Shown: one piece after another, positions 1 through 64,000 of the stretch
Numbering within the stretch: the first letter of the stretch is position 1
How the letters are laid out: the number at the start of each line of letters is the position of its first letter
Source: an uncultured Prevotellaceae bacterium
GTDB taxonomy: Bacteria > Bacteroidota > Bacteroidia > Bacteroidales > Muribaculaceae
Assembly: GCA_900317325.1 (NCBI GenBank)
Contig: ONGE01000009.1
Location: 61,130 to 125,129 of the forward strand
Direction: 5' to 3'
Length of the DNA: 64,000 nucleotides
Made by a program: the position numbers and the translations under genes
Notes under the pieces: model-generated
What the model was told of the DNA's origin: nothing
The model's input: only the letters and a program-made list of their open reading frames with translations
Databases searched by the model: none

Positions 1-901
1 GATTGCTGGCCGAGGCCTTAGTGGCCTGCGCGGGAATGTACTCGTCCCACACGTCGGGATCATTCATCGAGGCGTGATTGATGAAGTTGCTGAAGTAGTT
101 ACCCATCAGCAGATCATTGACGATAGGCATCGCCCTGTGGTTGGCAAGTTCACCCACGGGCAGCAACTTGTTGCCTTCGGCATCGGGATTTGCGCACTTG
201 AGCAGCACCGGAGTGGCGGCAGGAACGACCTCGCCCTTGCCACAGATCTTGACCGGCTCGGCATAATACAGGCTGTCGCTGCCCATCGTGATCTCTTTTA
301 CGGTATATGCGCCCTCAACACCACTGTTCTCGGGGATGAGGATGGGAAAATCACAGCACATTGTTGCCCAGTACCACTCGCAGCTGTCCACTACCTCGCT
401 CACAGTGGGCTGCACTGCAAAGTAGGAGGAATCCATCGAAGCCTCGTTGACAGGCTCAATCCACCAGTGAGTAGGATTGTGCCTCGTGTTGCTGCCGGGA
501 GTCATACCACAGCCCAAGTCACGGAAGTAATTGGGGATACCCTGATAGACCGTGTAAGCGGCATAGGTAGGCAGATTGTTATCCATTACCGACAAGCGTA
601 TAACATCGAGAAGAAGTCCGGTAAGCGAATAGGTATCCACACCTTGCGCATACAGACCTACCTGCACGGTGTCGGGGATGTAGATGATTGAGCCCGGGTC
701 GGTGACCTGATCCTGGGCCTTCGTCATCTTCACACAGGGCCAGAAGGCACTCGGATTGGCCACAGCCACAAAACTTGTACCCTTGATGCAGATGTAGCTA
801 TCGGAGCCTACATTATGGACACGATAATAACCCGGTCCACTGTATTGCGCCATCGCGATCACAGCTACCAGCAAGCAAACAATAAAGGTAATTTTCCTCA
901 T
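1..901 (-). CDS. Secreted protein of unknown function, 3' end outside window
   Basis: An open frame starts at an ATG at 899-901 and runs without a stop to the window edge, giving about 300 residues of a longer protein. The N-terminus (MRKITFIVCLLVAVIAMA) is a clear Sec signal peptide ending near residue 18. The mature part begins QYSGPGYYRVHNVG, a pattern common at the start of secreted Bacteroidales proteins. It then reads as normal protein with many aromatic residues and no motif I recognise. A plus-strand frame at 74-691 lies antisense to it and is a shadow. It is divergent from the GH9 gene. Function unknown; extracellular or cell-surface location is inferred from the signal peptide. Confidence 0.75.
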   Translation of the reverse strand, partial: MRKITFIVCLLVAVIAMAQYSGPGYYRVHNVGSDSYICIKGTSFVAVANPSAFWPCVKMTKAQDQVTDPGSIIYIPDTVQVGLYAQGVDTYSLTGLLLDVIRLSVMDNNLPTYAAYTVYQGIPNYFRDLGCGMTPGSNTRHNPTHWWIEPVNEASMDSSYFAVQPTVSEVVDSCEWYWATMCCDFPILIPENSGVEGAYTVKEITMGSDSLYYAEPVKICGKGEVVPAATPVLLKCANPDAEGNKLLPVGELANHRAMPIVNDLLMGNYFSNFINHASMNDPDVWDEYIPAQATKASASN

Positions 902-1192
902 AATCGAATTACAAATTATTCTTGGTTAACATGATTGTCACAATCAAGCGAGACGGCAGCTAACCGCCTCTTGCAGCAATAAAAACGTGCATCACGCACG
1001 ATTAAAAACATCGAGATTAAAGTTCATTTAATGGTATGGAAACACCCCATGCTAAGAAAATCACTTCAACCAACTCGGCAAAATTAAATACAAAAATACA
1101 AATATGCAAAAGTTAACAAAAATTTATGGAAAAATTTCAGTAATTTATTAATTTCAGTCAGTCTAAATAGATAGTCAACCGCATGAATGTAT

Positions 1193-1200
1193 TATCTTTG
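1193..1200 (+). promoter_or_regulatory. -7 box TATCTTTG for the GH9-CE4 gene
   Basis: TATCTTTG matches the Bacteroidetes primary sigma -7 consensus TAnnTTTG and lies 38 bp before the ATG at 1239. The AT-rich 902-1238 gap is a divergent intergenic region and holds nothing else I can identify. Confidence 0.6.
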
Positions 1201-1238
1201 TAGCAAATATTGTTATTCAACACCAAACTGCAATCTAC

Positions 1239-3755
1239 ATGAACAGACGACTGATAACGCTTGTTGCCATACTGACGATGGCAGTCGCCGCCAGCGCGGC
1301 AGGATGGATCCGCATCAACCAGCTGGGCTACCTACCCGATGCTGTCAAGGTGGCGGTTCTCATGAGCGAGGATGCGATCGATGTAACCGGATTTGAACTG
1401 GTTGACGTCTATTCCGGCAAGACGGTCTATCGCTCTACCGCAACGCGGGCCATGGGCCCGTGGGGGCAGATGCAGGCGACATGGAGGCTGGATTTCAGCG
1501 AATTCCACGGCGAGGGAGCCTACCGCATCGTGGCAGCCGGTGTGGAATCGCCCATGTTCCCGATCAATCACCGCGTGTGGGACGGCACGGCCGATTTCGT
1601 GCTCAACTACATGCGTCAGCAGCGGTGCGGCTTCAACCCGTTCCAGCGCGACAGTTGCCACGTCAAGGACGCCTACGTGCGCTACCACCCCGACAAGGAG
1701 GGCCAGCACATCGACGTGCGCGGCGGCTGGCATGATGCCGCCGACCTGCTGCAATACACCACCACAAGCGCCAATGCCATCTACCAGATGATGCTGGCCT
1801 GGCAGCAGTGCCCAACGGCTTTCGGCGACCACTATCAGGCCAACGGTCTGGAGGGTGCCAACGGCATCCCCGACATCATCGACGAGATTTACTGGGGCCT
1901 CACTTGGCTCGACAAGATGAACCCGAGCAAGGGCGAACTCTACAACCAGATTGCCGACGACCGCGACCACATCGGCATGAAACTGCCCAAGGACGACCCG
2001 GCTGACTACGGCTGGGGCCCGAACAACGGCAGGCCGGTCTATTTCATCGACGGCAAGCCGCAGCAGCGGGGTAAGTTCATGAACGCCACGATGGGCGCGG
2101 CCAGCACGGCGGGCAAGTTCGCCAGCGATTTTGCATTGGGAGCCGAGGTGCTTGAGCCTTACTACCCCGAGTTTGCCGCCAAAATCTGCGCCAAGGCCGC
2201 CGATGCCTATCAGGTGGGCCTCGACAAGCCGGGCAATGCCCAGACGGTGAGCGTGGTCTCGCCCTACATCTACGAGGAGGACAACTGGGTCGATGATATG
2301 GAGCTGGGCGCCATCGAGCTCTACCGCATGACCGGTGACGACAAGTATCTGACCCAGGCGGTGGAATACGGCCGCCGCGAACCCGTCACCCCGTGGATGG
2401 GCGCCGACAGTGCGCGTCACTACCAGTGGTACCCCTTCATGAACATGGGACACGTGCGCGTGGCGCAGCAAGCCGGCGGCAACCAGCGCCTGCAGGCTGA
2501 GTTCATCCGCAACATCAAGGCAGGCCTCGAGCGCGTCAAGGGGCGGGCCGAGCAGACGGGCAACCCCTTCCTGTGGGGTGTGCCGGGCATCTGGTGCAGC
2601 AACAACCTGACCACAGCGTTGCTCACCCAGTGCATCCTCTATCGCCAACTGACGGGCGACCGCCAGTTCGAGGAGATGGAGGCTGCCCTGCGCGACTGGC
2701 TGCTGGGCTGCAACCCGTGGGGCACAAGCATGATTGTGGAACTGCCCCGTGGCGGCACTTGGCCGCATGCCACCCACAGCAACTACGTCATGGAGGGCGT
2801 CGGGCTGCCCACGGGCGGTCTGGTGGACGGCCCTGTCTATGCCACCATCTTCAACAGCCTCAAGGGTGTGAACCTGGCCGACGACATGCTCAACCTCGAG
2901 GGCAACACCTACGACCGTTTCCAGCCCGGCGACGTGGTCTATCACGACAACACCCACGACTACAGCACCAACGAGCCCACCATGGACGGCACCGCCTCGT
3001 TGACCTTCCCCTTCTCGTACTACGAGATGCAGGGCAAGAATGGCAGCGGCAATTTCATGTGGGACGAGGGCGCCATCGTGCGCGGCGACGCGACGAAGAA
3101 GCAGATTTGCCTCGTCTTCACGGCCGACGACCGTGCCGACGGCGCCGATCGCATCATCTCCACGCTCAAGAAGCAGGGCATCAAGGGCGCTTTCTTCTTC
3201 ACGGGGCGTTTCTTTGACATCTACCCCGACGTGGTCAAGCGGCTTATTGCCGACGGACACTACGTGGGCAGCCACAGCTACGGCCACCTCGTGTACTGCG
3301 ACTGGCAGAAACGCGACTCACTGCTGGTGACCAAGGAGCAATTCCGCGACGACATCATCAAGAGCTACGAGAAACTGGCCCAGTTCGGCATCACGCCCCA
3401 AAGCGCCCCGTGGATGATTCCACCCTACGAGTGGCACAACGCCACCATTGCGGCCTGGGCACGCGAGATGGGTCTGCAGCTCGTCAATTTCTCGCCCGGC
3501 ACCGCCAGCAGCATGGACTACACCTATCCCGGCATCGAGGGCGGCAACCCTTACCGTGACAACCGCTGGCTGTGGGACCGCATCATGCGCTGCGAGCGAG
3601 AGAAGACCCTCAACGGCCACCTGCTGATGATTCACCTGGGCACCGACGAGCGCCGCGTGGAGAAATTCTACGACCGCCTGCACGCCCTCATCAAGGACCT
3701 CAAGAAGAAAGGCTACAACTTTGTTCCCCTCCCTGAACTGCTGACTGGCCATTGA
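1239..3755 (+). CDS. Secreted GH9 endoglucanase fused to a CE4 polysaccharide deacetylase
   Basis: 838 residues. A signal peptide covers about residues 1-21. Residues 22-105 form the immunoglobulin-like CelD_N domain (starts GWIRINQLGYLP). The (alpha/alpha)6 GH9 catalytic domain follows to about 595, with the signature GGWHDAAD at 162-169; D166 and D169 match the catalytic aspartate pair. Residues 622-835 are a NodB-type CE4 domain: motif 1 is TADD (628-631), motif 2 is SHSYGH with metal ligands H679 and H683, and a late LMIHLG motif is present. GH9 enzymes cleave beta-1,4-glucans; CE4 enzymes remove N- or O-acetyl groups. The fusion suggests paired attack on an acetylated polysaccharide, but the substrate is inferred only. 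Standard motif 1 is TFDD, so the F-to-A change may affect activity. A membrane acyltransferase gene follows. Confidence 0.9.
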   Translation: MNRRLITLVAILTMAVAASAAGWIRINQLGYLPDAVKVAVLMSEDAIDVTGFELVDVYSGKTVYRSTATRAMGPWGQMQATWRLDFSEFHGEGAYRIVAAGVESPMFPINHRVWDGTADFVLNYMRQQRCGFNPFQRDSCHVKDAYVRYHPDKEGQHIDVRGGWHDAADLLQYTTTSANAIYQMMLAWQQCPTAFGDHYQANGLEGANGIPDIIDEIYWGLTWLDKMNPSKGELYNQIADDRDHIGMKLPKDDPADYGWGPNNGRPVYFIDGKPQQRGKFMNATMGAASTAGKFASDFALGAEVLEPYYPEFAAKICAKAADAYQVGLDKPGNAQTVSVVSPYIYEEDNWVDDMELGAIELYRMTGDDKYLTQAVEYGRREPVTPWMGADSARHYQWYPFMNMGHVRVAQQAGGNQRLQAEFIRNIKAGLERVKGRAEQTGNPFLWGVPGIWCSNNLTTALLTQCILYRQLTGDRQFEEMEAALRDWLLGCNPWGTSMIVELPRGGTWPHATHSNYVMEGVGLPTGGLVDGPVYATIFNSLKGVNLADDMLNLEGNTYDRFQPGDVVYHDNTHDYSTNEPTMDGTASLTFPFSYYEMQGKNGSGNFMWDEGAIVRGDATKKQICLVFTADDRADGADRIISTLKKQGIKGAFFFTGRFFDIYPDVVKRLIADGHYVGSHSYGHLVYCDWQKRDSLLVTKEQFRDDIIKSYEKLAQFGITPQSAPWMIPPYEWHNATIAAWAREMGLQLVNFSPGTASSMDYTYPGIEGGNPYRDNRWLWDRIMRCEREKTLNGHLLMIHLGTDERRVEKFYDRLHALIKDLKKKGYNFVPLPELLTGH

Positions 3756-3770
3756 CAACTCCCCCGATTG

Positions 3771-3826
3771 GACCAATTGGTCTAATTGGTCAAATTAGTC
3801 CTATTAGTCCAATTGGTCCAATTAGT
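3771..3826 (+). repeat. 9-bp tandem array (GTCYAATTR)
   Basis: Six consecutive 9-mers of the form GTC[CT]AATT[GA] begin 15 bp after the GH9-CE4 stop codon and end before the acyltransferase start. The same family recurs at 14948-15001, and a different 9-mer array lies at 43491-43535. Confidence 0.85.
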
Positions 3827-3842
3827 AAAACACTATTGACTC

Positions 3843-4958
3843 GTGAAACGCGATAACACCACACTGTCGATATGCAAGGCTGTCGCCATCATCCTGATGT
3901 GCGCCGGCCATGCCGAGGGCCCTACCCTGCTGGTGACCTTCATCTACCTGTTCCACATGCCGCTCTTTTTCATTGCTGCGGGCTATTTCTTCGACAAGAA
4001 GTACCTGCAGGACCCGTGGACCTTCTGCAAGAAGCGGTTCAAGGGCCTGTATTTACCCTTTGTCAAGTGGAGCGTGTTCTTCCTGGTGCTACACAACCTG
4101 TTTTTCAAAATCGGGCTGATGAACGAGCAATACGGCAACTGGGCGGGCGGCGTCACCCACCCCTACACCTGGCATCAGTTCTGGCAGCGCCTGGTGAACA
4201 TCATCTTCTCGATGGGCGGCTACGACGAGTTCCTGGCGGGCGCCTTCTGGTTCTTCAGGGGCCTGCTGGTGGCCAGCATCGCGTTTCTGGTACTTTACCT
4301 GCTGCTTTACAACCGACACAAGTGGCTCAACCACGACACCGTTCCCGTCGTGATAGCGGTGCTCGCCTTCGGGTTCTCGTGGTTCAAGGTGGCCGAGCAC
4401 CTGTCCATCGTCACCCTGGTGCAAGGCGGCATTCGCGACTGCTGGGGTGTGATGTTCTTCAGCTTGGGCGTGCTGTATCGCCGTCACGAGAGCCGCATCC
4501 GCGAGCACTGGGCCCTGACGCTGCTCTACGCCGCCATTCTGGTGTTCGGGGCTTATCAGGGATGGCAAGGCATGGCGCTTAAAGTCCAGCTGTACACGGT
4601 ATTCACGTTGCCCGTGACCGGTGCCATCGGTTTCCTGATGGTCCACCACTTGGCCTCCTGGCTCGACCGCCACGACGGCATCGTGAAGCGTTTCATGGTC
4701 TATTGCGGCAACAACACGCTCTACATCTTTGTGTTCCACATCATCTCGTTCAAACTTGTTTCGGCCATCAAGATCATGTACTACGGTCTCGACTGGGGCC
4801 AGATCGGCTGCCACATGGTCATCCACGAGAACAGCACGACCGACCCCTTCTGGGTACTCTACACCATCGTCGGCACAGCCCTACCCCTGCTGGGTGCTCA
4901 CGTTGCGAGCAGGTTCAGAAATGCTCGCGTTGCGAGCAGGTTAAAGGTTAATGGTTAA
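3843..4958 (+). CDS. Acyltransferase family 3 membrane protein
   Basis: 371 residues, GTG start. The N-terminus (TTLSICKAVAIILMCAGH) carries the conserved early His of the acyltransferase_3 (OafA/NodX-like) family. About ten hydrophobic segments follow. These inner-membrane enzymes move acetyl or other acyl groups onto sugars of surface polysaccharide, lipid or antibiotic. Acceptor unknown; the upstream gene encodes a deacetylase, so the pair may handle acetylated glycans. The last ~20 codons and the TAA stop lie inside repeat modules (a GCGAGC element, then a 7-bp GGTTAAT array), so the repeat supplies the C-terminal residues (ASRFRNARVASRLKVNG). Confidence 0.85.
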   Translation: MKRDNTTLSICKAVAIILMCAGHAEGPTLLVTFIYLFHMPLFFIAAGYFFDKKYLQDPWTFCKKRFKGLYLPFVKWSVFFLVLHNLFFKIGLMNEQYGNWAGGVTHPYTWHQFWQRLVNIIFSMGGYDEFLAGAFWFFRGLLVASIAFLVLYLLLYNRHKWLNHDTVPVVIAVLAFGFSWFKVAEHLSIVTLVQGGIRDCWGVMFFSLGVLYRRHESRIREHWALTLLYAAILVFGAYQGWQGMALKVQLYTVFTLPVTGAIGFLMVHHLASWLDRHDGIVKRFMVYCGNNTLYIFVFHIISFKLVSAIKIMYYGLDWGQIGCHMVIHENSTTDPFWVLYTIVGTALPLLGAHVASRFRNARVASRLKVNG

Positions 4959-5118
4959 TGGTTAAAGAAGCATCCGCACGCTGGTCCTCACGCTAAGGCG
5001 CTAAAATTCAAAGCATTTTTCAAACAACATGCGATAAAGGCATCCGCATTCCGTTCAGTCGGGAATGCGGATGCTCTCTAATCACTAATCTCTAATCACT
5101 AATCTGCGAGCTTAAGCG
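4906..5118 (+). repeat. Mosaic intergenic repeat, copy 1
   Basis: Composed, in order, of a GCGAGC-type element (two copies, 4906-4940), a 7-bp array GGTTAA[AT] x4 (4939-4966), a module with CGCTAAGGCGCTAA and GCATTTTT (4970-5028), a 13-bp-stem hairpin (5040-5074), a 7-bp array CWCTAAT x4 (5076-5103), and a GCGAGCTTAAGCGA element (5105-5118). It overlaps the 3' ends of both convergent genes. Related modules recur at 9850-10247, 12716-12763 and 15592-15946. Confidence 0.85.
5040..5074. terminator. Hairpin between convergent genes, without a clear T tract
   Basis: A perfect 13-bp inverted repeat (GCATCCGCATTCC and its complement) with a 9-nt loop GTTCAGTCG. A second copy at 15629-15663 has the outermost pair changed from G-C to A-T on both arms, with the loop conserved. 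That copy is followed by TTTTT; here a T run is lacking, so terminator function is inferred. Confidence 0.55.
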
Positions 5119-8100
5119 AACTCCTTGCCATCATCGCTTGATTGATGAGCATCGTCACATCGGTGATGTTGATCACGCCGTTACCGTCGATGTCGCCACT
5201 CGGATATTCGGCTACCGAGGGATCGCCCTTCGACAGCAGATTGTTCAGATAGGTCACGTCGGTGATGTTCACGTTGCCGTCACCGTTCACGTCACCGGTA
5301 TGCAGCTTCTCGGTAAAGTAGCCCGGGTTACTCGGGCCGCCGTCAATGCGGGCATATTCGGCATCTACATGGTTCTCGTCGTAGGTCGTGCCCTTGCCAC
5401 CTACCAAGCTGGTGCAGTCACTGAACATGGCGAAGGAATAGTTATTGGCAGGCAAACTCCAGCAGCTATCGGCATAGATGGTGGTCAAGGCATAACAGCC
5501 CTGGAACATATTACTTGTTCTTCTCATCCTTGCATTGGTGAAGCCGCACAAGTCAACGCTCTTCAAACCCATGCAGTTCAGGAACATGCTTTGCATGGTT
5601 GTCACATTGTCGGTGTTAAAGCTGCTCAGGTCAAGGCTCGTCAAGGCGCGGCAGCCAGCGAACATGCCTTCCATAGTTGTCACCTTTGACGTGTTGAAGT
5701 GGCTCAAGTCAAGGCTCAACAAACTGCGGCAAGCATCGAACATATAGGTCATGTCGGTCACACTATCGGTGTTCAGGTATTCCATGCCAATGAATGACCT
5801 GACGTTGACCATACCCTCGAACCATTGACGGGTCGTAGTGGGACGCGCATCGGCAAATGACGGGTCAAACACCACTTGAGTGAAGAGATAGCGGATATCT
5901 AACCACTCCATACCGTCACTGTCCAAGTTCAAGCCATAGGTCGTGCCGGGGCGGAAACGGCGCTGGTTGTCGTAGTAGAACGTCAGCGTCTTGTTGTCCT
6001 CGTTGCTCACCGCATAGGCCTCGGGGTCGGTCGATAGCCCGGTGAAGTAGCCCGGGTTACTCGGGCCGCCGTCGATGTGGGCATATTCGGCATCCACATG
6101 GTTCTCGTCGTAGGTCGTGCCTTGGCCGCCCACCAAATTGGTGCAGCAGTAGAACATATCGTTGGAATGCTCGACTGCCGCGGTACTCCAGCCCTCGCCA
6201 ACGTAGATGGTTGCCAAGCTCTCGCAGCGGTTGAACATATAAGACATGGTAGTAACGTTGGCTGTATTGAAGCTACTCAGGTCGAGGCTCGTCAAACTGG
6301 AGCAACCGTTAAACATCTCCGACATGTCTGTTAAGTTGGCTGTGTTGAAGCTGCTCAGGTTCAGGTTCTTCAAACTGGAGCAGCCTTCAAACATCGAATA
6401 CATGCTGACCAAGTTCTCGGTGTTGAAACTACCCAAGTCTAGAGTCTCCAGACTCTCGCAGTCGGCGAACGTCTTGAAAAAGTACTCTACTTTACTCGTG
6501 TTGAAACTGCTCAAGTTCAGTTCAGTCAAGCCGCTGCAACCGGCAAACATATAACTCATGTCTTCCAGGTTCTCGGTGTTGAAACTGCTCAAGTCCAGAC
6601 TCGTCAAATTATAGCAGTAATTGAACATCTCGAACATGGTAGTCACGTTCCTGGTGTCGAAGCTGCTCAGGTCGAGGCTCTCTACGCTGCAGCCCGAGAA
6701 CATCGACGACATGTCGGTCACGCTGGAAGTGTTGAAACTGCTCAGGTCGATGCTCAAAGCGCCGCAGCCGTTAAACATGTGGTTCATGTCGGTCACCTTG
6801 GCCGTGTTGAAGCTGCTAAAATCCAGGCTAGTCAAGCCGGAACACCCAAGGAACATGCAGTTCATATCGGTCACGTTGGCCGTGTTGAAATTGCTCAAGT
6901 CCAGGCTCTCCAAATCCGAGCAACCATAGAACATGCTGGCCATGTTGGTCACGTTAGACGTGTTGAAGTGGCTCACGTCGAGGCTCGTCATCGCGTAGCA
7001 GCCTGAGAACATGAAGCTCATGTCGGTCACCTCTGATGTGTTGAGATATTCCAAGCCCGTAATGGATTCTATGCTCAAATAATCACCAAACCACTGATGA
7101 GTGGATGTGGGACGAGCAGCGGCAAATGACGGGTCAAAGACCACATGCTTGATATTAACCCTACCCCAGTCCGGATATGTATAATTTCCTGAGGGCAGAC
7201 TGTAGGTAGTGCCCGGGCGGGAACTGCGCTGGTTGTCGTAGTAGAACGTCAGCGTTCTGTTGTCTGGTGTGTAGCAAGCATAGGGCACAGGAGCATCGGG
7301 ATCGGTCAGGTAGCCAGGATTGCTCGGGCCGCCGTCGATGTGGGCATAGGCCTTGTCCACATGGTTCTCGTCATAGGTCGTGCCCTGGCCGCCCACCAGA
7401 CTTGTGCAGCCTGAGAACATGTAAGCGGAATGGTTGTCTGTCGTTACCGCATCGGTGGTCCATTGGCTGCTCACATCGATGGTGACGAGGTTACTGCAGT
7501 CCTGGAACATCCTGCTCATGTCGGTCACGTTAGCGGTGTTGAAGTTGCTCAAATCCAAGCTCGTCAAGCCAATGCAGTCCCAGAACATCCTGCTCATGTC
7601 GGTCACGTTACCAGTGTTGAAGTTGCTCAAATCCAAGCTCGTCAAGCCAGTGCAACCCCTGAACATACTGTTCATGTCGGTCACGTTACTGGTGTTGAAG
7701 TTGCTCAAATTCAGGCTCGTCAAGCCAGTGCAGCTCTGGAACATGCTAGCCATGTTGGTCACCAATGATGTGTTGAAGCTACCCAAATCCAGGCTCGTCA
7801 AGCCAGTGCAGTTGCTGAACATGCCAGCCATGTCGGTCACTTTAGCTGTGTTGAAGTGGCTCACGTCCAGGGCTGTCAAGCCAGTGCAGTAGCCGAACAT
7901 GCCAGACATGTCGGTCACTTTAGCAGTGTTGAAGTGGCTCACGTCTAGGCTTGAAAATCGCTCGCAGGAAGAGAACATGCCAGACATGTCGGTCACGTTA
8001 GCTGTGTTGAAATTGCTCAGGTCAAGGTCGTTCAAGATCTCGCAGCCATTGAACATGTTTTCCATGTTGGTCACCTGCGACGTGTTCAGGTTCTGCAGGC

Positions 8101-9742
8101 CGGAAACATCACTGAGATGGGACATGGAAGCAAACCAATTTGCTGTAGATTTGGGGCGAGCATCGGCAAATGAGTTTCCAAATTGCACATACCTCACTTC
8201 GCTAACGAAATTTTTACCGTACCAACCTGGGTAACCGCCATCTAAATTCACGTCATATGTATCACTAGTAACAAGAGCGCGTTGGTTATTGTACAAGAAT
8301 ACAAGCCTAAAGGCTGACGGCGAGTAGGTGGCATAGGCTACGGGGTCAAGGCTTGTCAGATAGCCAGGATTGCTCGAGCCGCCGTCGAGGCGGGCATAGG
8401 TCTTGTCAACGTAGTTAGCATTGTAGGTCGTGCCCCGGCCACCCTTCACTTCTGTGCAACCGGTAAACATGTTGCTGGAACTGGTGACAGCCGTGGTTTT
8501 CCATCCGCTGTCGGCATAGATGATGACCAAGTGGCTGCAGCCTTGGAACATGCTGGTCATGTTGGTCACTTTTGCCGTGTTGAAGGTGCTCAAGTCAAGC
8601 GTCATGAAATCAACGTCACTGCAGCCGTTGAACATATACCCCATGTTGGTCACCTCGCTGGTGTTCAGGTAGTTGAGTCCCGTGAAGGTATCAAGACGGC
8701 TCATTCCACTAAACCATTTGTAGGTGCTCGTCGGGCGGTAGTCAGCAAACGACGGGTCAAAGGCCACTTTTGAAATACGGTCCAAGTTATAGCTCGTGTT
8801 CCAACCGGGCGTATTTGTGCCCTCGTTCAGGAGATAGGTCGTGCCCGAACGGGTTGACATCTGGGTGTCGTAGTAGAATGTCAACTTCGTGTTATTATCC
8901 GTTAAGCAGGCATAGGCCTTGAGATTGGGGTCACTGAGGTAGCCCGGGTTGGCTGTGCCGCCGTCGATGCGGGCGTAGGTTTTGTCCACGTGGGAAGTAT
9001 TATAGGCCGTACCCTTGCAACCTTTAAGTTTGAAGCAATTACTGAACATGTTGCCGGAAGTGGTGACCGCAGCGGTGTTCCATCCGCTGCCCACATAGAT
9101 GGTGGTCATGCTAGAACAATTATAGAACATGTATTCCATATTGGTCACTTTTGCCGTGTTGAAAGAGCTCAGGTTAAGCGTCGTCAAGGAGCGACAGTTC
9201 TGGAACATATAGCGCATGTCCGTCACTTTGGCGGTGTTGAAGCTACTCAAGTCAATGGTCCTCAACTCAGGACAATAACCGAACATGTAAGCCATATCTT
9301 CCACCAGGGCGGTATTAAAGTTGCTCAAGTCAATGCTTTGTAGTATTTCGCATTGCATGAACATGGAAGCCATAGTTCTCACATTAGACGTGTTCAGGTA
9401 CTGTATGCCCGTAATGGACTTGACTTTATACATTCCAGAAAACCAACTATAGGTTGAGACTGGTGTGGCACCGGCAAACGACGAGTTAAAGACCACTTTG
9501 GTGATTTTGGAGTGGAGGTCGTCAAATTGCCAACCGGGCATTTGAGGCCCCACGTTCATGCTGTAGGTCGTGCCCGTGCGGGAACTGCGGTAGTTGTCGT
9601 AGTAGAACGTCAGCGTCGAGTCGGTTGGCGTGTAGCAGGCGTAGGCCTCGGCTGCACGCGCCGCCAGCGATGTGAGCATCACCAGTTGCAGCGCCATGAG
9701 CCACCGGCCCATGCTGCGCGTGAAGAGTCGTGATTTTTCCAT
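5099..9742 (-). CDS. Giant BspA-like surface protein, DUF285 repeats, dockerin-like C-terminus
   Basis: 1547 residues. The signal peptide is about residues 1-31. Five large modules follow, each opening with an AYAC...LTFYYD stretch and closing with GG.GTTY...HVD.YARIDGG..NPGY. Within modules there are dozens of ~25-residue DUF285 (BspA-type leucine-rich) repeats of the form FNT..VT.M..MF..C..L..LDLS. Module starts are near residues 33, 272, 466, 797 and 1213. Residues 1487-1540 hold two dockerin-like calcium loops (GDVNGDGNVNITD and GDIDGNGVINITD). Such proteins are surface adhesins or of unknown function. The dockerin-like pair is common in Bacteroidales without cellulosomes, so a cellulosomal role is not implied. 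The C-terminal SSLKLAD and stop are encoded by the intergenic GCTTAAGCTCGC repeat. Confidence 0.9.
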   Translation of the reverse strand: MEKSRLFTRSMGRWLMALQLVMLTSLAARAAEAYACYTPTDSTLTFYYDNYRSSRTGTTYSMNVGPQMPGWQFDDLHSKITKVVFNSSFAGATPVSTYSWFSGMYKVKSITGIQYLNTSNVRTMASMFMQCEILQSIDLSNFNTALVEDMAYMFGYCPELRTIDLSSFNTAKVTDMRYMFQNCRSLTTLNLSSFNTAKVTNMEYMFYNCSSMTTIYVGSGWNTAAVTTSGNMFSNCFKLKGCKGTAYNTSHVDKTYARIDGGTANPGYLSDPNLKAYACLTDNNTKLTFYYDTQMSTRSGTTYLLNEGTNTPGWNTSYNLDRISKVAFDPSFADYRPTSTYKWFSGMSRLDTFTGLNYLNTSEVTNMGYMFNGCSDVDFMTLDLSTFNTAKVTNMTSMFQGCSHLVIIYADSGWKTTAVTSSSNMFTGCTEVKGGRGTTYNANYVDKTYARLDGGSSNPGYLTSLDPVAYATYSPSAFRLVFLYNNQRALVTSDTYDVNLDGGYPGWYGKNFVSEVRYVQFGNSFADARPKSTANWFASMSHLSDVSGLQNLNTSQVTNMENMFNGCEILNDLDLSNFNTANVTDMSGMFSSCERFSSLDVSHFNTAKVTDMSGMFGYCTGLTALDVSHFNTAKVTDMAGMFSNCTGLTSLDLGSFNTSLVTNMASMFQSCTGLTSLNLSNFNTSNVTDMNSMFRGCTGLTSLDLSNFNTGNVTDMSRMFWDCIGLTSLDLSNFNTANVTDMSRMFQDCSNLVTIDVSSQWTTDAVTTDNHSAYMFSGCTSLVGGQGTTYDENHVDKAYAHIDGGPSNPGYLTDPDAPVPYACYTPDNRTLTFYYDNQRSSRPGTTYSLPSGNYTYPDWGRVNIKHVVFDPSFAAARPTSTHQWFGDYLSIESITGLEYLNTSEVTDMSFMFSGCYAMTSLDVSHFNTSNVTNMASMFYGCSDLESLDLSNFNTANVTDMNCMFLGCSGLTSLDFSSFNTAKVTDMNHMFNGCGALSIDLSSFNTSSVTDMSSMFSGCSVESLDLSSFDTRNVTTMFEMFNYCYNLTSLDLSSFNTENLEDMSYMFAGCSGLTELNLSSFNTSKVEYFFKTFADCESLETLDLGSFNTENLVSMYSMFEGCSSLKNLNLSSFNTANLTDMSEMFNGCSSLTSLDLSSFNTANVTTMSYMFNRCESLATIYVGEGWSTAAVEHSNDMFYCCTNLVGGQGTTYDENHVDAEYAHIDGGPSNPGYFTGLSTDPEAYAVSNEDNKTLTFYYDNQRRFRPGTTYGLNLDSDGMEWLDIRYLFTQVVFDPSFADARPTTTRQWFEGMVNVRSFIGMEYLNTDSVTDMTYMFDACRSLLSLDLSHFNTSKVTTMEGMFAGCRALTSLDLSSFNTDNVTTMQSMFLNCMGLKSVDLCGFTNARMRRTSNMFQGCYALTTIYADSCWSLPANNYSFAMFSDCTSLVGGKGTTYDENHVDAEYARIDGGPSNPGYFTEKLHTGDVNGDGNVNITDVTYLNNLLSKGDPSVAEYPSGDIDGNGVINITDVTMLINQAMMARSSLKLAD

Positions 9743-9787
9743 ATTCTTTCGGTTTTATTAAAGGTTAATAAGAATGTTATTTGGCCA

Positions 9788-9795
9788 CAAATATA
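9788..9795 (-). promoter_or_regulatory. -7 box TATATTTG for the DUF285 protein
   Basis: TATATTTG read on the minus strand, 46 bp before the ATG at 9742; matches TAnnTTTG. Confidence 0.55.
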
Positions 9796-9849
9796 GTGAA
9801 AATTATTAAGAAAAAACCAAGAAAAAGAAAACAAAATATACAAACCATG

Positions 9850-10247
9850 CGAAGCTCGCTATCGCGAGCAGGTTAAAGGTTAATGGTTAAAGGTTAATGA
9901 GGCATCCGCGCTCTGGGCCCCACGCTAAGGCGCTAAGACGCTAAGCATTTTTTAGTGTCCTGGGAAACATCGAAGATGTTAGCGGTTCGAAGAACCGATT
10001 TCAATGAAAAAGACCATGCAAGAACCTCGGAGAGGTTCGCAGCTTGGTCCATGAACAGAATATTGCAAGTGCCTCGAAGAGGAACTTCTTGATTGACAGT
10101 CTTTTGGTGGATGTATCTCTAATCTGCGAGCGATAGCGAGCTAAATGCGGCTGCTCTCTAATCTCTAATCACTAATCTCTAATCTGCGAGCGATAGCGAG
10201 CTAATAATCTCTAAACTGCGAGTTTAAGCTCGCTTAAGCGAGCTAGC
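9850..10247. repeat. Mosaic intergenic repeat, copy 2
   Basis: No gene here apart from the last ~24 bp, which overlap the end of the DUF3667 gene. Visible modules: GCTCGC-type palindrome (9854-9873), 7-bp GGTTAA[AT] array x4 (9871-9898), the CGCTAAGGCGCTAAGACGCTAAGC module (9922-9946), four mini-hairpins (9966-10082), and two blocks of 7-bp C[TA]CTAAT arrays each followed by CTGCGAGCGATAGCGAGC (10124-10143 and 10184-10203). The GCTCGCTTAAGCGAGC element at 10228-10243 supplies the C-terminal codons of the next gene. Confidence 0.8.
9966..10082. other. Cluster of four GNA-triloop mini-hairpins
   Basis: AACATC-GAA-GATGTT (9966-9980), CGGTTC-GAA-GAACCG (9983-9997), GAACCTC-GGA-GAGGTTC (10022-10038) and CCTC-GAA-GAGG (10072-10082). 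The third is extended by TGC/GCA and GACCA/TGGTC arms (10012-10049). All loops are GAA or GGA. Confidence 0.6.
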
Positions 10248-11201
10248 AGTTTTCCTGCTGATGAAGTAGCTCACGCCCAGGATGATGACGAGGAAAACGA
10301 GGGCGATGGGGACGTTGAGGAAAAAGCCTCGGGCAGCATCCATCTGATGATCTCGCAGCAGGTGAATACCGTAGTTGGTGTTTAACAGGACAGACAGCAA
10401 GGTGTAGCCGCACACAAAGGCCACGATCAGGCGCCATAAGGTGCCCCAAACACCATAGCCGAACAGCTCCCTATAAGTGACAAAAAGCATCACTGAACCC
10501 AGGATGAGCACGATCCATCCCAAGGCGGTAATGTCATAAAACATGTTCAGAATCAGGAACATGGCTGTACCGAAGACCTGAATGAAAAAGCCCTGTGGAA
10601 GGGTGTGCCTCGAGTTGCGCGGGGCAAAGCGGAAAATGAAGTAAACAGGGATGATCAGGAATGACAGCAATATCAGTGTGAAAACGTCGGGGTGAGTGTT
10701 AAGCCACTGGAGCACGTTACTCAGGTAAGTGCTGGGAGGCGGGAATGTGCCCGGGAAATGGATGTTAAGCCAGTTGAACGCCTCGTTGACGTAGCCCATT
10801 TTCTCGCCATTGGTATATACCATGCCATTAATGGCACCCGTCATGAAATCGACAATCACACCCATCACGCCAATGAGTACCAGCATCTTGATGGGCGGGA
10901 AACTCACCTGCCGCTTGCCGCTGATGTAATCGCCGATAAAGTAACCCGGGCGCAGGAACAACTGCAAGAGCGTGAATGGCAACGAGCGAGAGTGCATTCC
11001 CCACACCTCGGCAACACTGTGCCATACACTGCTCCAGGTGATGCGGCCCAAACCCGACTTCTGGGAACAGTAGGGACAATAGTTGCCCACGAAGTCATGC
11101 CCGCAGTTACAGCAAGAGTTGGTCTGCATGGAAGTGAACTCATGGTCGAACGGGTTCACTTGCCAACGCCTGAAACGATTGTATGCCTTCTTAATATCCA
11201 C
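10224..11201 (-). CDS. DUF3667 zinc-ribbon membrane protein
   Basis: 325 residues, GTG start. An N-terminal zinc ribbon has C30xxC33 and C42xxC45, followed by the family-typical RPGYFI.DYI.GKRQVSFPP stretch and about five hydrophobic segments. Family function is unknown; proteins are inner-membrane and confined largely to Bacteroidetes. It is the second of two tandem DUF3667 genes downstream of two PepSY-like genes. The last residues (SSLKRA) and stop come from a GCTCGCTTAAGCGAGC repeat. A paralogue with the same ribbon and RPGYFI block lies at 13431-14282. Confidence 0.85.
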   Translation of the reverse strand: MDIKKAYNRFRRWQVNPFDHEFTSMQTNSCCNCGHDFVGNYCPYCSQKSGLGRITWSSVWHSVAEVWGMHSRSLPFTLLQLFLRPGYFIGDYISGKRQVSFPPIKMLVLIGVMGVIVDFMTGAINGMVYTNGEKMGYVNEAFNWLNIHFPGTFPPPSTYLSNVLQWLNTHPDVFTLILLSFLIIPVYFIFRFAPRNSRHTLPQGFFIQVFGTAMFLILNMFYDITALGWIVLILGSVMLFVTYRELFGYGVWGTLWRLIVAFVCGYTLLSVLLNTNYGIHLLRDHQMDAARGFFLNVPIALVFLVIILGVSYFISRKTASSLKRA

Positions 11202-11257
11202 TGTTTACAATAGTCTGAAACATCAATCACCACGGATGACCATGGTGGTGCAGTTAA

Positions 11258-12136
11258 TTACAGATCGGAGTTGGTCACCATCCTGTTAAGCAGCTTCACA
11301 AAGAGCTTAAAGCCATCCACAAAATTGGAATCTCCGGTCTGTATCATGTGTAAGCTGAAGTCGATTCCCAACATGAGCAGCGCCATCAGGTGGGCACAAA
11401 CCAATGCCAAAACCACACGCCACAGTGTTCCCCACACGCCATAGCCAAAGAGCTGCTTGTAAACGACATAGGTCCATATATTACCCAACACAAACGTGAA
11501 CCAGTGCCAGGATGTGAGGTCATCAAACATGTTGAAGACCAGAAAAGCGATGGCCGTAAACACCTGAATGAAAAAGCCCTGGGGCAAGGTGTGGCGCGGG
11601 TTGCGCGGCGCATAGCGATAGATGAAATAGTTGGGGATGATCAGGTAGGACAGCAAGATTAACGACATCACGTCGGGGTGGAGGTTCATCCACTCAAAGG
11701 CGTTGTCGATGAACAGCATCTTGTCGCCCGCAAAATCGAAGTCATTATTGAATACACCGCCGATGGGGCTCCCTATAAGATAATCGACAAGGAGGCCCAG
11801 CAGCGCGACAATCGCCAGCATCTTGACCGGCGGGAAACTCACCTGCCGCTTGCCGCTGATGTAATCGCTGATGAAGTAACCCGGACGCAAGAACAGCTGC
11901 ACCAGCGAGTACACCAACGAACGGTTGTGCAGACCCCACAACTCGCCGATGCTCAGGAGCACGCTGCGCCACGTGATGGGGCCCATGCCCTCGCGCTGGG
12001 AACAGATCGGGCAGAAATTGCCCACATAGTCGTTACCACAGTTGGCGCAATGGTGCGTCGACGGGCTGTTGAGCTTGTAGGCAAACGGGTCTAGCTGCCA
12101 TTGTCTGAAGCGCCGGTATGCTTGCTTGATGTCCAC
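11258..12136 (-). CDS. DUF3667 zinc-ribbon membrane protein, paralogue
   Basis: 292 residues, GTG start; it begins MDIKQAYRRFRQWQLDPF, close to its neighbour (MDIKKAYNRF). The ribbon CANC...CPIC, the RPGYFISDYISGKRQVSFPP-type block and the C-terminal QLFGYGVWGTLWR block are all shared with the 10224 and 13431 genes. Recent tandem duplication is likely. The gap of 56 bp to the downstream paralogue suggests co-transcription. Function unknown; membrane location inferred. Confidence 0.85.
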   Translation of the reverse strand: MDIKQAYRRFRQWQLDPFAYKLNSPSTHHCANCGNDYVGNFCPICSQREGMGPITWRSVLLSIGELWGLHNRSLVYSLVQLFLRPGYFISDYISGKRQVSFPPVKMLAIVALLGLLVDYLIGSPIGGVFNNDFDFAGDKMLFIDNAFEWMNLHPDVMSLILLSYLIIPNYFIYRYAPRNPRHTLPQGFFIQVFTAIAFLVFNMFDDLTSWHWFTFVLGNIWTYVVYKQLFGYGVWGTLWRVVLALVCAHLMALLMLGIDFSLHMIQTGDSNFVDGFKLFVKLLNRMVTNSDL

Positions 12137-12217
12137 TCTTGCTTGATGAAAAGGGAGGAAATGCTACCTTTATCGGGTCATGCCATCTCCTCCCCTGTGT
12201 AAATTACTCTAATCAGA

Positions 12218-12658
12218 TTAATCGTCGTAATCCATATCGATGACCTGGAAGCTGCGGTTGAATTCAACCTCCATGCCGTTGTTGAGCTTCACCTCATAGA
12301 CGCTGCGATGACGCTCAATCTTGATGATTGACTTGCCGGGATAGTTCTGCTGGATGTAGCTGGCAATCTGGGCAGGTACAGCGGCGGCGGGCACCTTGCT
12401 GTTGTAGCACTCGATGTCCTTCCAGTCACCCGAACGGTCGAACTCAATCTTCTCACCGCTCTCGTAGCGGATGGTGTAGTCATCCCAGTCGGCGGTCACC
12501 AGCAGGGGCACCTTAGTGGCGAAATTTGCCTTGAGGAACGTCTGAGCAGACTGAGGCAGCTGGTCGTAGGTGATAACGCGATCATCATCGTCGGCACTCA
12601 TCGTGAGGCTCATGGTCATAACCATAGCCATCAACAGTAAAAATTTAATCTTCTTCAT
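12218..12658 (-). CDS. Secreted PepSY-like protein (DUF2874 type)
   Basis: 146 residues with a signal peptide ending near residue 22. The mature part has two copies of the PepSY-like pattern: LP..A..FL...F..K.P...ADWDDYTIRYESGEKIEFD and VPAQIASYIQQNYPGKSIIKI...YEVKLNNGMEVEF. This family (PF11396-like) is periplasmic, of BLIP-like fold and uncertain role; ligand or protease-inhibitor roles are only inferred. It is near-identical in plan to the 143-residue protein at 14504-14935 and lies between the lipoprotein PepSY gene and the DUF3667 pair. Confidence 0.8.
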   Translation of the reverse strand: MKKIKFLLLMAMVMTMSLTMSADDDDRVITYDQLPQSAQTFLKANFATKVPLLVTADWDDYTIRYESGEKIEFDRSGDWKDIECYNSKVPAAAVPAQIASYIQQNYPGKSIIKIERHRSVYEVKLNNGMEVEFNRSFQVIDMDYDD

Positions 12659-12715
12659 TTTGGTTTGGTTTTATTTTTTTTCGTTCGTTTTGTTTGTCAT
12701 CATACGGCGGATGCC

Positions 12716-12763
12716 TCACTAATCTCTAATCTCTAATCACTAATCAGCGAGCTTTAGCGAGCA
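12716..12763. repeat. 7-bp CWCTAAT array plus GCGAGC element
   Basis: Four 7-mers (CACTAAT/CTCTAAT) followed by a CAGCGAGCTTTAGCGAGC element that ends at the stop codon of the PepSY lipoprotein gene. Member of the mosaic repeat family. Confidence 0.75.
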
Positions 12764-12764
12764 C

Positions 12765-13199
12765 TTAATCATCCATTTCCCTGAGGACGCCCTGCTTGTT
12801 GTACTTGAGCTCCATACCGTTGACCAGCTCAATCTCATAGCCGTTACGATCCTTGTCGATCTTGGTGACGAACACACCGGGGAAATTAGCCTGGAGATGC
12901 GTAGCAATGGGAGCCGGAATCAACTGCACGGGAACAGGTCGGCCCGCGGGGCTCTCGATCTTGTCCCAGATGTCGTCGGTGTCAAACTCGATGTGAGTGC
13001 CGTCGCCCAGGAAAACTTCATACTGCCAGCCGAACAGCTCAAGGTCCTTCTGGGCAAAGGTGATGGTCTGGCCCGGATAGGTCTGCTGGACAAACGTCTT
13101 GACAGGAGCAGGTAACTGCTCGGGAATTACCGGCTTGTCGCTGCAGGCCGTCATCAACAAAACTAAGGCAAAAATGCCTGATACGAGAACTTTCTTCAT
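12765..13199 (-). CDS. PepSY-like lipoprotein
   Basis: 144 residues from the ATG at 13199. A longer frame reaches 13226, but the -7 box TATATTTG at 13224-13231 overlaps that start, so 13199 is chosen. The signal sequence ends in the lipobox LMTAC, then two PepSY-like repeats (LP.PVKTFVQQTYPGQTI..., VQLIPAPIATHLQANFPGVFVTKI). Probably an outer-membrane or periplasmic-facing lipoprotein of the DUF2874-like family; function unknown. It is the first gene of a four-gene minus-strand run (PepSY lipoprotein, PepSY, DUF3667, DUF3667). Confidence 0.8.
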   Translation of the reverse strand: MKKVLVSGIFALVLLMTACSDKPVIPEQLPAPVKTFVQQTYPGQTITFAQKDLELFGWQYEVFLGDGTHIEFDTDDIWDKIESPAGRPVPVQLIPAPIATHLQANFPGVFVTKIDKDRNGYEIELVNGMELKYNKQGVLREMDD

Positions 13200-13223
13200 C
13201 TTAATCAATTGTTTAAATCGCCG

Positions 13224-13231
13224 CAAATATA
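13224..13231 (-). promoter_or_regulatory. -7 box TATATTTG, fixes the start of the PepSY lipoprotein
   Basis: Minus-strand TATATTTG 25 bp before the ATG at 13199; it overlaps the alternative upstream start. Confidence 0.6.
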
Positions 13232-13398
13232 CGTCATTTTATTATCATATAAGCAAAAATCTCATGAAAAGAGTGTTTCATTCCAATTTTGAGGCCTTGA
13301 GAACGCTCGTTAGGTGTCATAGGGCGCTCTTGTTATGATAATTGATAAATAAATGTCAGTTTTTGGGGGCTGGGATTTGTTTGATAGCAGTTTTTGCG

Positions 13399-13406
13399 TA
13401 ATTTTG
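13399..13406 (+). promoter_or_regulatory. -7 box TAATTTTG for the plus-strand DUF3667 gene
   Basis: TAATTTTG, 24 bp before the ATG at 13431. The 13232-13398 gap between the divergent genes shows nothing else. Confidence 0.6.
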
Positions 13407-13430
13407 CGCTAGCCAGAATTCAAGTATATA

Positions 13431-14282
13431 ATGAACTTGCAACAATTCAAAAGAGGTTGTGAACGCTTTGAGCGTTGGGCACGACAGACGCCCACGTTCC
13501 GTCAAATAAGCAATGATGAGCATCGCTGCCAATGCTGCGGGCACAACTATCACGGAAACTATTGTCCGCGCTGTTCCCAAAAGGCTGGGCTTGGGCGCAT
13601 CACTTGGCGCAGTATTCACATTGATCTGATGGACATATGGGGCCTGGGGTCACGATCGATACCTCTGTCTATTTGGCAGCTATTGTATCGTCCGGGTTAT
13701 TTCATCAGTGACTATATCAGTGGCAAGCGGCAGTTGAGTTTTCCGCCAGTCAAGATGCTGTTTATCGTGACTTTCATCTATGCTAATGTCTTCTATTGGT
13801 TTTTCCCCGAAGTGTTGAATCTGCCGTTGGAGGAACAGGGAGAGGTAGGTTATAAGTTGTGGATCAGGCAACACTATAGTTTGGCCATGCTGGCCATGTC
13901 GGTTCTAGCCATCATCCCCACATGGGTCATCTTCAGGCGCTCGCCACGCAACTCTCATCACACGATTCCTGAGGGATTCTTCATCCAAGTGCTCCTCCAA
14001 ACGCTCACCATCGTGCTGTCATTAATGACAATACCGCTTGATTTTATCAAATCCGATTTCAGCACTACTGCTTACGACTTGTTGATTATGGCTTATTATT
14101 TCATCGCTTATAAACAATTATTCGGTTATGGGATATGGGGAACCCTATGGCGCCAAACTCTGATTTCCATCTGTGTCCTATTTTTCTTCATGTTCCTAAT
14201 TTGGGTATTCTATCCCTCAATGATTGATACCGTAATAGAAGTGCTGGACGTCTTCGGTTATTATACCGAATATATCTTATAG
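13431..14282 (+). CDS. DUF3667 zinc-ribbon membrane protein, third paralogue
   Basis: 283 residues. Ribbon CQCCGHNYHGNYCPRCSQ near residues 35-52, then RPGYFISDYISGKRQ and several membrane segments, ending with the KQLFGYGIWGTLWRQ block. It is more diverged than the minus-strand pair (which share an MDIK N-terminus) and heads a plus-strand run DUF3667, PepSY, PepSY lipoprotein. Function unknown. Confidence 0.85.
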   Translation: MNLQQFKRGCERFERWARQTPTFRQISNDEHRCQCCGHNYHGNYCPRCSQKAGLGRITWRSIHIDLMDIWGLGSRSIPLSIWQLLYRPGYFISDYISGKRQLSFPPVKMLFIVTFIYANVFYWFFPEVLNLPLEEQGEVGYKLWIRQHYSLAMLAMSVLAIIPTWVIFRRSPRNSHHTIPEGFFIQVLLQTLTIVLSLMTIPLDFIKSDFSTTAYDLLIMAYYFIAYKQLFGYGIWGTLWRQTLISICVLFFFMFLIWVFYPSMIDTVIEVLDVFGYYTEYIL

Positions 14283-14453
14283 GCAAGCGCACCTGTCGTA
14301 GCCGTTCATTATCATCAGCTCAGGAATTTTCATCTATCAGGAATGGCGGTCCATCATACCGACGGTATGAGAATCGGCGCCTTGTTCCATGCTCTAAAAA
14401 GCGGATGATGAAGCACATTCCGGCAAAACTATTTGTAATTTCAAGAATTGTTG

Positions 14454-14461
14454 TATCTTTG
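14454..14461 (+). promoter_or_regulatory. -7 box TATCTTTG for the PepSY gene
   Basis: TATCTTTG 42 bp before the ATG at 14504, so the PepSY pair has its own promoter. Confidence 0.6.
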
Positions 14462-14503
14462 CCGCGCTAAAATCAATTTTTATTGACCAAATAACGTATC
14501 GAA

Positions 14504-14935
14504 ATGAAAAGTATTAAAGCTATCCTTTTGTTGGCCGCCATGCTGGTGATGAGCTTCAGTGCCAAGGCCGACCATGACCAAGTGATTACTTTTGACCAGA
14601 TGCCCGAGGTTGCCCAAGCGTTACACAAGCAATATTTTGCCGGCAAGGTGCCCCTCGTAGTGACCGTGGACTGGGATGACTACACCATCCGCTACGAGAG
14701 CGGTGAGAAGGTGGAGTTTGACAAGCAGGGCAACTGGAAGGAAATCGACTGCCGCGCTTCGCAAGTTCCCGTGGAATTGATTCCCGATGAGATCAAGGCA
14801 AATATCGCTGCCACGTTCCCCGGTACCATCATCCTCAAGATCGACCGCAACCGCCGCGGCTATGAGGTGAAACTCAACAACGGCCTCGAAGTGGAGTACA
14901 GCCCCACATTCCAGGTCATCGACATCGACGACTAA
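14504..14935 (+). CDS. Secreted PepSY-like protein (DUF2874 type)
   Basis: 143 residues with a signal peptide (residues 1-22, ending SFSAKA). Two PepSY-like repeats: DQMPEVAQALHKQYF..KVPLVVTVDWDDYTIRYESGEKVEFD and VELIPDEIKANIAATFPGTIILKIDRNRRGYEVKLNNGLEVEY. It shares the VTVDWDDYTIRYESGEK block almost exactly with the protein at 12218-12658, so the two are recent paralogues. Periplasmic; role unknown. Confidence 0.8.
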   Translation: MKSIKAILLLAAMLVMSFSAKADHDQVITFDQMPEVAQALHKQYFAGKVPLVVTVDWDDYTIRYESGEKVEFDKQGNWKEIDCRASQVPVELIPDEIKANIAATFPGTIILKIDRNRRGYEVKLNNGLEVEYSPTFQVIDIDD

Positions 14936-14947
14936 CCAATCCAATCG

Positions 14948-15001
14948 GCCAAATCAGTCTAATTGGTCAAATTGGTCTAATTAGTCTAATAAGACCAATA
15001 A
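14948..15001 (+). repeat. 9-bp tandem array (GTCTAATTG family)
   Basis: Six 9-mers (GCCAAATCA, GTCTAATTG, GTCAAATTG, GTCTAATTA, GTCTAATAA, GACCAATAA) begin 12 bp after the PepSY stop. Same family as 3771-3826. Confidence 0.85.
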
Positions 15002-15034
15002 GTTCACATTTTATCAGAATAATCATCTAAACAA

Positions 15035-15589
15035 ATGACTAAAATGAATTTGAAAGCATTATCTATCGGCGTAGCCCTGTTGGCACTCTGGTCCTGCTCT
15101 GGCAACAATGACGCTCAGCAGCAGCAAGTCGCTGTGCCCACTGTTCAACAGCAACCCGTACAAGCCGCTCCGGCCGATTCTACCATGGCCCAGGCTCAAG
15201 ATCCCGCTCAGGCCCAGGCTGCTCCCGCAGCAAATGCCCAGGCGTTGCCCGCCCCCATCACCGACTTCATCAAGCAGCATTTCCCCAATGCCACAGTTGT
15301 GGGCGTCGAGCCCGACCACGAGCATGGCGGCTTGGAATATGACGTCTATCTGAACGACGGCACCCAAATCGACTTTGATGCCAACAACCAGTGGGAAAAA
15401 GTGGAATGCATGAGAGGCGTCCCCGCTTTCTTCGTTCCCAAGGCCATCGCCACCTATGTGAAAGGCTCCTATCAGAACCTGGCCATCACCAAGATCAACA
15501 AGGAGTATCACGGCTATGACATCGAGCTCGCCAATGGCATGGAGCTGAGCTTTGACAAATCAGGCCGCTTCATGGGCATGGATGATTAA
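15035..15589 (+). CDS. PepSY-like lipoprotein with Gln/Ala/Pro-rich linker
   Basis: 184 residues. The signal sequence ends in lipobox LWSC (Cys at 21), followed by a low-complexity Q/A/P linker (residues 28-70), then two PepSY-like repeats (LPAPITDFIKQHFPNATVV..., VPKAIATYVKGSYQNLAITKI...). Start could be ATG 15044. It is the plus-strand counterpart of the lipoprotein at 12765-13199. The stop codon is followed by 1 bp and then the GCTCGCTTAAGCGAGC repeat. Function unknown. Confidence 0.8.
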   Translation: MTKMNLKALSIGVALLALWSCSGNNDAQQQQVAVPTVQQQPVQAAPADSTMAQAQDPAQAQAAPAANAQALPAPITDFIKQHFPNATVVGVEPDHEHGGLEYDVYLNDGTQIDFDANNQWEKVECMRGVPAFFVPKAIATYVKGSYQNLAITKINKEYHGYDIELANGMELSFDKSGRFMGMDD

Positions 15590-15591
15590 GT

Positions 15592-15946
15592 GCTCGCTTA
15601 AGCGAGCTTAAGCTCGCAGATTAGAGACACATCCGCATTCCGTTCAGTCGGGAATGCGGATGTCTTTTTAACCTGTTGTTTGAAAAAAATGCTTTGCGTC
15701 TTAGCGCCTTAGCGTGGGGCCCAGCGTGCGCATGCCTCACTAATCTCTAATCACTAATCTCTAACCTGCTCACGACAGCGAGCATGATGCCTCTTTAACC
15801 TTTAACCTTTAACCTGCTCGCGCAGCGAGCATCCGTCCACGCGTGCGCGGGGTGAGGGAGCGGCCACGCCAAGGCGAGGCCCTACAACGCGGATGCCAAC
15901 TAAGGACTAGGGACTAAGGACTATGGACTAAGGACTAATCTGCGAG
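15592..15946. repeat. Mosaic intergenic repeat, copy 3 (longest)
   Basis: Fills the 360-bp gap between convergent genes; no gene is seen. Modules: TGCTCGCTTAAGCGAGCTTA element directly after a stop codon; hairpin 15629-15663; the inverted CGCTAAGGCGCTAA module (15684-15722); 7-bp array of CACTAAT/CTCTAAT type (15736-15764); CTTTAAC 7-mers x3 (15794-15814); a GCTCGCGCAGCGAGC palindrome; the GGCCACGCCAAGGCGAGGCC dyad (15862-15881); 7-bp GACTAAG-type array x6 (15898-15939); and a final CTGCGAGC abutting the next stop codon. Confidence 0.8.
15629..15669 (+). terminator. Terminator hairpin after the PepSY lipoprotein
   Basis: The 13-bp stem ACATCCGCATTCC with complement (extendable by a G-C and an A-T pair) and loop GTTCAGTCG, followed by TTTTT. 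Structurally matched copy at 5040-5074 with a compensatory change. Confidence 0.65.
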
Positions 15947-15948
15947 CA

Positions 15949-18783
15949 TCAATTGAGGATGTAGTCGAGCAGGGCATTGACGTCGGCTATATTGACCTCG
16001 CCATCGCCGTTGATATCACTGAGCGCATCATGGCTGCCATCCAGAATCTGGTCAATCAACATGTTGACGTCGGCGATGTTGATTTCGCCGTCGTTGTTCA
16101 GGTCACCCTTCATGAGGTCTTCGACAATCTGCCCGAAATAGGGAGACCAGTGCTCATCGGCCCGATAGGCATCGGCCGTTCCACAGGGCACATGAAGCGT
16201 GCGACCAGCATAGGGTGAATAACTGCCATAAGCAAATATAGAGAAGATATCGTTTCCACTTGCCACTCGTGAGAGGCCGGTGATGTAACTATACACATCA
16301 GTCAGGTCAAAACAGCTGTTAAAGGCTCTGTTACCAATGGCGACGACAGATTTGGGGATGGTCACGCTCGTCAGGCCGTCGCAGTTGTCGAAGGCCCGGT
16401 TGCCGATGGTAGTGACCGTTCCAGGGATGACTACATCCTTCAAGGCAGCGCAGCGCCAGAACGCATCATCGCCGATGGCGGTGACTGAACTCGGGATGAC
16501 CGTGCCCTTGCAACCCACAACCAGGGTATTGCTGGCTGTCTCGATGATGGCATTGCAATGGTCGCGGGAATCAAAGGTCGTGTTGTCGCTCGACACGACA
16601 ATGCTCGACAGGGCATCGCAGCTAGCGAACGGAACAGGGCCGAGGACGATGACCGAGCCGGGTATGGTCACGCTCGCCAGGCTACTGCAACTCGAGAATG
16701 CAAAAGTGCCGATGGCTTTGACGGTGTTGGGCATGGTCACGCTCGTCAGGGATTTGCAGCTTCGGAACGCGCCTCCGGCAATGCCCGTCGTGCCGTCCCT
16801 GAGCGTGATGGTGGTTAGATCGGGCTTCATCGGGTCTCTCTTGTATCGATAAGCGACCAATCCGGCATATACGAGGCCGTAAGGCTGGTTGTTGTACCAA
16901 GGGGTTTGCTCAAATGCATCGTAGCCTATTAAGATGAGCGAGCTGGGGATGTTCACGTTTTCCAGATCGATGCAACCCCAGTATGCCCGGTTGCCGATGG
17001 TGGTGACCGAACTGGGGAAGGTGACGCTCGTCAAGCCGCGGCAGCGAGCGAACGCTTCATCACCAATGGCGGTGACCGTGCCGGGGATGACCGTGCCTTT
17101 ACAACCGATCACCACGGTATTGCTGGCCGTCTCGATGATGGCATTGCAATTGTCGCGGGAATCAAAGGTCGTGTTGCCGCTGGACACGACGATGTTCGTC
17201 AGGTTCAAGCAGCCCTCGAAGGCGTCCACAGCAACCGATCTAGCCGAGTTGCCGATGGTTACCCTTGTCAAGCCTGTGCAGACACGGAACGCGTCCTCGC
17301 CGATGGTGACGACCTTGTCTGGAATGGTCACACCTGTCAAGCCTCGGCAGCCAGCGAACGCATCTTTGCCGATGGTGGTGACCGAGTTGCCGATGGACAG
17401 ACTCGTCAAACCTTCACAGCTCGAGAAAGCAGCCTCGCCGATAGTCGTAACGCTGTTAGGGATGGCCAAGCTCGTCAAGCTACGGCAATAAGTGAAGGCC
17501 TCCTGAGGGATGGTGGTAAGGGAGTTGCCGAGGGTGAGGCTCTTCATGTTAATGCACCCACCGAACGCTCGCACACCGAGGGATGTGACCGAATTGGGAA
17601 TTGTCAAGCTCGTCATGCCACAGCCCGCGAATGCCTCAATGCCGATGGTGGTGACCGAACTGGGGATGGTCATGCTCGTCATGCGGGCACCACAGCAATA
17701 GAATGCCCAGTCGCCAATGGCGGTGACCGAGCCCGGGATGACCGTGTTGGCGCAACCGGCAATCAAGGTATTGCTGGCCGTCTCAATAACGGCGTTGCAA
17801 TTGTCACGGGAATCGTAGGTCGTGTTGCCGCTGGCCACGACGAGTCTCGACAAGTTGCTAGAGCTGCCAAAAGCCATAAGGCCGATAGAGGAGACCGACT
17901 TGCCGATAGTCACGCTCGTCAGACTCTCACACCTATCGAAAGCCATATCGCCAATCGTCGTGACCGCGTTGCCGATGGTCACGCTCGCCAGGCCGTCGCA
18001 GTAGCGGAATGCCTGCGGGCCGATGGTCTTGACCGAGTTAGGGATGGTCACACCCGTCAGGCCGTCGCAATAAGCGAATGCTTCCCTGCCGATGGAGAGG
18101 ACCGAATTGGGGATGGTCACACTGGTCAGACCGTTGCAGCCCCCGAAAGCCCCATCGCCGATGGTGGTGACCGAGCTTGGGATAGTCACGCTCGACAAGC
18201 CTCGACAACACCAGAACGCATCGGTGCCGATGACCTTGACGGTGCCCGGGATAACAGTGTTCCGGCAACCGGCAATCAAGGTGTTGCTAGCCGTCTCGAT
18301 AATGGCGTTGCAATTGTTGCGGGAATCGTAATACGGGTTTTCGCTGGCCACCGTGAGGCTCGTCATGCCAGTGCAGGCCGAAAATGCCGATTCGCCGATT
18401 GAGGTGACGTAGCGGGAGATGGTCATGCTCGTCAAGCCATCGCAGCCGAAGAACGCACTCCTGCCGATTTTTGTGACCGAATTAGGGATAATCACGCTTG
18501 TCGTCTCATCGTCGTACATGAACGCACCGTTGCCGATGCCGGTGACAGGATAGGTCGTTCCCTGATGGGTAACAGCAGCCGGGATGGTGAACACCGCCCC
18601 CGAGTAGCCTGTAACGGGGGGCGCGGTGACTTCGACAGCGGTTCCATCATCAATAATGTTATAGTACAGACCGTCCTCCTCAAAGTCATAGATATTGACA
18701 CTGCCCCCTGCGCTGGTGGTGGCGGGCAGCAGCAGCGCCAACAACATGAGGGCAGATGTGAGCAGATGTTTCATAGCAGTCAT
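15949..18783 (-). CDS. BspA-like LRR_5 surface protein with dockerin-like C-terminus
   Basis: 944 residues from ATG 18783 (18774 is possible; 18819 is excluded because the -7 box at 18807-18814 lies before 18783). Signal peptide MKHLLTSALMLLALLLP. The body is LRR_5 (BspA) repeats of ~23 residues, pattern VTIP.SVTTIG..AF..C.GLTS. It is interrupted four times by a conserved insertion of form YDSR..CNAIIETASNTL..GC..TVIPG. The C-terminus holds two dockerin-like loops (GDLNNDGEINIAD, DINGDGEVNIAD). Likely a surface-exposed adhesin-like protein. The family differs from the DUF285 protein at 5099-9742, yet both share the dockerin-like tail and flank the DUF3667/PepSY cluster. Confidence 0.9.
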   Translation of the reverse strand: MTAMKHLLTSALMLLALLLPATTSAGGSVNIYDFEEDGLYYNIIDDGTAVEVTAPPVTGYSGAVFTIPAAVTHQGTTYPVTGIGNGAFMYDDETTSVIIPNSVTKIGRSAFFGCDGLTSMTISRYVTSIGESAFSACTGMTSLTVASENPYYDSRNNCNAIIETASNTLIAGCRNTVIPGTVKVIGTDAFWCCRGLSSVTIPSSVTTIGDGAFGGCNGLTSVTIPNSVLSIGREAFAYCDGLTGVTIPNSVKTIGPQAFRYCDGLASVTIGNAVTTIGDMAFDRCESLTSVTIGKSVSSIGLMAFGSSSNLSRLVVASGNTTYDSRDNCNAVIETASNTLIAGCANTVIPGSVTAIGDWAFYCCGARMTSMTIPSSVTTIGIEAFAGCGMTSLTIPNSVTSLGVRAFGGCINMKSLTLGNSLTTIPQEAFTYCRSLTSLAIPNSVTTIGEAAFSSCEGLTSLSIGNSVTTIGKDAFAGCRGLTGVTIPDKVVTIGEDAFRVCTGLTRVTIGNSARSVAVDAFEGCLNLTNIVVSSGNTTFDSRDNCNAIIETASNTVVIGCKGTVIPGTVTAIGDEAFARCRGLTSVTFPSSVTTIGNRAYWGCIDLENVNIPSSLILIGYDAFEQTPWYNNQPYGLVYAGLVAYRYKRDPMKPDLTTITLRDGTTGIAGGAFRSCKSLTSVTMPNTVKAIGTFAFSSCSSLASVTIPGSVIVLGPVPFASCDALSSIVVSSDNTTFDSRDHCNAIIETASNTLVVGCKGTVIPSSVTAIGDDAFWRCAALKDVVIPGTVTTIGNRAFDNCDGLTSVTIPKSVVAIGNRAFNSCFDLTDVYSYITGLSRVASGNDIFSIFAYGSYSPYAGRTLHVPCGTADAYRADEHWSPYFGQIVEDLMKGDLNNDGEINIADVNMLIDQILDGSHDALSDINGDGEVNIADVNALLDYILN

Positions 18784-18806
18784 TTTTTGGTGATTATGTT
18801 TAATCG

Positions 18807-18814
18807 CAAATTTA
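18807..18814 (-). promoter_or_regulatory. -7 box TAAATTTG for the LRR_5 protein
   Basis: Minus-strand TAAATTTG, 24 bp before ATG 18783. Confidence 0.55.
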
Positions 18815-18924
18815 AGCATTTGAGCCGAACCGTCAAGGCAACATTGAGGATTTTTCCATCATTCCTGATATTTTCTACAGAAAGTGTAAAAAAACTAGAC
18901 AGTTTTTGAACGGCTGAAGCCGTG

Positions 18925-18973
18925 GATAAAGGATAATGGATAAAGGATAAAGGATAATGGTTAGAGGTTAAAG
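18925..18973 (+). repeat. 7-bp array GGATAA[AT] / GGTTAAA
   Basis: Seven consecutive 7-mers (GGATAAA, GGATAAT, GGATAAA, GGATAAA, GGATAAT, GGTTAGA, GGTTAAA). The rest of 18815-19190 holds a small CGGCT/AGCCG hairpin and the inverted repeat listed next, but no gene. Confidence 0.85.
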
Positions 18974-19031
18974 AGACAGTCACATCACGTGCACACGCGG
19001 ACGAAACGGATGAAACAAACAACGACGAAAA

Positions 19032-19110
19032 GATAAAAGGAAAACAATAAGTACAATAAATACTATGCTCTGCCACTCAATGCCATAATTAAAAACAACT
19101 CAAACAACAA
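19032..19110 (-). repeat. Left imperfect inverted repeat flanking the DpnII locus
   Basis: Three blocks match, in inverted order, blocks at 24275-24357: a 32-bp block (19032-19063, 30/32 identical to 24326-24357), CAATGCCAT (19078-19086) and a perfect 20-bp block (19091-19110). Spacing between blocks differs by about 20 bp. Confidence 0.7.
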
Positions 19111-19192
19111 ACGCGCTGCAACCGATCACCCCCCAGTCGTTTACAGTGATTCCGACCTCATCCTCTCCACCACCTCATCCTCTCACCCCAGG

Positions 19193-19426
19193 TCAATGCT
19201 CCCGGCACCACCACCCGTGACCAAACAACGACAAGAACTCCCCCCTTGTGAACCAGTCAAAACTGATGTTCACCGAGTCCCCATACAAATCCCGCTCCCC
19301 ATCATACTTCAGCCAATGCGTCGACCGCAATATGCCCCCCAGATGACGGGCATACTGCTGCTCCACCCCCAGCTCCTTCCTCAAATTCTCCAACATCTCA
19401 TCCGTCTTAATCCATTTCATTTCCAT
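19193..19426 (-). CDS. Small hypothetical protein
   Basis: 77 residues starting MEMKWIKTDEMLENLRKELG and ending in a Trp/Phe-rich segment (SFDWFTRGEFLSLFGHGWW). Composition looks like protein rather than repeat and no gene lies on the other strand. No family is recognised and no promoter is seen. It sits between the left inverted repeat and the GATC cluster, and could be a remnant of a longer gene. Confidence 0.35.
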   Translation of the reverse strand: MEMKWIKTDEMLENLRKELGVEQQYARHLGGILRSTHWLKYDGERDLYGDSVNISFDWFTRGEFLSLFGHGWWCREH

Positions 19427-19504
19427 AACAAATCACATTTATCGGTTAAACAAAAAATCTCCCGACAAAGGACGTAATTATTTCATCCCCACCGAAATTA
19501 ATTA

Positions 19505-19610
19505 GATCTATTTAGATCAAATTAATCCCCGTTAGACCACTGGGATACATGTGAATATGCCACAAAATAAGTAATTGTTCATTTTTGATCAAATATGTTA
19601 AGAATTGATC
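19505..19610. promoter_or_regulatory. Cluster of four GATC sites upstream of dpnD
   Basis: GATC occurs at 19505, 19515, 19587 and 19607, four times in 106 bp, in the region just before the first gene of a GATC-specific restriction locus. The 19427-19654 stretch is otherwise AT-rich with no gene. Confidence 0.5.
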
Positions 19611-19654
19611 TATTCCTGTTTTTCTCACGTGTTTTCTGTTACTTTGCATATTAT

Positions 19655-19825
19655 ATGAAAAAGTACCGCATAGAGGTGACAGAAATCCTTAGCCGTATTG
19701 TTGAGATAGTGGCTGAAGATGAAGAGGAGGCCTTGCAGCACGTTAAGGCAATGTACCAAAATTGTGACCTTGTGCTAGATGCTTCGGATTATGTGAAAAC
19801 AGAATTTAGCGTTAAAGATGAATAA
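19655..19825 (+). CDS. dpnD: DpnD/PcfM family protein
   Basis: 56 residues from ATG 19655 (MKKYRIEVTEILSRIVEIVA), the usual start of the DpnD/PcfM family; a frame opening 60 bp earlier adds a Phe-rich, unconserved N-terminus and is not preferred. The family pattern I.VTE.LSR.VE...E...EA...V...Y.....VLD..D is clear. DpnD-like proteins accompany DpnI/DpnII loci and conjugative elements; their role is not settled. Here it opens the DpnII-type cluster, separated from dpnM by a structured RNA. Confidence 0.8.
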   Translation: MKKYRIEVTEILSRIVEIVAEDEEEALQHVKAMYQNCDLVLDASDYVKTEFSVKDE

Positions 19826-19861
19826 TCAATGACTTCTGCTAGATTTTTAAGAATTATTCGC

Positions 19862-19869
19862 TAACTTTG
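19862..19869 (+). promoter_or_regulatory. -7 box TAACTTTG of the structured RNA / dpnM transcript
   Basis: TAACTTTG matches TAnnTTTG; the expected transcript start (~19876) falls immediately before the first helix at 19878. Confidence 0.65.
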
Positions 19870-19877
19870 CACCAGTC

Positions 19878-20086
19878 TTAGATACTCATCAAGACGCAAT
19901 AGACATCGTGGGAAATTAGATAGCAGTATCTAAATTCGAAGAGACTTCTAACGAAAATAGTCCGCCAAAACTAATTTATTGTTACACAGAGTCTCGGGGA
20001 ATGCGGATACGCCTATCCTGTATAGGCGTACCCCTTCCTTTCATCTCTGTGTAAAGGCATCTGTGGCGGACAGCCTTCGTTAGGGG
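19878..20086 (+). ncRNA. Highly structured leader or small RNA upstream of dpnM
   Basis: Nested perfect helices are visible. P1 is 9 bp (19878-19886 with 19925-19933). P2 is 11 bp with two G-U pairs (19945-19955 with 20076-20086). P3 is 8 bp, GTCCGCCA with TGGCGGAC (19960-19967 / 20064-20071). P4 is 10 bp, TTACACAGAG with CTCTGTGTAA (19982-19991 / 20045-20054). P4b is GGGG/CCCC (19996-19999 / 20031-20034). P5 is 9 bp, TACGCCTAT with its complement and loop CCTGT (20008-20016 / 20022-20030). P2-P5 form one compound hairpin of ~140 nt. A -7 box precedes and a terminator-like stem follows. I do not recognise it as a known RNA family. It could be an independent sRNA, an attenuating leader, or a retron-like ncRNA without a nearby reverse transcriptase. 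Confidence 0.7.
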
Positions 20087-20088
20087 AT

Positions 20089-20117
20089 GAAATGCGAAGG
20101 CGGTACGCTTTCTTTTT
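20089..20117 (+). terminator. Terminator or attenuator between the structured RNA and dpnM
   Basis: GAAA(T)GCG (20089-20096) pairs with CGCTTTC (20106-20112) around a 9-nt loop and is followed by TTTTT. It ends 30 bp before the dpnM ATG, so it could end a small RNA or attenuate the operon. Confidence 0.55.
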
Positions 20118-20146
20118 GTCCACGGCAAAATGAGGACAAAACAACG

Positions 20147-21046
20147 ATGGGTACTGAGGCAAAGCCATTCTTAAAATGGGCAGGAGGTAAAGGACAACTC
20201 ATATCACAGTTGGAGCAGCATCTGCCTAATGACCTTAACGAGCAGGAATTTTCTTATATAGAGCCATTTGTGGGAGGAGGAGCGATGTTCTTCCACATGC
20301 TCCAACGTTTCCCTAATATCAAACGTGCTGTTATCAATGACATCAATCCCTACCTGGTAACCGCCTATCGTGTCATTAAAGATGCTTCCATCGAGTTGAT
20401 AGAACGGCTCACTGAACTTGAAAAACGATATAATGCGTTGCGTGATGATGAGGCAAAGAAAGAGTTTTATCTAGCAGCGAGAACTATTTTTAATGAGAAC
20501 AACTTAGACGATATAGACCGCACCAAATACTTGATATTTCTTAATCGCACGTGTTTTAATGGTCTTTACCGAGTGAATGCTAAAGGGAAATTTAATGTGC
20601 CCTTTGGTCGTTACTTGCATCCCAAGATTTGCAATGCTGATGTTCTCAAGGCTGATAGCCGACTGCTGAATCAAGTGGAAGTAGTGATACTAAATGAGGA
20701 CTATGAGCAGACGTTGGATTACATAGGGGATGGACTCAACTTCTTCTATTTTGACCCTCCCTATCGCCCGCTTGATGCCACATCTAGTTTCAATTCCTAT
20801 GCTAAAGAGGATTTTAACGATGACGAGCAAAAAAGGCTGCGTGATTTTTGTGCAATACTCAATCAACGGCCCAATATAAAATGGATGCTCAGCAATTCAG
20901 ACTGCTCGGCAAGAAACCCCGAGGATACTTTCTTTGAAAACCTCTATCGTGATTTCAACATCAATAGAGTGCAGGCCTCTCGTGCCATTAACGCTAATCC
21001 CAGCAAACGAGGAAAACTAACCGAATTACTTATCAAAAACTTTTAA
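20147..21046 (+). CDS. dpnM: DpnM-type adenine-N6 DNA methyltransferase (GATC)
   Basis: 299 residues from ATG 20147 (MGTEAKPFLKWAGGKGQL). A frame extending 60 bp upstream is rejected because it runs through the terminator-like stem and lacks family similarity. The S-adenosylmethionine motif WAGGKG (11-16) comes first and the catalytic DPPY (203-206) later, the order of alpha-class Dam/DpnM enzymes. It should methylate adenine in GATC on double-stranded DNA and protect the host from the nuclease encoded two genes downstream. AT-rich, tight operon with 21061, 22219 and 23043. Confidence 0.92.
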   Translation: MGTEAKPFLKWAGGKGQLISQLEQHLPNDLNEQEFSYIEPFVGGGAMFFHMLQRFPNIKRAVINDINPYLVTAYRVIKDASIELIERLTELEKRYNALRDDEAKKEFYLAARTIFNENNLDDIDRTKYLIFLNRTCFNGLYRVNAKGKFNVPFGRYLHPKICNADVLKADSRLLNQVEVVILNEDYEQTLDYIGDGLNFFYFDPPYRPLDATSSFNSYAKEDFNDDEQKRLRDFCAILNQRPNIKWMLSNSDCSARNPEDTFFENLYRDFNINRVQASRAINANPSKRGKLTELLIKNF

Positions 21047-21060
21047 TCCTGTTTTTCAAT

Positions 21061-22212
21061 ATGAGAACAATAGAATTTGATATTGAAAAGAGGACACAAA
21101 ATAGCACAGAAATGAAAGCTCATAATTCTAGTATAAGTGGTGGGCTATTCATAGCCTTATATGATGAGGACTCATTGAAGTTATATCTTGACAAAGGCCT
21201 TTATGGTTTTTTGATGAAACCAGTAATGACAATTAAACCCAGTTCGCACAGTCGTTATTATGCCATTCTTGCTGACTATGCATGTAGTCGCGAGGGATCT
21301 GATGTGTTCTTCTTTCTTAAACGAAAAATCGTATATGGTGGAAAAATCTATGGCAATAAAGATATTGGTTCCTTCTTTCTAAATGGCCATACAAGTCCAT
21401 TAGGGAGGAAAGCAGACGCGAACTTGTTTTGGGACGAGTCAATTAGAAAAAGATATTTTGCAACAAGTGAACCTGGAATTTTTAAAATAAAAAAAGATGG
21501 AGGAAATAAGGCTCAACCTTTTATGTTTCAATTCGTTCAGAATAAAAACACAGGGAAGTGCATCACTTCAGATGAACTGTACTTTGAATTAGGTCACTAT
21601 CCATATCCTCTGCCATCAAATAGTATGCAAGGAATGGGATTTTGCACATTGACACCAGGTGAAGTAAAAACTCTAAATGAGCTGATAGCTAACACTACTA
21701 GCAAAATCGATTTTGAAGGTTTTGGGGAAATAGACAAAACAGGAAATGAAACTGTATTTAATAGCGGTCTCGTTTCTTTGGATGAGGATTTGGTAAATGA
21801 AGCACAATTAGAGTTCACGATTCTCTCCTCTTTAGAACCTTTCTCAGCTTTTCTGAATGAAGATTATGTATTGTGTAGGCAAGTACCAATTTCACCATTT
21901 AAACCATCAGAAATGGACAGGGCTGATATTTGTCTTTACAGCATAAATAAGCCCATTAAAAATGGCACGATCCCAAATGTCTTAATTGAACTAAAAAAGG
22001 ATAAAGCAACAAAAGCGGCATACAATCAAGTATCTCGCTACTTAAGATGGCTTGAAGCCATTACTACGAAGGAAGAATTTGAGAATGTTTCTGTTTACAT
22101 AATTGCTCCCAAAATTGGAAGAATTCACAGAAAAAGTGTAGACCTGAAGTATGAACATAAAATAGAAATGTTCTCAATTGAGAGCAGAATGTTTACAAAG
22201 CTAATAGGATAA
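21061..22212 (+). CDS. PD-(D/E)XK nuclease-like protein inserted in the DpnII locus
   Basis: 383 residues, not part of a standard DpnII system. The C-terminal ~110 residues have a NucS-like nuclease core: D289 (MDRADI), E310-L-K312 (VLIELKK) and the downstream Q323xxxY327 motif (QVSRY). The N-terminal ~200 residues (SGGLFIALYDEDSL..., EGSDVFFFLKRKIVYGGKIYGN) are alpha/beta with patterns resembling modified-base readers of the EVE/ASCH type, but this is only a visual impression. It lies 14 bp after dpnM and 6 bp before the DpnII gene, so is surely co-expressed. It may be a second, possibly modification-dependent, nuclease or an accessory specificity protein. Confidence 0.65.
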   Translation: MRTIEFDIEKRTQNSTEMKAHNSSISGGLFIALYDEDSLKLYLDKGLYGFLMKPVMTIKPSSHSRYYAILADYACSREGSDVFFFLKRKIVYGGKIYGNKDIGSFFLNGHTSPLGRKADANLFWDESIRKRYFATSEPGIFKIKKDGGNKAQPFMFQFVQNKNTGKCITSDELYFELGHYPYPLPSNSMQGMGFCTLTPGEVKTLNELIANTTSKIDFEGFGEIDKTGNETVFNSGLVSLDEDLVNEAQLEFTILSSLEPFSAFLNEDYVLCRQVPISPFKPSEMDRADICLYSINKPIKNGTIPNVLIELKKDKATKAAYNQVSRYLRWLEAITTKEEFENVSVYIIAPKIGRIHRKSVDLKYEHKIEMFSIESRMFTKLIG

Positions 22213-22218
22213 TGTATT

Positions 22219-23046
22219 ATGAATAAGAACTTTAACCTGTTTATGTCTCAACTCCAAAAGACCAACCAAACGTTGGATTTCTTTTGTGATTTTGACAAGA
22301 TTTCAGCTAATGTATCTCAAGTTGAGATGAGTCTTAACACATTAAATTACCTCATTGGTAAAGAAGATTTGTCTAAGGCTGTCGCTGAAATATGGGAGCG
22401 AGACCCCAAATCGTTTGAAGTAATGGGTATCTTAATTGCCGTGAGAGAAGAAGGCAATAAACCAGTTGTCAATAGTCAAGGAAATGTGGTTATATTGAAA
22501 AGCTACTTCACATCACCTCAAAAAGTCATTGAGTTCCTTATACAAACGGGATTAGCTAACGTGTTTAATTCCCGTCGTATTAAGAATCTTGTAGATTACG
22601 TCTTTGGCATAGAAACCGGCTTAGACACCAATGCTCGGAAAAACCGTAGTGGCCATATTATGGAAAATACTGTTGCACGTTTTTTTAGAGATAATGATAT
22701 TCAATTCCGTCAAGAAGTGTATTCGTCTGAATTTTCTGAGCTATCAGTACTAGGAACAGACGAGAAACGATTTGACTTCTATATTAACACTGATAAAAAG
22801 AAATATCTTATTGAGGTGAATTTCTATAGTGGTGGAGGAAGTAAACTAAATGAAACTGCAAGATCATATACTGAACTCGCCCCAAGAATTAATTCTGTAG
22901 AGGGTTTTGAGTTTGTTTGGATAACTGATGGTATCGGTTGGCGGTCCGCCAGAAATAAGCTTGAGGAGGCCTATAATGAAATCCCAAATGTCTATAATCT
23001 TACTACAATTATGGATTTCATCAAAATGTTGAAAGAAAGTATATGA
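22219..23046 (+). CDS. dpnB: DpnII/MboI-type restriction endonuclease
   Basis: 275 residues, close to the usual ~288 of DpnII. Family blocks are present: DFFCDFDKISANVSQVE...LN.LNYLIG near the start, FNSRRIKNLVDYVFGIETGLDTNARKNRSG in the middle, and the core KRFDFYINTDKKKYLIEVNFYSGGGSKLNETARSY. It should cut unmethylated GATC. The stop overlaps the start of dpnA by ATGA, so the two are translationally coupled. Confidence 0.92.
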   Translation: MNKNFNLFMSQLQKTNQTLDFFCDFDKISANVSQVEMSLNTLNYLIGKEDLSKAVAEIWERDPKSFEVMGILIAVREEGNKPVVNSQGNVVILKSYFTSPQKVIEFLIQTGLANVFNSRRIKNLVDYVFGIETGLDTNARKNRSGHIMENTVARFFRDNDIQFRQEVYSSEFSELSVLGTDEKRFDFYINTDKKKYLIEVNFYSGGGSKLNETARSYTELAPRINSVEGFEFVWITDGIGWRSARNKLEEAYNEIPNVYNLTTIMDFIKMLKESI

Positions 23047-23918
23047 TAACGCCTTTCTACAAATCTCCCGATCGAGCTTTCACTCTGTTGCATGGTGATT
23101 GCTTCGAGTTGATGCCAAAATTCGACTTTAAATTTGACTTGATATTTGCCGACCCTCCTTACTTTCTTTCTAATGATGGTATCAGTTATCAAGCTGGTAA
23201 AATTGTGAGTGTAAATAAAGGCGATTGGGATAAAGGTGGCTCTCCTGAACTTATCCGAGAGTTTAATCATGACTGGATAGCCCTATGCCGCGAAAAGTTA
23301 AAAGACAATGGCACAATTTGGATAAGTGGAACATACCATAATATATTTGCTGTTGCCAATAGCTTGACGGACTTGGGCTTTAAGATTCTCAATGTCATCA
23401 CTTGGGCAAAGACAAATCCACCACCCAATATCTCTTGTCGATATTTCACATATAGTACAGAATTTATTATCTGGGCTCGTAAATGGCCAAAGATACCTCA
23501 TCAATATAATTATGAAATAATGAAGTTACTGAATGGAGGAAAGCAGATGACTGATGTTTGGCGCTTACCAGCAATAGCACCATGGGAAAAATCTTGTGGA
23601 AAACATCCAACTCAGAAACCTCTGTCAATTATGACTCGTATTATACTGGCATCTACCAATCCTACTGCATGGGTTTTCGACCCATTTGCAGGATCTTCTA
23701 CAACTGGCATTGCTGCCAATTTGGTGAATCGTCGTTTTTTAGGTATTGAACGAGAATTGGAATTTGTGGAAATGAGCAGAAATAGGAGGCTAGAACTTGA
23801 TGATTATCAAACACGCATCACTTATCGCCACAAAATTAAAGACATCAATTTGAGTGAGGCTTTAGAGCCCTTAGGCATTGTTTGCGAAGAAGACGAAGCC
23901 GCGGATTTACCTTTTTAA
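23043..23918 (+). CDS. dpnA: DpnA-type adenine-N6 DNA methyltransferase
   Basis: 291 residues. DPPY (37-40) precedes the SAM motif DPFAGSSTTG (near 213-222), the beta-class order seen in DpnA. KHPTQKP precedes the SAM motif as usual. DpnA methylates GATC and can act on single-stranded DNA in the pneumococcal system, protecting incoming transforming DNA; whether that applies here is not shown. Last gene of the DpnII operon; the following ~560 bp is intergenic repeat. Confidence 0.92.
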   Translation: MITPFYKSPDRAFTLLHGDCFELMPKFDFKFDLIFADPPYFLSNDGISYQAGKIVSVNKGDWDKGGSPELIREFNHDWIALCREKLKDNGTIWISGTYHNIFAVANSLTDLGFKILNVITWAKTNPPPNISCRYFTYSTEFIIWARKWPKIPHQYNYEIMKLLNGGKQMTDVWRLPAIAPWEKSCGKHPTQKPLSIMTRIILASTNPTAWVFDPFAGSSTTGIAANLVNRRFLGIERELEFVEMSRNRRLELDDYQTRITYRHKIKDINLSEALEPLGIVCEEDEAADLPF

Positions 23919-24120
23919 TTCAGCGTTTTCAGATGTCTTTTTTAATTATTTATTCCAGTTTTAATGGTGGGGGCGTAAGTGAGGAAAGGACGGAAGATGA
24001 TGCCCCAAACGAAAAGTGGTTGAACGTTTTCAAGTAGTTTCACTACTTTTTCCATCTCGTTCACAAGCACGCGGGTTTTCCTCAACGGCAGTGAAAGGGT
24101 GTGGGGCGGCGGTTGCCTTT

Positions 24121-24357
24121 GTATTTATTGTTTTCCTTTTATCAAGGGGGACGGCCACGCCAAGGCGAGGCCCTACAAAACCTTGGCGGCCTGGCGTGGG
24201 GGCGACATGTCGGCCGTAGCGAGACGCAAGATTTTGCGTCTCTACATGTCGTGGGGCCTGCCCGCGAGGGCGGATTGTTGTTTGAGTTGTTTTTTTTTGA
24301 TTATTGCTACACACCGCATGGCATTGTATTGATTGTACTTATTGTTTTCCTTTTATA
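24121..24357 (+). repeat. Repeat-filled intergenic region with right inverted repeat
   Basis: The gap 23919-24480 holds no gene. It contains a short copy of the flanking repeat (24121-24143), the GGCCACGCCAAGGCGAGGCC dyad (24153-24172, also at 15862-15881 and inverted at 49070-49090), a compound palindrome CGACATGT / GAGACGCAA-GATT-TTGCGTCTC / ACATGTCG (24203-24251) resembling REP-type elements, and the right copy of the inverted repeat (24275-24294, 24318-24326, 24326-24357). Confidence 0.7.
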
Positions 24358-24480
24358 GCTTATAGTTTTCCTTATATAATAATGTAAAGTGTTGTTTTAT
24401 TGGTTTCAGGGGGATAAAAGAAGTGCCGGGGCGTGGTTGCCTCGGCACTTGCTATTGTTGACTGATGTGTTGTCGTGGGA

Positions 24481-26277
24481 TTACTCGTCGTCGCGACGGT
24501 CGTCACGGCGGGGACGGCGCGGGCCGTTGGGACGGGGACCGCGGTTGCCACCCATGGGGCGGTTGCCGCCACCGTTGCCACCCTGACGGGGACCACGGTT
24601 GCCACCGTAACCATTGCCACCCTGACGGGGACCGCGGTTGCCACCCTGGCGACGCTCGTCATAACCCTCGGGCTTGTCCTGCAGGGCGCGCATCGACAGG
24701 CGGAACTTGCCGGTCTTCTTGTCAATCTCGATGAGCTTGACGGTAACCTCGTCGCCCTCGTGCAGGCCAGCGGCCTCCATGTTCTCGAGGCGGTCCCAAC
24801 TGATTTCGCTGATGTGCAGCAGACCGTCACGGCCAGGCATGAACTCAACGAAGGCACCGAACTCGAGGATGCTGACCACCTTACCGGTGTAAATCTGACC
24901 CTCCTCGGGGACTGCGGTGATGGCCTTGATGCGGGCCACGGCAGCCTCGATACTCTCCTTGTTGGCGGCAGCGATCTCGACGATTCCCTTGCCGTCAACC
25001 TCCTCGATGCTGATGGTGGTACCGGTCTCTTCCTGCAGACCCTGTATAACCTCACCACCCTTACCGATAACGGCACCGATGAATTCCTTGTCGATGACCA
25101 TGGTGACGATGCGGGGAACGTGGGGCTTGTAGTCGGCACGAGCCTCGGGAATGGCCTCGTTGATGAGGTTGAGGATGTGGAGACGGCCTTCCTTGGCCTG
25201 GTGCAGTGCCTGCTCGAGAATCTCGTAGGGCAGACCGTCGCACTTGATATCCATCTGAGTGGCGGTGATACCATCGACGGTACCCGTCACCTTGAAGTCC
25301 ATGTCACCCAGGTGATCCTCGTCGCCCAGGATGTCGCTCAGCACGGCGTGCTTCACGTTACCCTCGTCGGTGATCAGACCCATAGCGATACCTGCCACGG
25401 GCTTCTTGAGCTTGACACCGGCGTCGAGCAGTGCCATGCAGCCGGCGCACACGGTGGCCATCGACGACGAACCGTTACTGCTCAGGATATCGCTCACGAT
25501 GCGGATGCAGTAGGGGTTGTCCTCGGGGATCATGCGCTTGAGGGCGCGGTGGGCCAGGTTGCCGTGGCCAATCTCGCGGCGGCTCACGCCACGGGGTGCG
25601 CGGGCCTCACCGGTCGAGAAGGCGGGGAAGTTGTAGTGCAACAGGAAGCGCTCGTTCTCGTGACGCAGCACGTCGTCGATGAGCTTCTCGTCGTCCTTGG
25701 TGCCCAGGGTCACGGTTGCCAGAGCCTGGGTCTCGCCACGCTTAAACAGGGCCGAGCCGTGGGGATAAGGCAGATAGTCGGGCTCGCACAGGATGGGACG
25801 GATCTCGTTGGTCTTGCGGCCGTCGAGGCGGATGTGCTCGTCGAGGATGCAACGGCGAACGGCGTCGCGCTGCACTTCCTCGTAGTAGCGCTTGATCATC
25901 GGTTCCTTCTCCTCACGCTCCTCCTCGGGGATGGTCTCCATGAAGTCGTCGTAGGCCTTCTGGAACGTCTCGTTGCGCCACTGCTTGTCGGCCTTGCCGG
26001 CCTGAGCCACAGCGTAGCACTTGGGATAGATCTCCTTGCGCACGCGCTCGTGGAGTTCCTCGTCGTCGGTCTCGTGGCAGTACTCGCGCTTGGCAACACC
26101 CAGCTCACGGGCCCACTCCTTCTGGATCAGGCACATGGGCTTGATTGCCTCATGAGCTGCCTTCAAGGCTGCAATCAGGTCATCCTCGCTCACTTCGTCC
26201 ATTTCGCCCTCGACCATCATAATATTATCGTAAGTCGCACCTACCATCAATTCCATGTCAGCTTTCAAAGGGCACAT
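24481..26277 (-). CDS. pnp: Polynucleotide phosphorylase, C-terminal part (frame-disrupted)
   Basis: 598 residues containing the end of the first RNase PH domain, the second RNase PH domain (e.g. [18 protein letters not shown]...[16 protein letters not shown]), a KH domain ([19 protein letters not shown]), an S1 domain ([23 protein letters not shown]) and a Gly/Arg-rich tail (repeats of RGPRQGGN). PNPase degrades RNA 3'-5' using phosphate. The frame opens at [13 protein letters not shown] and overlaps the end of the N-terminal frame by 20 bp. The segment expected between SDVPF and KADM (about 27 residues) is missing, so the gene is split by a deletion not divisible by three. Either a true pseudogene or a sequencing/assembly error. 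Confidence 0.85.
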
Positions 26278-26701
26278 CGCTCACTGCGATGGCTGCCGAT
26301 GCGGCAAGACCTGCCAGGGCATCGGGAGCGTCAACGCCGTCGCTCGAGAACATCAAGATGTGAACGATGGTGTTGGCATGATAATTAGAGGGGAACAGCG
26401 GCCTGAGCACGCGGTCCACCAGGCGGGCAGTGAGAATCTCGTAGTCGCTGGCGCGGCCCTCGCGACGGGTGAAACCGCCGGGGAAACGGCCATAGGCCGA
26501 GAATTTCTCCTTGTATTCAACAGTAAGGGGCATGAAGTCCACGCCCTCGTCGGCCTCCTTGGCCGAGCATACGGTGGCCAACAACATCGTGTTGTTGAAC
26601 CTCAATTCAACAGCTCCATCGGCTTGCTCAGCAAGCTTTCCAGTCTGCAGAGTGATTTCACGTCCATCACTCAGTACGATGGTTTTAGTAGTAGGTGTCA
26701 T
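26258..26701 (-). CDS. pnp: Polynucleotide phosphorylase, N-terminal fragment
   Basis: 147 residues: the start of the first RNase PH domain, with the conserved blocks [28 protein letters not shown] and [13 protein letters not shown]. It ends at a premature TGA just after SDVPF, where homologues continue with an NGPISEV-type segment. Together with 24481-26277 it makes one broken pnp gene. The -7 box is at 26736-26743. Confidence 0.8.
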
Positions 26702-26735
26702 AAAAAATTACGATTATCTAATGTAAAAAATCGCG

Positions 26736-26743
26736 CAAAGGTA
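26736..26743 (-). promoter_or_regulatory. -7 box TACCTTTG for pnp
   Basis: Minus-strand TACCTTTG 35 bp before the pnp ATG at 26701. The remaining ~400 bp to the next promoter (26744-27142) holds no gene or repeat I can support. Confidence 0.55.
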
Positions 26744-27142
26744 CAAAATATTTTCCACATAACCGCCATTAAATCCGCAATTTAACGACAAATCCACATA
26801 TTTAAAAAAAATAAGAAGAATCAGGAGAAATGCAAGGCACTCATTGACAACGAATTAGCCTATAGCCATTCATCTGCCTTCACCGCACCATGGCCAGAGG
26901 CCAAGCCGCTTTTCAAACAACCAGGACACCGCTTTAACAGCAGAAACACCCTTTTCTCGGAGGCATCCGCCTTTGAAGCCCGCCGGTCAAGTTTCCGAAT
27001 CGATGTTGCCAGGATGAGTGCTCACGACTGTTGTTGAGAGGAGCACCCGACGATGGCCCCTCGATGCCTGATATAACGTGATTGCAGGGCCAGGATTGGG
27101 TGAATAAAACTGCACATTGTTTCCTGTTAACCAAAAAAGTGT

Positions 27143-27150
27143 TACCTTTG
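27143..27150 (+). promoter_or_regulatory. -7 box TACCTTTG for the M16 peptidase
   Basis: TACCTTTG 52 bp before ATG 27202; it also argues against translation from the upstream in-frame ATG at 27082. Confidence 0.6.
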
Positions 27151-27201
27151 CCGCCAACTATTATTAATACAACACTTAATACAATTAAAAATCAAGTGAG
27201 A

Positions 27202-30105
27202 ATGAAAAAGTTTTTCATGTTGATGCTGGCCTGCCTGGTCTTCATGGGCATGGCCGCACAAAAGCCTGTTGCCACGACGGTCCCCGGTGACCCCATGGCC
27301 ACACAATGCTACACGCTGAGCAATGGCCTCAAGGTTTTCTTGAGCGTCAATCACCAGAGCCCGCGCATCTCGGCCCACATCGCCGTGCGCACCGGTTCAC
27401 GTAACGACCCCGCCGAGACCACCGGTCTGGCACACTACCTGGAGCACCTGATGTTCAAGGGCACCCAGCAGTATGGCACGAGCAACTATGCCGCCGAGAA
27501 GGCGCTGCTCGACACCATCGAGGCCCGCTACGAGCAGTATCGCCTCGTGAAGGACCCCGAGCGTCGCCGCGTGCTGTATCACGAGATCGACAGCATCTCG
27601 CAGCTGGCAGCCAAGTACAACATCCCCAACGAGTATGACAAGCTGATGGCCGGCATCGGCGGTCAGGGCACCAACGCCTACACCAGCACCGACGTCACCT
27701 GCTATACCGAGGACATCCCCGCCAACGAGGTGGACCGCTGGGCTCGCATCCAGAGCGACCGCTTCCAGAACATGGTCATCCGCGGTTTCCACACCGAGCT
27801 CGAGGCCGTGTATGAGGAGTACAACATCGGCATCGCCCAGGACCAGCGCAAGCTGTTCGAGGCCATGAGCGCCAAGTTGTTCCCCACCCACCCCTATGGC
27901 ACCCAGACGACCATCGGTACCCAGGAGCACCTGAAGAACCCGTCGATCACCAACATCAAGAACTACTTCCACAATTACTACTGCCCGAACAACGTGGCCA
28001 TCTGTATGGCCGGTGACTTTGACCCCGATGAGGTGATCACCATCCTGGAGCGCCACTTCGGCAGCTGGAAGCCCAACTACAACATGACGCGTCCCGAGTT
28101 CGCCGCCCTGAAGCCCATCACGGCCCCCGTTGACACCACCGTCATCGGTCAAGAGGCCGAGTTCGTTGCCCTGGGCTGGCGTTTCGGCGCCGGCAACTCG
28201 CTGGAGAACGACACCCTGGACGTCATCTCGGAGATGCTCTCCAACGGCACTGCCGGTCTGATTGACCTGAACCTGAACCAGCCCATGAAGGTGATGGGCG
28301 CCGGTGCCTACTGCGACCCGATGACCGACTACTCGATGCTCATGCTCCTGGGCTATCCCAACGAGGGACAGACCCTGGAAGAGGTGCGCGAGTTGCTGCT
28401 CGGCGAGCTGGCCAAGCTGCGTGCCGGAGACTTTGACAACGACCTGCTGGAGAGCGTGGTCAACAACAACAAGCTGAACTACCTGCGCGCCCTCGACAAC
28501 AACAGCGCCCGCACCCGTCAGCTGGTCAATGCCTTCATCAACCATGTGGACTGGGCCCAGGAAGTGGGCAAGCTCGACCGCATGGCCGGCATGACCAAGC
28601 AGCAGATTGTGGACTTTGCCAACCGTCACCTGAATGACAATAACTTTGTGTGCGTGTACAAGCGCATGGGCGTTGACACCACCGAGAAGAAGATCGACAA
28701 GCCCACCATCACCCCCATCCCCACCAACCGTGACATGCAGAGCGACTTCGTTCGCAACATCCTGAGCGAAATCGTCGAGCCCATCCAGCCGCAGTTTGTG
28801 GACTACAGCAAGGAGATGACCGTGGGCCAGACCAGCAAGAAGCTGCCGCTGCTCTACAAGCACAACGACCTGGACGACCTGTTCTCGTTGACCTACAAGT
28901 ATGACTTCGGCAACACGGCCGACAACCGCTATGAGACCGCACTGGACTATCTGGAGTACCTCGGCACCAAGAAGCTGAACGCCACCGAGTTCAAGCAGCG
29001 CTTGTACAAGCTGGCCTGCAACATCCGCACCAATGTGGGCGAGAACGAGATTTACCTGACCCTGAGCGGCCTGAGCGAGAACATGCCCGAGGCCATCAAG
29101 CTCGCCGAGGACCTGATGCAGAATGCCCAGGTTGACCAGGAGGCTTACAACAGCATGGTTGACCTCATCCTCAAGAGCCGCAACGATGCCAAGAGCAGCC
29201 AGGACGAGTGCTTCAACCGCCTAAACGAATACGGCATGTACGGTCCCCGCAACGCCTACACCGACATCATGAGCGCAACGCAACTGCGTCAAACCAATCC
29301 CGCCGAGTTGCTCAACCTCGTGAAGGGCCTGCGCGACATGCAGCACACCATCGTTTATTACGGTCCCATGACCCAGAAGGAACTTGACAAGTGCCTCAAG
29401 AAGGTTCACAAGACCAAGAAGAACCTGGCCGCCGTTCCCGTCGGCACTCCCTACATGGAGCAGACCACCCCGGCCACCGAAATCATGATTGCGCCCTATG
29501 ATGCCAAGAACATCTACATGGTGCAGTACCACAACGAGAACACCAAGTGGTCTCCCGACCATGCTGCCGTGATCAACATGTTCAACGAGTACTTCGGTGG
29601 TGGCATGAACGGCATCGTATTCCAGGAGCTGCGTGAGGCCCGTGGTCTCGCCTACTCGGCTGCCGCCTACTACCGTCAGCCCAGCCGCCTGAACCATCCC
29701 GAGTATGCCATGACCTATATCATCACCCAGAACGACAAGATGATGGACTGCGTCAACGAGTTCAACAAGATTGTGGGCACCATTCCCCAGAGCGAGGCCG
29801 CATTCGCCCTGGCCAAGGAGTCGCTCATGAAGAAACTCGCTTCTCGCCGCACCGTGCGTGGCGCCGTGCTCAACAGCTACATGAATGCCCAGCGCCTGGG
29901 TCTGAACTACGACATCAACAGCAAGGTGTTTGAGATGCTGCCCAGCCTCAAGCTGAACGACATCGTGAAGTTCGAGCAGAACTCGATGGCCAACAAGCCC
30001 TATCGCTACCTGATCCTGGGTGACGAGAGCCAGCTCGACATGAAGGCCCTGGAGAAGATCGGCCCGGTTCGCCGCGTGACGCTCGAGGAGATATTTGGCT
30101 ATTAA
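27202..30105 (+). CDS. Secreted M16 family zinc peptidase, double-domain
   Basis: 967 residues from ATG 27202 (MKKFFMLMLACLVFMGMA is a signal peptide); a frame from 27082 has no promoter and is rejected. The inverted zinc site HYLEH is at residues 78-82 (LAHYLEHLMFKGT), with the downstream acidic ligand expected in the LEAVYEEYNI block. A second M16 repeat covers about 520-960, including the Arg/Tyr substrate block RGLAYSAAAYY. M16 peptidases (pitrilysin/insulysin type) degrade peptides in the periplasm. Length and two-domain form match Bacteroidales homologues. Single gene with its own promoter and terminator. Confidence 0.9.
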   Translation: MKKFFMLMLACLVFMGMAAQKPVATTVPGDPMATQCYTLSNGLKVFLSVNHQSPRISAHIAVRTGSRNDPAETTGLAHYLEHLMFKGTQQYGTSNYAAEKALLDTIEARYEQYRLVKDPERRRVLYHEIDSISQLAAKYNIPNEYDKLMAGIGGQGTNAYTSTDVTCYTEDIPANEVDRWARIQSDRFQNMVIRGFHTELEAVYEEYNIGIAQDQRKLFEAMSAKLFPTHPYGTQTTIGTQEHLKNPSITNIKNYFHNYYCPNNVAICMAGDFDPDEVITILERHFGSWKPNYNMTRPEFAALKPITAPVDTTVIGQEAEFVALGWRFGAGNSLENDTLDVISEMLSNGTAGLIDLNLNQPMKVMGAGAYCDPMTDYSMLMLLGYPNEGQTLEEVRELLLGELAKLRAGDFDNDLLESVVNNNKLNYLRALDNNSARTRQLVNAFINHVDWAQEVGKLDRMAGMTKQQIVDFANRHLNDNNFVCVYKRMGVDTTEKKIDKPTITPIPTNRDMQSDFVRNILSEIVEPIQPQFVDYSKEMTVGQTSKKLPLLYKHNDLDDLFSLTYKYDFGNTADNRYETALDYLEYLGTKKLNATEFKQRLYKLACNIRTNVGENEIYLTLSGLSENMPEAIKLAEDLMQNAQVDQEAYNSMVDLILKSRNDAKSSQDECFNRLNEYGMYGPRNAYTDIMSATQLRQTNPAELLNLVKGLRDMQHTIVYYGPMTQKELDKCLKKVHKTKKNLAAVPVGTPYMEQTTPATEIMIAPYDAKNIYMVQYHNENTKWSPDHAAVINMFNEYFGGGMNGIVFQELREARGLAYSAAAYYRQPSRLNHPEYAMTYIITQNDKMMDCVNEFNKIVGTIPQSEAAFALAKESLMKKLASRRTVRGAVLNSYMNAQRLGLNYDINSKVFEMLPSLKLNDIVKFEQNSMANKPYRYLILGDESQLDMKALEKIGPVRRVTLEEIFGY

Positions 30106-30106
30106 T

Positions 30107-30148
30107 CAGTTAACAGTTATTAGTTAACAGATAACAATTAACAGTTAT
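30107..30148 (+). repeat. 7-bp array CAGTTAA type
   Basis: Six consecutive 7-mers (CAGTTAA, CAGTTAT, TAGTTAA, CAGATAA, CAATTAA, CAGTTAT) start directly after the M16 stop codon and end at the terminator stem. Confidence 0.85.
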
Positions 30149-30149
30149 A

Positions 30150-30189
30150 GGGTCCTTAAGGTCGATGATGACTTTAAGGACCCTTTTTT
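30150..30189 (+). terminator. Terminator of the M16 peptidase gene
   Basis: Perfect 10-bp stem GGGTCCTTAA / TTAAGGACCC (30150-30159, 30174-30183) followed by TTTTTT. Confidence 0.85.
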
Positions 30190-30242
30190 GCATAATCACC
30201 CCAAAAACCATGACTGAAAACCTATAACTGAAAACTTTTTAC

Positions 30243-30250
30243 TATCTTTG
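30243..30250 (+). promoter_or_regulatory. -7 box TATCTTTG for typA
   Basis: TATCTTTG 23 bp before the typA ATG. Confidence 0.6.
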
Positions 30251-30272
30251 CAGTCAAATTTTAGAAAGCATT

Positions 30273-32090
30273 ATGCAGAACATTCGCAACGTGGCCATCA
30301 TCGCGCATGTCGATCATGGCAAAACCACTCTGGTAGACAAGATGTTAGCGGCAGGAAACCTGTTCCGCGACAACCAAAATATGGGTACGCAGATCCTCGA
30401 CAGCAACGACCTGGAACGTGAACGAGGCATCACCATCTTGTCAAAAAACGTGTCCATTTCCTACAATGGCTACAAGATCAACATCATCGACACCCCGGGG
30501 CATAGCGACTTCGGCGGCGAGGTGGAGCGCGTGCTCAACATGGCCGACGGTTGCCTGCTGCTGGTTGATGCCTTTGAGGGCCCGATGCCCCAAACGCGTT
30601 TTGTGCTGCAAAAGGCTCTGCAACTGGGTCTCAAGCCCATCGTTGTCATCAACAAGGTGGACAAGCCCAACTGCCGTCCCGACGAGGTTCAGGAGATGGT
30701 CTTCGACCTGATGTGCAACCTCGATGCCAGCGAGGACCAGCTCGACTTCCCGACAATCTTCGGCTCGGCCAAGGAAGGCTGGATGAGCGAGGACTGGCAG
30801 AAGCCCACCGACAATATCACCGCCGTGCTCGATGCCATCATCAAGTATATCCCCGAGCCCGAGATGCTCGAGGGTGATGCCCAGATGCTCATCACGTCGC
30901 TGGACTACAGCAGCTACGTGGGACGCATCGCCGTGGGCCGTGTGCACCGCGGCACGCTCAAGGACGGCATGGAAGTCGCCCTGTGCAAGCGCGACGGCGA
31001 GGTGGTGAAACAGAAGATCAAGGAGCTGCGCACCTTCGAGGGCATGGGACAGAAACATGTCGAGAGCGTGAGCAGCGGCGATATCTGCGCCATCATCGGC
31101 CTGGAAGGCTTCGAGATCGGCGACACCGTCACCCTGCCCACCAACCCCGAGGCGCTGCCCCGCATCGCGATCGACGAGCCCACGATGTCGATGCGCTTCT
31201 GCATCAACGACTCGCCCTTCTTCGGCAAAGACGGCAAGTATGTGACCTCGCGCCACATCTGGGAACGCCTGCAGCGCGAGCTGGACAAGAACCTGGCCTT
31301 GCGTGTCGAGCGCACCGAGGGCGAGGATGCCTGGAACGTGTTCGGTCGCGGCGTGCTACACCTGTCGGTGCTCATCGAGGAGATGCGCCGCGAGGGCTAT
31401 GAGCTCCAGGTGGGCCAGCCTCAGGTCATCATCAAGACCATCGACGGCGTGAAGTGCGAGCCCATCGAGGAGCTGAGCATCAACGTGCCCGAGGAGTATT
31501 CCAGCAAGATGATCGACATGGTTACCCGCCGCAAGGGCGAGATGACCATGATGGAGACCCAGAACGACCGCATCCACCTCGAGTTCAAGATTCCGTCACG
31601 CGGCATCATCGGCCTGCGCACCAATGTGCTCACCGCCAGTGCCGGCGAGGCCATCATGTCGCACCGCTTCCTGGACTATGAGCCGTGGAAGGGCGAAATC
31701 GCCCGCCGCACCAACGGTTCACTGGTAGCCATGGAGGGCGGCACGGCCTACGCCTATGCCATCGACAAGCTGCAAGACCGTGGCCGCTTCTTCATCTTCC
31801 CCCAGGAGGATGTGTATGGCGGACAGGTCGTGGGCGAGCACACCAAGGAGAAAGACCTGGTCATCAACGTGACCAAATCCAAGAAGCTGACCAACATGCG
31901 CGCCAGCGGTGCCGACGATAAGGTGAAAATCGTTCCGCCCATCGTGTTCAGCCTCGAGGAAGCCCTGGAATACATCAAGGCCGACGAGTATGTGGAAATC
32001 ACTCCCAACCACATACGCATGCGCAAAATCGTCCTCGACGAGCTCGAGCGCAAGCGCATCGCCAAGGCCAACGGTCAGGACGAGGATTGA
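30273..32090 (+). CDS. typA: Ribosome-associated GTPase TypA/BipA
   Basis: 605 residues, the normal length. G1 AHVDHGKTT at about 11-19, switch [17 protein letters not shown] near 73-87, NKVD near 127-130, then EF-Tu-like domain II, EF-G-like domains III and V and the TypA C-terminal domain ([14 protein letters not shown]...). TypA binds the 70S ribosome and is needed for stress, cold adaptation and ribosome assembly. Single gene with promoter and terminator. Confidence 0.96.
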
Positions 32091-32122
32091 CACCACATCC
32101 CCGGTCGCAAGAGAAACATTTA

Positions 32123-32155
32123 TAGGGTCGTTCATACAGACGGCCCTATTTTTTA
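32123..32155 (+). terminator. Terminator of typA
   Basis: Stem TAGGGTCGT / ACGGCCCTA (one G-U pair), loop TCATACAG, followed by seven T. Confidence 0.8.
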
Positions 32156-32210
32156 TTTACATTGTATATTTTTAGTACCAAAACACATAATATAATTAAC
32201 CAAAAATTTA

Positions 32211-32218
32211 TACCTTTG
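32211..32218 (+). promoter_or_regulatory. -7 box TACCTTTG of the six-gene NRPS operon
   Basis: TACCTTTG 53 bp before ATG 32272. No other clear -7 box is seen before the NRPS, MATE or PPTase genes, so this may drive the whole run to 45424. Confidence 0.55.
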
Positions 32219-32271
32219 CACAATCGATGAATAACAGCCTACAACGTTGAATATCTATTCAATACCCAATC

Positions 32272-34485
32272 ATGACGTTCAAGCAACTGTTTAACAAATT
32301 CAAGAGGAGCCATTACCGCAAGTCCATATCGGCCATTGCCCTCATCCTGCTTGCTGGTGCACTTATAGAACTCATTTCGCTGGTCCAGTACAATTATGCC
32401 CACAACATGGTTGAGGAGGGACTTGATAACCGCGCCGAGAATGAGATGACCTTGAAGGCGGTGGTTGTCAAGAGTATCCTCAAATCCCACGAGGAAATGG
32501 TACGCAACTATCTATGGCCCATTCAACACCAACTCAAGAAACCCGATGCCATACCCCGCATCCTCAAACGGCTCGTTTCGTCCAATAACGACGTGATGAC
32601 TTGTTTTACAGCGTTTACACCAGGATATTATCCCGACCGTTCACAGCTGTTCGAGCCAGTGGCCATTCGTCAGGGTGACAGTATCTATACCAAGCAAGTT
32701 GCCAGTGAGACGCATGACTACACGCAACGCGAGTTTTTCCAGAAAGCCGTCCTGAACAACAGTCCCTCCTGGAGCGATCCGTATCTGGATGAAGATGGTT
32801 GCGGCAAGGTCGTGACGACCTATGCCATGCCCCTCACAGACGAGCACGGCCAAACCGTTGGCACACTCGGCATCGACCTGTCGACCGAGGGCATCATCGA
32901 CACCCTGAACACCAGGCACAATTATCCCTCCACCTTTTTCCTGCTGCTCACCGAGGACGGGAGACTCATCTCCAAACCCGACAGCAGCCACACCCAGCAA
33001 AGTGATGTGGACGCTGTAGTGAAAATGATTAACGACAGCACCTGCAAGCGCGAGTCCAGCAGTTCGGGCCGCAGCAAGGTCATCACGTTCAAAGACAAGG
33101 AGAAGCGCACGGGATTTGCCTACCATGCCTTTATCAAAGGCCACCCCCACTGGCAGGTGGTGATGGTGTGCTATGACGACGAGGTTTACGGCAAGCTCAA
33201 TCATATGCGCCGCGTCATGCTGCTACTCATGCTCGGAGCATTCTCCCTGTTAGGATTCATTCTGTACCGCGTCCACCAATATGTGCAACGGTTGCATGAA
33301 TCCCGACTGAACAAGGAGCGCACCGACAGTGAGTTGCACATTGCCCAAAAGATTCAGACCGAGATGCTGCCCCACAGCGACATTACACGGCCCGACGTTG
33401 ACGTGAGCGGCAAACAGGTCTCGGCACTGGAAGTGGGTGGAGACTTGTATGACTATTTCATCCGTGACGAGAAGCTGTTCTTCTGCATCGGTGATGTGAG
33501 CGGCAAGGGCGTGCCGTCATCGCTGGTGATGGCGGTAGTACATTCCCTGTTCCGCAGTTTGTCCCGCAACGAGAGCAATCCCTCGCGCATCATGCATGCC
33601 ATCAACGAGGCAGCCTGTGAGGGTAACGAGGCCAATATGTTTGTCACCATGTTCATCGGTGTGCTCGACCTGCCCACGGGCCGCCTGCGCTACTGCAACG
33701 CCGGCCATGACGCACCGCTGATTATCGACAGTGAGGTAAGAGCCCTGCAAGTGAACGCCAACTTGCCCTTGGGCTTATTCAGCGACACCACCTACCTCCT
33801 GCAAGAGGAGCAACTGCCCCGTGAGGCGTCCTTGCTGCTCTATACCGACGGCTTGACCGAGATGGCTGACCCGAATCACAACCTGTATGGCCTGCAGCGC
33901 ATCATTGAAACGGCTCAGACCAACCTGGAACAAGGCAAGATTTCCCCGTCACAGCTGATGGGATCCCAGCATGAAGGAGCCGTACGTTTTGCCAATGGAG
34001 CACAACAGAGCGATGACTTGACCATGCTCTGTGTCCATTACCACCATCATGAAGAGCAGACCGTGCTCGACGAGACGATTACATTGAGCAATGATGTGCA
34101 ACAAGTACCCGAACTCAATAATTTTGTCAAATCGGTGTCTGAGCGATTAAACCTTGAGTCATCATTGTCGTCTCAACTGATGCTGGCTGTCGAGGAGGCC
34201 GTCGTCAATGTGATGAGCTATGCCTATCCCGTTGGCACACAAGGAGATGTCGCCATCACTGCCAAGGGCACCGATCATAGCATCAAGTTCGTCATCACCG
34301 ACGAGGGCAAGGCCTTTGACCCAACCATGAAGAGTGAAGCCGACACCACGCTCAGCGCCGAGGAGCGTCCCATCGGCGGGTTAGGCATCCTGCTCGTGCA
34401 GTCGCTGATGGACAGCGTCAACTATGAGCGCGTGAACGGCAAGAACGTGCTCACCATCACCAAGAATTACAGTAACAAGCAATGA
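32272..34485 (+). CDS. Membrane sensor with SpoIIE-type phosphatase and RsbW-like kinase domains
   Basis: 737 residues. TM1 lies near 18-40 and TM2 near 318-340, with a Cache-like sensor between them. A PP2C/SpoIIE phosphatase domain follows (about 360-595; metal-binding blocks VGGDLYDYF, IGDVSGKGVPSSLVM, LLLYTDGLTEM). The C-terminal HATPase anti-sigma kinase domain is 605-737 (N-box LAVEEAVVNVMSYAY; TDEGKAFDP; GGLGILLVQSLMD). Such proteins run partner switches: the phosphatase dephosphorylates and the kinase phosphorylates a STAS antagonist. The STAS partner is the next gene. That both opposing activities lie in one protein, ahead of an NRPS, suggests control of the pathway or of envelope stress; this is inferred. 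Confidence 0.85.
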   Translation: MTFKQLFNKFKRSHYRKSISAIALILLAGALIELISLVQYNYAHNMVEEGLDNRAENEMTLKAVVVKSILKSHEEMVRNYLWPIQHQLKKPDAIPRILKRLVSSNNDVMTCFTAFTPGYYPDRSQLFEPVAIRQGDSIYTKQVASETHDYTQREFFQKAVLNNSPSWSDPYLDEDGCGKVVTTYAMPLTDEHGQTVGTLGIDLSTEGIIDTLNTRHNYPSTFFLLLTEDGRLISKPDSSHTQQSDVDAVVKMINDSTCKRESSSSGRSKVITFKDKEKRTGFAYHAFIKGHPHWQVVMVCYDDEVYGKLNHMRRVMLLLMLGAFSLLGFILYRVHQYVQRLHESRLNKERTDSELHIAQKIQTEMLPHSDITRPDVDVSGKQVSALEVGGDLYDYFIRDEKLFFCIGDVSGKGVPSSLVMAVVHSLFRSLSRNESNPSRIMHAINEAACEGNEANMFVTMFIGVLDLPTGRLRYCNAGHDAPLIIDSEVRALQVNANLPLGLFSDTTYLLQEEQLPREASLLLYTDGLTEMADPNHNLYGLQRIIETAQTNLEQGKISPSQLMGSQHEGAVRFANGAQQSDDLTMLCVHYHHHEEQTVLDETITLSNDVQQVPELNNFVKSVSERLNLESSLSSQLMLAVEEAVVNVMSYAYPVGTQGDVAITAKGTDHSIKFVITDEGKAFDPTMKSEADTTLSAEERPIGGLGILLVQSLMDSVNYERVNGKNVLTITKNYSNKQ

Positions 34486-34512
34486 TATTAACCATTTAAA
34501 ACTATAAATAGA

Positions 34513-34815
34513 ATGAAAACTACAATTCAAGAATTAGACGAGAAAACGATGATCACGCTGATTGGCTCATTTGATACAGCAGCAGCCATTGAGGTAGATC
34601 AAACGCTGAAGCCTGTTACCGAAGCTATCAGCAAGGATGTGGTGTTTGAATGTAAAGAACTGGAGTACATCGCTTCTAGCGGCCTGCGCATCCTGCTCGA
34701 CGTGCTCAAGAAGGCCAAGGCCAAGGGCAAGACCGTCACGCTGCGCAATGTGAATGACGACATCAAGAATGTGTTCAAGATCACTGGGTTCATCAACTTG
34801 TTTGAGTTTGAGTAA
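34513..34815 (+). CDS. STAS-domain anti-sigma factor antagonist (RsbV/SpoIIAA-like)
   Basis: 100 residues, a single STAS domain. The phospho-acceptor block YIASSGLRILL places the regulatory serine at S55 or S56. It should be the substrate of the kinase and phosphatase domains of the preceding protein (27-bp gap). No separate anti-sigma or sigma gene is visible, so the downstream target is not known. Confidence 0.85.
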   Translation: MKTTIQELDEKTMITLIGSFDTAAAIEVDQTLKPVTEAISKDVVFECKELEYIASSGLRILLDVLKKAKAKGKTVTLRNVNDDIKNVFKITGFINLFEFE

Positions 34816-34828
34816 ACAACCCATAAAC

Positions 34829-36187
34829 ATGAAACGCATGAATATCAGGCTATGGCTGCTGGCAGCCATAGCCATACCTGCATTGCTGGCATCAGGTCAG
34901 CCCTCGACCGATACCGTTCCCACTCCCAAGAACCAGTTCAGCGTGGATTTTCAGTTCTTGGGACGTGGCGAGGCCCGATATGGTGGCATGCCGCAGGCGC
35001 CCGTTGAGACCGAAGAAGAGGAGGAAACCGAGAATCCAAAGGTGCCGACCTCCAATTTCGTGCTCAGCCGCGCGCGTCTTCCCATCTACTTCAAGCGAGA
35101 CTGGCTCGAAACCCTCGTCACGCCGCAGCACTCCGGCGTGTGGGGACAAGCGGGCAAAGGTTCCTTCAACCTGCATGAGGCCTGGGTGAAGATGACCACT
35201 CGTTTCGGCATGTTTGCTCAAGTGGGTCGTGTCGCCCTCAACTATGATGACGAACGCATCATCGGCTCGGATGACTGGGCAATGGCTTCAGCGTCCCACG
35301 ACATTCTGCGACTGGGATATGAAGGTCACGGCCACAAGGCTCATATCATTCTGGCCTATAATCAGAATGCCAATGTGATGGCTACCGGCGGCTCGATCTA
35401 CGAGAACGGCGGACAGCCCTACAAGACCATGCACACGGCATGGTATCACTACGATGCGCCGCGTTTCCCGTTGGGAGCATCATTGTTGTTCATGAACATC
35501 GGCATGCAGAGTGAATTGGACAATAAACCCGACAGGACGTGGTTCCAGCACCTGGCTGGTGGATATATGTCGTTCAAACCCAACCACTGGAAGGCCGAGG
35601 CGGCCTACTACAAGCAGTTCGGCAAGAACGAGCATGGCATTAAGATCGATGCATGGATGGCAAGTGGTAAGGTCACCTATATACATTCACCGAGATTCAA
35701 TGTCACAGCGGGTTATGACTACCTGAGCGGTGACAAGTATTTTGCCGTGCCCACGGGGGGCAACATCGGCATGACGCATCACGATGTCATTAAGGGCTTC
35801 AGTACCGTCTATGGCTCCCACCATCAGTTCTACGGAGCAATGGACTTCTTCTATGTGAGCGCCTATCACCACGGATTCACCCCTGGTCTTCAGAATGCCT
35901 ATATCGGTGGCACTTACAGCCCCCTGAAGAACATGATGCTCAATGCCAGTTACCACTACTTTGCCATCGCCACTAACCTCACCGATATGGAAAAGACCCT
36001 CGGTCACGAGATTGAGTTTGGGGTCGGCTATAGCATTCATCGCGACGTGAATGTGTCGGCAGGAGCCTCGTTCATGTGGGGCGGCGATACCATGGAACGA
36101 CTGAAACGTTCCACTTCAAATAACAGCCTGCGATGGGGATACATCACGCTCGTCGTCACCCCGCGCATTTTCTCAACTAAATGGTAA
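34829..36187 (+). CDS. Outer-membrane beta-barrel protein (porin / alginate-export-like)
   Basis: 452 residues from ATG 34829; a signal peptide (MKRMNIRLWLLAAIAIPALLA) supports this start. The mature protein alternates polar and aromatic residues in short strands with YHY, HGF and Gly turns, ends in TPRIFSTKW, and reads as a ~16-18-strand barrel. It resembles the alginate-export/porin superfamily, though I cannot fix the family. It sits 20 bp before the NRPS gene and may let the product or a substrate cross the outer membrane; this is inferred from position. Confidence 0.6.
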   Translation: MKRMNIRLWLLAAIAIPALLASGQPSTDTVPTPKNQFSVDFQFLGRGEARYGGMPQAPVETEEEEETENPKVPTSNFVLSRARLPIYFKRDWLETLVTPQHSGVWGQAGKGSFNLHEAWVKMTTRFGMFAQVGRVALNYDDERIIGSDDWAMASASHDILRLGYEGHGHKAHIILAYNQNANVMATGGSIYENGGQPYKTMHTAWYHYDAPRFPLGASLLFMNIGMQSELDNKPDRTWFQHLAGGYMSFKPNHWKAEAAYYKQFGKNEHGIKIDAWMASGKVTYIHSPRFNVTAGYDYLSGDKYFAVPTGGNIGMTHHDVIKGFSTVYGSHHQFYGAMDFFYVSAYHHGFTPGLQNAYIGGTYSPLKNMMLNASYHYFAIATNLTDMEKTLGHEIEFGVGYSIHRDVNVSAGASFMWGGDTMERLKRSTSNNSLRWGYITLVVTPRIFSTKW

Positions 36188-36206
36188 TAACTAAAAAACA
36201 AGTGAT

Positions 36207-39200
36207 ATGAAATCTTCAGCACCCTTATCAACCTCCCAATTCGGAATCTATGTGGAATGTGTAAACCACCAGGGAGAACCTTGCTATAACTTGCCTTTCG
36301 TTTATGTACTTGACCGTTCGCTGGACGGCCAACGGCTGCATGATGCCGTTGAGACGGCCTTTAAGGCTCACCCCACCCTTTTCACCCGCATCGAGTTGGG
36401 CGAAGACGGAGAGCCGGTACAGACGCTCGACATGGCCAATGAACAATGGTCGCTCAACATCGAGGACATTGAAGACATCGAACAAGAAAAGGCTCGTTTC
36501 GTGGAGCCGTTCAACATCTACGGCGACCGGCTGTTCCGCTTCAGGCTGATGCGCGACAAGGAGCATTATTACTTCATGGTCGATTTTCACCACATCATCA
36601 TGGACGGCGCATCGTTCCAGATTTTGATGCAAGACATCGACAAGGCCTATCGAGGCGAGCCCATTGCCCCCGAGGAGTTGACGATGATGGAAGTGGCCAC
36701 CGACGAAGCTGCCAAGCGCAAGACTCCCGCCTTTGACGAAGCCAAGAAGTGGTTTGCCGCCAACTTTGACTGCAGCGACACTTTCACCCAGTTTGTGCCC
36801 GATCTGGAAGAGACCGAGTATCGCGAGGGCCAATTGCTGCGCACCTTGTCGGTCGACTTGGGCCGCGTGGATGAATACTGCAAGAAGAACGGCATTTTCA
36901 AGAGCACGCTGTTCACCACAGCCTATGCCTTCCTGCTGGCCAAGTTCAACAATGAGCAGGAGAGCCTGTTCAACACCATCTATAACGGCCGCACCGACAA
37001 ACGCTTCAACCGCTCGTTAGGAATGACGGTCAAGACCTTGCCGGTTTATGCCAAATTCACCAACGAGACCACCGTGCTTGACCTGCTGCAACAAGGACAG
37101 GACCAGATGGGCGGATGCCGCGAGCACGATTCATACTCCTTTGCCGACTTGATGACGGACCTGAACCTGCAGTCCAACTCCATCTTCGCTTGGCACGGCA
37201 ATGTGCTTGACGTCCAGACGATAGACGGCAAGCCCATGGAGATGATCAGAATCGCCAACAACACGCTTGAAGAATCGTTCTACCTGAAGGCCTTCATCAA
37301 CGACGGCAAGATAGAGATTGAGGCCGAATACAAGGCCAATGAATACTCGCAAGACCTCGTTGCCCAGATTTTAGAGAGCTACGAGGCCGTGCTCGAGGGC
37401 TTCATCACCCAGGAATACCTGCGTGACATCAACATTGCGACCGCCGACCAGGTAGCTACCCTCGACAGCTTCAACCCGGGCGAACTGGAGTATGACGAGA
37501 GCCAGAACATCGTCTCGCTGTTCCGCCAGCAGGCCAAGGCCACGCCCGACGCTATAGCCGCCGTCTATCTGGACAAGCAGTTCACCTATGCCCAAGTCGA
37601 TGATATCAGCGACCGCATTGCCGCCTATATCGTCGGCAAGGGTCTGGGTGCCGAGGACGTGGTGTCGGTCATCATTCCCCGCTGCGAGTGGATGCCTATC
37701 GCATCGCTGGGTGCGCTCAAGGCCGGTTGCGGTTATCAGCCGCTCGACCCGACTTACCCCAAGGAGCGCCTCAACTTCATGATGCAGGATGCCAGTGCCA
37801 AGTTGCTCATTGCCGACGAGGAACTGCGTCCCATCGTTGACGAATACAAGGGCGAGGTGCTGTTGACCAAGGATATCATGAGCCTGCCCGCTGCGGCAGC
37901 GCCTCAGGTGGACATCAAGCCCGATCAGCTGTTCATCATGCTTTATACATCGGGTTCGACAGGTGTACCCAAGGGCTGCCAGCTGACCCACGCCAATCTT
38001 GTGGCCTTCTGCCACTGGTACCATCAGATGTTCGATCTCAAGCCGGGATGCAAGTTGGCGGCCTATGCCAGCTACGGCTTTGACGCCAACATGATGGATA
38101 CCTACCCTGCCCTCACTTGCGGTGCGACGGTCTATATCGTTCCCGAGGAGTTACGTCTCGACCTTATCGCCCTTAACGAGTATTTTGAGCAGAACGGCAT
38201 CACCCACTCGTTCATGACAACGCAAGTTTGCTACCAGTTCGCCACCAGTGTCGAGAACCACTCGTTGAAGTATCTCTCGACCGGCGGCGAGAAACTGGCA
38301 TCAATCACGCCACCCGAGGGCATCAAGTTCTACAACCTCTATGGTCCCACCGAGTCAACGGTTTTCATTACCTACTTCCTGGTGGACAAGAAGATGAAGG
38401 AGATTCCCATTGGCAAGGCACCCAAGAACGTGCGCTTGTATATCGTTGACCCGCAGGGTCATCGCCTGCCCGTGGGTGCAGCCGGCGAATTGTGGGTAGC
38501 AGGTCCGCAGGTGAGCCGCGGCTACCTGAACCGCCCCGAGAAGACGGCCGAAGTCTTTATTCCCAATCCGTTCTCGACCGAGGAGAAATACAATCGCGTT
38601 TACCGCACGGGCGACATCGTCCGTTACTTGCCATCGGGCGACATCCAGTTTGTGGGACGCCGCGACGGTCAGGTCAAGATTCGCGGTTTCCGCATCGAGC
38701 TCAAGGAGGTCGAGAGCATCATCCGCGAGTTCCCCGGCATTAAAGATGCCACAGTACAGGCCTTTGACGATGAGGGTGGCGGCAAGTTCATCGCTGCCTA
38801 TATCGTGAGCGACGAGACCATCGACATCGATGCATTGAGCAACTTCATCATGGACGAGAAACCGCCCTACATGGTGCCTGCCGTGACCATGCAGATCGAT
38901 GCCATCCCCTTGAACCAGAATCAGAAGGTGAACAAGCGCGCCCTGCCCAAACCCGAGAAAAAGGCTGCTGCCGTCGAAGAGAGCAATGTGCCCATGAACG
39001 TGCTGGAACAGGAGCTCCACCAGATCATTGCCGACATCGTCAACAACAAGGAATTCGGTGTGACGACCATTCTGGGCTATGCCGGACTGACATCCATCTC
39101 GGCCATCAAGCTGGCTGTGCAGGTGAACAAGCGCTACGGCGTGACGCTCGACTCCAAGTCACTTGTGAAGACCGGCACACTGCAAGCCATCGAGAACGAG

Positions 39201-42200
39201 ATTCTCAACAGCTTGCTGTCGGGCAACGGACCCGCCGCTACCGAAGCGGCAGCACCCGCTACCGAGGCCAAGACTGCAGCGCCCTTGTCCTATGCCCAGA
39301 CAGGTGTCTATTTCGACTGCATGAAGAATCCCACTTCAACCATCTATAACATTCCTTACCTGCTCCATTATCCCGAGGGCACAGAAGCCGCCCGACTGGC
39401 CGATACCGTCAAGCGTGTCATCGAGGCTCATCCCGAGATGAGCGTCCATTTCACGACACAAGGCGACAAGATCATTCAGACCCTTGAGGACAGCCTGCCC
39501 GTTGAGGTGAAGATGAGTGAAATGAGTGATGAGGAACTGGCCAAATTCAAGAAAGAGTTCGTCCAGCCCTTCAACCTGCAGAAAGCACCGCTTTACCGCA
39601 GCGAAGTCGTGACCACCCCGTCGGGAGTCCATCTGCTGTTCGACGTCCACCATCTTGTATTTGACGGTGGCTCGGCCGACCTGCTCATCCGCCAGATCAA
39701 TGCCGCCCTCGAAGGCAAGGAGGTTGAGAAGGAATCTTACAATTATCTGGATTTCGTCACCGACCAGCAGGCTGCCGAGGAAAGCGACACCTTCAAGCAG
39801 GCACAGCAATTCTTTGCCGAGAAGTTGCAGACCTGTGAGGGTGCCAGCGAGATTCCTGCCGACATGCCCAAGAGCGACGAGCAGGGCTTCATCGGCGAGG
39901 CCGTATGCCCGATCGACCTGGACAAGGCCACGGCCTTCTGCCGCCAGCATGAGGTGACACCCGCCCACCTGTTCCTTGCTGCTACCAGCTACGTCGTGTC
40001 ACGTTACACCAACAACCGTGACGTCTATCTGTGCACCGTGAGCAGCGGCCGCAGCAACCTCAAGATTGCCGACACCGTGGGTATGTTTGTCAACACACTC
40101 GCCTTGGGACTGAACATCGACGACGTGACAGTAAGCGAGTTCCTGAAGAACGCCAGCAACACGTTTGACCAAACGCTGCGTCACGAGGACTACCCGTTTG
40201 CACGCATCGCCACCGACTACGGTTTCCGCCCCTCCATCGCCTACGCCTATCAGGTGGGTGTGCTCTCGCAGTACACCGTGAACGGCAAGCCCGTTGACCA
40301 GGAGTTGCTGGAGCTTAACGTGCCCAAGTTCAAAATCAACATCAAGATCGAGTCATGCGGCGTTGTCGTGGAATATGACGACGCCATCTACAGCGAGCGC
40401 GTGGGACGCGGACTGGCCGAGAGCATCGTCGCTGTCGCTAACAGGATGATGGAACAACCGCAAGCCAAATTGCGCCAGCTGTCGATCGTGAGCGAGAGCC
40501 AAGAGGAGGAATTGAGCCACCTGCGCCAGGTGGAAACGGGCGATGTTCCCGCCGAGGCCCCCTTCACCTTCTTCCACGAGTGCATCGGTCACTTTGCACA
40601 GACCCAGCCCGACCATGAGGCTCTGGTTGCCATCGACGGCCGATATAATTATAAGGAGATGCATGAGGTGACCAGCCGCATCGCCGCTGCCCTGCGCAAG
40701 CGTGGCGTCCAGGAGCGTGACCGTGTAGCCCTGCTGCTGCCGCGCACGAGCCGCCTGATTCTGGCGCTGTTCGGTGTGCTGAAGTCCGGTGCCGCCTACA
40801 TCCCCTGTGACCCCGAGTATCCCGCCGACCGCGTGAAACTCATCCTCGAGGACAGTGAGGCCCGCTACATCATCACCACCCACGACCGCATGGATACCGT
40901 CCCTGCCGACAAGGCCATTGACGTTGAGGATCTCATCAACGACGACAACGACGGCACTGTTGTGACCGACATCAATCCCGATGACCTCGCCTACCTGATC
41001 TACACCAGCGGCTCAACGGGACGTCCCAAGGGCGTGATGCTGCACCATCGCGGCATCTGCAACTACCTGTACGGTCACCCGGCCAACGTGTTCGCTAACG
41101 GCGTGATGACCGATGCCAAGCGTATGCTCAGCGTGACGACCATCTCGTTCGACGCAGCATTGCAGGACATCGGCACGGCTTACTTCAACGGCAAGACCCT
41201 CATTGTGGCTACCGAGGAGCAGGCCAACAACCCGCTTGACCTGGCACGCCTCATCAACGAGGAGCACATCAACATGGTATCGGGAACGCCGTCACGCTGG
41301 ATGACATGGCTGACGAGTGACGACTTCTGTGACGCCATCAGCCGCATCAATATCGTGCGCGCCGGTGGTGAGAAATTCTCGGACCAGTTGCTCAATCAGT
41401 TGCGCAAGGTGACCAAGGCCCGTATCTTCAACTGTTACGGTCCTACCGAAACCACCGTGGCCTCGAACAACAAGGAATTGACCCATGCCGACATCGTAAC
41501 CGTCGGCAAGCCCCAGTTGAACGTCATCGAGTTCATCGTTGACCAGGACGGCAATGAGTTGCCCGTGGGCGTTGTCGGTGAGCTTTACATCGGTGGACGC
41601 GGTGTGGGACGCGGCTACAATAACCTTGACGAGATGACGCGTGAGCGCTTTGTCGATTATCACGGCGAGCGCATCTACAAGTCGGGTGACTACGCCAAGT
41701 GGCTCCCCGACGGCGACGTCGTCATCCTGGGCCGCACCGACCACCAGATCAAGCTGCGCGGCCTGCGCATCGAGTTGGGTGAAATCGAGAACGTGATGCT
41801 CAAGGTTGAGGGCCTCAAGAAGGTTGTCATCCTCATCCGCAAGATCAACGACAAGGAGCACCTGTGTGCCTACTATACCGCCGACCGCGAAATCGCGCCC
41901 GACGCCCTGAAGGCCGAAATCTCCAAGAGCCTAACACAATACATGGTTCCCACGGCCTATCTGCAATTGAAGGAGATGCCCATGACGCCCAACGGCAAGA
42001 CCGACGTCAAGGCGCTGCCCGAGCCCGAGTTGGCCATCAGTTCGGCCTATGTAGAGCCGGCTAACGACACCGAGCGCACCTTCTGTGAAATCTTTGCTGA
42101 TATCCTGCAGATGGACAAGGTGGGTGCAACGGACAACTTCTTTGAGTTGGGCGGTACCTCGCTTGTCGTGACCCGCGTCATCATCGATGCCGACAAGGCC

Positions 42201-43472
42201 GGAATGCATGTCGCCTATGGTGACGTATTCGCCAATCCTACGCCGCGGAAACTCGCACGACTGGTTACCGGAGAGAGCGACGATGAAGGCCTCGACGAGA
42301 TCACCTCATTTGATTACTCGACCATCAATGCCCTGCTGGAGAAGAACACGCTCGACAACTTCCGCAACGGCGAGCGTGAACCGCTGGGCGACGTGCTGCT
42401 GACCGGTGCCACGGGTTATCTGGGCATCCACATCCTGCGCGACCTCATCGACTCCGATGCACGCAACATCTACTGTCTAGTGCGTGGCAAGGATATGGAG
42501 GCTGCGGCAGGACGCTTGCGCACCCTGTTGTTCTACTACTTCTCGGATGCATTCAAGGATCTGTTCGGCAAGCGCTTACACATCATCCTGGGTGACGTGA
42601 CAAGCGACTTCGGCGAGAATCTGAAGGTAGATACGGTATTCAACTGCGCAGCAATCGTTAAGCACTTCAGCGAGGGTACCGAAATCGAGGACGTGAACAT
42701 CGGCGGCGCACAACGCTGCGTGGACTACTGCCTCAAGACCGGCGCCAAGCTCGTGCATGTGTCCACGGCCAGTACGCGCGGTCTGTGGGCCGGTGAAATC
42801 AAGAGCGAAATCTTCACCGAGCAACGCCTGTACTTGGGTCAGTTCCTGGGCAACAAGTACATCTACTCCAAGTTCCTGGCCGAGCGCCTGATTCTGGACG
42901 CAGTGGCCAACAAGGGCTTGAAGGCCAAGATCATGCGTGTGGGCAACCTGGCCGCACGCTCGACCGACGGCGAGTTCCAGGCCAACTTCCAGACCAACTC
43001 GTTCATGGGCCGCATCAAGGTCTTTAACATGCTGGGCTGCTGTCCTCACAGCATGCGCAACATGCAGGTAGAGTTCTCGCCCATCAACGAGGTGGCTCAT
43101 GCCATCGTGCTGCTGAGTTCGACGCCTAAGGAGTGCACCGTATTCCATCCCTATAACATCCACGGCCAGTTCATGGGCGACGTGCTCACCGGACTCGCCA
43201 CTGTGGGCGACGGCGTGCGCTTTGTGGAACAGGAGGAATTTGCCGATGCTATGGAACGTGCCAAGGAAGATCCGCAGAAGGCCAAGCAGATGTCTTCGCT
43301 GCTCGCCTATCAGGATATGGCACACGGCCAAAAGACCGCCGACGTCAAGCGTGAGAACAACTACACGACCCAAGTGCTCTACCGCCTGGGCTTTGACTGG
43401 TCACCCACTTCTTGGGACTATGTGGAGCGCATGCTGACAGCTATCGGCACGCTCGGATTCTTTGATTTCTAA
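36207..43472 (+). CDS. Two-module NRPS with terminal thioester reductase, C-A-T-C-A-T-R
   Basis: 2421 residues. C1 has HHIIMDG at 128-134. A1 (~455-880) has core motif LYTSGSTGVPKG at 579. T1 has its Ser near 963 (GLTSISAIK). C2 has HHLVFDG at 1148-1154. A2 (~1455-1850) has LIYTSGSTGRPKG at 1597. T2 has Ser 1985 (ELGGTSLVV). The reductase has the NAD(P) site TGATGYLG at 2066-2073 and a YIYSK catalytic pattern. No thioesterase or epimerase. An N-terminal C domain before A1 suggests N-acylation; the reductase should release an aldehyde. My by-eye specificity codes are DAMFSGLVFK (A1) and DAQSRGCVAK (A2); neither is a match I can name. Overall plan resembles gut NRPS clusters known to make peptide aldehydes and pyrazinones. 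Exporter and PPTase genes follow. Confidence 0.93.
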   Translation: MKSSAPLSTSQFGIYVECVNHQGEPCYNLPFVYVLDRSLDGQRLHDAVETAFKAHPTLFTRIELGEDGEPVQTLDMANEQWSLNIEDIEDIEQEKARFVEPFNIYGDRLFRFRLMRDKEHYYFMVDFHHIIMDGASFQILMQDIDKAYRGEPIAPEELTMMEVATDEAAKRKTPAFDEAKKWFAANFDCSDTFTQFVPDLEETEYREGQLLRTLSVDLGRVDEYCKKNGIFKSTLFTTAYAFLLAKFNNEQESLFNTIYNGRTDKRFNRSLGMTVKTLPVYAKFTNETTVLDLLQQGQDQMGGCREHDSYSFADLMTDLNLQSNSIFAWHGNVLDVQTIDGKPMEMIRIANNTLEESFYLKAFINDGKIEIEAEYKANEYSQDLVAQILESYEAVLEGFITQEYLRDINIATADQVATLDSFNPGELEYDESQNIVSLFRQQAKATPDAIAAVYLDKQFTYAQVDDISDRIAAYIVGKGLGAEDVVSVIIPRCEWMPIASLGALKAGCGYQPLDPTYPKERLNFMMQDASAKLLIADEELRPIVDEYKGEVLLTKDIMSLPAAAAPQVDIKPDQLFIMLYTSGSTGVPKGCQLTHANLVAFCHWYHQMFDLKPGCKLAAYASYGFDANMMDTYPALTCGATVYIVPEELRLDLIALNEYFEQNGITHSFMTTQVCYQFATSVENHSLKYLSTGGEKLASITPPEGIKFYNLYGPTESTVFITYFLVDKKMKEIPIGKAPKNVRLYIVDPQGHRLPVGAAGELWVAGPQVSRGYLNRPEKTAEVFIPNPFSTEEKYNRVYRTGDIVRYLPSGDIQFVGRRDGQVKIRGFRIELKEVESIIREFPGIKDATVQAFDDEGGGKFIAAYIVSDETIDIDALSNFIMDEKPPYMVPAVTMQIDAIPLNQNQKVNKRALPKPEKKAAAVEESNVPMNVLEQELHQIIADIVNNKEFGVTTILGYAGLTSISAIKLAVQVNKRYGVTLDSKSLVKTGTLQAIENEILNSLLSGNGPAATEAAAPATEAKTAAPLSYAQTGVYFDCMKNPTSTIYNIPYLLHYPEGTEAARLADTVKRVIEAHPEMSVHFTTQGDKIIQTLEDSLPVEVKMSEMSDEELAKFKKEFVQPFNLQKAPLYRSEVVTTPSGVHLLFDVHHLVFDGGSADLLIRQINAALEGKEVEKESYNYLDFVTDQQAAEESDTFKQAQQFFAEKLQTCEGASEIPADMPKSDEQGFIGEAVCPIDLDKATAFCRQHEVTPAHLFLAATSYVVSRYTNNRDVYLCTVSSGRSNLKIADTVGMFVNTLALGLNIDDVTVSEFLKNASNTFDQTLRHEDYPFARIATDYGFRPSIAYAYQVGVLSQYTVNGKPVDQELLELNVPKFKINIKIESCGVVVEYDDAIYSERVGRGLAESIVAVANRMMEQPQAKLRQLSIVSESQEEELSHLRQVETGDVPAEAPFTFFHECIGHFAQTQPDHEALVAIDGRYNYKEMHEVTSRIAAALRKRGVQERDRVALLLPRTSRLILALFGVLKSGAAYIPCDPEYPADRVKLILEDSEARYIITTHDRMDTVPADKAIDVEDLINDDNDGTVVTDINPDDLAYLIYTSGSTGRPKGVMLHHRGICNYLYGHPANVFANGVMTDAKRMLSVTTISFDAALQDIGTAYFNGKTLIVATEEQANNPLDLARLINEEHINMVSGTPSRWMTWLTSDDFCDAISRINIVRAGGEKFSDQLLNQLRKVTKARIFNCYGPTETTVASNNKELTHADIVTVGKPQLNVIEFIVDQDGNELPVGVVGELYIGGRGVGRGYNNLDEMTRERFVDYHGERIYKSGDYAKWLPDGDVVILGRTDHQIKLRGLRIELGEIENVMLKVEGLKKVVILIRKINDKEHLCAYYTADREIAPDALKAEISKSLTQYMVPTAYLQLKEMPMTPNGKTDVKALPEPELAISSAYVEPANDTERTFCEIFADILQMDKVGATDNFFELGGTSLVVTRVIIDADKAGMHVAYGDVFANPTPRKLARLVTGESDDEGLDEITSFDYSTINALLEKNTLDNFRNGEREPLGDVLLTGATGYLGIHILRDLIDSDARNIYCLVRGKDMEAAAGRLRTLLFYYFSDAFKDLFGKRLHIILGDVTSDFGENLKVDTVFNCAAIVKHFSEGTEIEDVNIGGAQRCVDYCLKTGAKLVHVSTASTRGLWAGEIKSEIFTEQRLYLGQFLGNKYIYSKFLAERLILDAVANKGLKAKIMRVGNLAARSTDGEFQANFQTNSFMGRIKVFNMLGCCPHSMRNMQVEFSPINEVAHAIVLLSSTPKECTVFHPYNIHGQFMGDVLTGLATVGDGVRFVEQEEFADAMERAKEDPQKAKQMSSLLAYQDMAHGQKTADVKRENNYTTQVLYRLGFDWSPTSWDYVERMLTAIGTLGFFDF

Positions 43473-43490
43473 CAAGGATAACGTTCTGGA

Positions 43491-43535
43491 TGGCCTAGAG
43501 AATCTAGAAAATCTAGAGAATCTAGGCCATCTAGA
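43491..43535 (+). repeat. 9-bp array GAATCTAGA
   Basis: Five 9-mers (TGGCCTAGA, GAATCTAGA, AAATCTAGA, GAATCTAGG, CCATCTAGA) between the NRPS stop and the MATE start. Same period as the 3771 and 14948 arrays but a different sequence. Confidence 0.85.
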
Positions 43536-43547
43536 CTTAATACAGTA

Positions 43548-44867
43548 ATGGATAACGACATCAACAAACAGTTTTACCGCTTCTTGTGGGCATATATCCT
43601 GGTGGCCCTGTCGGGTTGCCTGGGTACCGTGGTGGACGGCATCATCGTGGGCAACCTCATCAGTGAGGATGGCGTGAGCGCCATCAACCTGTCCACACCC
43701 ATCACCCAGTTCATCTTTACCATGCATCTGCTCATCAACGCGGGTGCAGGCATGTTGGTGGCCTATGCCTTGGGCCAGAAAAAGATTGATGACGCACGGC
43801 GTTACTTCACCCGTGCGCTGTCGTTGACGGTGAGCCTGGGACTGGTGCTGTCGATTATCGGCGGCCTGATATTCCCTAACCAGACGGCAAGCATGCTTTG
43901 CAGCAATGAGCAGATTCTGCCGCTGGCTCGCGACTACATGCAGGTACTGCTCATCGGCTGTCCGGCCTTTATCCTCATGTGGGGGCTCTCGACGATGGTG
44001 GGCGTGAACGGCAGTCCGCGGCTGGTATCGCTGGCCGTCATCATCGACAATGCGGTGAACCTGTGTCTTGACATCGTGTTCATCAAGTGGTTCGGCTGGG
44101 GCATCACGGGTTCTTCGGCAGCGACGGTGATTGGCCATCTGGTTGGCATCGCCATCCTGCTCACCCACTGGCGCAACCCCGAGAACCGTCGTCTGGTACC
44201 CGTATTCACGACCGACGGACTCGTGGCATCGTGGAAGCGGATCATCTCGCAAGGTGCTCCGCTGGCCGTTGCCTCTATCTGCTTGACACTGCTGCTGTTC
44301 AGCGCCAACAAAATCGTCCTCACGACGACTGGCCGCACGGGCATCTTTGTGTTCGCCCTGTGCATGAACCTGCTGCAAGTCTATAACCTGTTCCTCTCGG
44401 GCACGTGCCAGACGCTGCAGTCGTTGGGCGCCATCCAGGTGGGCGAGGGCAACGACGCGGGCGTGCGCACCGTCATCAAGCGTGGCTTCCGTTTCATTAC
44501 CGTTGCCATGATCGTCACCTGCCTGCTCGTTTGGATCTACCCTCAGGGCATCGCACGGTTGTTCGGTTGCGACGAGCCTGAGATGTTGAGCCAGAGTGCG
44601 CCTGTCCTGCGCGTGTTTGCCTTGAGCTTCATCCCGTTCTGCTACATCTACGTACTGATGATCGTCTATAAGCTCTACAGCCAGCACCGCATGGCGTTGT
44701 TCATCTCTTTTGCCCTGTCGCTCACGGTCATTCCGGTGCTGTGGATCATGTCCAAGTACACGCCTCAGCACATCTGGTACAGCTATCTCATCGCCTACAT
44801 CATCGAGGCAGTGGTCATCTTCGCGCTGCACAAGGGCCGTCACATCCAGTTTGAGCTGAAGAAGTGA
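43548..44867 (+). CDS. MATE family efflux transporter
   Basis: 439 residues, about 12 membrane segments in two homologous halves. The first half carries the MATE-like GTVVDGIIVGNLIS and LGQKKIDDARRYFTRAL blocks; the pattern repeats in the second half. MATE proteins export organic cations and peptides-like compounds using H+ or Na+. Lying between the NRPS and PPTase genes, it is the likely exporter or self-resistance pump for the NRPS product. Its stop overlaps the GTG start of the PPTase (GTGA). Confidence 0.9.
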   Translation: MDNDINKQFYRFLWAYILVALSGCLGTVVDGIIVGNLISEDGVSAINLSTPITQFIFTMHLLINAGAGMLVAYALGQKKIDDARRYFTRALSLTVSLGLVLSIIGGLIFPNQTASMLCSNEQILPLARDYMQVLLIGCPAFILMWGLSTMVGVNGSPRLVSLAVIIDNAVNLCLDIVFIKWFGWGITGSSAATVIGHLVGIAILLTHWRNPENRRLVPVFTTDGLVASWKRIISQGAPLAVASICLTLLLFSANKIVLTTTGRTGIFVFALCMNLLQVYNLFLSGTCQTLQSLGAIQVGEGNDAGVRTVIKRGFRFITVAMIVTCLLVWIYPQGIARLFGCDEPEMLSQSAPVLRVFALSFIPFCYIYVLMIVYKLYSQHRMALFISFALSLTVIPVLWIMSKYTPQHIWYSYLIAYIIEAVVIFALHKGRHIQFELKK

Positions 44868-45424
44868 TCTACATCGACGATCATATCGATGATTTTGACC
44901 TGCAAGAGGCGCTGGCCACTGTCAGCGCCCAACGGCGGGAGCAGGCCCTGCGTTACCGCCATGAGCGCGACCGGCGCCTGAGCGTGGCGGCCTACCGGTT
45001 GCTGCATCGGGCATTGATGACGGAATATGGCATCAACGAGCTGCCGCAATTCACCTATGACTCCAACGGCAAGCCGGCCTTGGCCGGATACCCCGACATC
45101 CACTTCAGCATGAGCCATTGCCGCGCCGCAGTGGCTTGTGCCGTGAGCGACCGGCCCGTCGGCATCGACATCGAGACGCTGGACCATTACAACGAGGAGG
45201 TCGCCGCACGCGTCATGAACGATGACGAGATGCGGCAGATTCTTGAATCCCCCTACCCCAATGTCGCTTTCACCCGCCTGTGGACAATGAAGGAAAGCCT
45301 GTTCAAACTCACCGGCGATGACTGCGGCGGCGACATCGCCCGTATGCTCCAAGAAAGCACCCGATACTGCTTCACAACCGTCGATCACCCGCAGTTCATT
45401 GTCACCGATTGCCGATATCGATAA
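44864..45424 (+). CDS. 4'-phosphopantetheinyl transferase, Sfp type
   Basis: 186 residues with GTG start overlapping the MATE stop. Motifs: YDSNGKPAL...IHFSMSHCRAAVACAVS, VGIDIETLDHYNEEVAARVM (metal-binding D and E) and WTMKESLFKLTG. It transfers phosphopantetheine from CoA to the carrier serines of the NRPS. Translational coupling to the MATE gene and position at the end of the operon strongly support a dedicated role. A strong terminator follows. Confidence 0.92.
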   Translation: MIYIDDHIDDFDLQEALATVSAQRREQALRYRHERDRRLSVAAYRLLHRALMTEYGINELPQFTYDSNGKPALAGYPDIHFSMSHCRAAVACAVSDRPVGIDIETLDHYNEEVAARVMNDDEMRQILESPYPNVAFTRLWTMKESLFKLTGDDCGGDIARMLQESTRYCFTTVDHPQFIVTDCRYR

Positions 45425-45498
45425 AACACTCCCAATTGGCTGATTTATATCATCAAAACCACGTCCCGACCGTGCTTTGATTGTGTTACGAAACCACG

Positions 45499-45534
45499 TT
45501 TTTGGCCGAAAAATCATCATTTTTTCGGCCAAAA
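45499..45534 (+). terminator. Terminator of the NRPS operon
   Basis: A 14-bp inverted repeat TTTTGGCCGAAAAA...TTTTTCGGCCAAAA with one bulge and a short CATC loop; T runs on both strands. Confidence 0.8.
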
Positions 45535-45612
45535 CTGTCAAAAAATCTAAATAGGGCTTGATAAATCAAAAAATTGATAGGAATTTATAGTGGCGGCGTA
45601 ATAAATTTGCAG

Positions 45613-45620
45613 TACTTTTG
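45613..45620 (+). promoter_or_regulatory. -7 box TACTTTTG for pfp
   Basis: TACTTTTG 49 bp before ATG 45669. Confidence 0.6.
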
Positions 45621-45668
45621 TAGCGGTATTAAAGATTGTTTAACTGTTCACAAACCAATTATATCAAA

Positions 45669-47330
45669 ATGACTGACAAAAAGAGTTTAATGGAGAACAT
45701 GAGGCTGACCTACAGGCCCAAACTGCCCGTCACCCTCAGGTGCCCCGTGCGCGCGATCGAAGGAGAGCCCACACAGTCGGTGGCCGACCAAGAGGCCATC
45801 AAGTCGCTGTTTCCAACAACCTACGGTATGCCCCAATTGACATTTGAACGCGATGATTCGGCCATGCCGCCCGAGAAGCCCTTCAACGTGGGTGTAATCC
45901 TGAGCGGCGGACAGGCTCCCGGCGGCCACAATGTAATCTGTGGCCTCTATGACGGTATCAAGGCGCTGAACAAGTACTGCCGTCTGTTCGGTTTCCTGGG
46001 CGGACCTAACGGTCTTGTCAAGCATCGCTACATCGAGATCACTGGCGACATGATTGAAGAGTACCGCAACACCGGTGGCTTTGACCTCATCGGCTCTGGT
46101 CGCACCAAGCTGGAAAAGCCCGAACAGTTTGAGGCCGGTTTGCAGATCCTGCGCGAACTCAAGATCACGGCTCTGGTAATCATCGGTGGCGATGACAGCA
46201 ACACCAATGCCGCCATCCTGGCCGAGTACTACAAGGCTCACGATGCAGGTGTACAGGTTATCGGTGTCCCCAAGACCATCGACGGTGACCTCAAGAACGA
46301 GCACATTGAGATATCGTTCGGTTTTGACACAGCAACCAAGGTTTACAGTGAGCTCATCGGCAATGTGGCCCGCGACTGTAATTCGGCTAAGAAATACTGG
46401 CACTTCATGAAGCTGATGGGACGCTCTGCGTCACACATCGCCCTGGAGTGCGCCCTGCAGACCCGCCCCAACTACTGCATCATCAGCGAGGAGGTTGAGG
46501 CTAAGGAAAAGACCCTGCACGACATCGCCGAGGAGATTGCCACTATCGTTGTGAAGCGCCATGACATGGGTATGGACTACGGTACAGTCCTCGTCCCCGA
46601 GGGCATCGTGGAGTTCGTTCCCACAATGAAGAAGCTCATCTCGGAGCTCAACGAGATGCTGACCAAATTCCCCGAGATCTCAACTCTGCGTGAAATGGAG
46701 CAGAACAACTTCGTGCGCGAGCATCTGTCCGAGGAGAACCGCGTCGTTTACGACTCACTGCCCGAGGAAGTTGCACGCCAGCTGGCGTTGGACCGCGACG
46801 AGCACGGCAACGTGATGGTATCCCAGATCGAGAGCGAGCGTCTGCTCAGCAGCATGGTAGCCCATGTGCTTGACATGCGTGCCGAGGCCGGCGAGATTGA
46901 ACGCATCAAGTTCAAGACTCAGCATCACTTCTTCGGTTACGAGGGACGTGCATCCTTCCCCTCGAACTTTGATGCCGACTATTGCTACTCGCTGGGTTAC
47001 AACGCTTCGCACCTCATTTTTGTGGGCGCTACCGGTTACATGTCGGCCATCACCCACCTGGGACGCAAGGCTCAGGATTGGGTGGCCTGTGGTGTGCCCA
47101 TCACCATGATGATGAACATGGAACGTCGTTCCGGTAAGGACAAGCCCGTTATCCGCAAGGCCCTGGTGGACCTCGAGGGTGCTCCCTTCAAGCACTTTGT
47201 CGAGAACCGCGACAAGTGGGCGCTCGAGACGTGCTATATCTATCCCGGCCCCATCCAGTTCTTCGGTCCTGAGGAGTTGGTGGACAAGATTTCCTACACG
47301 CTCTTCTTTGAGCAGTTCGGCAAGGAATGA
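45669..47330 (+). CDS. pfp: Pyrophosphate--fructose 6-phosphate 1-phosphotransferase
   Basis: 553 residues from ATG 45669 (MTDKKSLMENMRLTY); an upstream ATG at 45636 adds 11 unconserved residues. The long-form PPi-PFK: GVILSGGQAPGGHNVI, IGGDDSNTNA (the GGDD in place of ATP-PFK GGDG), PKTIDGDLKN and MGRSASHIALE motifs are all present. It phosphorylates fructose 6-phosphate reversibly using pyrophosphate in the cytosol; common in Bacteroidales. Single gene with promoter and terminator. Confidence 0.95.
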   Translation: MTDKKSLMENMRLTYRPKLPVTLRCPVRAIEGEPTQSVADQEAIKSLFPTTYGMPQLTFERDDSAMPPEKPFNVGVILSGGQAPGGHNVICGLYDGIKALNKYCRLFGFLGGPNGLVKHRYIEITGDMIEEYRNTGGFDLIGSGRTKLEKPEQFEAGLQILRELKITALVIIGGDDSNTNAAILAEYYKAHDAGVQVIGVPKTIDGDLKNEHIEISFGFDTATKVYSELIGNVARDCNSAKKYWHFMKLMGRSASHIALECALQTRPNYCIISEEVEAKEKTLHDIAEEIATIVVKRHDMGMDYGTVLVPEGIVEFVPTMKKLISELNEMLTKFPEISTLREMEQNNFVREHLSEENRVVYDSLPEEVARQLALDRDEHGNVMVSQIESERLLSSMVAHVLDMRAEAGEIERIKFKTQHHFFGYEGRASFPSNFDADYCYSLGYNASHLIFVGATGYMSAITHLGRKAQDWVACGVPITMMMNMERRSGKDKPVIRKALVDLEGAPFKHFVENRDKWALETCYIYPGPIQFFGPEELVDKISYTLFFEQFGKE

Positions 47331-47392
47331 CCCCAAGGGCACCCCGCCCCGATAGACTTTAAGTATATCGTTTAACTTCTAAACAGCTTGCT

Positions 47393-47427
47393 CCCCGCCC
47401 TTGGTGTTCAAGAGGCGGGGATTTTTT
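47393..47427 (+). terminator. Terminator of pfp
   Basis: CCCCGCC (47393-47399) pairs with GGCGGGG (47414-47420), with an inner TTG/CAA pairing, followed by ATTTTTT. Confidence 0.85.
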
Positions 47428-47456
47428 GTAACTCACACTTGCAGGGGATATGACAG

Positions 47457-47702
47457 CTAGGGGTGCTTGAGGTCACTGGCATCGTTGTCGGCCAGCTCAC
47501 TGGAGAAAAGGGCAAAAAAGTCCTTGTTGAGTGCGATACTGATTCGCATCAGCAAATCGGTGGCGATACTGTCACGCAGAAAAATGTTATAGATATTCGT
47601 GCGATTACAACCCAACTGCTGAGACAGCCATTGCACTGAATGGCCCTGCCTCAACAACTCATTCTGGATCTCTTTTCCTATATTAACGCCAGACTTTCCC
47701 AT
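47457..47702 (-). CDS. Small helix-turn-helix (XRE-type) DNA-binding protein
   Basis: 81 residues from ATG 47702. HTH pattern GHSVQWLSQQLGCNRTNIYNIFLRDSI...LLMRISIALNKDFF matches the XRE/Cro fold. Common single-copy small regulators in Bacteroidales; target unknown. A -7 box (TAAATTTG, minus strand, 47724-47731) lies 22 bp upstream. Confidence 0.8.
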   Translation of the reverse strand: MGKSGVNIGKEIQNELLRQGHSVQWLSQQLGCNRTNIYNIFLRDSIATDLLMRISIALNKDFFALFSSELADNDASDLKHP

Positions 47703-47723
47703 CAATTGATAAATTTAGCGCCA

Positions 47724-47731
47724 CAAATTTA
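47724..47731 (-). promoter_or_regulatory. -7 box TAAATTTG for the HTH gene
   Basis: Minus-strand match to TAnnTTTG. The AT-rich 47732-47926 gap before ribE shows no recognisable FMN riboswitch or other element. Confidence 0.5.
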
Positions 47732-47926
47732 ACACATAATTAGGAATTATCATTAATTCAAGCAACTTATTTTGCATAAAATGGATTTTTTTGCCGAATA
47801 TCTCATTTTTCAGTGAACATTTTTGCCTATTGGCACAGCAATTGATGTTCCGTGCAATAAAGAGGGCCTGTGGCTCGTTACATTATTATATATATAGTAG
47901 AACTTAAATAAAAAGACATCATAACT

Positions 47927-48535
47927 ATGTTTTCAGGAATCGTAGAAGAGGCGGCACGTGTTGTCGCATTGCGTAAGGACGGCGGTAACCTGCACCTCAC
48001 CTTGAAGTGCAGTTTCACCGACGAGTTGAAAATCGACCAGAGCGTGTCACACAACGGTGTGTGCCTCACGGTAGTGGAATTGCCCGGCGACGGCACCTAC
48101 ACCGTCACCGCCATCCAGGAGACGCTCGACCGCAGCAACCTGGGCCTGCTCAAGGTGGGTGACGAGGTGAACGTGGAACGCTCGATGCTCATTCAAGGTC
48201 GTCTCGACGGCCACATCGTGCAGGGTCACGTTGACCAGACAGCAGTCTGCACCGACGTCAAGGAAGTGGACGGCAGCCACTATTTCACCTTCAAGTATGA
48301 AGTGGCTCCCGAGATGGCCCGCAAGGGATATGTCACCGTCGAGAAAGGCAGCGTGACCGTGAACGGCGTCTCGCTCACCGTGTGCAACAGCGAGCGCGAC
48401 AGTTTCCAGGTCGCCATCATCCCCTACACCCGCGAGATCACCAACTTCCACTGCATCGAAGTAGGCACCGTTGTCAACCTTGAGTTCGACATCATCGGCA
48501 AGTACCTTGCCCGCCTCACCGAATTCGCTCTGTAA
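47927..48535 (+). CDS. ribE: Riboflavin synthase (alpha subunit)
   Basis: 202 residues, two lumazine-binding beta-barrel repeats: the first starts MFSGIVEEAARV with SVSHNGVCLTVV, the second has GHIVQGHVDQTA and GSVTVNGVSLTV. It converts two 6,7-dimethyl-8-ribityllumazine molecules to riboflavin and pyrimidinedione. Other rib genes are not in the window. Confidence 0.95.
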   Translation: MFSGIVEEAARVVALRKDGGNLHLTLKCSFTDELKIDQSVSHNGVCLTVVELPGDGTYTVTAIQETLDRSNLGLLKVGDEVNVERSMLIQGRLDGHIVQGHVDQTAVCTDVKEVDGSHYFTFKYEVAPEMARKGYVTVEKGSVTVNGVSLTVCNSERDSFQVAIIPYTREITNFHCIEVGTVVNLEFDIIGKYLARLTEFAL

Positions 48536-48574
48536 TTCAACAATAAGGAAGCTAATGGCTGACAGCTGATAGCT

Positions 48575-49069
48575 ATGAAGAAGATAGGCATCATCAGTGA
48601 CACGCACGCGTGGTGGGACGACCGCTACGCGCAGCACTTTGCCGATTGTGACGAGGTGTGGCATGCGGGCGACATCGGCAGCGACGAGCTGGCCGACCGC
48701 CTGGAGGCCATCGCGCCTGTGTTCCGCGCCGTGTGCGGCAACGTGGACGGGGCGAGCCTGCGCCGCCGCTTCAAGGAGATGGAGATCTTTGAGGTCGAGG
48801 GCGTCAAGGTGGTGATGACGCACATCGGCGGTTACCCCGGCAAGTATGCCCCTGGCATCAAGTCAAGGCTGGAGCTGTCGCGGCCCAAGCTGTTCGTGTG
48901 CGGCCACAGCCACATCCTCAAGGTGATGCCCGACCGTGCGCTGGGCTGCCTCGTGGTCAATCCCGGAGCGGCCGGAGTGCAAGGCTGGCAAGTGGTGCGC
49001 ACACTGGTCACCCTTACCCTTGACCAGGGGAACATCACCCATGCCCAAGTCATCGAATTAGCCAAGTAG
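48575..49069 (+). CDS. YfcE/MJ0936-type metallophosphoesterase
   Basis: 164 residues. Motifs IISDTHAWW (DxH), VWHAGDIGS (GD), CGNVDG (GNxD), MTHIGGYPG and CGHSHILK (GHTH-like). A cytosolic dimetal phosphodiesterase; natural substrate unknown. The stop TAG lies inside a GTAGGGCCTCGCC repeat (49066-49090). Confidence 0.9.
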   Translation: MKKIGIISDTHAWWDDRYAQHFADCDEVWHAGDIGSDELADRLEAIAPVFRAVCGNVDGASLRRRFKEMEIFEVEGVKVVMTHIGGYPGKYAPGIKSRLELSRPKLFVCGHSHILKVMPDRALGCLVVNPGAAGVQGWQVVRTLVTLTLDQGNITHAQVIELAK

Positions 49070-49090
49070 GGCCTCGCCTCGGCGTGGCCG
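49066..49090 (+). repeat. GGCCTCGCC/GGCGTGGCC dyad repeat
   Basis: A near-palindrome of about 25 bp beginning at the stop codon of the phosphoesterase. It is the inverse-orientation match of 15861-15885 and 24152-24176, with a single C/T difference in the centre. Confidence 0.75.
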
Positions 49091-49109
49091 AACGTAAATC
49101 AGATAAACA

Positions 49110-49607
49110 ATGAGAAAAGCATTATATACCGTCATGATGCTTGTGGCTGTGATGCTGATGACCGCATGCCACAGCAGCGAGAAGAACTACCGCGAAGCCT
49201 ACGAGAAGGCCTTGGAACGACGCCAAACCGGCATCGCTGCCGAGACCTATGCCAAGATCGAGGCCGAGCGCCAGCGCTACACCCACGTCATCAACGGCGA
49301 CAGCGTCAGGATGATCTACATGAATGTCAACATCGCCATCGACACGACCGACGTCGCTAAGCCCTTCAGCGTCGTGGTGGCCTCGTTCACCCAGCGCATC
49401 AATGCCAAGAGCTACCGTGACCGCCTGCGCGAGGAGTGCGGCCTCAAGGGCAGCTACGTTGTCCAAGGCGGGCCCGACAAGCTGTACTATGTCGTCGCTC
49501 AAGGCTTCGACACCCACACCGATGCCGCCGCGATGCTCCACGACCTCGACAAGAAAGTCTGCCTCAAGGTCCTTGAACCCCTACCCTGGATCCTGCGCAA
49601 ACTCTGA
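49110..49607 (+). CDS. SPOR-domain lipoprotein
   Basis: 165 residues. Signal sequence with lipobox LMTAC (Cys ~20), a short charged helix (residues 25-50), and a C-terminal SPOR domain (FSVVVASFTQRINAKSYRDRL...YVVAQGFDTHTDAAAMLHDL). SPOR domains bind denuded septal peptidoglycan, so a cell-division or wall-linked role is likely. Bidirectional terminator downstream. Confidence 0.85.
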   Translation: MRKALYTVMMLVAVMLMTACHSSEKNYREAYEKALERRQTGIAAETYAKIEAERQRYTHVINGDSVRMIYMNVNIAIDTTDVAKPFSVVVASFTQRINAKSYRDRLREECGLKGSYVVQGGPDKLYYVVAQGFDTHTDAAAMLHDLDKKVCLKVLEPLPWILRKL

Positions 49608-49625
49608 CCAGCTCACATGAAACAA

Positions 49626-49663
49626 AACAAGGGACGCCTCGATTGACGGACGTCCCTTGTTTA
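49626..49663. terminator. Bidirectional terminator between SPOR lipoprotein and efp
   Basis: Perfect 12-bp stem AAACAAGGGACG / CGTCCCTTGTTT around a 14-nt loop, A-rich before and T-rich after; serves two convergent genes. Confidence 0.85.
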
Positions 49664-49687
49664 TGGTTGTGATGTTGCGATTCGTGA

Positions 49688-50251
49688 TTACCTCACGCGG
49701 CCCTGGTAGCTGCCGTCGCGGGTGTCAACCTCGATAATCTCGTCGGTGTCGATGAACAGGGGCACGCGAACGGTGGCGCCGGTCTCGACGGTGGCGGGCT
49801 TCAGGGTGTTGGTGGCGGTGTCGCCTTTCACGCCGGGCTCGGTATAGGTGATCTTGAGCTGAGTCTTGATGGGCATCTCGGCGAACAGGACGGTCTCGGT
49901 CGAAGCGTCGCTGACAACCTCAACGATGTCACCCTCCTTCATATAGTCGGCACCGGTAATCAAGGCCTTGCTGATGGGAATCTGCTCAAAGGTCTCGTTG
50001 TTCATGAACATGGCGTCCTCGCCATCCATGTACAGGTACTGGTAGGGGCGACGCTCAACGCGCACGTCCTCGAGCTTCTCACCGATGTTGAAGCGACGCT
50101 CCAGCACGCGGCCGTCAACGACGTTTTTCAGCTTGGTACGCATGAAGGTGTTACCCTTGCCGGGTTTTACATGAAGGAATTCGATGCAGAAATACAGATC
50201 GCCGTCCATGCGGATGCACGTTCCGTTCTTGATGTCTTGAGCATTAATCAT
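49688..50251 (-). CDS. efp: Translation elongation factor P
   Basis: 187 residues, full length, three beta-barrel domains. The domain I loop reads VKPGKGNTF with K32 at the tip, the residue modified in Lys-type EF-P. It rescues ribosomes stalled at polyproline. Divergent from rpmH, an arrangement common in Bacteroidales. The -7 box is at 50312-50319. Confidence 0.96.
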
Positions 50252-50311
50252 AATTCTAATTCTGTGCTATTGTTTTATGTAAATATTGTTGTTCTCAGTC
50301 GTTTGTGGGTG

Positions 50312-50319
50312 CAAAAGTA
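50312..50319 (-). promoter_or_regulatory. -7 box TACTTTTG for efp
   Basis: Minus-strand TACTTTTG 61 bp before the efp ATG. Confidence 0.5.
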
Positions 50320-50392
50320 GTGATTTTGAGAAAAAAAACAAAAACTTTTCCGCAAAAATGCGTTTGGATTTGTGTATTTTCAAAAAAAGCAC

Positions 50393-50400
50393 TAATTTTG
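50393..50400 (+). promoter_or_regulatory. -7 box TAATTTTG for rpmH
   Basis: TAATTTTG 52 bp before the rpmH ATG. Confidence 0.6.
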
Positions 50401-50451
50401 CACCGCATTTTGCGAAAAATTTTCGGAACAACTAAAAAAAAGAGATAAGAA

Positions 50452-50604
50452 ATGAAAAGAACATTCCAACCCTCGAACCGTAAGAAAGCCAACAAGCATG
50501 GCTTCCGTAGTCGCATGCGCACCGCCGATGGCCGCAAGGTTCTTGCCCGTCGCCGCGCTAAGGGTCGTTACAGCCTCACTGTAAGCGATACCGTCTACAA
50601 GTAA
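50452..50604 (+). CDS. rpmH: 50S ribosomal protein L34
   Basis: 50 residues, starting [18 protein letters not shown] and ending LTVSDTVYK, rich in Arg/Lys. It matches L34 throughout (KRTFQPS, FR.RM.T..GR.VL..RRAKGR). It is too short for ordinary ORF cut-offs, but the ATG, promoter and downstream hairpin are clear. Confidence 0.97.
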
Positions 50605-50653
50605 TCCCCTGTGAAGGGTTGCCGCGCATTAAGCGGCACTTCAAACGCATCAA

Positions 50654-50683
50654 GCCGTTATGGTCCCCCGGGACCGTAACGGC
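50654..50683 (+). terminator. Hairpin after rpmH
   Basis: GCCGTTATGGTCC pairs with GGACCGTAACGGC (one T-G pair) around a very short loop; only a weak T tract (ATTTGTT) follows. Confidence 0.6.
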
Positions 50684-50895
50684 ATTTGTTGCATTTAAAA
50701 AGTTGCCGTGACCATCAATTCACTTGGGCTCCAAAAACGGGACATTAAGTCATTGATAGTCATCGGATTCGTCCTCTACATCAAAGTCCCCCTCGTGGAA
50801 TCTGTTTGGCTGGCGAGCGGCACCACGATGATCATTCTTGATCGTTGACCATGTTTTTTCACAGGATTTTTTTTGCTTGTTGGCCACCATTGTTG

Positions 50896-50903
50896 TAACT
50901 TTG
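50896..50903 (+). promoter_or_regulatory. -7 box TAACTTTG for the GH108 gene
   Basis: TAACTTTG 46 bp before ATG 50949, preceded by TGGCCACCATTGTTG. This resembles, with one base less spacing, the TGGCANNGG-N7 element of the 58-64 kb island. Confidence 0.6.
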
Positions 50904-50948
50904 TGAATCATTAACAATAATTGAACCAAACTAAAAAATAACTTGAAC

Positions 50949-52046
50949 ATGGAAAGGATTGAGATTTACGGCAAATTCTGCCGCAGTTGGGAAGGTGGCT
51001 GGGACGAGAACCAGAACAGCCCCGATGGGCCCAAAATGAGAGGTATTTCTCTCAAGACCTACAAAGATTACTGCAAGGCGAAAAAACTGAATGAACCGAC
51101 AAGAACAGACTTGCGCAACATGACCATCAAGATCTGGACCGATGTAATGAAATGGAGAGTCTGGGACAAAATCAAAGCCGATAAGATTCAAGACGAGTGG
51201 CTCGCCTATCTGATTGCCGACAGCGTATGGATGTCGGGCATCGATTACGTCAAGGAGGTGCAGGAGAACGTGGGTGCAGCGGCCGACGGTATCGTCGGAA
51301 AAGAGACCCTGGGCAAGATCAACGAGAAGGATCCCGAGAAGCTGTTCAAGAAACTCTGGGACAAGAGGGAGGCACACTTTAATGCACTCGCCCAGGAGCC
51401 CAACAACGAGAAGCTACTGAAAGGCTGGCTCAACCGTCTGAACTCTATCAGCCATGGATGCTTGTGCAACAACGGCAGCGATGAAGAGCCTGAAGTCAAG
51501 TTGTCTAAAATCGAAAAATACGGCATCTTCTGCCGCAGTTGGGAAGGCGGTTGGTCCGATAATCCCCACGATAGCGGCGGCGCAACCATGAAGGGCGTCA
51601 CCATAGCAACTTACACCAACTACCGCAAAGCAAAGAAACTGCCAAAACCAACAAAAACCGATTTGCGCAATATCACAATGGCCGAGTGGAATGAGGTGTT
51701 GCGTTGGTTCTTCTGGGACAAAATCAAGGCCGATAAAATCAATGATGAGTGGGTCACCTATCTTATCGTGGACGCAGTCTGGATGTCAGGAATCAAGTAC
51801 GTCAAGGATGTGCAGAAGGAGCTTGGACTTACAGCCGACGGTGTCATCGGCAAGGAATCTTTGGCCAAGATAAACGGCATGAACGGCAAGGAACTGTTCA
51901 ATAAACTCTGGAAACAGAGGGAGAAATTCTTGAAAAATGCCGCCAAAAATGGAAACAACAAAATCTTTTTGAATGGCTGGATGAATCGACTGAAATGCGT
52001 GAACTACGGCTACCTGTGCTGCTCGAATGGTAAAAGACTCAGCTAA
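50949..52046 (+). CDS. Tandem GH108 muramidase-like protein
   Basis: 365 residues from ATG 50949. Two full copies of a GH108 (phage-type N-acetylmuramidase) plus peptidoglycan-binding_3 unit: residues ~1-175 and ~185-365. Each has FCRSWEGGW with the catalytic Glu, then TDLRN.T...W...., YVK.VQ......ADG..GKE.L.KIN, and a Cys-containing end. Copy 2 keeps the family-like SDNPHDSGGATMKGVT; copy 1 has the degenerate DENQNSPDGPKMRGIS, so it may be less active. No signal peptide, as in many phage lysins released by holins. A muramidase for prophage release, or a toxin-like effector, is inferred; no other phage gene is adjacent. Confidence 0.85.
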   Translation: MERIEIYGKFCRSWEGGWDENQNSPDGPKMRGISLKTYKDYCKAKKLNEPTRTDLRNMTIKIWTDVMKWRVWDKIKADKIQDEWLAYLIADSVWMSGIDYVKEVQENVGAAADGIVGKETLGKINEKDPEKLFKKLWDKREAHFNALAQEPNNEKLLKGWLNRLNSISHGCLCNNGSDEEPEVKLSKIEKYGIFCRSWEGGWSDNPHDSGGATMKGVTIATYTNYRKAKKLPKPTKTDLRNITMAEWNEVLRWFFWDKIKADKINDEWVTYLIVDAVWMSGIKYVKDVQKELGLTADGVIGKESLAKINGMNGKELFNKLWKQREKFLKNAAKNGNNKIFLNGWMNRLKCVNYGYLCCSNGKRLS

Positions 52047-52151
52047 TCAGCTGCTATATCAACACAAATTAATTACGCGAGGTTCCACGAAAACAGTATC
52101 GTAGAGCCTCGCGCATTCGTTTGCCTTTATAAGAGCTAAATCCGATATCAT

Positions 52152-52706
52152 TTACAGAGTTTTGATGACGCGGCAGGGGTTGCCCACGGCCACAGTGTTG
52201 GACGGGATGTCGTGCGTGACAACCGAGCCGGCACCTATCGTCACGTTATCGCCAATGGTCACACCCGCCAGAATCGTCACCGAGCCACCGATCCACACAT
52301 TGTCCCCTATCGTCACCGGCAGCGCCCACTCGCGACGCGTGTTGCGCTCCACCGGGTCAGTGCTGTGGCAAGCCGTGTAAATGCTCACATTGGGGCCCAC
52401 AAAGCAATCGTCGCCGATGGTCACCAGCGCCTCGTCAAGCACAGTGAAGTTGAAGTTGGCAAAGAACCTCTTCCCCACCCTGATGTGCTTGCCATAGTCG
52501 CAGTAGAACGGCTGGTTGATAAACACCCTGTCGTCGCCCACGTGACCCAGCAAGTCCATCAGCATCTCGCGCCGTTTATCCAACTGCGTAGGCATCAACA
52601 GGTTATATTGATGAATCAGATCCTTCGTCTCATTCAATTCCTTGATTAATTGCTCATCAACGGCCGAATAAATCTGGCCCGACAGCATTTTCTCTTTCTC
52701 GGTCAT
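52152..52706 (-). CDS. maa: Maltose/galactoside O-acetyltransferase (hexapeptide repeat)
   Basis: 184 residues from ATG 52706. A longer frame (to 52829) is rejected because the -7 box TAACTTTG at 52733-52740 lies inside it. N-terminal Mac domain (MTEKEKMLSGQIYSAVDEQLI), then left-handed beta-helix repeats with the catalytic His in YTACHSTDP and VTIGDNVWIGGSVTILAGVTIGDN. It transfers acetyl from CoA to sugars. Single gene. Confidence 0.9.
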   Translation of the reverse strand: MTEKEKMLSGQIYSAVDEQLIKELNETKDLIHQYNLLMPTQLDKRREMLMDLLGHVGDDRVFINQPFYCDYGKHIRVGKRFFANFNFTVLDEALVTIGDDCFVGPNVSIYTACHSTDPVERNTRREWALPVTIGDNVWIGGSVTILAGVTIGDNVTIGAGSVVTHDIPSNTVAVGNPCRVIKTL

Positions 52707-52732
52707 AGCATCAATCGTTGTGATAGTTTCTG

Positions 52733-52740
52733 CAAAGTTA
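52733..52740 (-). promoter_or_regulatory. -7 box TAACTTTG, fixes the maa start
   Basis: Minus-strand TAACTTTG 27 bp before ATG 52706. The 52830-53030 gap further upstream shows no gene or tRNA. Confidence 0.6.
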
Positions 52741-53030
52741 CGCAGAAAAAACAACCCCTGCAACCCATAGTGCCGCTCGACCAGGGCACAAAAAAGAATC
52801 AGCACTACTCTCCCGAGCCATGCTGACAATCATGTTTAACCCTAAAAAACCTCCAAAAATTATGAGTTCACAACTATATCTGCAATTACCGTGCCAACTT
52901 TTTGGTTGATGTAATCATCTATATTACAAGCGATTGCGATGAAAATTTAAACCAAATCGGCTCAAGAGTGACGTGATAAGAAGTGTTCAAATACTACCGA
53001 AAACAGTCAATTTTTGCCCATTTTTTGGGC

Positions 53031-53068
53031 GTTTATGTACACTTTTTATGCACACTTTTTATGCACAC
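53031..53068 (+). repeat. 13-bp direct repeats before the integrase
   Basis: TTTTTATGCACAC occurs twice exactly (53043-53055, 53056-53068), preceded by a diverged third copy ending TATGTACAC. They sit just before the integrase start and could be arm-type binding sites or part of an attachment site. Confidence 0.5.
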
Positions 53069-53079
53069 TTTTGAGAATT

Positions 53080-54459
53080 ATGAGCATGATTATCAATGAC
53101 AAGCAACAGAAGTATTATGGTGAAATCAAGGCAAGATTTTACCTGCGTAAACCTACAGCCTCTGGACCGCGAAAAATCTACTTAATTGTCTATATTGACG
53201 GCAAGCAGTATCGGTACTCAACCGGTGTGAGGGTTTATCCAAAACAGTGGAATTCCAAGAAGGAACTCGCAGTGGTATCAAACACCTTGAGCAAGCAGGA
53301 TAATCAGAATAACATGATTGCCAATGAAAGACTAGCCAGGTTCAGGCGCTATTTTGCTGAATTTATTGAGTATCTATGTGAAAATGATGTCACGGATATT
53401 GTAGCAACGCTCAAACAATTCATTTATCAGGATGTGGCTAAAGCAAACTTCGATCCGTACGCGACTATTATGGACGCATTGTATCATTACCATAATTACG
53501 TCAAGCCATCAATTAAGGATAGCACAAAACGGCAGAGTGAATCCCTCTTGAGCGAGTTTGCACGTTTCGTTGACACTCTACCTGAAAAAGATAAAACGAT
53601 GGAAATCTTCAGTCAGAGCGGATTGAATATGTACAAGGAATACCTGATTAATAAAATGAACAAAAGCAAAGCAGGTGCCACCAAGAGAAACTTTGGCGTT
53701 GGTCAGTTGAACCGTTGCGGAGCCATCATAGCCTTACTAATTAACAAAGTTCTTGTCCCAAAAGAAGAGGTTTCAAACCCTGTCGTTTGGATTAAGGTGG
53801 AGGATCCACGTCGAGAAGACCAGGTGGGGCACATCCCTCTGTTGGATGATGAAGTCACTGCTATTGAGAACTGCACTGGTCTAACCCCTGTTGAAGAAGA
53901 ATACCGCGACGTGTTCTTGCTTCATCTAGAGTGTGGCCAGCGTGTTTCTGACTTGGCCAAGCTGCTCACTGGGAACTACAAGGTCAAGCAAGGCAAAAAA
54001 TACAAGTATATTGTCGTTTCGACAATGAAGGAGAATATCAAAGCGATTATACCCTTAACGCCCAGGATGACAATGTTGATGGAAAGAATCAAGAGCCAAA
54101 AGCTTGTTGACCCAGTAGAATTTGAAGAAAAGACACGGGGTAAAGGCAACAACACATATAATGAAGCGATTCGTCGGATTGCCAAGAAAGCAGGATTAGA
54201 TAGAGAGATTGTCAAAATTGACTCGACTCAAAAAGAAGTAAGGAAACCGTTATATAAAACGGTATCCAGCCACGATGCTCGATGCACGTTTATAACTAAC
54301 ATGATCAGGAAGGGAGTTAGTCCAGAAAGATTGTGCCGCATGACTGGTCATGCCAATGATGAGATGATAAAGAGGGTGTATGCCCAGCTCACAGTCGATG
54401 ATGAAATCAATCGAATCGAATCCGACTTGTATAGCGACGTCGAAGACGATGAAGAATAG
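53080..54459 (+). CDS. Tyrosine recombinase / integrase
   Basis: 459 residues from ATG 53080 (MSMIINDKQQ); the upstream ATG at 53014 would read through the 13-bp repeats. Arm-type DNA-binding domain (residues ~5-85), SAM-like core-binding domain (~125-235), catalytic domain (~265-440) with Arg in LECGQRVSDLAK, HDARCTF (HxxR), TGHANDEM (H) and the nucleophile Tyr in KRVYAQL. Acidic tail. It should integrate a mobile element; the 54-64 kb genes may be its cargo. The next gene is a partial duplicate of it. Confidence 0.9.
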   Translation: MSMIINDKQQKYYGEIKARFYLRKPTASGPRKIYLIVYIDGKQYRYSTGVRVYPKQWNSKKELAVVSNTLSKQDNQNNMIANERLARFRRYFAEFIEYLCENDVTDIVATLKQFIYQDVAKANFDPYATIMDALYHYHNYVKPSIKDSTKRQSESLLSEFARFVDTLPEKDKTMEIFSQSGLNMYKEYLINKMNKSKAGATKRNFGVGQLNRCGAIIALLINKVLVPKEEVSNPVVWIKVEDPRREDQVGHIPLLDDEVTAIENCTGLTPVEEEYRDVFLLHLECGQRVSDLAKLLTGNYKVKQGKKYKYIVVSTMKENIKAIIPLTPRMTMLMERIKSQKLVDPVEFEEKTRGKGNNTYNEAIRRIAKKAGLDREIVKIDSTQKEVRKPLYKTVSSHDARCTFITNMIRKGVSPERLCRMTGHANDEMIKRVYAQLTVDDEINRIESDLYSDVEDDEE

Positions 54460-54543
54460 ATGATTCCATCCTCTCGTGCAAGTGATGGCACTGACAATGA
54501 ACAATTAATTAAGCTAATACGCAGCTGTTTGTTTTTTATTGAT

Positions 54544-54551
54544 TATATTTG
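54544..54551 (+). promoter_or_regulatory. -7 box TATATTTG for the integrase fusion
   Basis: TATATTTG 56 bp before ATG 54607. Confidence 0.55.
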
Positions 54552-54606
54552 CGGTAACAAAATCAACAACGTCGCTGATTCCTTCAAACAATAAACCGAT
54601 CAAGAT

Positions 54607-57501
54607 ATGGCCAAGAAAGATAAGAAAGACATCAAACAGGTTATTGCTGACGCATTGGAGCATTATCATAAGATGAAGCCTTCAATAAAAGATAGTACAA
54701 AACGGCAGAATGAATCTCTCTTGAGTGAATTTTATCGTTTTGTTGATACTTTACCCGCAAGAGACAGGACGATGAAGATCTTTAGCCAGAAAGGACTGAA
54801 TCGGTACAAGGAGTATCTGATTGATAAAATGGAGCGCAGCAAAACTGATGGCAAAAAGAGGAATTTTGGTGTCGGCCAGTTAAACCGCTGCGGCTCCATG
54901 ATTGAACGTCTGATAAACAATGTGCTAAAACCCGAAGAAGTCGTTCCCAATCGTGTGGATTGGATGAAAGTAGAGGATACTCGTCGAGAGGACCAAAAGG
55001 GGCATTTTCCCCTGCTTGACAATGAAGTAACTGCAATAGAGAATTGTTCGGGACTAACCCCTGCTGAAGAAGAGTATCGCGACATATTCTTACTTCAAAT
55101 CGAGTGTGGGCAAAGGGTTTCCGACTTGGCAAAAATACTTACAGGCAAATATCGAGTTAAACAAGGAAAGAAATTTAAGTACATTATAATTTCAACCATT
55201 AAAGAGAATATTAAAGCCCATATTCCTTTGAGACCTAAAATGAGAATGTGGATGGAAAAAGTTAATTCTCATAAGCTTATAACCCCAGTTAAATTTGAGA
55301 AGATAGTTAACGGTAAAGGTAATGGCATATACAATCAAGCAATTAGAAGAATAGTAAAGAAAGCGGGACTAGATAGAGAGATTGTTCGAATTAATTCATT
55401 ACTATTGGAAGTGAGAGGACCATTGTATGAAGAGATTACCAACCATGCAGCTCGTTGCACATTCATAACAAACATGCTCAAAAAGGGAGTGAGCCCTAAA
55501 CAGGTGAGTAAAATGACTGGCCATGCCAGTGAAGAAATGATTAATCGTGTATATGCCCAGCTCGAAGAAGATGACGAAATTAACCTTATCGAGTCCAATT
55601 TGTACAGTGACATGGACGATGACAATGCTAATTCTCCCACGGATACATCATCGAATAATCCAAAGGAACATAATGCCGATGTTACTATAGAAGCACAACC
55701 TGAAATATACACACCCACAGATTTTGATCCAAAAACTATTCTTGAATCAAATGAATATATTGCTTATGATAAATATATTCGTGGCCTAAATGATATAGTT
55801 GATAGGACAATTAATGAGATGAATGCCTATCAATTGTATGTAGATGATATAGAGAGTTTTTGTCAAGCCTTTCTGATTGAATTGAAACTGCAATTTGAAC
55901 GATACAAACAAAAATTCAATTCTGAAGTAAAATCTCAAAAAATCGACCATCCAAATCTATCCCAAATGCTAGAATCTGTATATGATAAAATGGGGGGCGA
56001 TGTATGGGAGTTTACTGAACCGAGACTTAAAAGTTTTTTGATAGAAGAAGAGTATTTTGATAACCCGAAAACCAACGATTTAGCATTATTGTGTTTATTT
56101 AGAGCATGGATTGATTATTTAAAAGAGATTCATTCTAGTGATGGTGTGATAGAAAGTCTTGAGAAAAAGTTTAAGTCAATCTGTGAGGAGAATCCAAGCC
56201 TTTTTGTTGCTTATCAAAATATGCCTCATTATAAATTAGTGTGGCCAATTGTTAAATTTTCAATGGTTGCCATAAAAATGGAGCAATTCATCCAAGAGAA
56301 TCGCCCTATCGCCGATAACACAATGATTCAAGAAGACAATACGGCGTTAAAGTTTTTGACTGACTGGAGAGTGGTGTTTAGAGAATTGCACAAGACACCA
56401 GCAATGACGCTAGGGACGTTGATTCAGAATACGAAGTGTGGAGCTGACGTGAAGTCTGTGTTATATAATTCTGTTAAAGAAGGAGATTTCGAAAGATTTA
56501 AGAAAACAATCATAACACATGAACAAGAGGTTCGCATTCTGATAAACCACAGTTATTCGAATCAGTATATAAGAATGTTTACACAAACTGTGGATTATCT
56601 ATTTAAAGAATCAACAACTGGAATGGAGGATCCGATTGAAATGATTAATCGGTACAATGAGGCCTTGTTGCTACATTATCCATTCGTTGATAAAGATTTG
56701 GATGAATCCACTTCCGTTTTTTTAAAAAAGAATACTCAAGAGATGGATGTTAAAGAACTGTATCTATGGAAGTTAGATGGCTTATTAAAAGCATTTGATG
56801 ATCAATCGAGAAATTATTTAAATCTATCTGAAAAGAAGATATTCGACAAGGTGCTAAGTATAGTTAATTTCAATAAACATCCAGAATTAAAAGAGGCTTA
56901 TGATGAGTATAAAGCCAAGCAAAAAGTGGTGACTAATCAGACAGATGTTGAAGCAACGATTGTTTCAGAAGAAGACAAAGGAAAGAAACGCAAGAACGAA
57001 GCTACAAGAGTGAATTATCTTCCTGTCAGTATTCAAAATCTTGATATCAACAAATTAATTAGATTACTGACGGAGAAAGATGAACTAAACAAGAATCAAC
57101 AGTTCATAACGGTGCTAGAGTCAACAGATAATGTTGACATAGCTACATGTCTGAGGCATTTTCTTGGTACCACTTCAAACACCCCCTTGTCATTCAGATT
57201 AAAATGGAATGGTCATACCAAGGTGAGCCTAAAGTTCCTTATACGACTGATTACGAATACAAATAAAGAAGCCTCAAGATCAAATGTTATAGATGTATCA
57301 AATCGTGAAGGCATCTCTCCTGAGTTCGTTTCACAATGGACTGGATCAGGAGAACTATGGACACCTGTTTGTGAAGTTTTTGGCGGCAGCACCGGTTATA
57401 TGATGTCTGTAGGGCTTGGAGAAGAAGGTACGGAGACCAGGGTAAAAAATATTGAACAAATAGAAACAATCGCTGATATCTACTTCGCCTGCAAGAAATA
57501 G
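54607..57501 (+). CDS. Tyrosine integrase fused to a ~620-residue domain of unknown function
   Basis: 964 residues. Residues ~15-340 align closely with the SAM-like and catalytic domains of the integrase at 53080 (shared HYH...PSIKDSTKRQ.ESLLSEF, FGVGQLNRCG and ECGQRVSDLAK blocks). Arg, HAARCTF, TGHASEEM and Tyr in NRVYAQL are retained. The N-terminal arm-binding domain is absent. Residues ~350-964 are AT-rich, mostly helical, with no motif I know; the end (SNREGISPEFVSQWTGSGELW..., GGSTGYMMSVGLGEEG) is Gly-rich. A gene born by duplication of the neighbour plus fusion, or a recombinase with a cargo/defence domain. Own promoter. Confidence 0.8.
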   Translation: MAKKDKKDIKQVIADALEHYHKMKPSIKDSTKRQNESLLSEFYRFVDTLPARDRTMKIFSQKGLNRYKEYLIDKMERSKTDGKKRNFGVGQLNRCGSMIERLINNVLKPEEVVPNRVDWMKVEDTRREDQKGHFPLLDNEVTAIENCSGLTPAEEEYRDIFLLQIECGQRVSDLAKILTGKYRVKQGKKFKYIIISTIKENIKAHIPLRPKMRMWMEKVNSHKLITPVKFEKIVNGKGNGIYNQAIRRIVKKAGLDREIVRINSLLLEVRGPLYEEITNHAARCTFITNMLKKGVSPKQVSKMTGHASEEMINRVYAQLEEDDEINLIESNLYSDMDDDNANSPTDTSSNNPKEHNADVTIEAQPEIYTPTDFDPKTILESNEYIAYDKYIRGLNDIVDRTINEMNAYQLYVDDIESFCQAFLIELKLQFERYKQKFNSEVKSQKIDHPNLSQMLESVYDKMGGDVWEFTEPRLKSFLIEEEYFDNPKTNDLALLCLFRAWIDYLKEIHSSDGVIESLEKKFKSICEENPSLFVAYQNMPHYKLVWPIVKFSMVAIKMEQFIQENRPIADNTMIQEDNTALKFLTDWRVVFRELHKTPAMTLGTLIQNTKCGADVKSVLYNSVKEGDFERFKKTIITHEQEVRILINHSYSNQYIRMFTQTVDYLFKESTTGMEDPIEMINRYNEALLLHYPFVDKDLDESTSVFLKKNTQEMDVKELYLWKLDGLLKAFDDQSRNYLNLSEKKIFDKVLSIVNFNKHPELKEAYDEYKAKQKVVTNQTDVEATIVSEEDKGKKRKNEATRVNYLPVSIQNLDINKLIRLLTEKDELNKNQQFITVLESTDNVDIATCLRHFLGTTSNTPLSFRLKWNGHTKVSLKFLIRLITNTNKEASRSNVIDVSNREGISPEFVSQWTGSGELWTPVCEVFGGSTGYMMSVGLGEEGTETRVKNIEQIETIADIYFACKK

Positions 57502-57727
57502 CGTACCATATCCAAGAAGCTCCCACAGGAAAAACACCGGCGCTATTAATGCCTTGATATTAACCCTGTGGAGGCTTTCGATATGTTCAGGCAATCCTCT
57601 AGCGCCGAGCATCCTATCCCGGACCTCACACATAGATTCGACTAGAGATATTAGCTCATGTTTGGTGGGAGGTGCCATGAAAACAGACGTTAGTGTGATC
57701 TCTTCTAAGAACCATTGTTTTGCCCGC

Positions 57728-57735
57728 TAGCTTTG
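57728..57735 (+). promoter_or_regulatory. -7 box TAGCTTTG in the 57.5-58.1 kb gap
   Basis: TAGCTTTG with no open frame behind it; a possible promoter of the small RNA below. Confidence 0.4.
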
Positions 57736-57741
57736 CGGTGT

Positions 57742-57920
57742 AAAAGGTGGTAGCGACAGGACAATGTAAACATTTTGTTTCATCAATGCGGCTTCACGGT
57801 ATCATGACTCTCCCGTCAAGCAGAGGGCAGTGCATAAAGACAGCAAAGGAGGCATCACCCACCACGGGCGTTTCCCTCCTTTACAAATGAAAAATGAACC
57901 GCAAAATTGCGGTTTCTTCA
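57742..57920 (+). ncRNA. Candidate small RNA between integrase fusion and WYL gene
   Basis: Non-coding. It has a -7 box just upstream, an 8-bp perfect stem AAAGGAGG / CCTCCTTT (57845-57852, 57875-57882), and a 3' hairpin AACCGCAA / TTGCGGTT (57897-57904, 57907-57914) followed by a T/C-rich stretch. The rest of 57502-57741 shows no supported gene. Weak evidence. Confidence 0.35.
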
Positions 57921-57934
57921 TTAAGAATTAAAAA

Positions 57935-58060
57935 CCTCTGTCCTGATTTGGCATAGGCTTGTTATAACTTTGTGGTCATTAGCTAAACTGAGATTTTTTG
58001 ATTGAATTTGAAAAAAATAGAACATCGGACACGATTTGGCAGAGGATTGTTGTAAATTTG
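57935..58060 (+). promoter_or_regulatory. Two tandem copies of the island promoter element before the WYL regulator
   Basis: Copy 1 (57935-57972): CCTCTG, 8 nt, TGGCATAGG, 7 nt, TAACTTTG. Copy 2 (58023-58060): CATCGG, 8 nt, TGGCAGAGG, 7 nt, TAAATTTG. Over the 32 bp from GATTTGGCA to TTTGTGG the two copies are nearly identical. Single copies at 61383, 62529 and 63597 keep the same spacing. TAAATTTG lies 28 bp before ATG 58089. Confidence 0.65.
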
Positions 58061-58088
58061 TGGTGTCAAACATTAAAACGTGTCAAAT

Positions 58089-59024
58089 ATGGCTGATATT
58101 GAAAGAGGCCCGAGCCTCATTAGAAAGTATGTTTGGCTGATAGATACAATCTATCGTGCCAAAAAGATTTCGTTCAAAGAAATCAACGAGCGGTGGCGCC
58201 GAGATGTTGATTTGAGTCGTGGAGAAGAAATGTCTGTCCGTACCTTCAAACGTTGGTTGAATAACATCGGTGACATTTTTGGACTATACGTCGAGAACGA
58301 GCGCTGTGGAGATTATCGTTATTACATCGAGAACATTGAGGACATCACTGAAGGTGGACTGCAATCGTGGCTGTTCAATACGTTTGCGGTAAGCAATGCC
58401 TTGACAGGTTGCATGGGCATCAAGGACAGAATCCAGCTGGAGTATGTGCCATCGGGAGAACTGTACCTGCAGCCTATCATCGATGCGATGAAGGAGAACC
58501 GGGTACTCAACATCACTTATAAAAGTTATTGGAAAGACAAAGAGAAGAAATATGACGTGCAGCCTCTCTGCATGAAACTTTTCCGCCAACGATGGTATGT
58601 GATAGTTCACGGAAATGATGGAGAGGAAGACACCAGGATATGGATCTGCGCTCTTGACCGCATCTTGTCATTGCAGAAAACAGAAATGACCTTTACCATG
58701 CCCAAGGAATGGGAAGCTGAGACCTATTTCGATGGTTTCATTGGATTAATCCGAGATGAGGATTATGACAAGGAAATTGTGAAGCTGAAGGTGGATGCTG
58801 GTCAAGCCAACTATATCCGTGATCTTAAGATACACAAGTCTCAACAAGAGGCCGAGTGTAATAATGAGTACAGCATTTTCACTTATTGTCTGCGCCCCAC
58901 ATTTGATTTCCAGCAGGAGTTGCTGTGGAACGCCGACAAAGTGGAGGTGCTCGAACCACAGTGGCTCCGTGATGAAATGGCTGATACAATCCAGAAAATG
59001 TTGAACTTATACAGGAAGGATTAA
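58089..59024 (+). CDS. WYL-domain transcriptional regulator
   Basis: 311 residues from ATG 58089 (a GTG at 58080 is also possible). N-terminal winged helix-turn-helix (RKYVWLIDTIYRAKKISFKEINERW...VRTFKRWLNNI), a central WYL domain (LNITYKSYWKDKEKKYDVQPLCMKLFRQRWYVIVH) and a C-terminal WCX-like extension. WYL proteins sense nucleic acid or nucleotide ligands and often control defence islands (for example BrxR/CapW). Two copies of a shared promoter element precede it and single copies precede later genes, so it may be the island's regulator and control itself. Confidence 0.88.
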   Translation: MADIERGPSLIRKYVWLIDTIYRAKKISFKEINERWRRDVDLSRGEEMSVRTFKRWLNNIGDIFGLYVENERCGDYRYYIENIEDITEGGLQSWLFNTFAVSNALTGCMGIKDRIQLEYVPSGELYLQPIIDAMKENRVLNITYKSYWKDKEKKYDVQPLCMKLFRQRWYVIVHGNDGEEDTRIWICALDRILSLQKTEMTFTMPKEWEAETYFDGFIGLIRDEDYDKEIVKLKVDAGQANYIRDLKIHKSQQEAECNNEYSIFTYCLRPTFDFQQELLWNADKVEVLEPQWLRDEMADTIQKMLNLYRKD

Positions 59025-59027
59025 TCC

Positions 59028-59519
59028 ATGAGAGATTTTGCAGCTATAGATTTTGAGACCGCCAACTATGACCGTTCTTCGGTATGCTCAGTTGGAGTGG
59101 TCGTTGTCCGGGACGGGGAGATTGTGGACAAGTTCTACTCGCTCATCCAGCCCGAGCCCAACTATTATAACTACTGGTGCACTCAGGTTCATGGTCTGTG
59201 CCGTGCAGACACCGACGATGCCCCGGTGTTCCCCGACGTGTGGGCACAAATTGAGCCGTTGATTGAAGGCCTGCCGCTGGTGGCCCACAACCGCCCCTTT
59301 GACGAAGGCTGCCTTCGCGCCGTCTTCCGCACCTATCAGATGGATTATCCCGAGTACGAGTTCTTCGACACGCTTGCCGCATCCCGCCGCTTGCAACCCG
59401 ACTTGGAAAATCATCAGCTCCAGACCGTAGCCGCCGCCTGCGGCTTCCAGATGGAGAACCACCACCACGCCCTCGCCGACGCCGAGGCCTGCGCCTGGAT
59501 AGCAAGAGAACTGCTATAA
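59028..59519 (+). CDS. DEDDh 3'-5' exonuclease (DnaQ-like)
   Basis: 163 residues. Exo I AAIDFETANY (D-x-E), Exo II AHNRPFDEGCL, Exo III HHALADAEACAWIA (HxxxxD). It should degrade single-stranded DNA or RNA from the 3' end, in the manner of PolIII epsilon or oligoribonuclease. It begins 4 bp after the WYL stop, so the two are co-transcribed. Confidence 0.9.
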   Translation: MRDFAAIDFETANYDRSSVCSVGVVVVRDGEIVDKFYSLIQPEPNYYNYWCTQVHGLCRADTDDAPVFPDVWAQIEPLIEGLPLVAHNRPFDEGCLRAVFRTYQMDYPEYEFFDTLAASRRLQPDLENHQLQTVAAACGFQMENHHHALADAEACAWIARELL

Positions 59520-59560
59520 CTTTCATTCGTTTCGTTTTTGGATAAGTGGAACGGATTTAA

Positions 59561-59568
59561 TAACTTTG
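59561..59568 (+). promoter_or_regulatory. -7 box TAACTTTG for the PD-(D/E)XK/PLD operon
   Basis: TAACTTTG 38 bp before ATG 59606; it lacks the TGGCANNGG element. Confidence 0.55.
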
Positions 59569-59605
59569 CAAGCAATAATCGCTTAAAACTAAATTCGTTT
59601 AGACG

Positions 59606-60841
59606 ATGACAAACATAGAGACATTATTAAAGCAAATTTCAGAGATTGTTGTAAAAGAGAGGACGCAACAAGAGGAGAAACGCATACGAGGCGAAAATTT
59701 TAATGTATTCAGTGTGCTTGGGCTATCCACAAGTGAGGTCCGGTTGCATTCTGCGTTCTTGGGTGAGTTGTTGAATCCTAATGGTGATCATGGCCTTGGA
59801 GATGGATTTCTTAAAGCCTTTGTTGATACTATAATTAAACAAGTTGATCCAAAATTTGAGATAGACACCAAAACTTGTAAAGTGAGTGTTGAATATCCTA
59901 TTGGAGAAATTTCTGAAGATTACACAGAAGGTGGACGTATTGATTTGCTGATTCGTGATGATAATAATCATGCCATAATAATCGAGAATAAGATTAATGC
60001 AGGAGATCAATATAAACAACTGCTTAGATACCAGAATTTTGCGAAAAAGAACTCTTTAAAGTACGTTCTACTTTATTTATCTTTGGATAGTAAAGAGGCA
60101 AGTGAGTATTCAACCAATAATCAAGTTGATTATTTCCGCATTAGCTATAAAGAATATATTTATCAATGGCTAAATCATTGTATTAGCATAGCGGCATTAT
60201 TCCCAAGAGTAAGAGAAACAATAGCGCAATATCAAACAAATCTTAATATAATAACTAGAAATATGAGTGAAATAAACAAGCAATCAATGTTAGAATTGCT
60301 CACCAATGAGGCAAATATTGATGCAACTCTTGAAATTATATCTTTGTCTGAGGACATTGGTCGGACTATTAGAATGAATTTTATTGAGAGTGTTCTTCGT
60401 GAACTGGCAGAGAAACACAATATGCGTTTTTCTTATGATAAAGATTTCGTTGCATTAGGAACACGCAACCTAAATTATAAAGATATTTGCTTCAAACTTC
60501 ATGGCTATGACAAATGCTACTTTCAAATTCAAAATGAGAGTAATACAGTTTATTATGGTATTGTGGCTGATGGCTATCCAGAAAGCCACCGGAAGGTAGT
60601 GGGGCAATTTGAGGGCTGGACTGATGGAATTAATATAAGTTGGCCATATGGATTCAAACTTTTCCCAGGGAACATGAGATGGTGGGATGGCATAGATTCG
60701 TTAACAGATATGGTTAAGGGATCTAAGATAAAAGATATAATTGATAATGAATTAACTAAGATTATAGAGCATCACTTAATTGAAGAGTATTCGAAAATAA
60801 TGGATAACAAACTCGCTAATATCAATCAGACTGAAGAATGA
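59606..60841 (+). CDS. PD-(D/E)XK nuclease family protein (PDDEXK_4-like)
   Basis: 411 residues, AT-rich. The N-terminal NVFSVLGLSTSEVRLHSAFLGELLNPNGDHGLG stretch is typical of the family. Nuclease core D113 (GRIDLLI), E127-N-K129 (IIENKI) and Q138xxxY142 (QLLRY). The C-terminal ~170 residues may contact DNA or a ligand. This family occurs in defence and mobile islands; natural role unproved. The stop overlaps the start of the PLD-like gene by ATGA, so the two proteins probably act together. Confidence 0.82.
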   Translation: MTNIETLLKQISEIVVKERTQQEEKRIRGENFNVFSVLGLSTSEVRLHSAFLGELLNPNGDHGLGDGFLKAFVDTIIKQVDPKFEIDTKTCKVSVEYPIGEISEDYTEGGRIDLLIRDDNNHAIIIENKINAGDQYKQLLRYQNFAKKNSLKYVLLYLSLDSKEASEYSTNNQVDYFRISYKEYIYQWLNHCISIAALFPRVRETIAQYQTNLNIITRNMSEINKQSMLELLTNEANIDATLEIISLSEDIGRTIRMNFIESVLRELAEKHNMRFSYDKDFVALGTRNLNYKDICFKLHGYDKCYFQIQNESNTVYYGIVADGYPESHRKVVGQFEGWTDGINISWPYGFKLFPGNMRWWDGIDSLTDMVKGSKIKDIIDNELTKIIEHHLIEEYSKIMDNKLANINQTEE

Positions 60842-61350
60842 TTCAGTTTATTTCTAATAGTGACCATTATGGGGAGGTGCTAGGTCGGGTGCAGTCGGTG
60901 AAGCGCTCGTTATGGATTGGGACGGCCGACATTAAGGACCTATATGTTGATGTTGGCAAGGAAAAGAAGCCTTTCCTGGCGCTCATTGCGTTGCTGATTA
61001 GACGTGGGGTTGAGGTGAGGCTGATTCATGCTAAGGAGCCTGGGCCGAACTTCAGGGAGGACTTTGACAGGTACCCCGTACTGTATGACCGGTTGGAGCG
61101 GGTGCTGTGCCCCCGTGTTCACTTCAAGATGCTGGTCTTTGACTGCGAGGAGGTGTATATCGGCAGCGCTAACCTCACGGGAGCAGGCATCGGCATGAAG
61201 AGCAGCGATAAGCGCAACTTCGAGGCTGGCATCCTGACCGATGACCCTCAAATCGTCGAGCGAGCCATGAAGCAGTTTGACGACGTTTGGATCGGCAAAC
61301 ACTGCAAAACCTGCAAGCGCAAAGACTACTGCCCAGACCCCATCGTATAA
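60838..61350 (+). CDS. PLD-superfamily protein with one HKD motif and Cys-rich tail
   Basis: 170 residues. H95-x-K97-x4-D102 (HFKMLVFD), then IGSANLTGAGIG, is a standard HKD half-site, so the enzyme should dimerise to form one active site, as in Nuc-type or BfiI-type PLD nucleases. The C-terminus CKTCKRKDYC could bind zinc. Coupled to the upstream PD-(D/E)XK gene. Confidence 0.82.
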   Translation: MIQFISNSDHYGEVLGRVQSVKRSLWIGTADIKDLYVDVGKEKKPFLALIALLIRRGVEVRLIHAKEPGPNFREDFDRYPVLYDRLERVLCPRVHFKMLVFDCEEVYIGSANLTGAGIGMKSSDKRNFEAGILTDDPQIVERAMKQFDDVWIGKHCKTCKRKDYCPDPIV

Positions 61351-61382
61351 GTTTTTTCAATAAAAATCATCATCAGGACGCG

Positions 61383-61420
61383 CCTCTGCCACAGAATGGC
61401 ATGGGCTGTCTTTTTCTTTG
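61383..61420 (+). promoter_or_regulatory. Island promoter element, copy 3
   Basis: CCTCTG, CCACAGAA, TGGCATGGG, 7 nt, TTTCTTTG. Contains the dyad TGCCA-CAGAA-TGGCA. It lies 38 bp before ATG 61458. Confidence 0.6.
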
Positions 61421-61457
61421 CAACATGATTATTATTAACTCTTTAAAAAACAAGATT

Positions 61458-61982
61458 ATGGCAAAGACAATTAATGATGATTTTATGCAGCAAATTGCTA
61501 CTGAACAGGCTTGGAAAGAGCTATCAGAGAATTTTGCTTGGACAGAAACACTTTTAGAGAAATACTGTGATAAAGTTGATTGGGAAGAGATATCAGCAAA
61601 CACAAATATTATATGGACAATACCGATGCTTCAAAAATTCTCAAAAAAAGTGGATTGGAAAAGATTGTCTGGACAAGTATATGGAAGCGTGGAATGGTTC
61701 ACCGAAGCGCATCTTGAAGAATTCAAAGATAAATGGGATTGGACTCTGTTATCAAATAACATTTCTCTTATTACGGAGAACACCATTGATAAATTTATCG
61801 ACTATTGGGATTGGGATGCCCTCATTGATGGAAGTCAGTATTTTAAAGACTTTGATAATGCTATCAGTTTCTTCAACAAGTACAAGGATCGCATTCAAAT
61901 GTCAAAACTTCAAGATACGGTGTTGTGGCAACGAATTATTGAGCAAACCGCTGAGCAAATAGAATCAGAAATCATGTCATAG
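61458..61982 (+). CDS. Repeat protein with W-x-x-[LI]-S motifs
   Basis: 174 residues from ATG 61458; a longer frame from 61287 runs through the promoter element and the end of the PLD gene. At least four ~25-residue repeats of the form W..LS.N......LEKY.DKVDW..IS (WKELSENFAW, DWEEISANTN, DWKRLSGQVY, DWTLLSNNIS). An alpha-solenoid-like fold is plausible. No family named, no signal peptide. Function unknown. Confidence 0.7.
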   Translation: MAKTINDDFMQQIATEQAWKELSENFAWTETLLEKYCDKVDWEEISANTNIIWTIPMLQKFSKKVDWKRLSGQVYGSVEWFTEAHLEEFKDKWDWTLLSNNISLITENTIDKFIDYWDWDALIDGSQYFKDFDNAISFFNKYKDRIQMSKLQDTVLWQRIIEQTAEQIESEIMS

Positions 61983-61993
61983 TTCTAACGGCT

Positions 61994-62007
61994 CATCTGC
62001 CACAGAT
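61994..62007 (+). promoter_or_regulatory. Upstream half of the island element, without -7 box
   Basis: CATCTGCCACAGAT matches the 14-bp upstream part of the element at 13 of 14 positions but is followed at once by the HAD gene ATG (62011), with no TGGCA or -7 box. Confidence 0.4.
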
Positions 62008-62010
62008 TCC

Positions 62011-62517
62011 ATGGACAAGTACCTATTTCTTGACTTTGATGGTGTGTTGAATACTGAGTTTTATCAGGATTTGCTGATGTCTCAGGGGAAACCATATCGA
62101 GACAAACATGGGCCATTCTTTGATCCGATTGCTGTCGAACAGTTAAAGCGGGTCGTTGATTCGACTCATGCCGACATCGTCATTGAATCATCTTGGAAGT
62201 ACCTTGGTCTGGAGGCTATGCAGGACATGTGGACGGATCGACAACTGCCTGGTCGCGTGATTGACATTACACCGACGATTGTTAGTGCCAGCTGGTCATC
62301 AAATATTGACATTTTCAGCCTTGATGCAAGGCAAAGTAAAGGAATTGAGATAGACTTTTGGCTTTTTGAGAATACCTTAGCAGATGCTCGTTACGTCATT
62401 ATTGACGATGAATATGTGATAGGGAATTCACAGTTACCTCATTTCATTTTGACCAACCCTTTCGACGGCATCACGGACTTGCTGGCCGACCGAGCCATAG
62501 CATTACTCAACGGCTGA
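62011..62517 (+). CDS. HAD-family phosphatase-like protein (HAD_SAK, RNA-repair type)
   Basis: 168 residues. Motif I YLFLDFDGVLN (catalytic D-x-D), motif II IVIESSWKYL, motif IV YVIIDDEYVI. The layout and spacing match the HAD domain found in 'Swiss Army Knife' RNA-repair proteins. It may act on nucleic-acid ends, but substrate is inferred. A paralogue with broken motifs is the next gene. Confidence 0.8.
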   Translation: MDKYLFLDFDGVLNTEFYQDLLMSQGKPYRDKHGPFFDPIAVEQLKRVVDSTHADIVIESSWKYLGLEAMQDMWTDRQLPGRVIDITPTIVSASWSSNIDIFSLDARQSKGIEIDFWLFENTLADARYVIIDDEYVIGNSQLPHFILTNPFDGITDLLADRAIALLNG

Positions 62518-62528
62518 AAAATTTTTAA

Positions 62529-62566
62529 ACCCTGCCGCAGAATGGCCGAGGTGCCTTCTACTTTTG
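62529..62566 (+). promoter_or_regulatory. Island promoter element, copy 4
   Basis: ACCCTG, CCGCAGAA, TGGCCGAGG, 7 nt, TACTTTTG; 30 bp before ATG 62597. Same spacing as the other copies. Confidence 0.6.
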
Positions 62567-62596
62567 TGGCGATAAACAATTAATAGTATTTGAAAT

Positions 62597-63304
62597 ATGG
62601 AACAATCAACAGACAATGACATTCGCATCTCTCCCTTGACGATTATCCATAATCGCTATGGCGGAGGGTTCCTTGCGTTTAATCTTGAATCATGGGATGT
62701 ACCAAGGGACATCAATGAAGATGGGTTAGACTTTTGGAGCTTTTGGCATCATGATGCCAAAAAATACATCATCGGCAAAGGTGATACGCCACAAGAAGCG
62801 TTGGATAACCTGAAAGCCAAGCTGAATCCGGCTCCAGACAATCCATTGATCGATAAGTTTTTGTTTTTGGACTTTGAGGGTATTAAGGATATTGAATATC
62901 CAGATTTCCGAAAGAATTTGCAGTTCATTGTGGAGCAGACCCATTGCAAAATCATCATCACATCTTTATGCCGTCTTGACGGTCCCGAAACTGTTCATGT
63001 AAAGTGGAAGGTGCTCCGAATGCCTTTTGAGTATTACTCGATGACACCTGTTATGTCTGGCTTTTTGCAAGATCCGGATAGGCATTTAGCAGAGAACATA
63101 AAATTAAGCAAACGGTTCACGGCTCTGGAAATCAACACATGGTTGGAAGCGAATGTAATGCAGGATTATCGCTATGCCATCGTCGATTTGAGCAACGACT
63201 TCTATCTTGAACAGGAAGAACACCTCGTAGTCATTGACAAGGAAAAAGGATTGACGTTGGCAAAAGCTAATGAAATTGTCTGCCTGCTGAATAATAAAGA
63301 GTAA
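62597..63304 (+). CDS. Degenerate HAD paralogue with HicB-like N-terminal domain
   Basis: 235 residues. Residues 1-85 (IIHNRYGGGFLAFNLESWDVP...KKYIIGKGDTPQEALDNLKAKL) resemble the HicB/DUF1902 partial RNase-H fold. Residues 88-235 align with the preceding HAD protein (FLFLDFEGIKD for FLDFDGVLN; IIITSLCRLDG for IVIESSWKYLG; YAIVDLSND for YVIIDDE). Both key aspartates at motif I (second D to E) and motif IV are changed, so catalysis is doubtful. It may be an inhibitor or regulator of the active paralogue. Confidence 0.7.
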   Translation: MEQSTDNDIRISPLTIIHNRYGGGFLAFNLESWDVPRDINEDGLDFWSFWHHDAKKYIIGKGDTPQEALDNLKAKLNPAPDNPLIDKFLFLDFEGIKDIEYPDFRKNLQFIVEQTHCKIIITSLCRLDGPETVHVKWKVLRMPFEYYSMTPVMSGFLQDPDRHLAENIKLSKRFTALEINTWLEANVMQDYRYAIVDLSNDFYLEQEEHLVVIDKEKGLTLAKANEIVCLLNNKE

Positions 63305-63310
63305 ATTTAA

Positions 63311-63318
63311 TATTTTTG
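63311..63318 (+). promoter_or_regulatory. -7 box TATTTTTG for the DUF6140 gene
   Basis: TATTTTTG 24 bp before ATG 63342. Confidence 0.5.
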
Positions 63319-63341
63319 TTTCACATTTAATCGCTAGCATT

Positions 63342-63563
63342 ATGAGCAAAGTTTTTAGAATTACGCCGAAGCGCACTAAGCGCGTCAATGGTCAAGTCAT
63401 CACGCCCGAAATGGTGATTACGGTAACGACCCGCCAGCATTGTCTCAACCCGTTTTACAACGGGGCCGTCGAAGTTCAAGAGCAGTACATGCGTATGTAC
63501 CAGTTCGACTACAAGAAGGCTTGCATGAGCGTTGCCGACTTCACCTACCAGGCTCTTGACTGA
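63342..63563 (+). CDS. DUF6140-like small protein
   Basis: 73 residues (SKVFRITPKRTKRVNGQVITPEM...GAVEVQEQYMRMYQFDYKKACM). It resembles the small DUF6140 proteins of Bacteroidales mobile regions, with a basic beta-rich N-terminus and a KKAC motif near the end. Function unknown. Assignment by memory of the family pattern. Confidence 0.6.
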   Translation: MSKVFRITPKRTKRVNGQVITPEMVITVTTRQHCLNPFYNGAVEVQEQYMRMYQFDYKKACMSVADFTYQALD

Positions 63564-63596
63564 GCATTTTTTCAGAAAAAACAACTTTAGATTGCG

Positions 63597-63634
63597 CCTC
63601 TGCCACAGGATGGCAGGGGTGCGGTTTTATTTTG
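63597..63634 (+). promoter_or_regulatory. Island promoter element, copy 5
   Basis: CCTCTG, CCACAGGA, TGGCAGGGG, 7 nt, TTATTTTG; 25 bp before ATG 63659. Confidence 0.6.
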
Positions 63635-63658
63635 CAGCAAACAATAAAATGAGACGCT

Positions 63659-64000
63659 ATGATTGAATTACAAGACTATGAGATTCGTTGCATTGAAGAA
63701 GAAATTCTCAATGTGTTCAATGACAACTGGAGCAAATATCCAGAGTGTGATTGTTTACTGACAGTTCGGAAAGACATTATTAATAAGCGAGCCCTGGCTC
63801 ATCAGGAGGAGATCCTGCCAGACATCATCGCATTTAATGATGCGCTCACGGCTGCTTTGCGGGAAATGTATAACCATGCACATCGCATCTGGGACGCCAT
63901 TAAGGACAAGGCTGAGAATCCTGACCACATACATTTGACAGCGAAATGCTACTTGGGAGAAGATTATCCGCCTCTTCATCCAGTCCAAGGGGCCGATCGC
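63659..64000 (+). CDS. Hypothetical protein, 3' end outside window
   Basis: 114 residues seen, from ATG 63659 (MIELQDYEIRCIEEEILNVF) to the window edge with no stop. Acidic, helical start, then SKYPECDCLLTVRKDIINKR and a Cys/Pro region near the edge. Preceded by a copy of the island promoter element, which supports it as a real gene of the same island. Function unknown. Confidence 0.7.
   Translation, partial: MIELQDYEIRCIEEEILNVFNDNWSKYPECDCLLTVRKDIINKRALAHQEEILPDIIAFNDALTAALREMYNHAHRIWDAIKDKAENPDHIHLTAKCYLGEDYPPLHPVQGADR

Follow-up and report, generated by a model that had tools for sequence, protein, structure and literature searches.

The dpnD-dpnM gap of a DpnII-type restriction-modification (R-M) locus, 321 bases long in the window (the whole 64,000-nucleotide stretch of DNA analysed here, from an uncultured Prevotellaceae bacterium), contains a conserved structured RNA that is not catalogued in Rfam. 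By computation we read this leader, with a probability of roughly 0.6, as a cis-acting transcription attenuator of the dpnM (R-M) operon, a two-shape RNA by which the defence genes are probably switched on and off. What the computation shows directly is a conserved promoter box, two mutually exclusive folds and conservation of the leader as far as the dpnM start.

In the window, dpnD, dpnM, a nuclease-like gene, dpnII and a second methylase form one operon-like row (Table 1). The DpnII endonuclease together with adenine methylases of the Dam kind and the N6_N4 kind (PF04556, PF02086 and PF01555) makes this, by its gene matches, a DpnII-type R-M system, with a putative GATC specificity. The DpnII system of Streptococcus pneumoniae comprises DpnM, DpnII and a second methylase, as the window does; the window adds dpnD and the RNA leader.

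Table 1. Features of the dpn locus, in window coordinates. Counts refer to the 35 loci with dpnD, leader RNA and dpnM.
Feature	Position	Strand	Remarks
GATC operator upstream of dpnD	19587..19610	.	GATC at 19587 and 19607
dpnD −7 box TTACTTTG	19639..19646	+	Probable; by eye
dpnD	19655..19825	+	56 aa, DpnD-PcfM domain, PF14207 E 2.4e-13
Leader RNA −7 box TAACTTTG (putative promoter)	19862..19869	+	TAACTTTG in 28/35, TATCTTTG in 5/35, TACCTTTG in 2/35 loci
Hairpin H1	19875..19895	+	Sequence varies, pairing kept: duplex −9.45 vs permuted −7.42, 0/5000
P0 5′ strand CGUGG	19907..19912	+	Partner CCACG at 20120-20124 in read-through RNA; 0/5000 permutations
Hairpin H0, UUAGAUA-GCAG-UAUCUAA	19916..19933	+	7 bp; 99.6% of cells paired
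Segment 1, GAGACU	19941..19946	+	Partner in fold 2 is segment 2; 68/5000 permutations equal
P1 5′ strand	19949..19955	+	3′ strand 20076-20082; two alleles
P2 5′ strand	19960..19967	+	8 bp; 3′ strand 20064-20071; 100% of cells paired, one pair A-U to G-C
P3 5′ strand	19983..19991	+	10 bp; 3′ strand 20045-20053; 100% of cells paired, G-C to C-G change
Segment 2 (AGUCUC and P4 5′ arm)	19990..20016	+	
Segment 3 (P4 3′ arm and UUUCAUCUCU)	20025..20048	+	Partner segment 2 (P3/P4, fold 1) or segment 4 (fold 2)
Segment 4, GGGGAUGAAAUGCGAAGGCGGUACGCU (candidate terminator 3′ strand)	20083..20109	+	3:4 duplex −30.7 to −38.3 kcal/mol in 35/35
U-tract UUCUUUUUG	20110..20118	+	Immediately 3′ of segment 4; UUCUUUU 34/35, UCUUUUU 1/35
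Hairpin Pt	20114..20141	+	U-tract arm 20114-20121 with GGACAAAA at 20134-20141, before dpnM AUG; 0/5000 permutations
dpnM, adenine DNA methylase	20147..21046	+	PF02086 E 2.5e-62
Inserted nuclease-like gene	21061..22212	+	PF04313 weak, under cut-off
DpnII restriction endonuclease	22219..23046	+	PF04556 E 2.4e-98
Second DNA methylase (dpnA-like)	23043..23918	+	PF01555 E 3.6e-56

The minimum-free-energy fold of the RNA at 19870-20120 is −85.7 kcal/mol (z = −4.9; 0 of 200 shuffles equal), and the minus strand is equally structured (z = −5.6) because the element is nearly palindromic. A preliminary description of this DNA, made from the letters, had noted a −7 box in front of the structure, no coding frame that would explain it and no known RNA family, and on each of these points it has held up. 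The box was found as TAACTTTG, in agreement with the Bacteroidetes −7 consensus TAnnTTTG, and is the putative promoter of the leader RNA; since the locus sequences began at TTTG, only the TAnC part of the box and its position are independent evidence. The one recurrent frame, a candidate leader peptide, was rejected: it is shorter than 25 aa in 10 of the 35 loci and its reading and end vary among the other 25. No other frame of at least 12 aa was clearly recurrent among nine loci compared. Rfam gave no match at the gathering threshold; the best hit scored 11.9 bits (E 5.3), where the cut-off is 52. The same description had raised the possibility of a genome-wide repeat family, which is ruled out by the single copy of the element's DNA in its own genome. 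No DNA match to the element was found in plasmid and phage collections, and two RNA patterns gave no matches in viral contigs.

The RNA is shared by 35 distinct dpnD-RNA-dpnM loci, which belong to the window's genus or to Prevotella-type genomes and span two main DpnM clades; in each of them it lies between the promoter box and the first gene, on the dpnM strand. A DNA search of 397 family genomes returned 10 near-full-length copies, own genome included (286 genomes had matches at E up to 1, the rest being short pieces, many on the promoter region, which were dropped). A DpnM scan yielded 52 loci, sorted by tblastn and the covariance model into 31 with dpnD and RNA, 2 with RNA at a contig edge (L046 and L061) and 19 with neither; one of these 19 (L040) has only 171 nt upstream. 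The 31 and the 10 from the DNA search give 41 loci with dpnD and RNA, or 35 after removal of 6 duplicates. Within dpn loci, dpnD and the RNA thus co-occur, and the 19 dpnM loci without dpnD are also without the RNA. The dpnD-dpnM spacing is 298-324 nt, down to 58% DpnM identity, and 276 nt in a single locus whose dpnD frame is longer; columns of the leader alignment are on average 77% identical over the 35 loci. The covariance model found the RNA in 10 of 101 genus genomes and 11 of 397 family genomes, in the own genome alone among 395 phylum genomes, and likewise alone among 393 order genomes, two matches judged to be chance aside (L115 in G910 and L114 in G1069, weak matches in which H0 and the 3′ tail are preserved but most of what lies between them in the model is absent). 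When more than 40 genomes were searched, the filters were stricter and 6 to 24 candidates were scored per genome, and in the order sample of 393 genomes no Prevotella-type copy was found, though such copies exist; the large searches therefore give no frequency and show absence weakly. A complete genome with the locus is that of Prevotella communis E15-14 (L043).

Fold 1 is a long compound hairpin, P1-P2-P3-P4, in which segments 2 and 3 are paired. The preliminary description had listed a series of helices of which the last four were nested, and these correspond to H0 followed by P1-P4 as one compound hairpin. In the 35-row alignment of regions upstream of dpnM homologues, 98.8% of the cells of fold 1 (P1-P4 and H0) are paired, and the comparison bears the hairpin out: the covariation score is 0.082 against 0.039 in shuffled alignments (0/500), 30 cells are changed on both sides against 5.4 in shuffles (0/500), and the signal is lost when the pairing partners are slid. 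By two other measures the fold is unexceptional: pairs changed on both sides number 6 against 3.8 (33/500) and further pair types 11 against 11.8 (440/500). H0, being nearly invariant across the dpn set, shows no covariation. The two alleles of P1 account for 6 changes on the best DpnM tree, and in every one of the 35 rows the two strands change together; the allele test comprises only 2 independent pairs on well-supported branches. The alleles, TAACGA and CAGACA, are scattered over the DpnM tree, CAGACA with a shorter P2/P3 loop, and their distribution looks as if leaders had been exchanged between loci.

The single hairpin of the preliminary description exists, but it has a competitor arranged like an attenuator. 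In fold 2, which excludes fold 1, segments 1:2 and 3:4 are paired and the 3:4 stem adjoins the U-tract. Exclusive conserved helices with one abutting a U-tract, an arrangement expected of an attenuator, are found in the dpn set, and are doubtful in a divergent copy described below. The 3:4 helix has 21-24 pairs and an energy of −30.7 to −38.3 kcal/mol in 35/35 loci (0/5000 permutations as good, a statistic that, like the other permutation figures on the 35 loci, ignores kinship), and the U-tract lies 21-31 nt before the dpnM start in all 35. The P4-arm part of the 3:4 helix, formed by the P4 3′ arm and the adjoining 3′ segment, reaches −21 to −24.5 kcal/mol in every locus, P4 itself reaching −18 to −21; of the 13 pairs in this part 8 are invariant, and at one position pairing fails in 14 of the 34 rows. 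In the loop-side half, the internal-loop 3′ side UUUCAUCUCU pairs with the P1 3′ flank, with compensation (0/5000 permutations) by changes that include UUUCAAC/GUUGAAA, UUUUAUC/GAUAAAA and UUUCACC/GGUGAA, and the segment 3 side shows 11 state changes on the DpnM tree. This half is free of mismatches in 16 loci, with one mismatch in 10 and two in 9, and the mismatches in these 19 of 35 loci count against the attenuator reading. Among 21,325 window stretches of 27 nt, none pairs with segment 3 better than segment 4 does; four unrelated places pair with segment 3 at −26 or better (best −29.8).

A terminator-like stem with a T-run had also been proposed before the dpnM start. Such a stem is present at 20096-20117 (1 found against a shuffle mean of 0.3), but its strength is not conserved, varying from −2.5 to −8.6 kcal/mol over the 35 loci; the conserved partner of the 3′ segment is the distant 20025-20048, and that pairing too adjoins the T-run. 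Unlike a textbook terminator, the 3:4 stem has a large loop. On the MAFFT alignment, 95.4% of the cells of fold 2 are paired, with a covariation score of 0.106 against 0.090 in shuffles (0/500); pairs changed on both sides were matched in 14/500 shuffles and further pair types are ordinary (262/500), a shortfall that may come partly from gap placement in the internal loop. The 1:2 pairing (GAGACU/AGUCUC) is weakly supported, 68/5000 permutations being as good. Run unconstrained, RNAalifold placed the 3′ segment in a helix with H0 rather than forming 3:4.

The two folds lie close in energy. Over the 35 loci, the energy of fold 2 exceeds that of fold 1 by −1.5 to +10.6 kcal/mol, on average by 5.1, against 20.9 kcal/mol when segment 4 is shuffled (30 shuffles per locus), and the energy model prefers fold 1 in 33 of 35. 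In minimum-energy traces of a growing chain for two loci (L001 and L067), 1:2 forms first and is then displaced by P3/P4 as segment 3 emerges, and 3:4 never wins at full length. With the on-like fold thus preferred by the energy model, 3:4 would prevail only with help from a factor or from kinetics. The 1:2 and 3:4 helices might also be pseudoknots that coexist with P1-P4, with P1/P2 pairing between the two loops; the adjoining P4-arm pairing and the energies make the alternative fold the simpler reading, and it is preferred here.

A divergent copy, L101, lies in a genome of another genus of the same family (G001). It matches the full-length model at 29.8 bits, with an E-value of 2.8e-4 that holds for one genome and was met in a search of 397, and was accepted on its compensatory helices, not on its score. 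H0, P1-P4 and a 3:4 helix of 13 pairs are all retained in it in other letters (P1 AGCGUAU/AUACGCU, P2 GCUCCUACCA/UGGUAGGAGC, P3 CCAAAAACGAA/UUCGUUUUUGG, H0 AAAGAA/UUUCUUU). Directly downstream of L101 lies a gene of 1667 aa, for which a combined restriction-methylase model gives 2071.6 bits. The P4-arm part of its 3:4 helix reaches −19.2 over the 13 pairs, and the loop-side half adds little (−3.3); only 5 pairs make up 1:2 (−4.6), P0 and Pt are weak (−5.6 and −3.4), the U-tract is poor (UCUUUAUG), and fold 2 lies about 17 kcal/mol above fold 1 (−42.2 vs −59.0). Owing to the poor U-tract, the weak 1:2 pairing and loop-side half and the weak fold 2, a terminator in L101 is doubtful. The 5′ strand of P2 is repeated right before the AUG (14/14 letters), so that pairing of the P2 3′ strand with the start region would also be possible (−19.1 kcal/mol). 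DpnD was not found in G001; 14 control genomes were silent too, but the same search detects DpnD in the window's own genome. Relatives of the restriction gene occur in 9 other genomes among 297, and seven of them (L105-L111) reach the gene start; no such RNA was found in their upstream parts, with one chance-level match (L109, E 0.69), and the second gene context therefore rests on one locus. MAFFT misaligned L101.

In L105, L106 and L108, inverted repeats of the ATCTCTTGTTAAGAGAT type flank the region upstream of the restriction-methylase gene and adjoin what by eye looks like the end of a tyrosine-recombinase gene, possibly marking an invertible promoter. Divergent genes that by eye are HipB-like and HipA-like (L103:10250-11796) stand beside the RNA and restriction gene of G001.

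The signal, the direction of the response and termination itself are inferred. Fold 2, with the 3:4 stem at the U-tract, would terminate transcription before dpnM and turn the operon off, and fold 1 would serve as the antiterminator and leave it on. The balance of the folds would be shifted during transcription by a signal, for which DpnD is the likeliest candidate and some other factor shared by R-M systems a possible one. The read-through RNA could then form P0 and Pt around the start region, where the partner of the U-tract arm next to the AUG is GACAAAAG, with possible added translational control. Transcription of dpnD may itself depend on how far the GATC cluster in front of it is methylated. 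An attenuator of methylase expression was among the suggestions of the preliminary description, and computation now supports it through covariation, two folds and a U-tract in 35/35 loci; its further suggestion of an RNA working with DpnD draws on their co-occurrence inside dpn loci.

The same description also considered an independent sRNA. Such an RNA would have its own promoter and terminator and act in trans or scaffold DpnD, with the dpnM promoter elsewhere. The promoter box, the U-tract and the strong fold would suit it, as would the complementarity of the P2 3′ strand to the restriction gene start in L101. However, conserved pairing (P0 and Pt) continues past the U-tract to near the dpnM AUG, which favours action in cis, and between the U-tract and the AUG no TAnnTTTG box was seen by eye; the scan covered sigma-70-type sites, and a promoter of another kind may be present. 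We hold an independent sRNA to be unlikely; a terminated short RNA would still be made by an attenuator. Were termination irrelevant, the leader could be a translational leader or a metabolite riboswitch in which Pt and P0 gate the dpnM start: Pt joins the U-tract to an A-rich stretch before the AUG, P0 bridges the whole leader, and the divergent copy does without a good U-tract in a genome in which DpnD was not found. This would leave the 3:4 helix, which ends exactly at the U-tract in 35/35 loci, without obvious purpose, and we rate it as unlikely.

The near-palindromic form of both strands would also fit a DNA-level element (a palindromic operator, a MITE or a repeat) with an incidental RNA fold. 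Its single genomic copy, its constant position and orientation with respect to dpnM in 35 loci and the use of G-U pairs in the helices make this very improbable. A retron-type ncRNA, to which the long nested arms had been likened, is hardly credible: the own genome, 94% complete, has no match to the reverse-transcriptase model RVT_1, which 3 of 14 control genomes match, and Rfam gave no match of any kind. Beyond the cis-acting attenuator itself, one might imagine a dedicated RNA switch class that has moved between unrelated R-M systems (DpnII and combined restriction-methylase), with DpnD binding RNA polymerase to set read-through and GATC methylation setting dpnD. A cell with such a switch would convert its own methylation state via RNA into a level of defence; we regard this wider scheme as improbable.

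In 29/35 loci, dpnD is preceded by three GATC sites at fixed places, with spacings of 10 and 20 bp (tolerance 3 bases); singly, the third site is kept in 35, the second in 33 and the first in 30. The 333,423 bases of L031-L082 contain 29 copies of the pattern GATC-N6-GATC-N16-GATC, against a chance figure of about 0.02 that assumes equal base frequencies. In the window, two of the three usual sites are left, the first reading GTTC, and further GATC sites lie at 19505 and 19515. The conserved cluster suggests a second, methylation-sensitive control layer. Operator and RNA appear as separate layers, since one locus (L057) has the three-site operator directly before dpnM yet neither dpnD nor the RNA. 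In another locus without dpnD and RNA (L054), two operator sites stand directly before dpnM. Three loci without dpnD (L051, L053 and L054) have a different short leader in the last ~60 nt before dpnM, which by eye reads GACCAAC.GGGTGACACC.GCTGACTAAATCA, slightly varied, before the start codon.

DpnD is also encoded in the DpnI cassette, and we know of no report of its function; if the attenuator reading is true, it would provide the first testable role for this protein. The AlphaFold2 model of DpnD (mean pLDDT 83, pTM 0.66) has a beta-beta-alpha-beta order, and Foldseek gave no significant match to it. The weak matches include the RNA-polymerase binders T7 Gp2 (4lk0, 4llg) and YkzG (4njc) at E 1.6-7.1, and models of phage 'inhibitor of host RNA polymerase' proteins match at E 0.18 (probability 0.96), 0.68 and 0.84; the best PDB match is a ribosomal subunit chain (E 1.4), and many others are unrelated or unnamed. 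Binding of RNA polymerase by DpnD is thus a lead only. No DpnD relative was found in viral contigs.

Attenuators of the trp/his type use competing 1:2, 2:3 and 3:4 helices, and the leader RNA shares with them four consecutive segments, exclusive pairing and, ahead of the first structural gene, a U-tract that comes after the last of the pairs. It differs in that no conserved leader peptide was found, in its long helices with the extra complementary strands P1 and P2 in the loops, and in belonging to a defence operon. Riboswitches and protein-binding leaders are long conserved 5′ leaders with two competing folds directly before a gene, and in all of these respects the leader RNA resembles them. 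It differs in that it has no Rfam match and, among what was searched, was found before R-M genes only.

R-M systems must balance cutting against protection, and the controls named in passages of two reviews are regulator proteins, autoregulation by the methylase, promoter methylation and antisense RNA (PMC3874152, PMC12707154). In both reviews the word riboswitch is absent, and attenuator and leader are used for other things (PMC3874152, PMC12707154). The EcoRI and Eco29kI systems have antisense RNAs transcribed from reverse promoters and so share RNA-based control of a type II R-M system (PMC3874152), whereas the leader RNA is on the coding (dpnM) strand, upstream, as a 5′ leader; as it does not lie opposite an R or M gene, it was not placed in the EcoRI-type antisense class. 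Hairpins that limit access to the translation start of a restriction gene are likewise structures in an R-M mRNA, described as translational, with no competing terminator fold named in that passage (PMC12707154). In CfrBI the promoter is methylated, and a terminating inverted-repeat structure has been suggested, untested (PMC12707154). Like the dpn locus, CfrBI has its own sites in the control region (PMC12707154); the structure suggested there is a cruciform between divergent genes, and in the dpn locus the GATC sites are spaced out in front of dpnD, with the putative RNA switch as a separate element further downstream. Our literature search, with subscription papers mostly outside its scope, found no structured leader switch of an R-M system. 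If the attenuator reading is true, the leader would represent a new RNA family and a new control layer of bacterial DNA defence.

The nuclease-like gene inserted between dpnM and dpnII is 99% identical to the copy in L031/L004, where the flanking dpnM and dpnII are 87-90% identical, which suggests that it is mobile by itself or was recently exchanged. In another locus (L036), the dpnM frame continues into the nuclease-like gene (687 aa).
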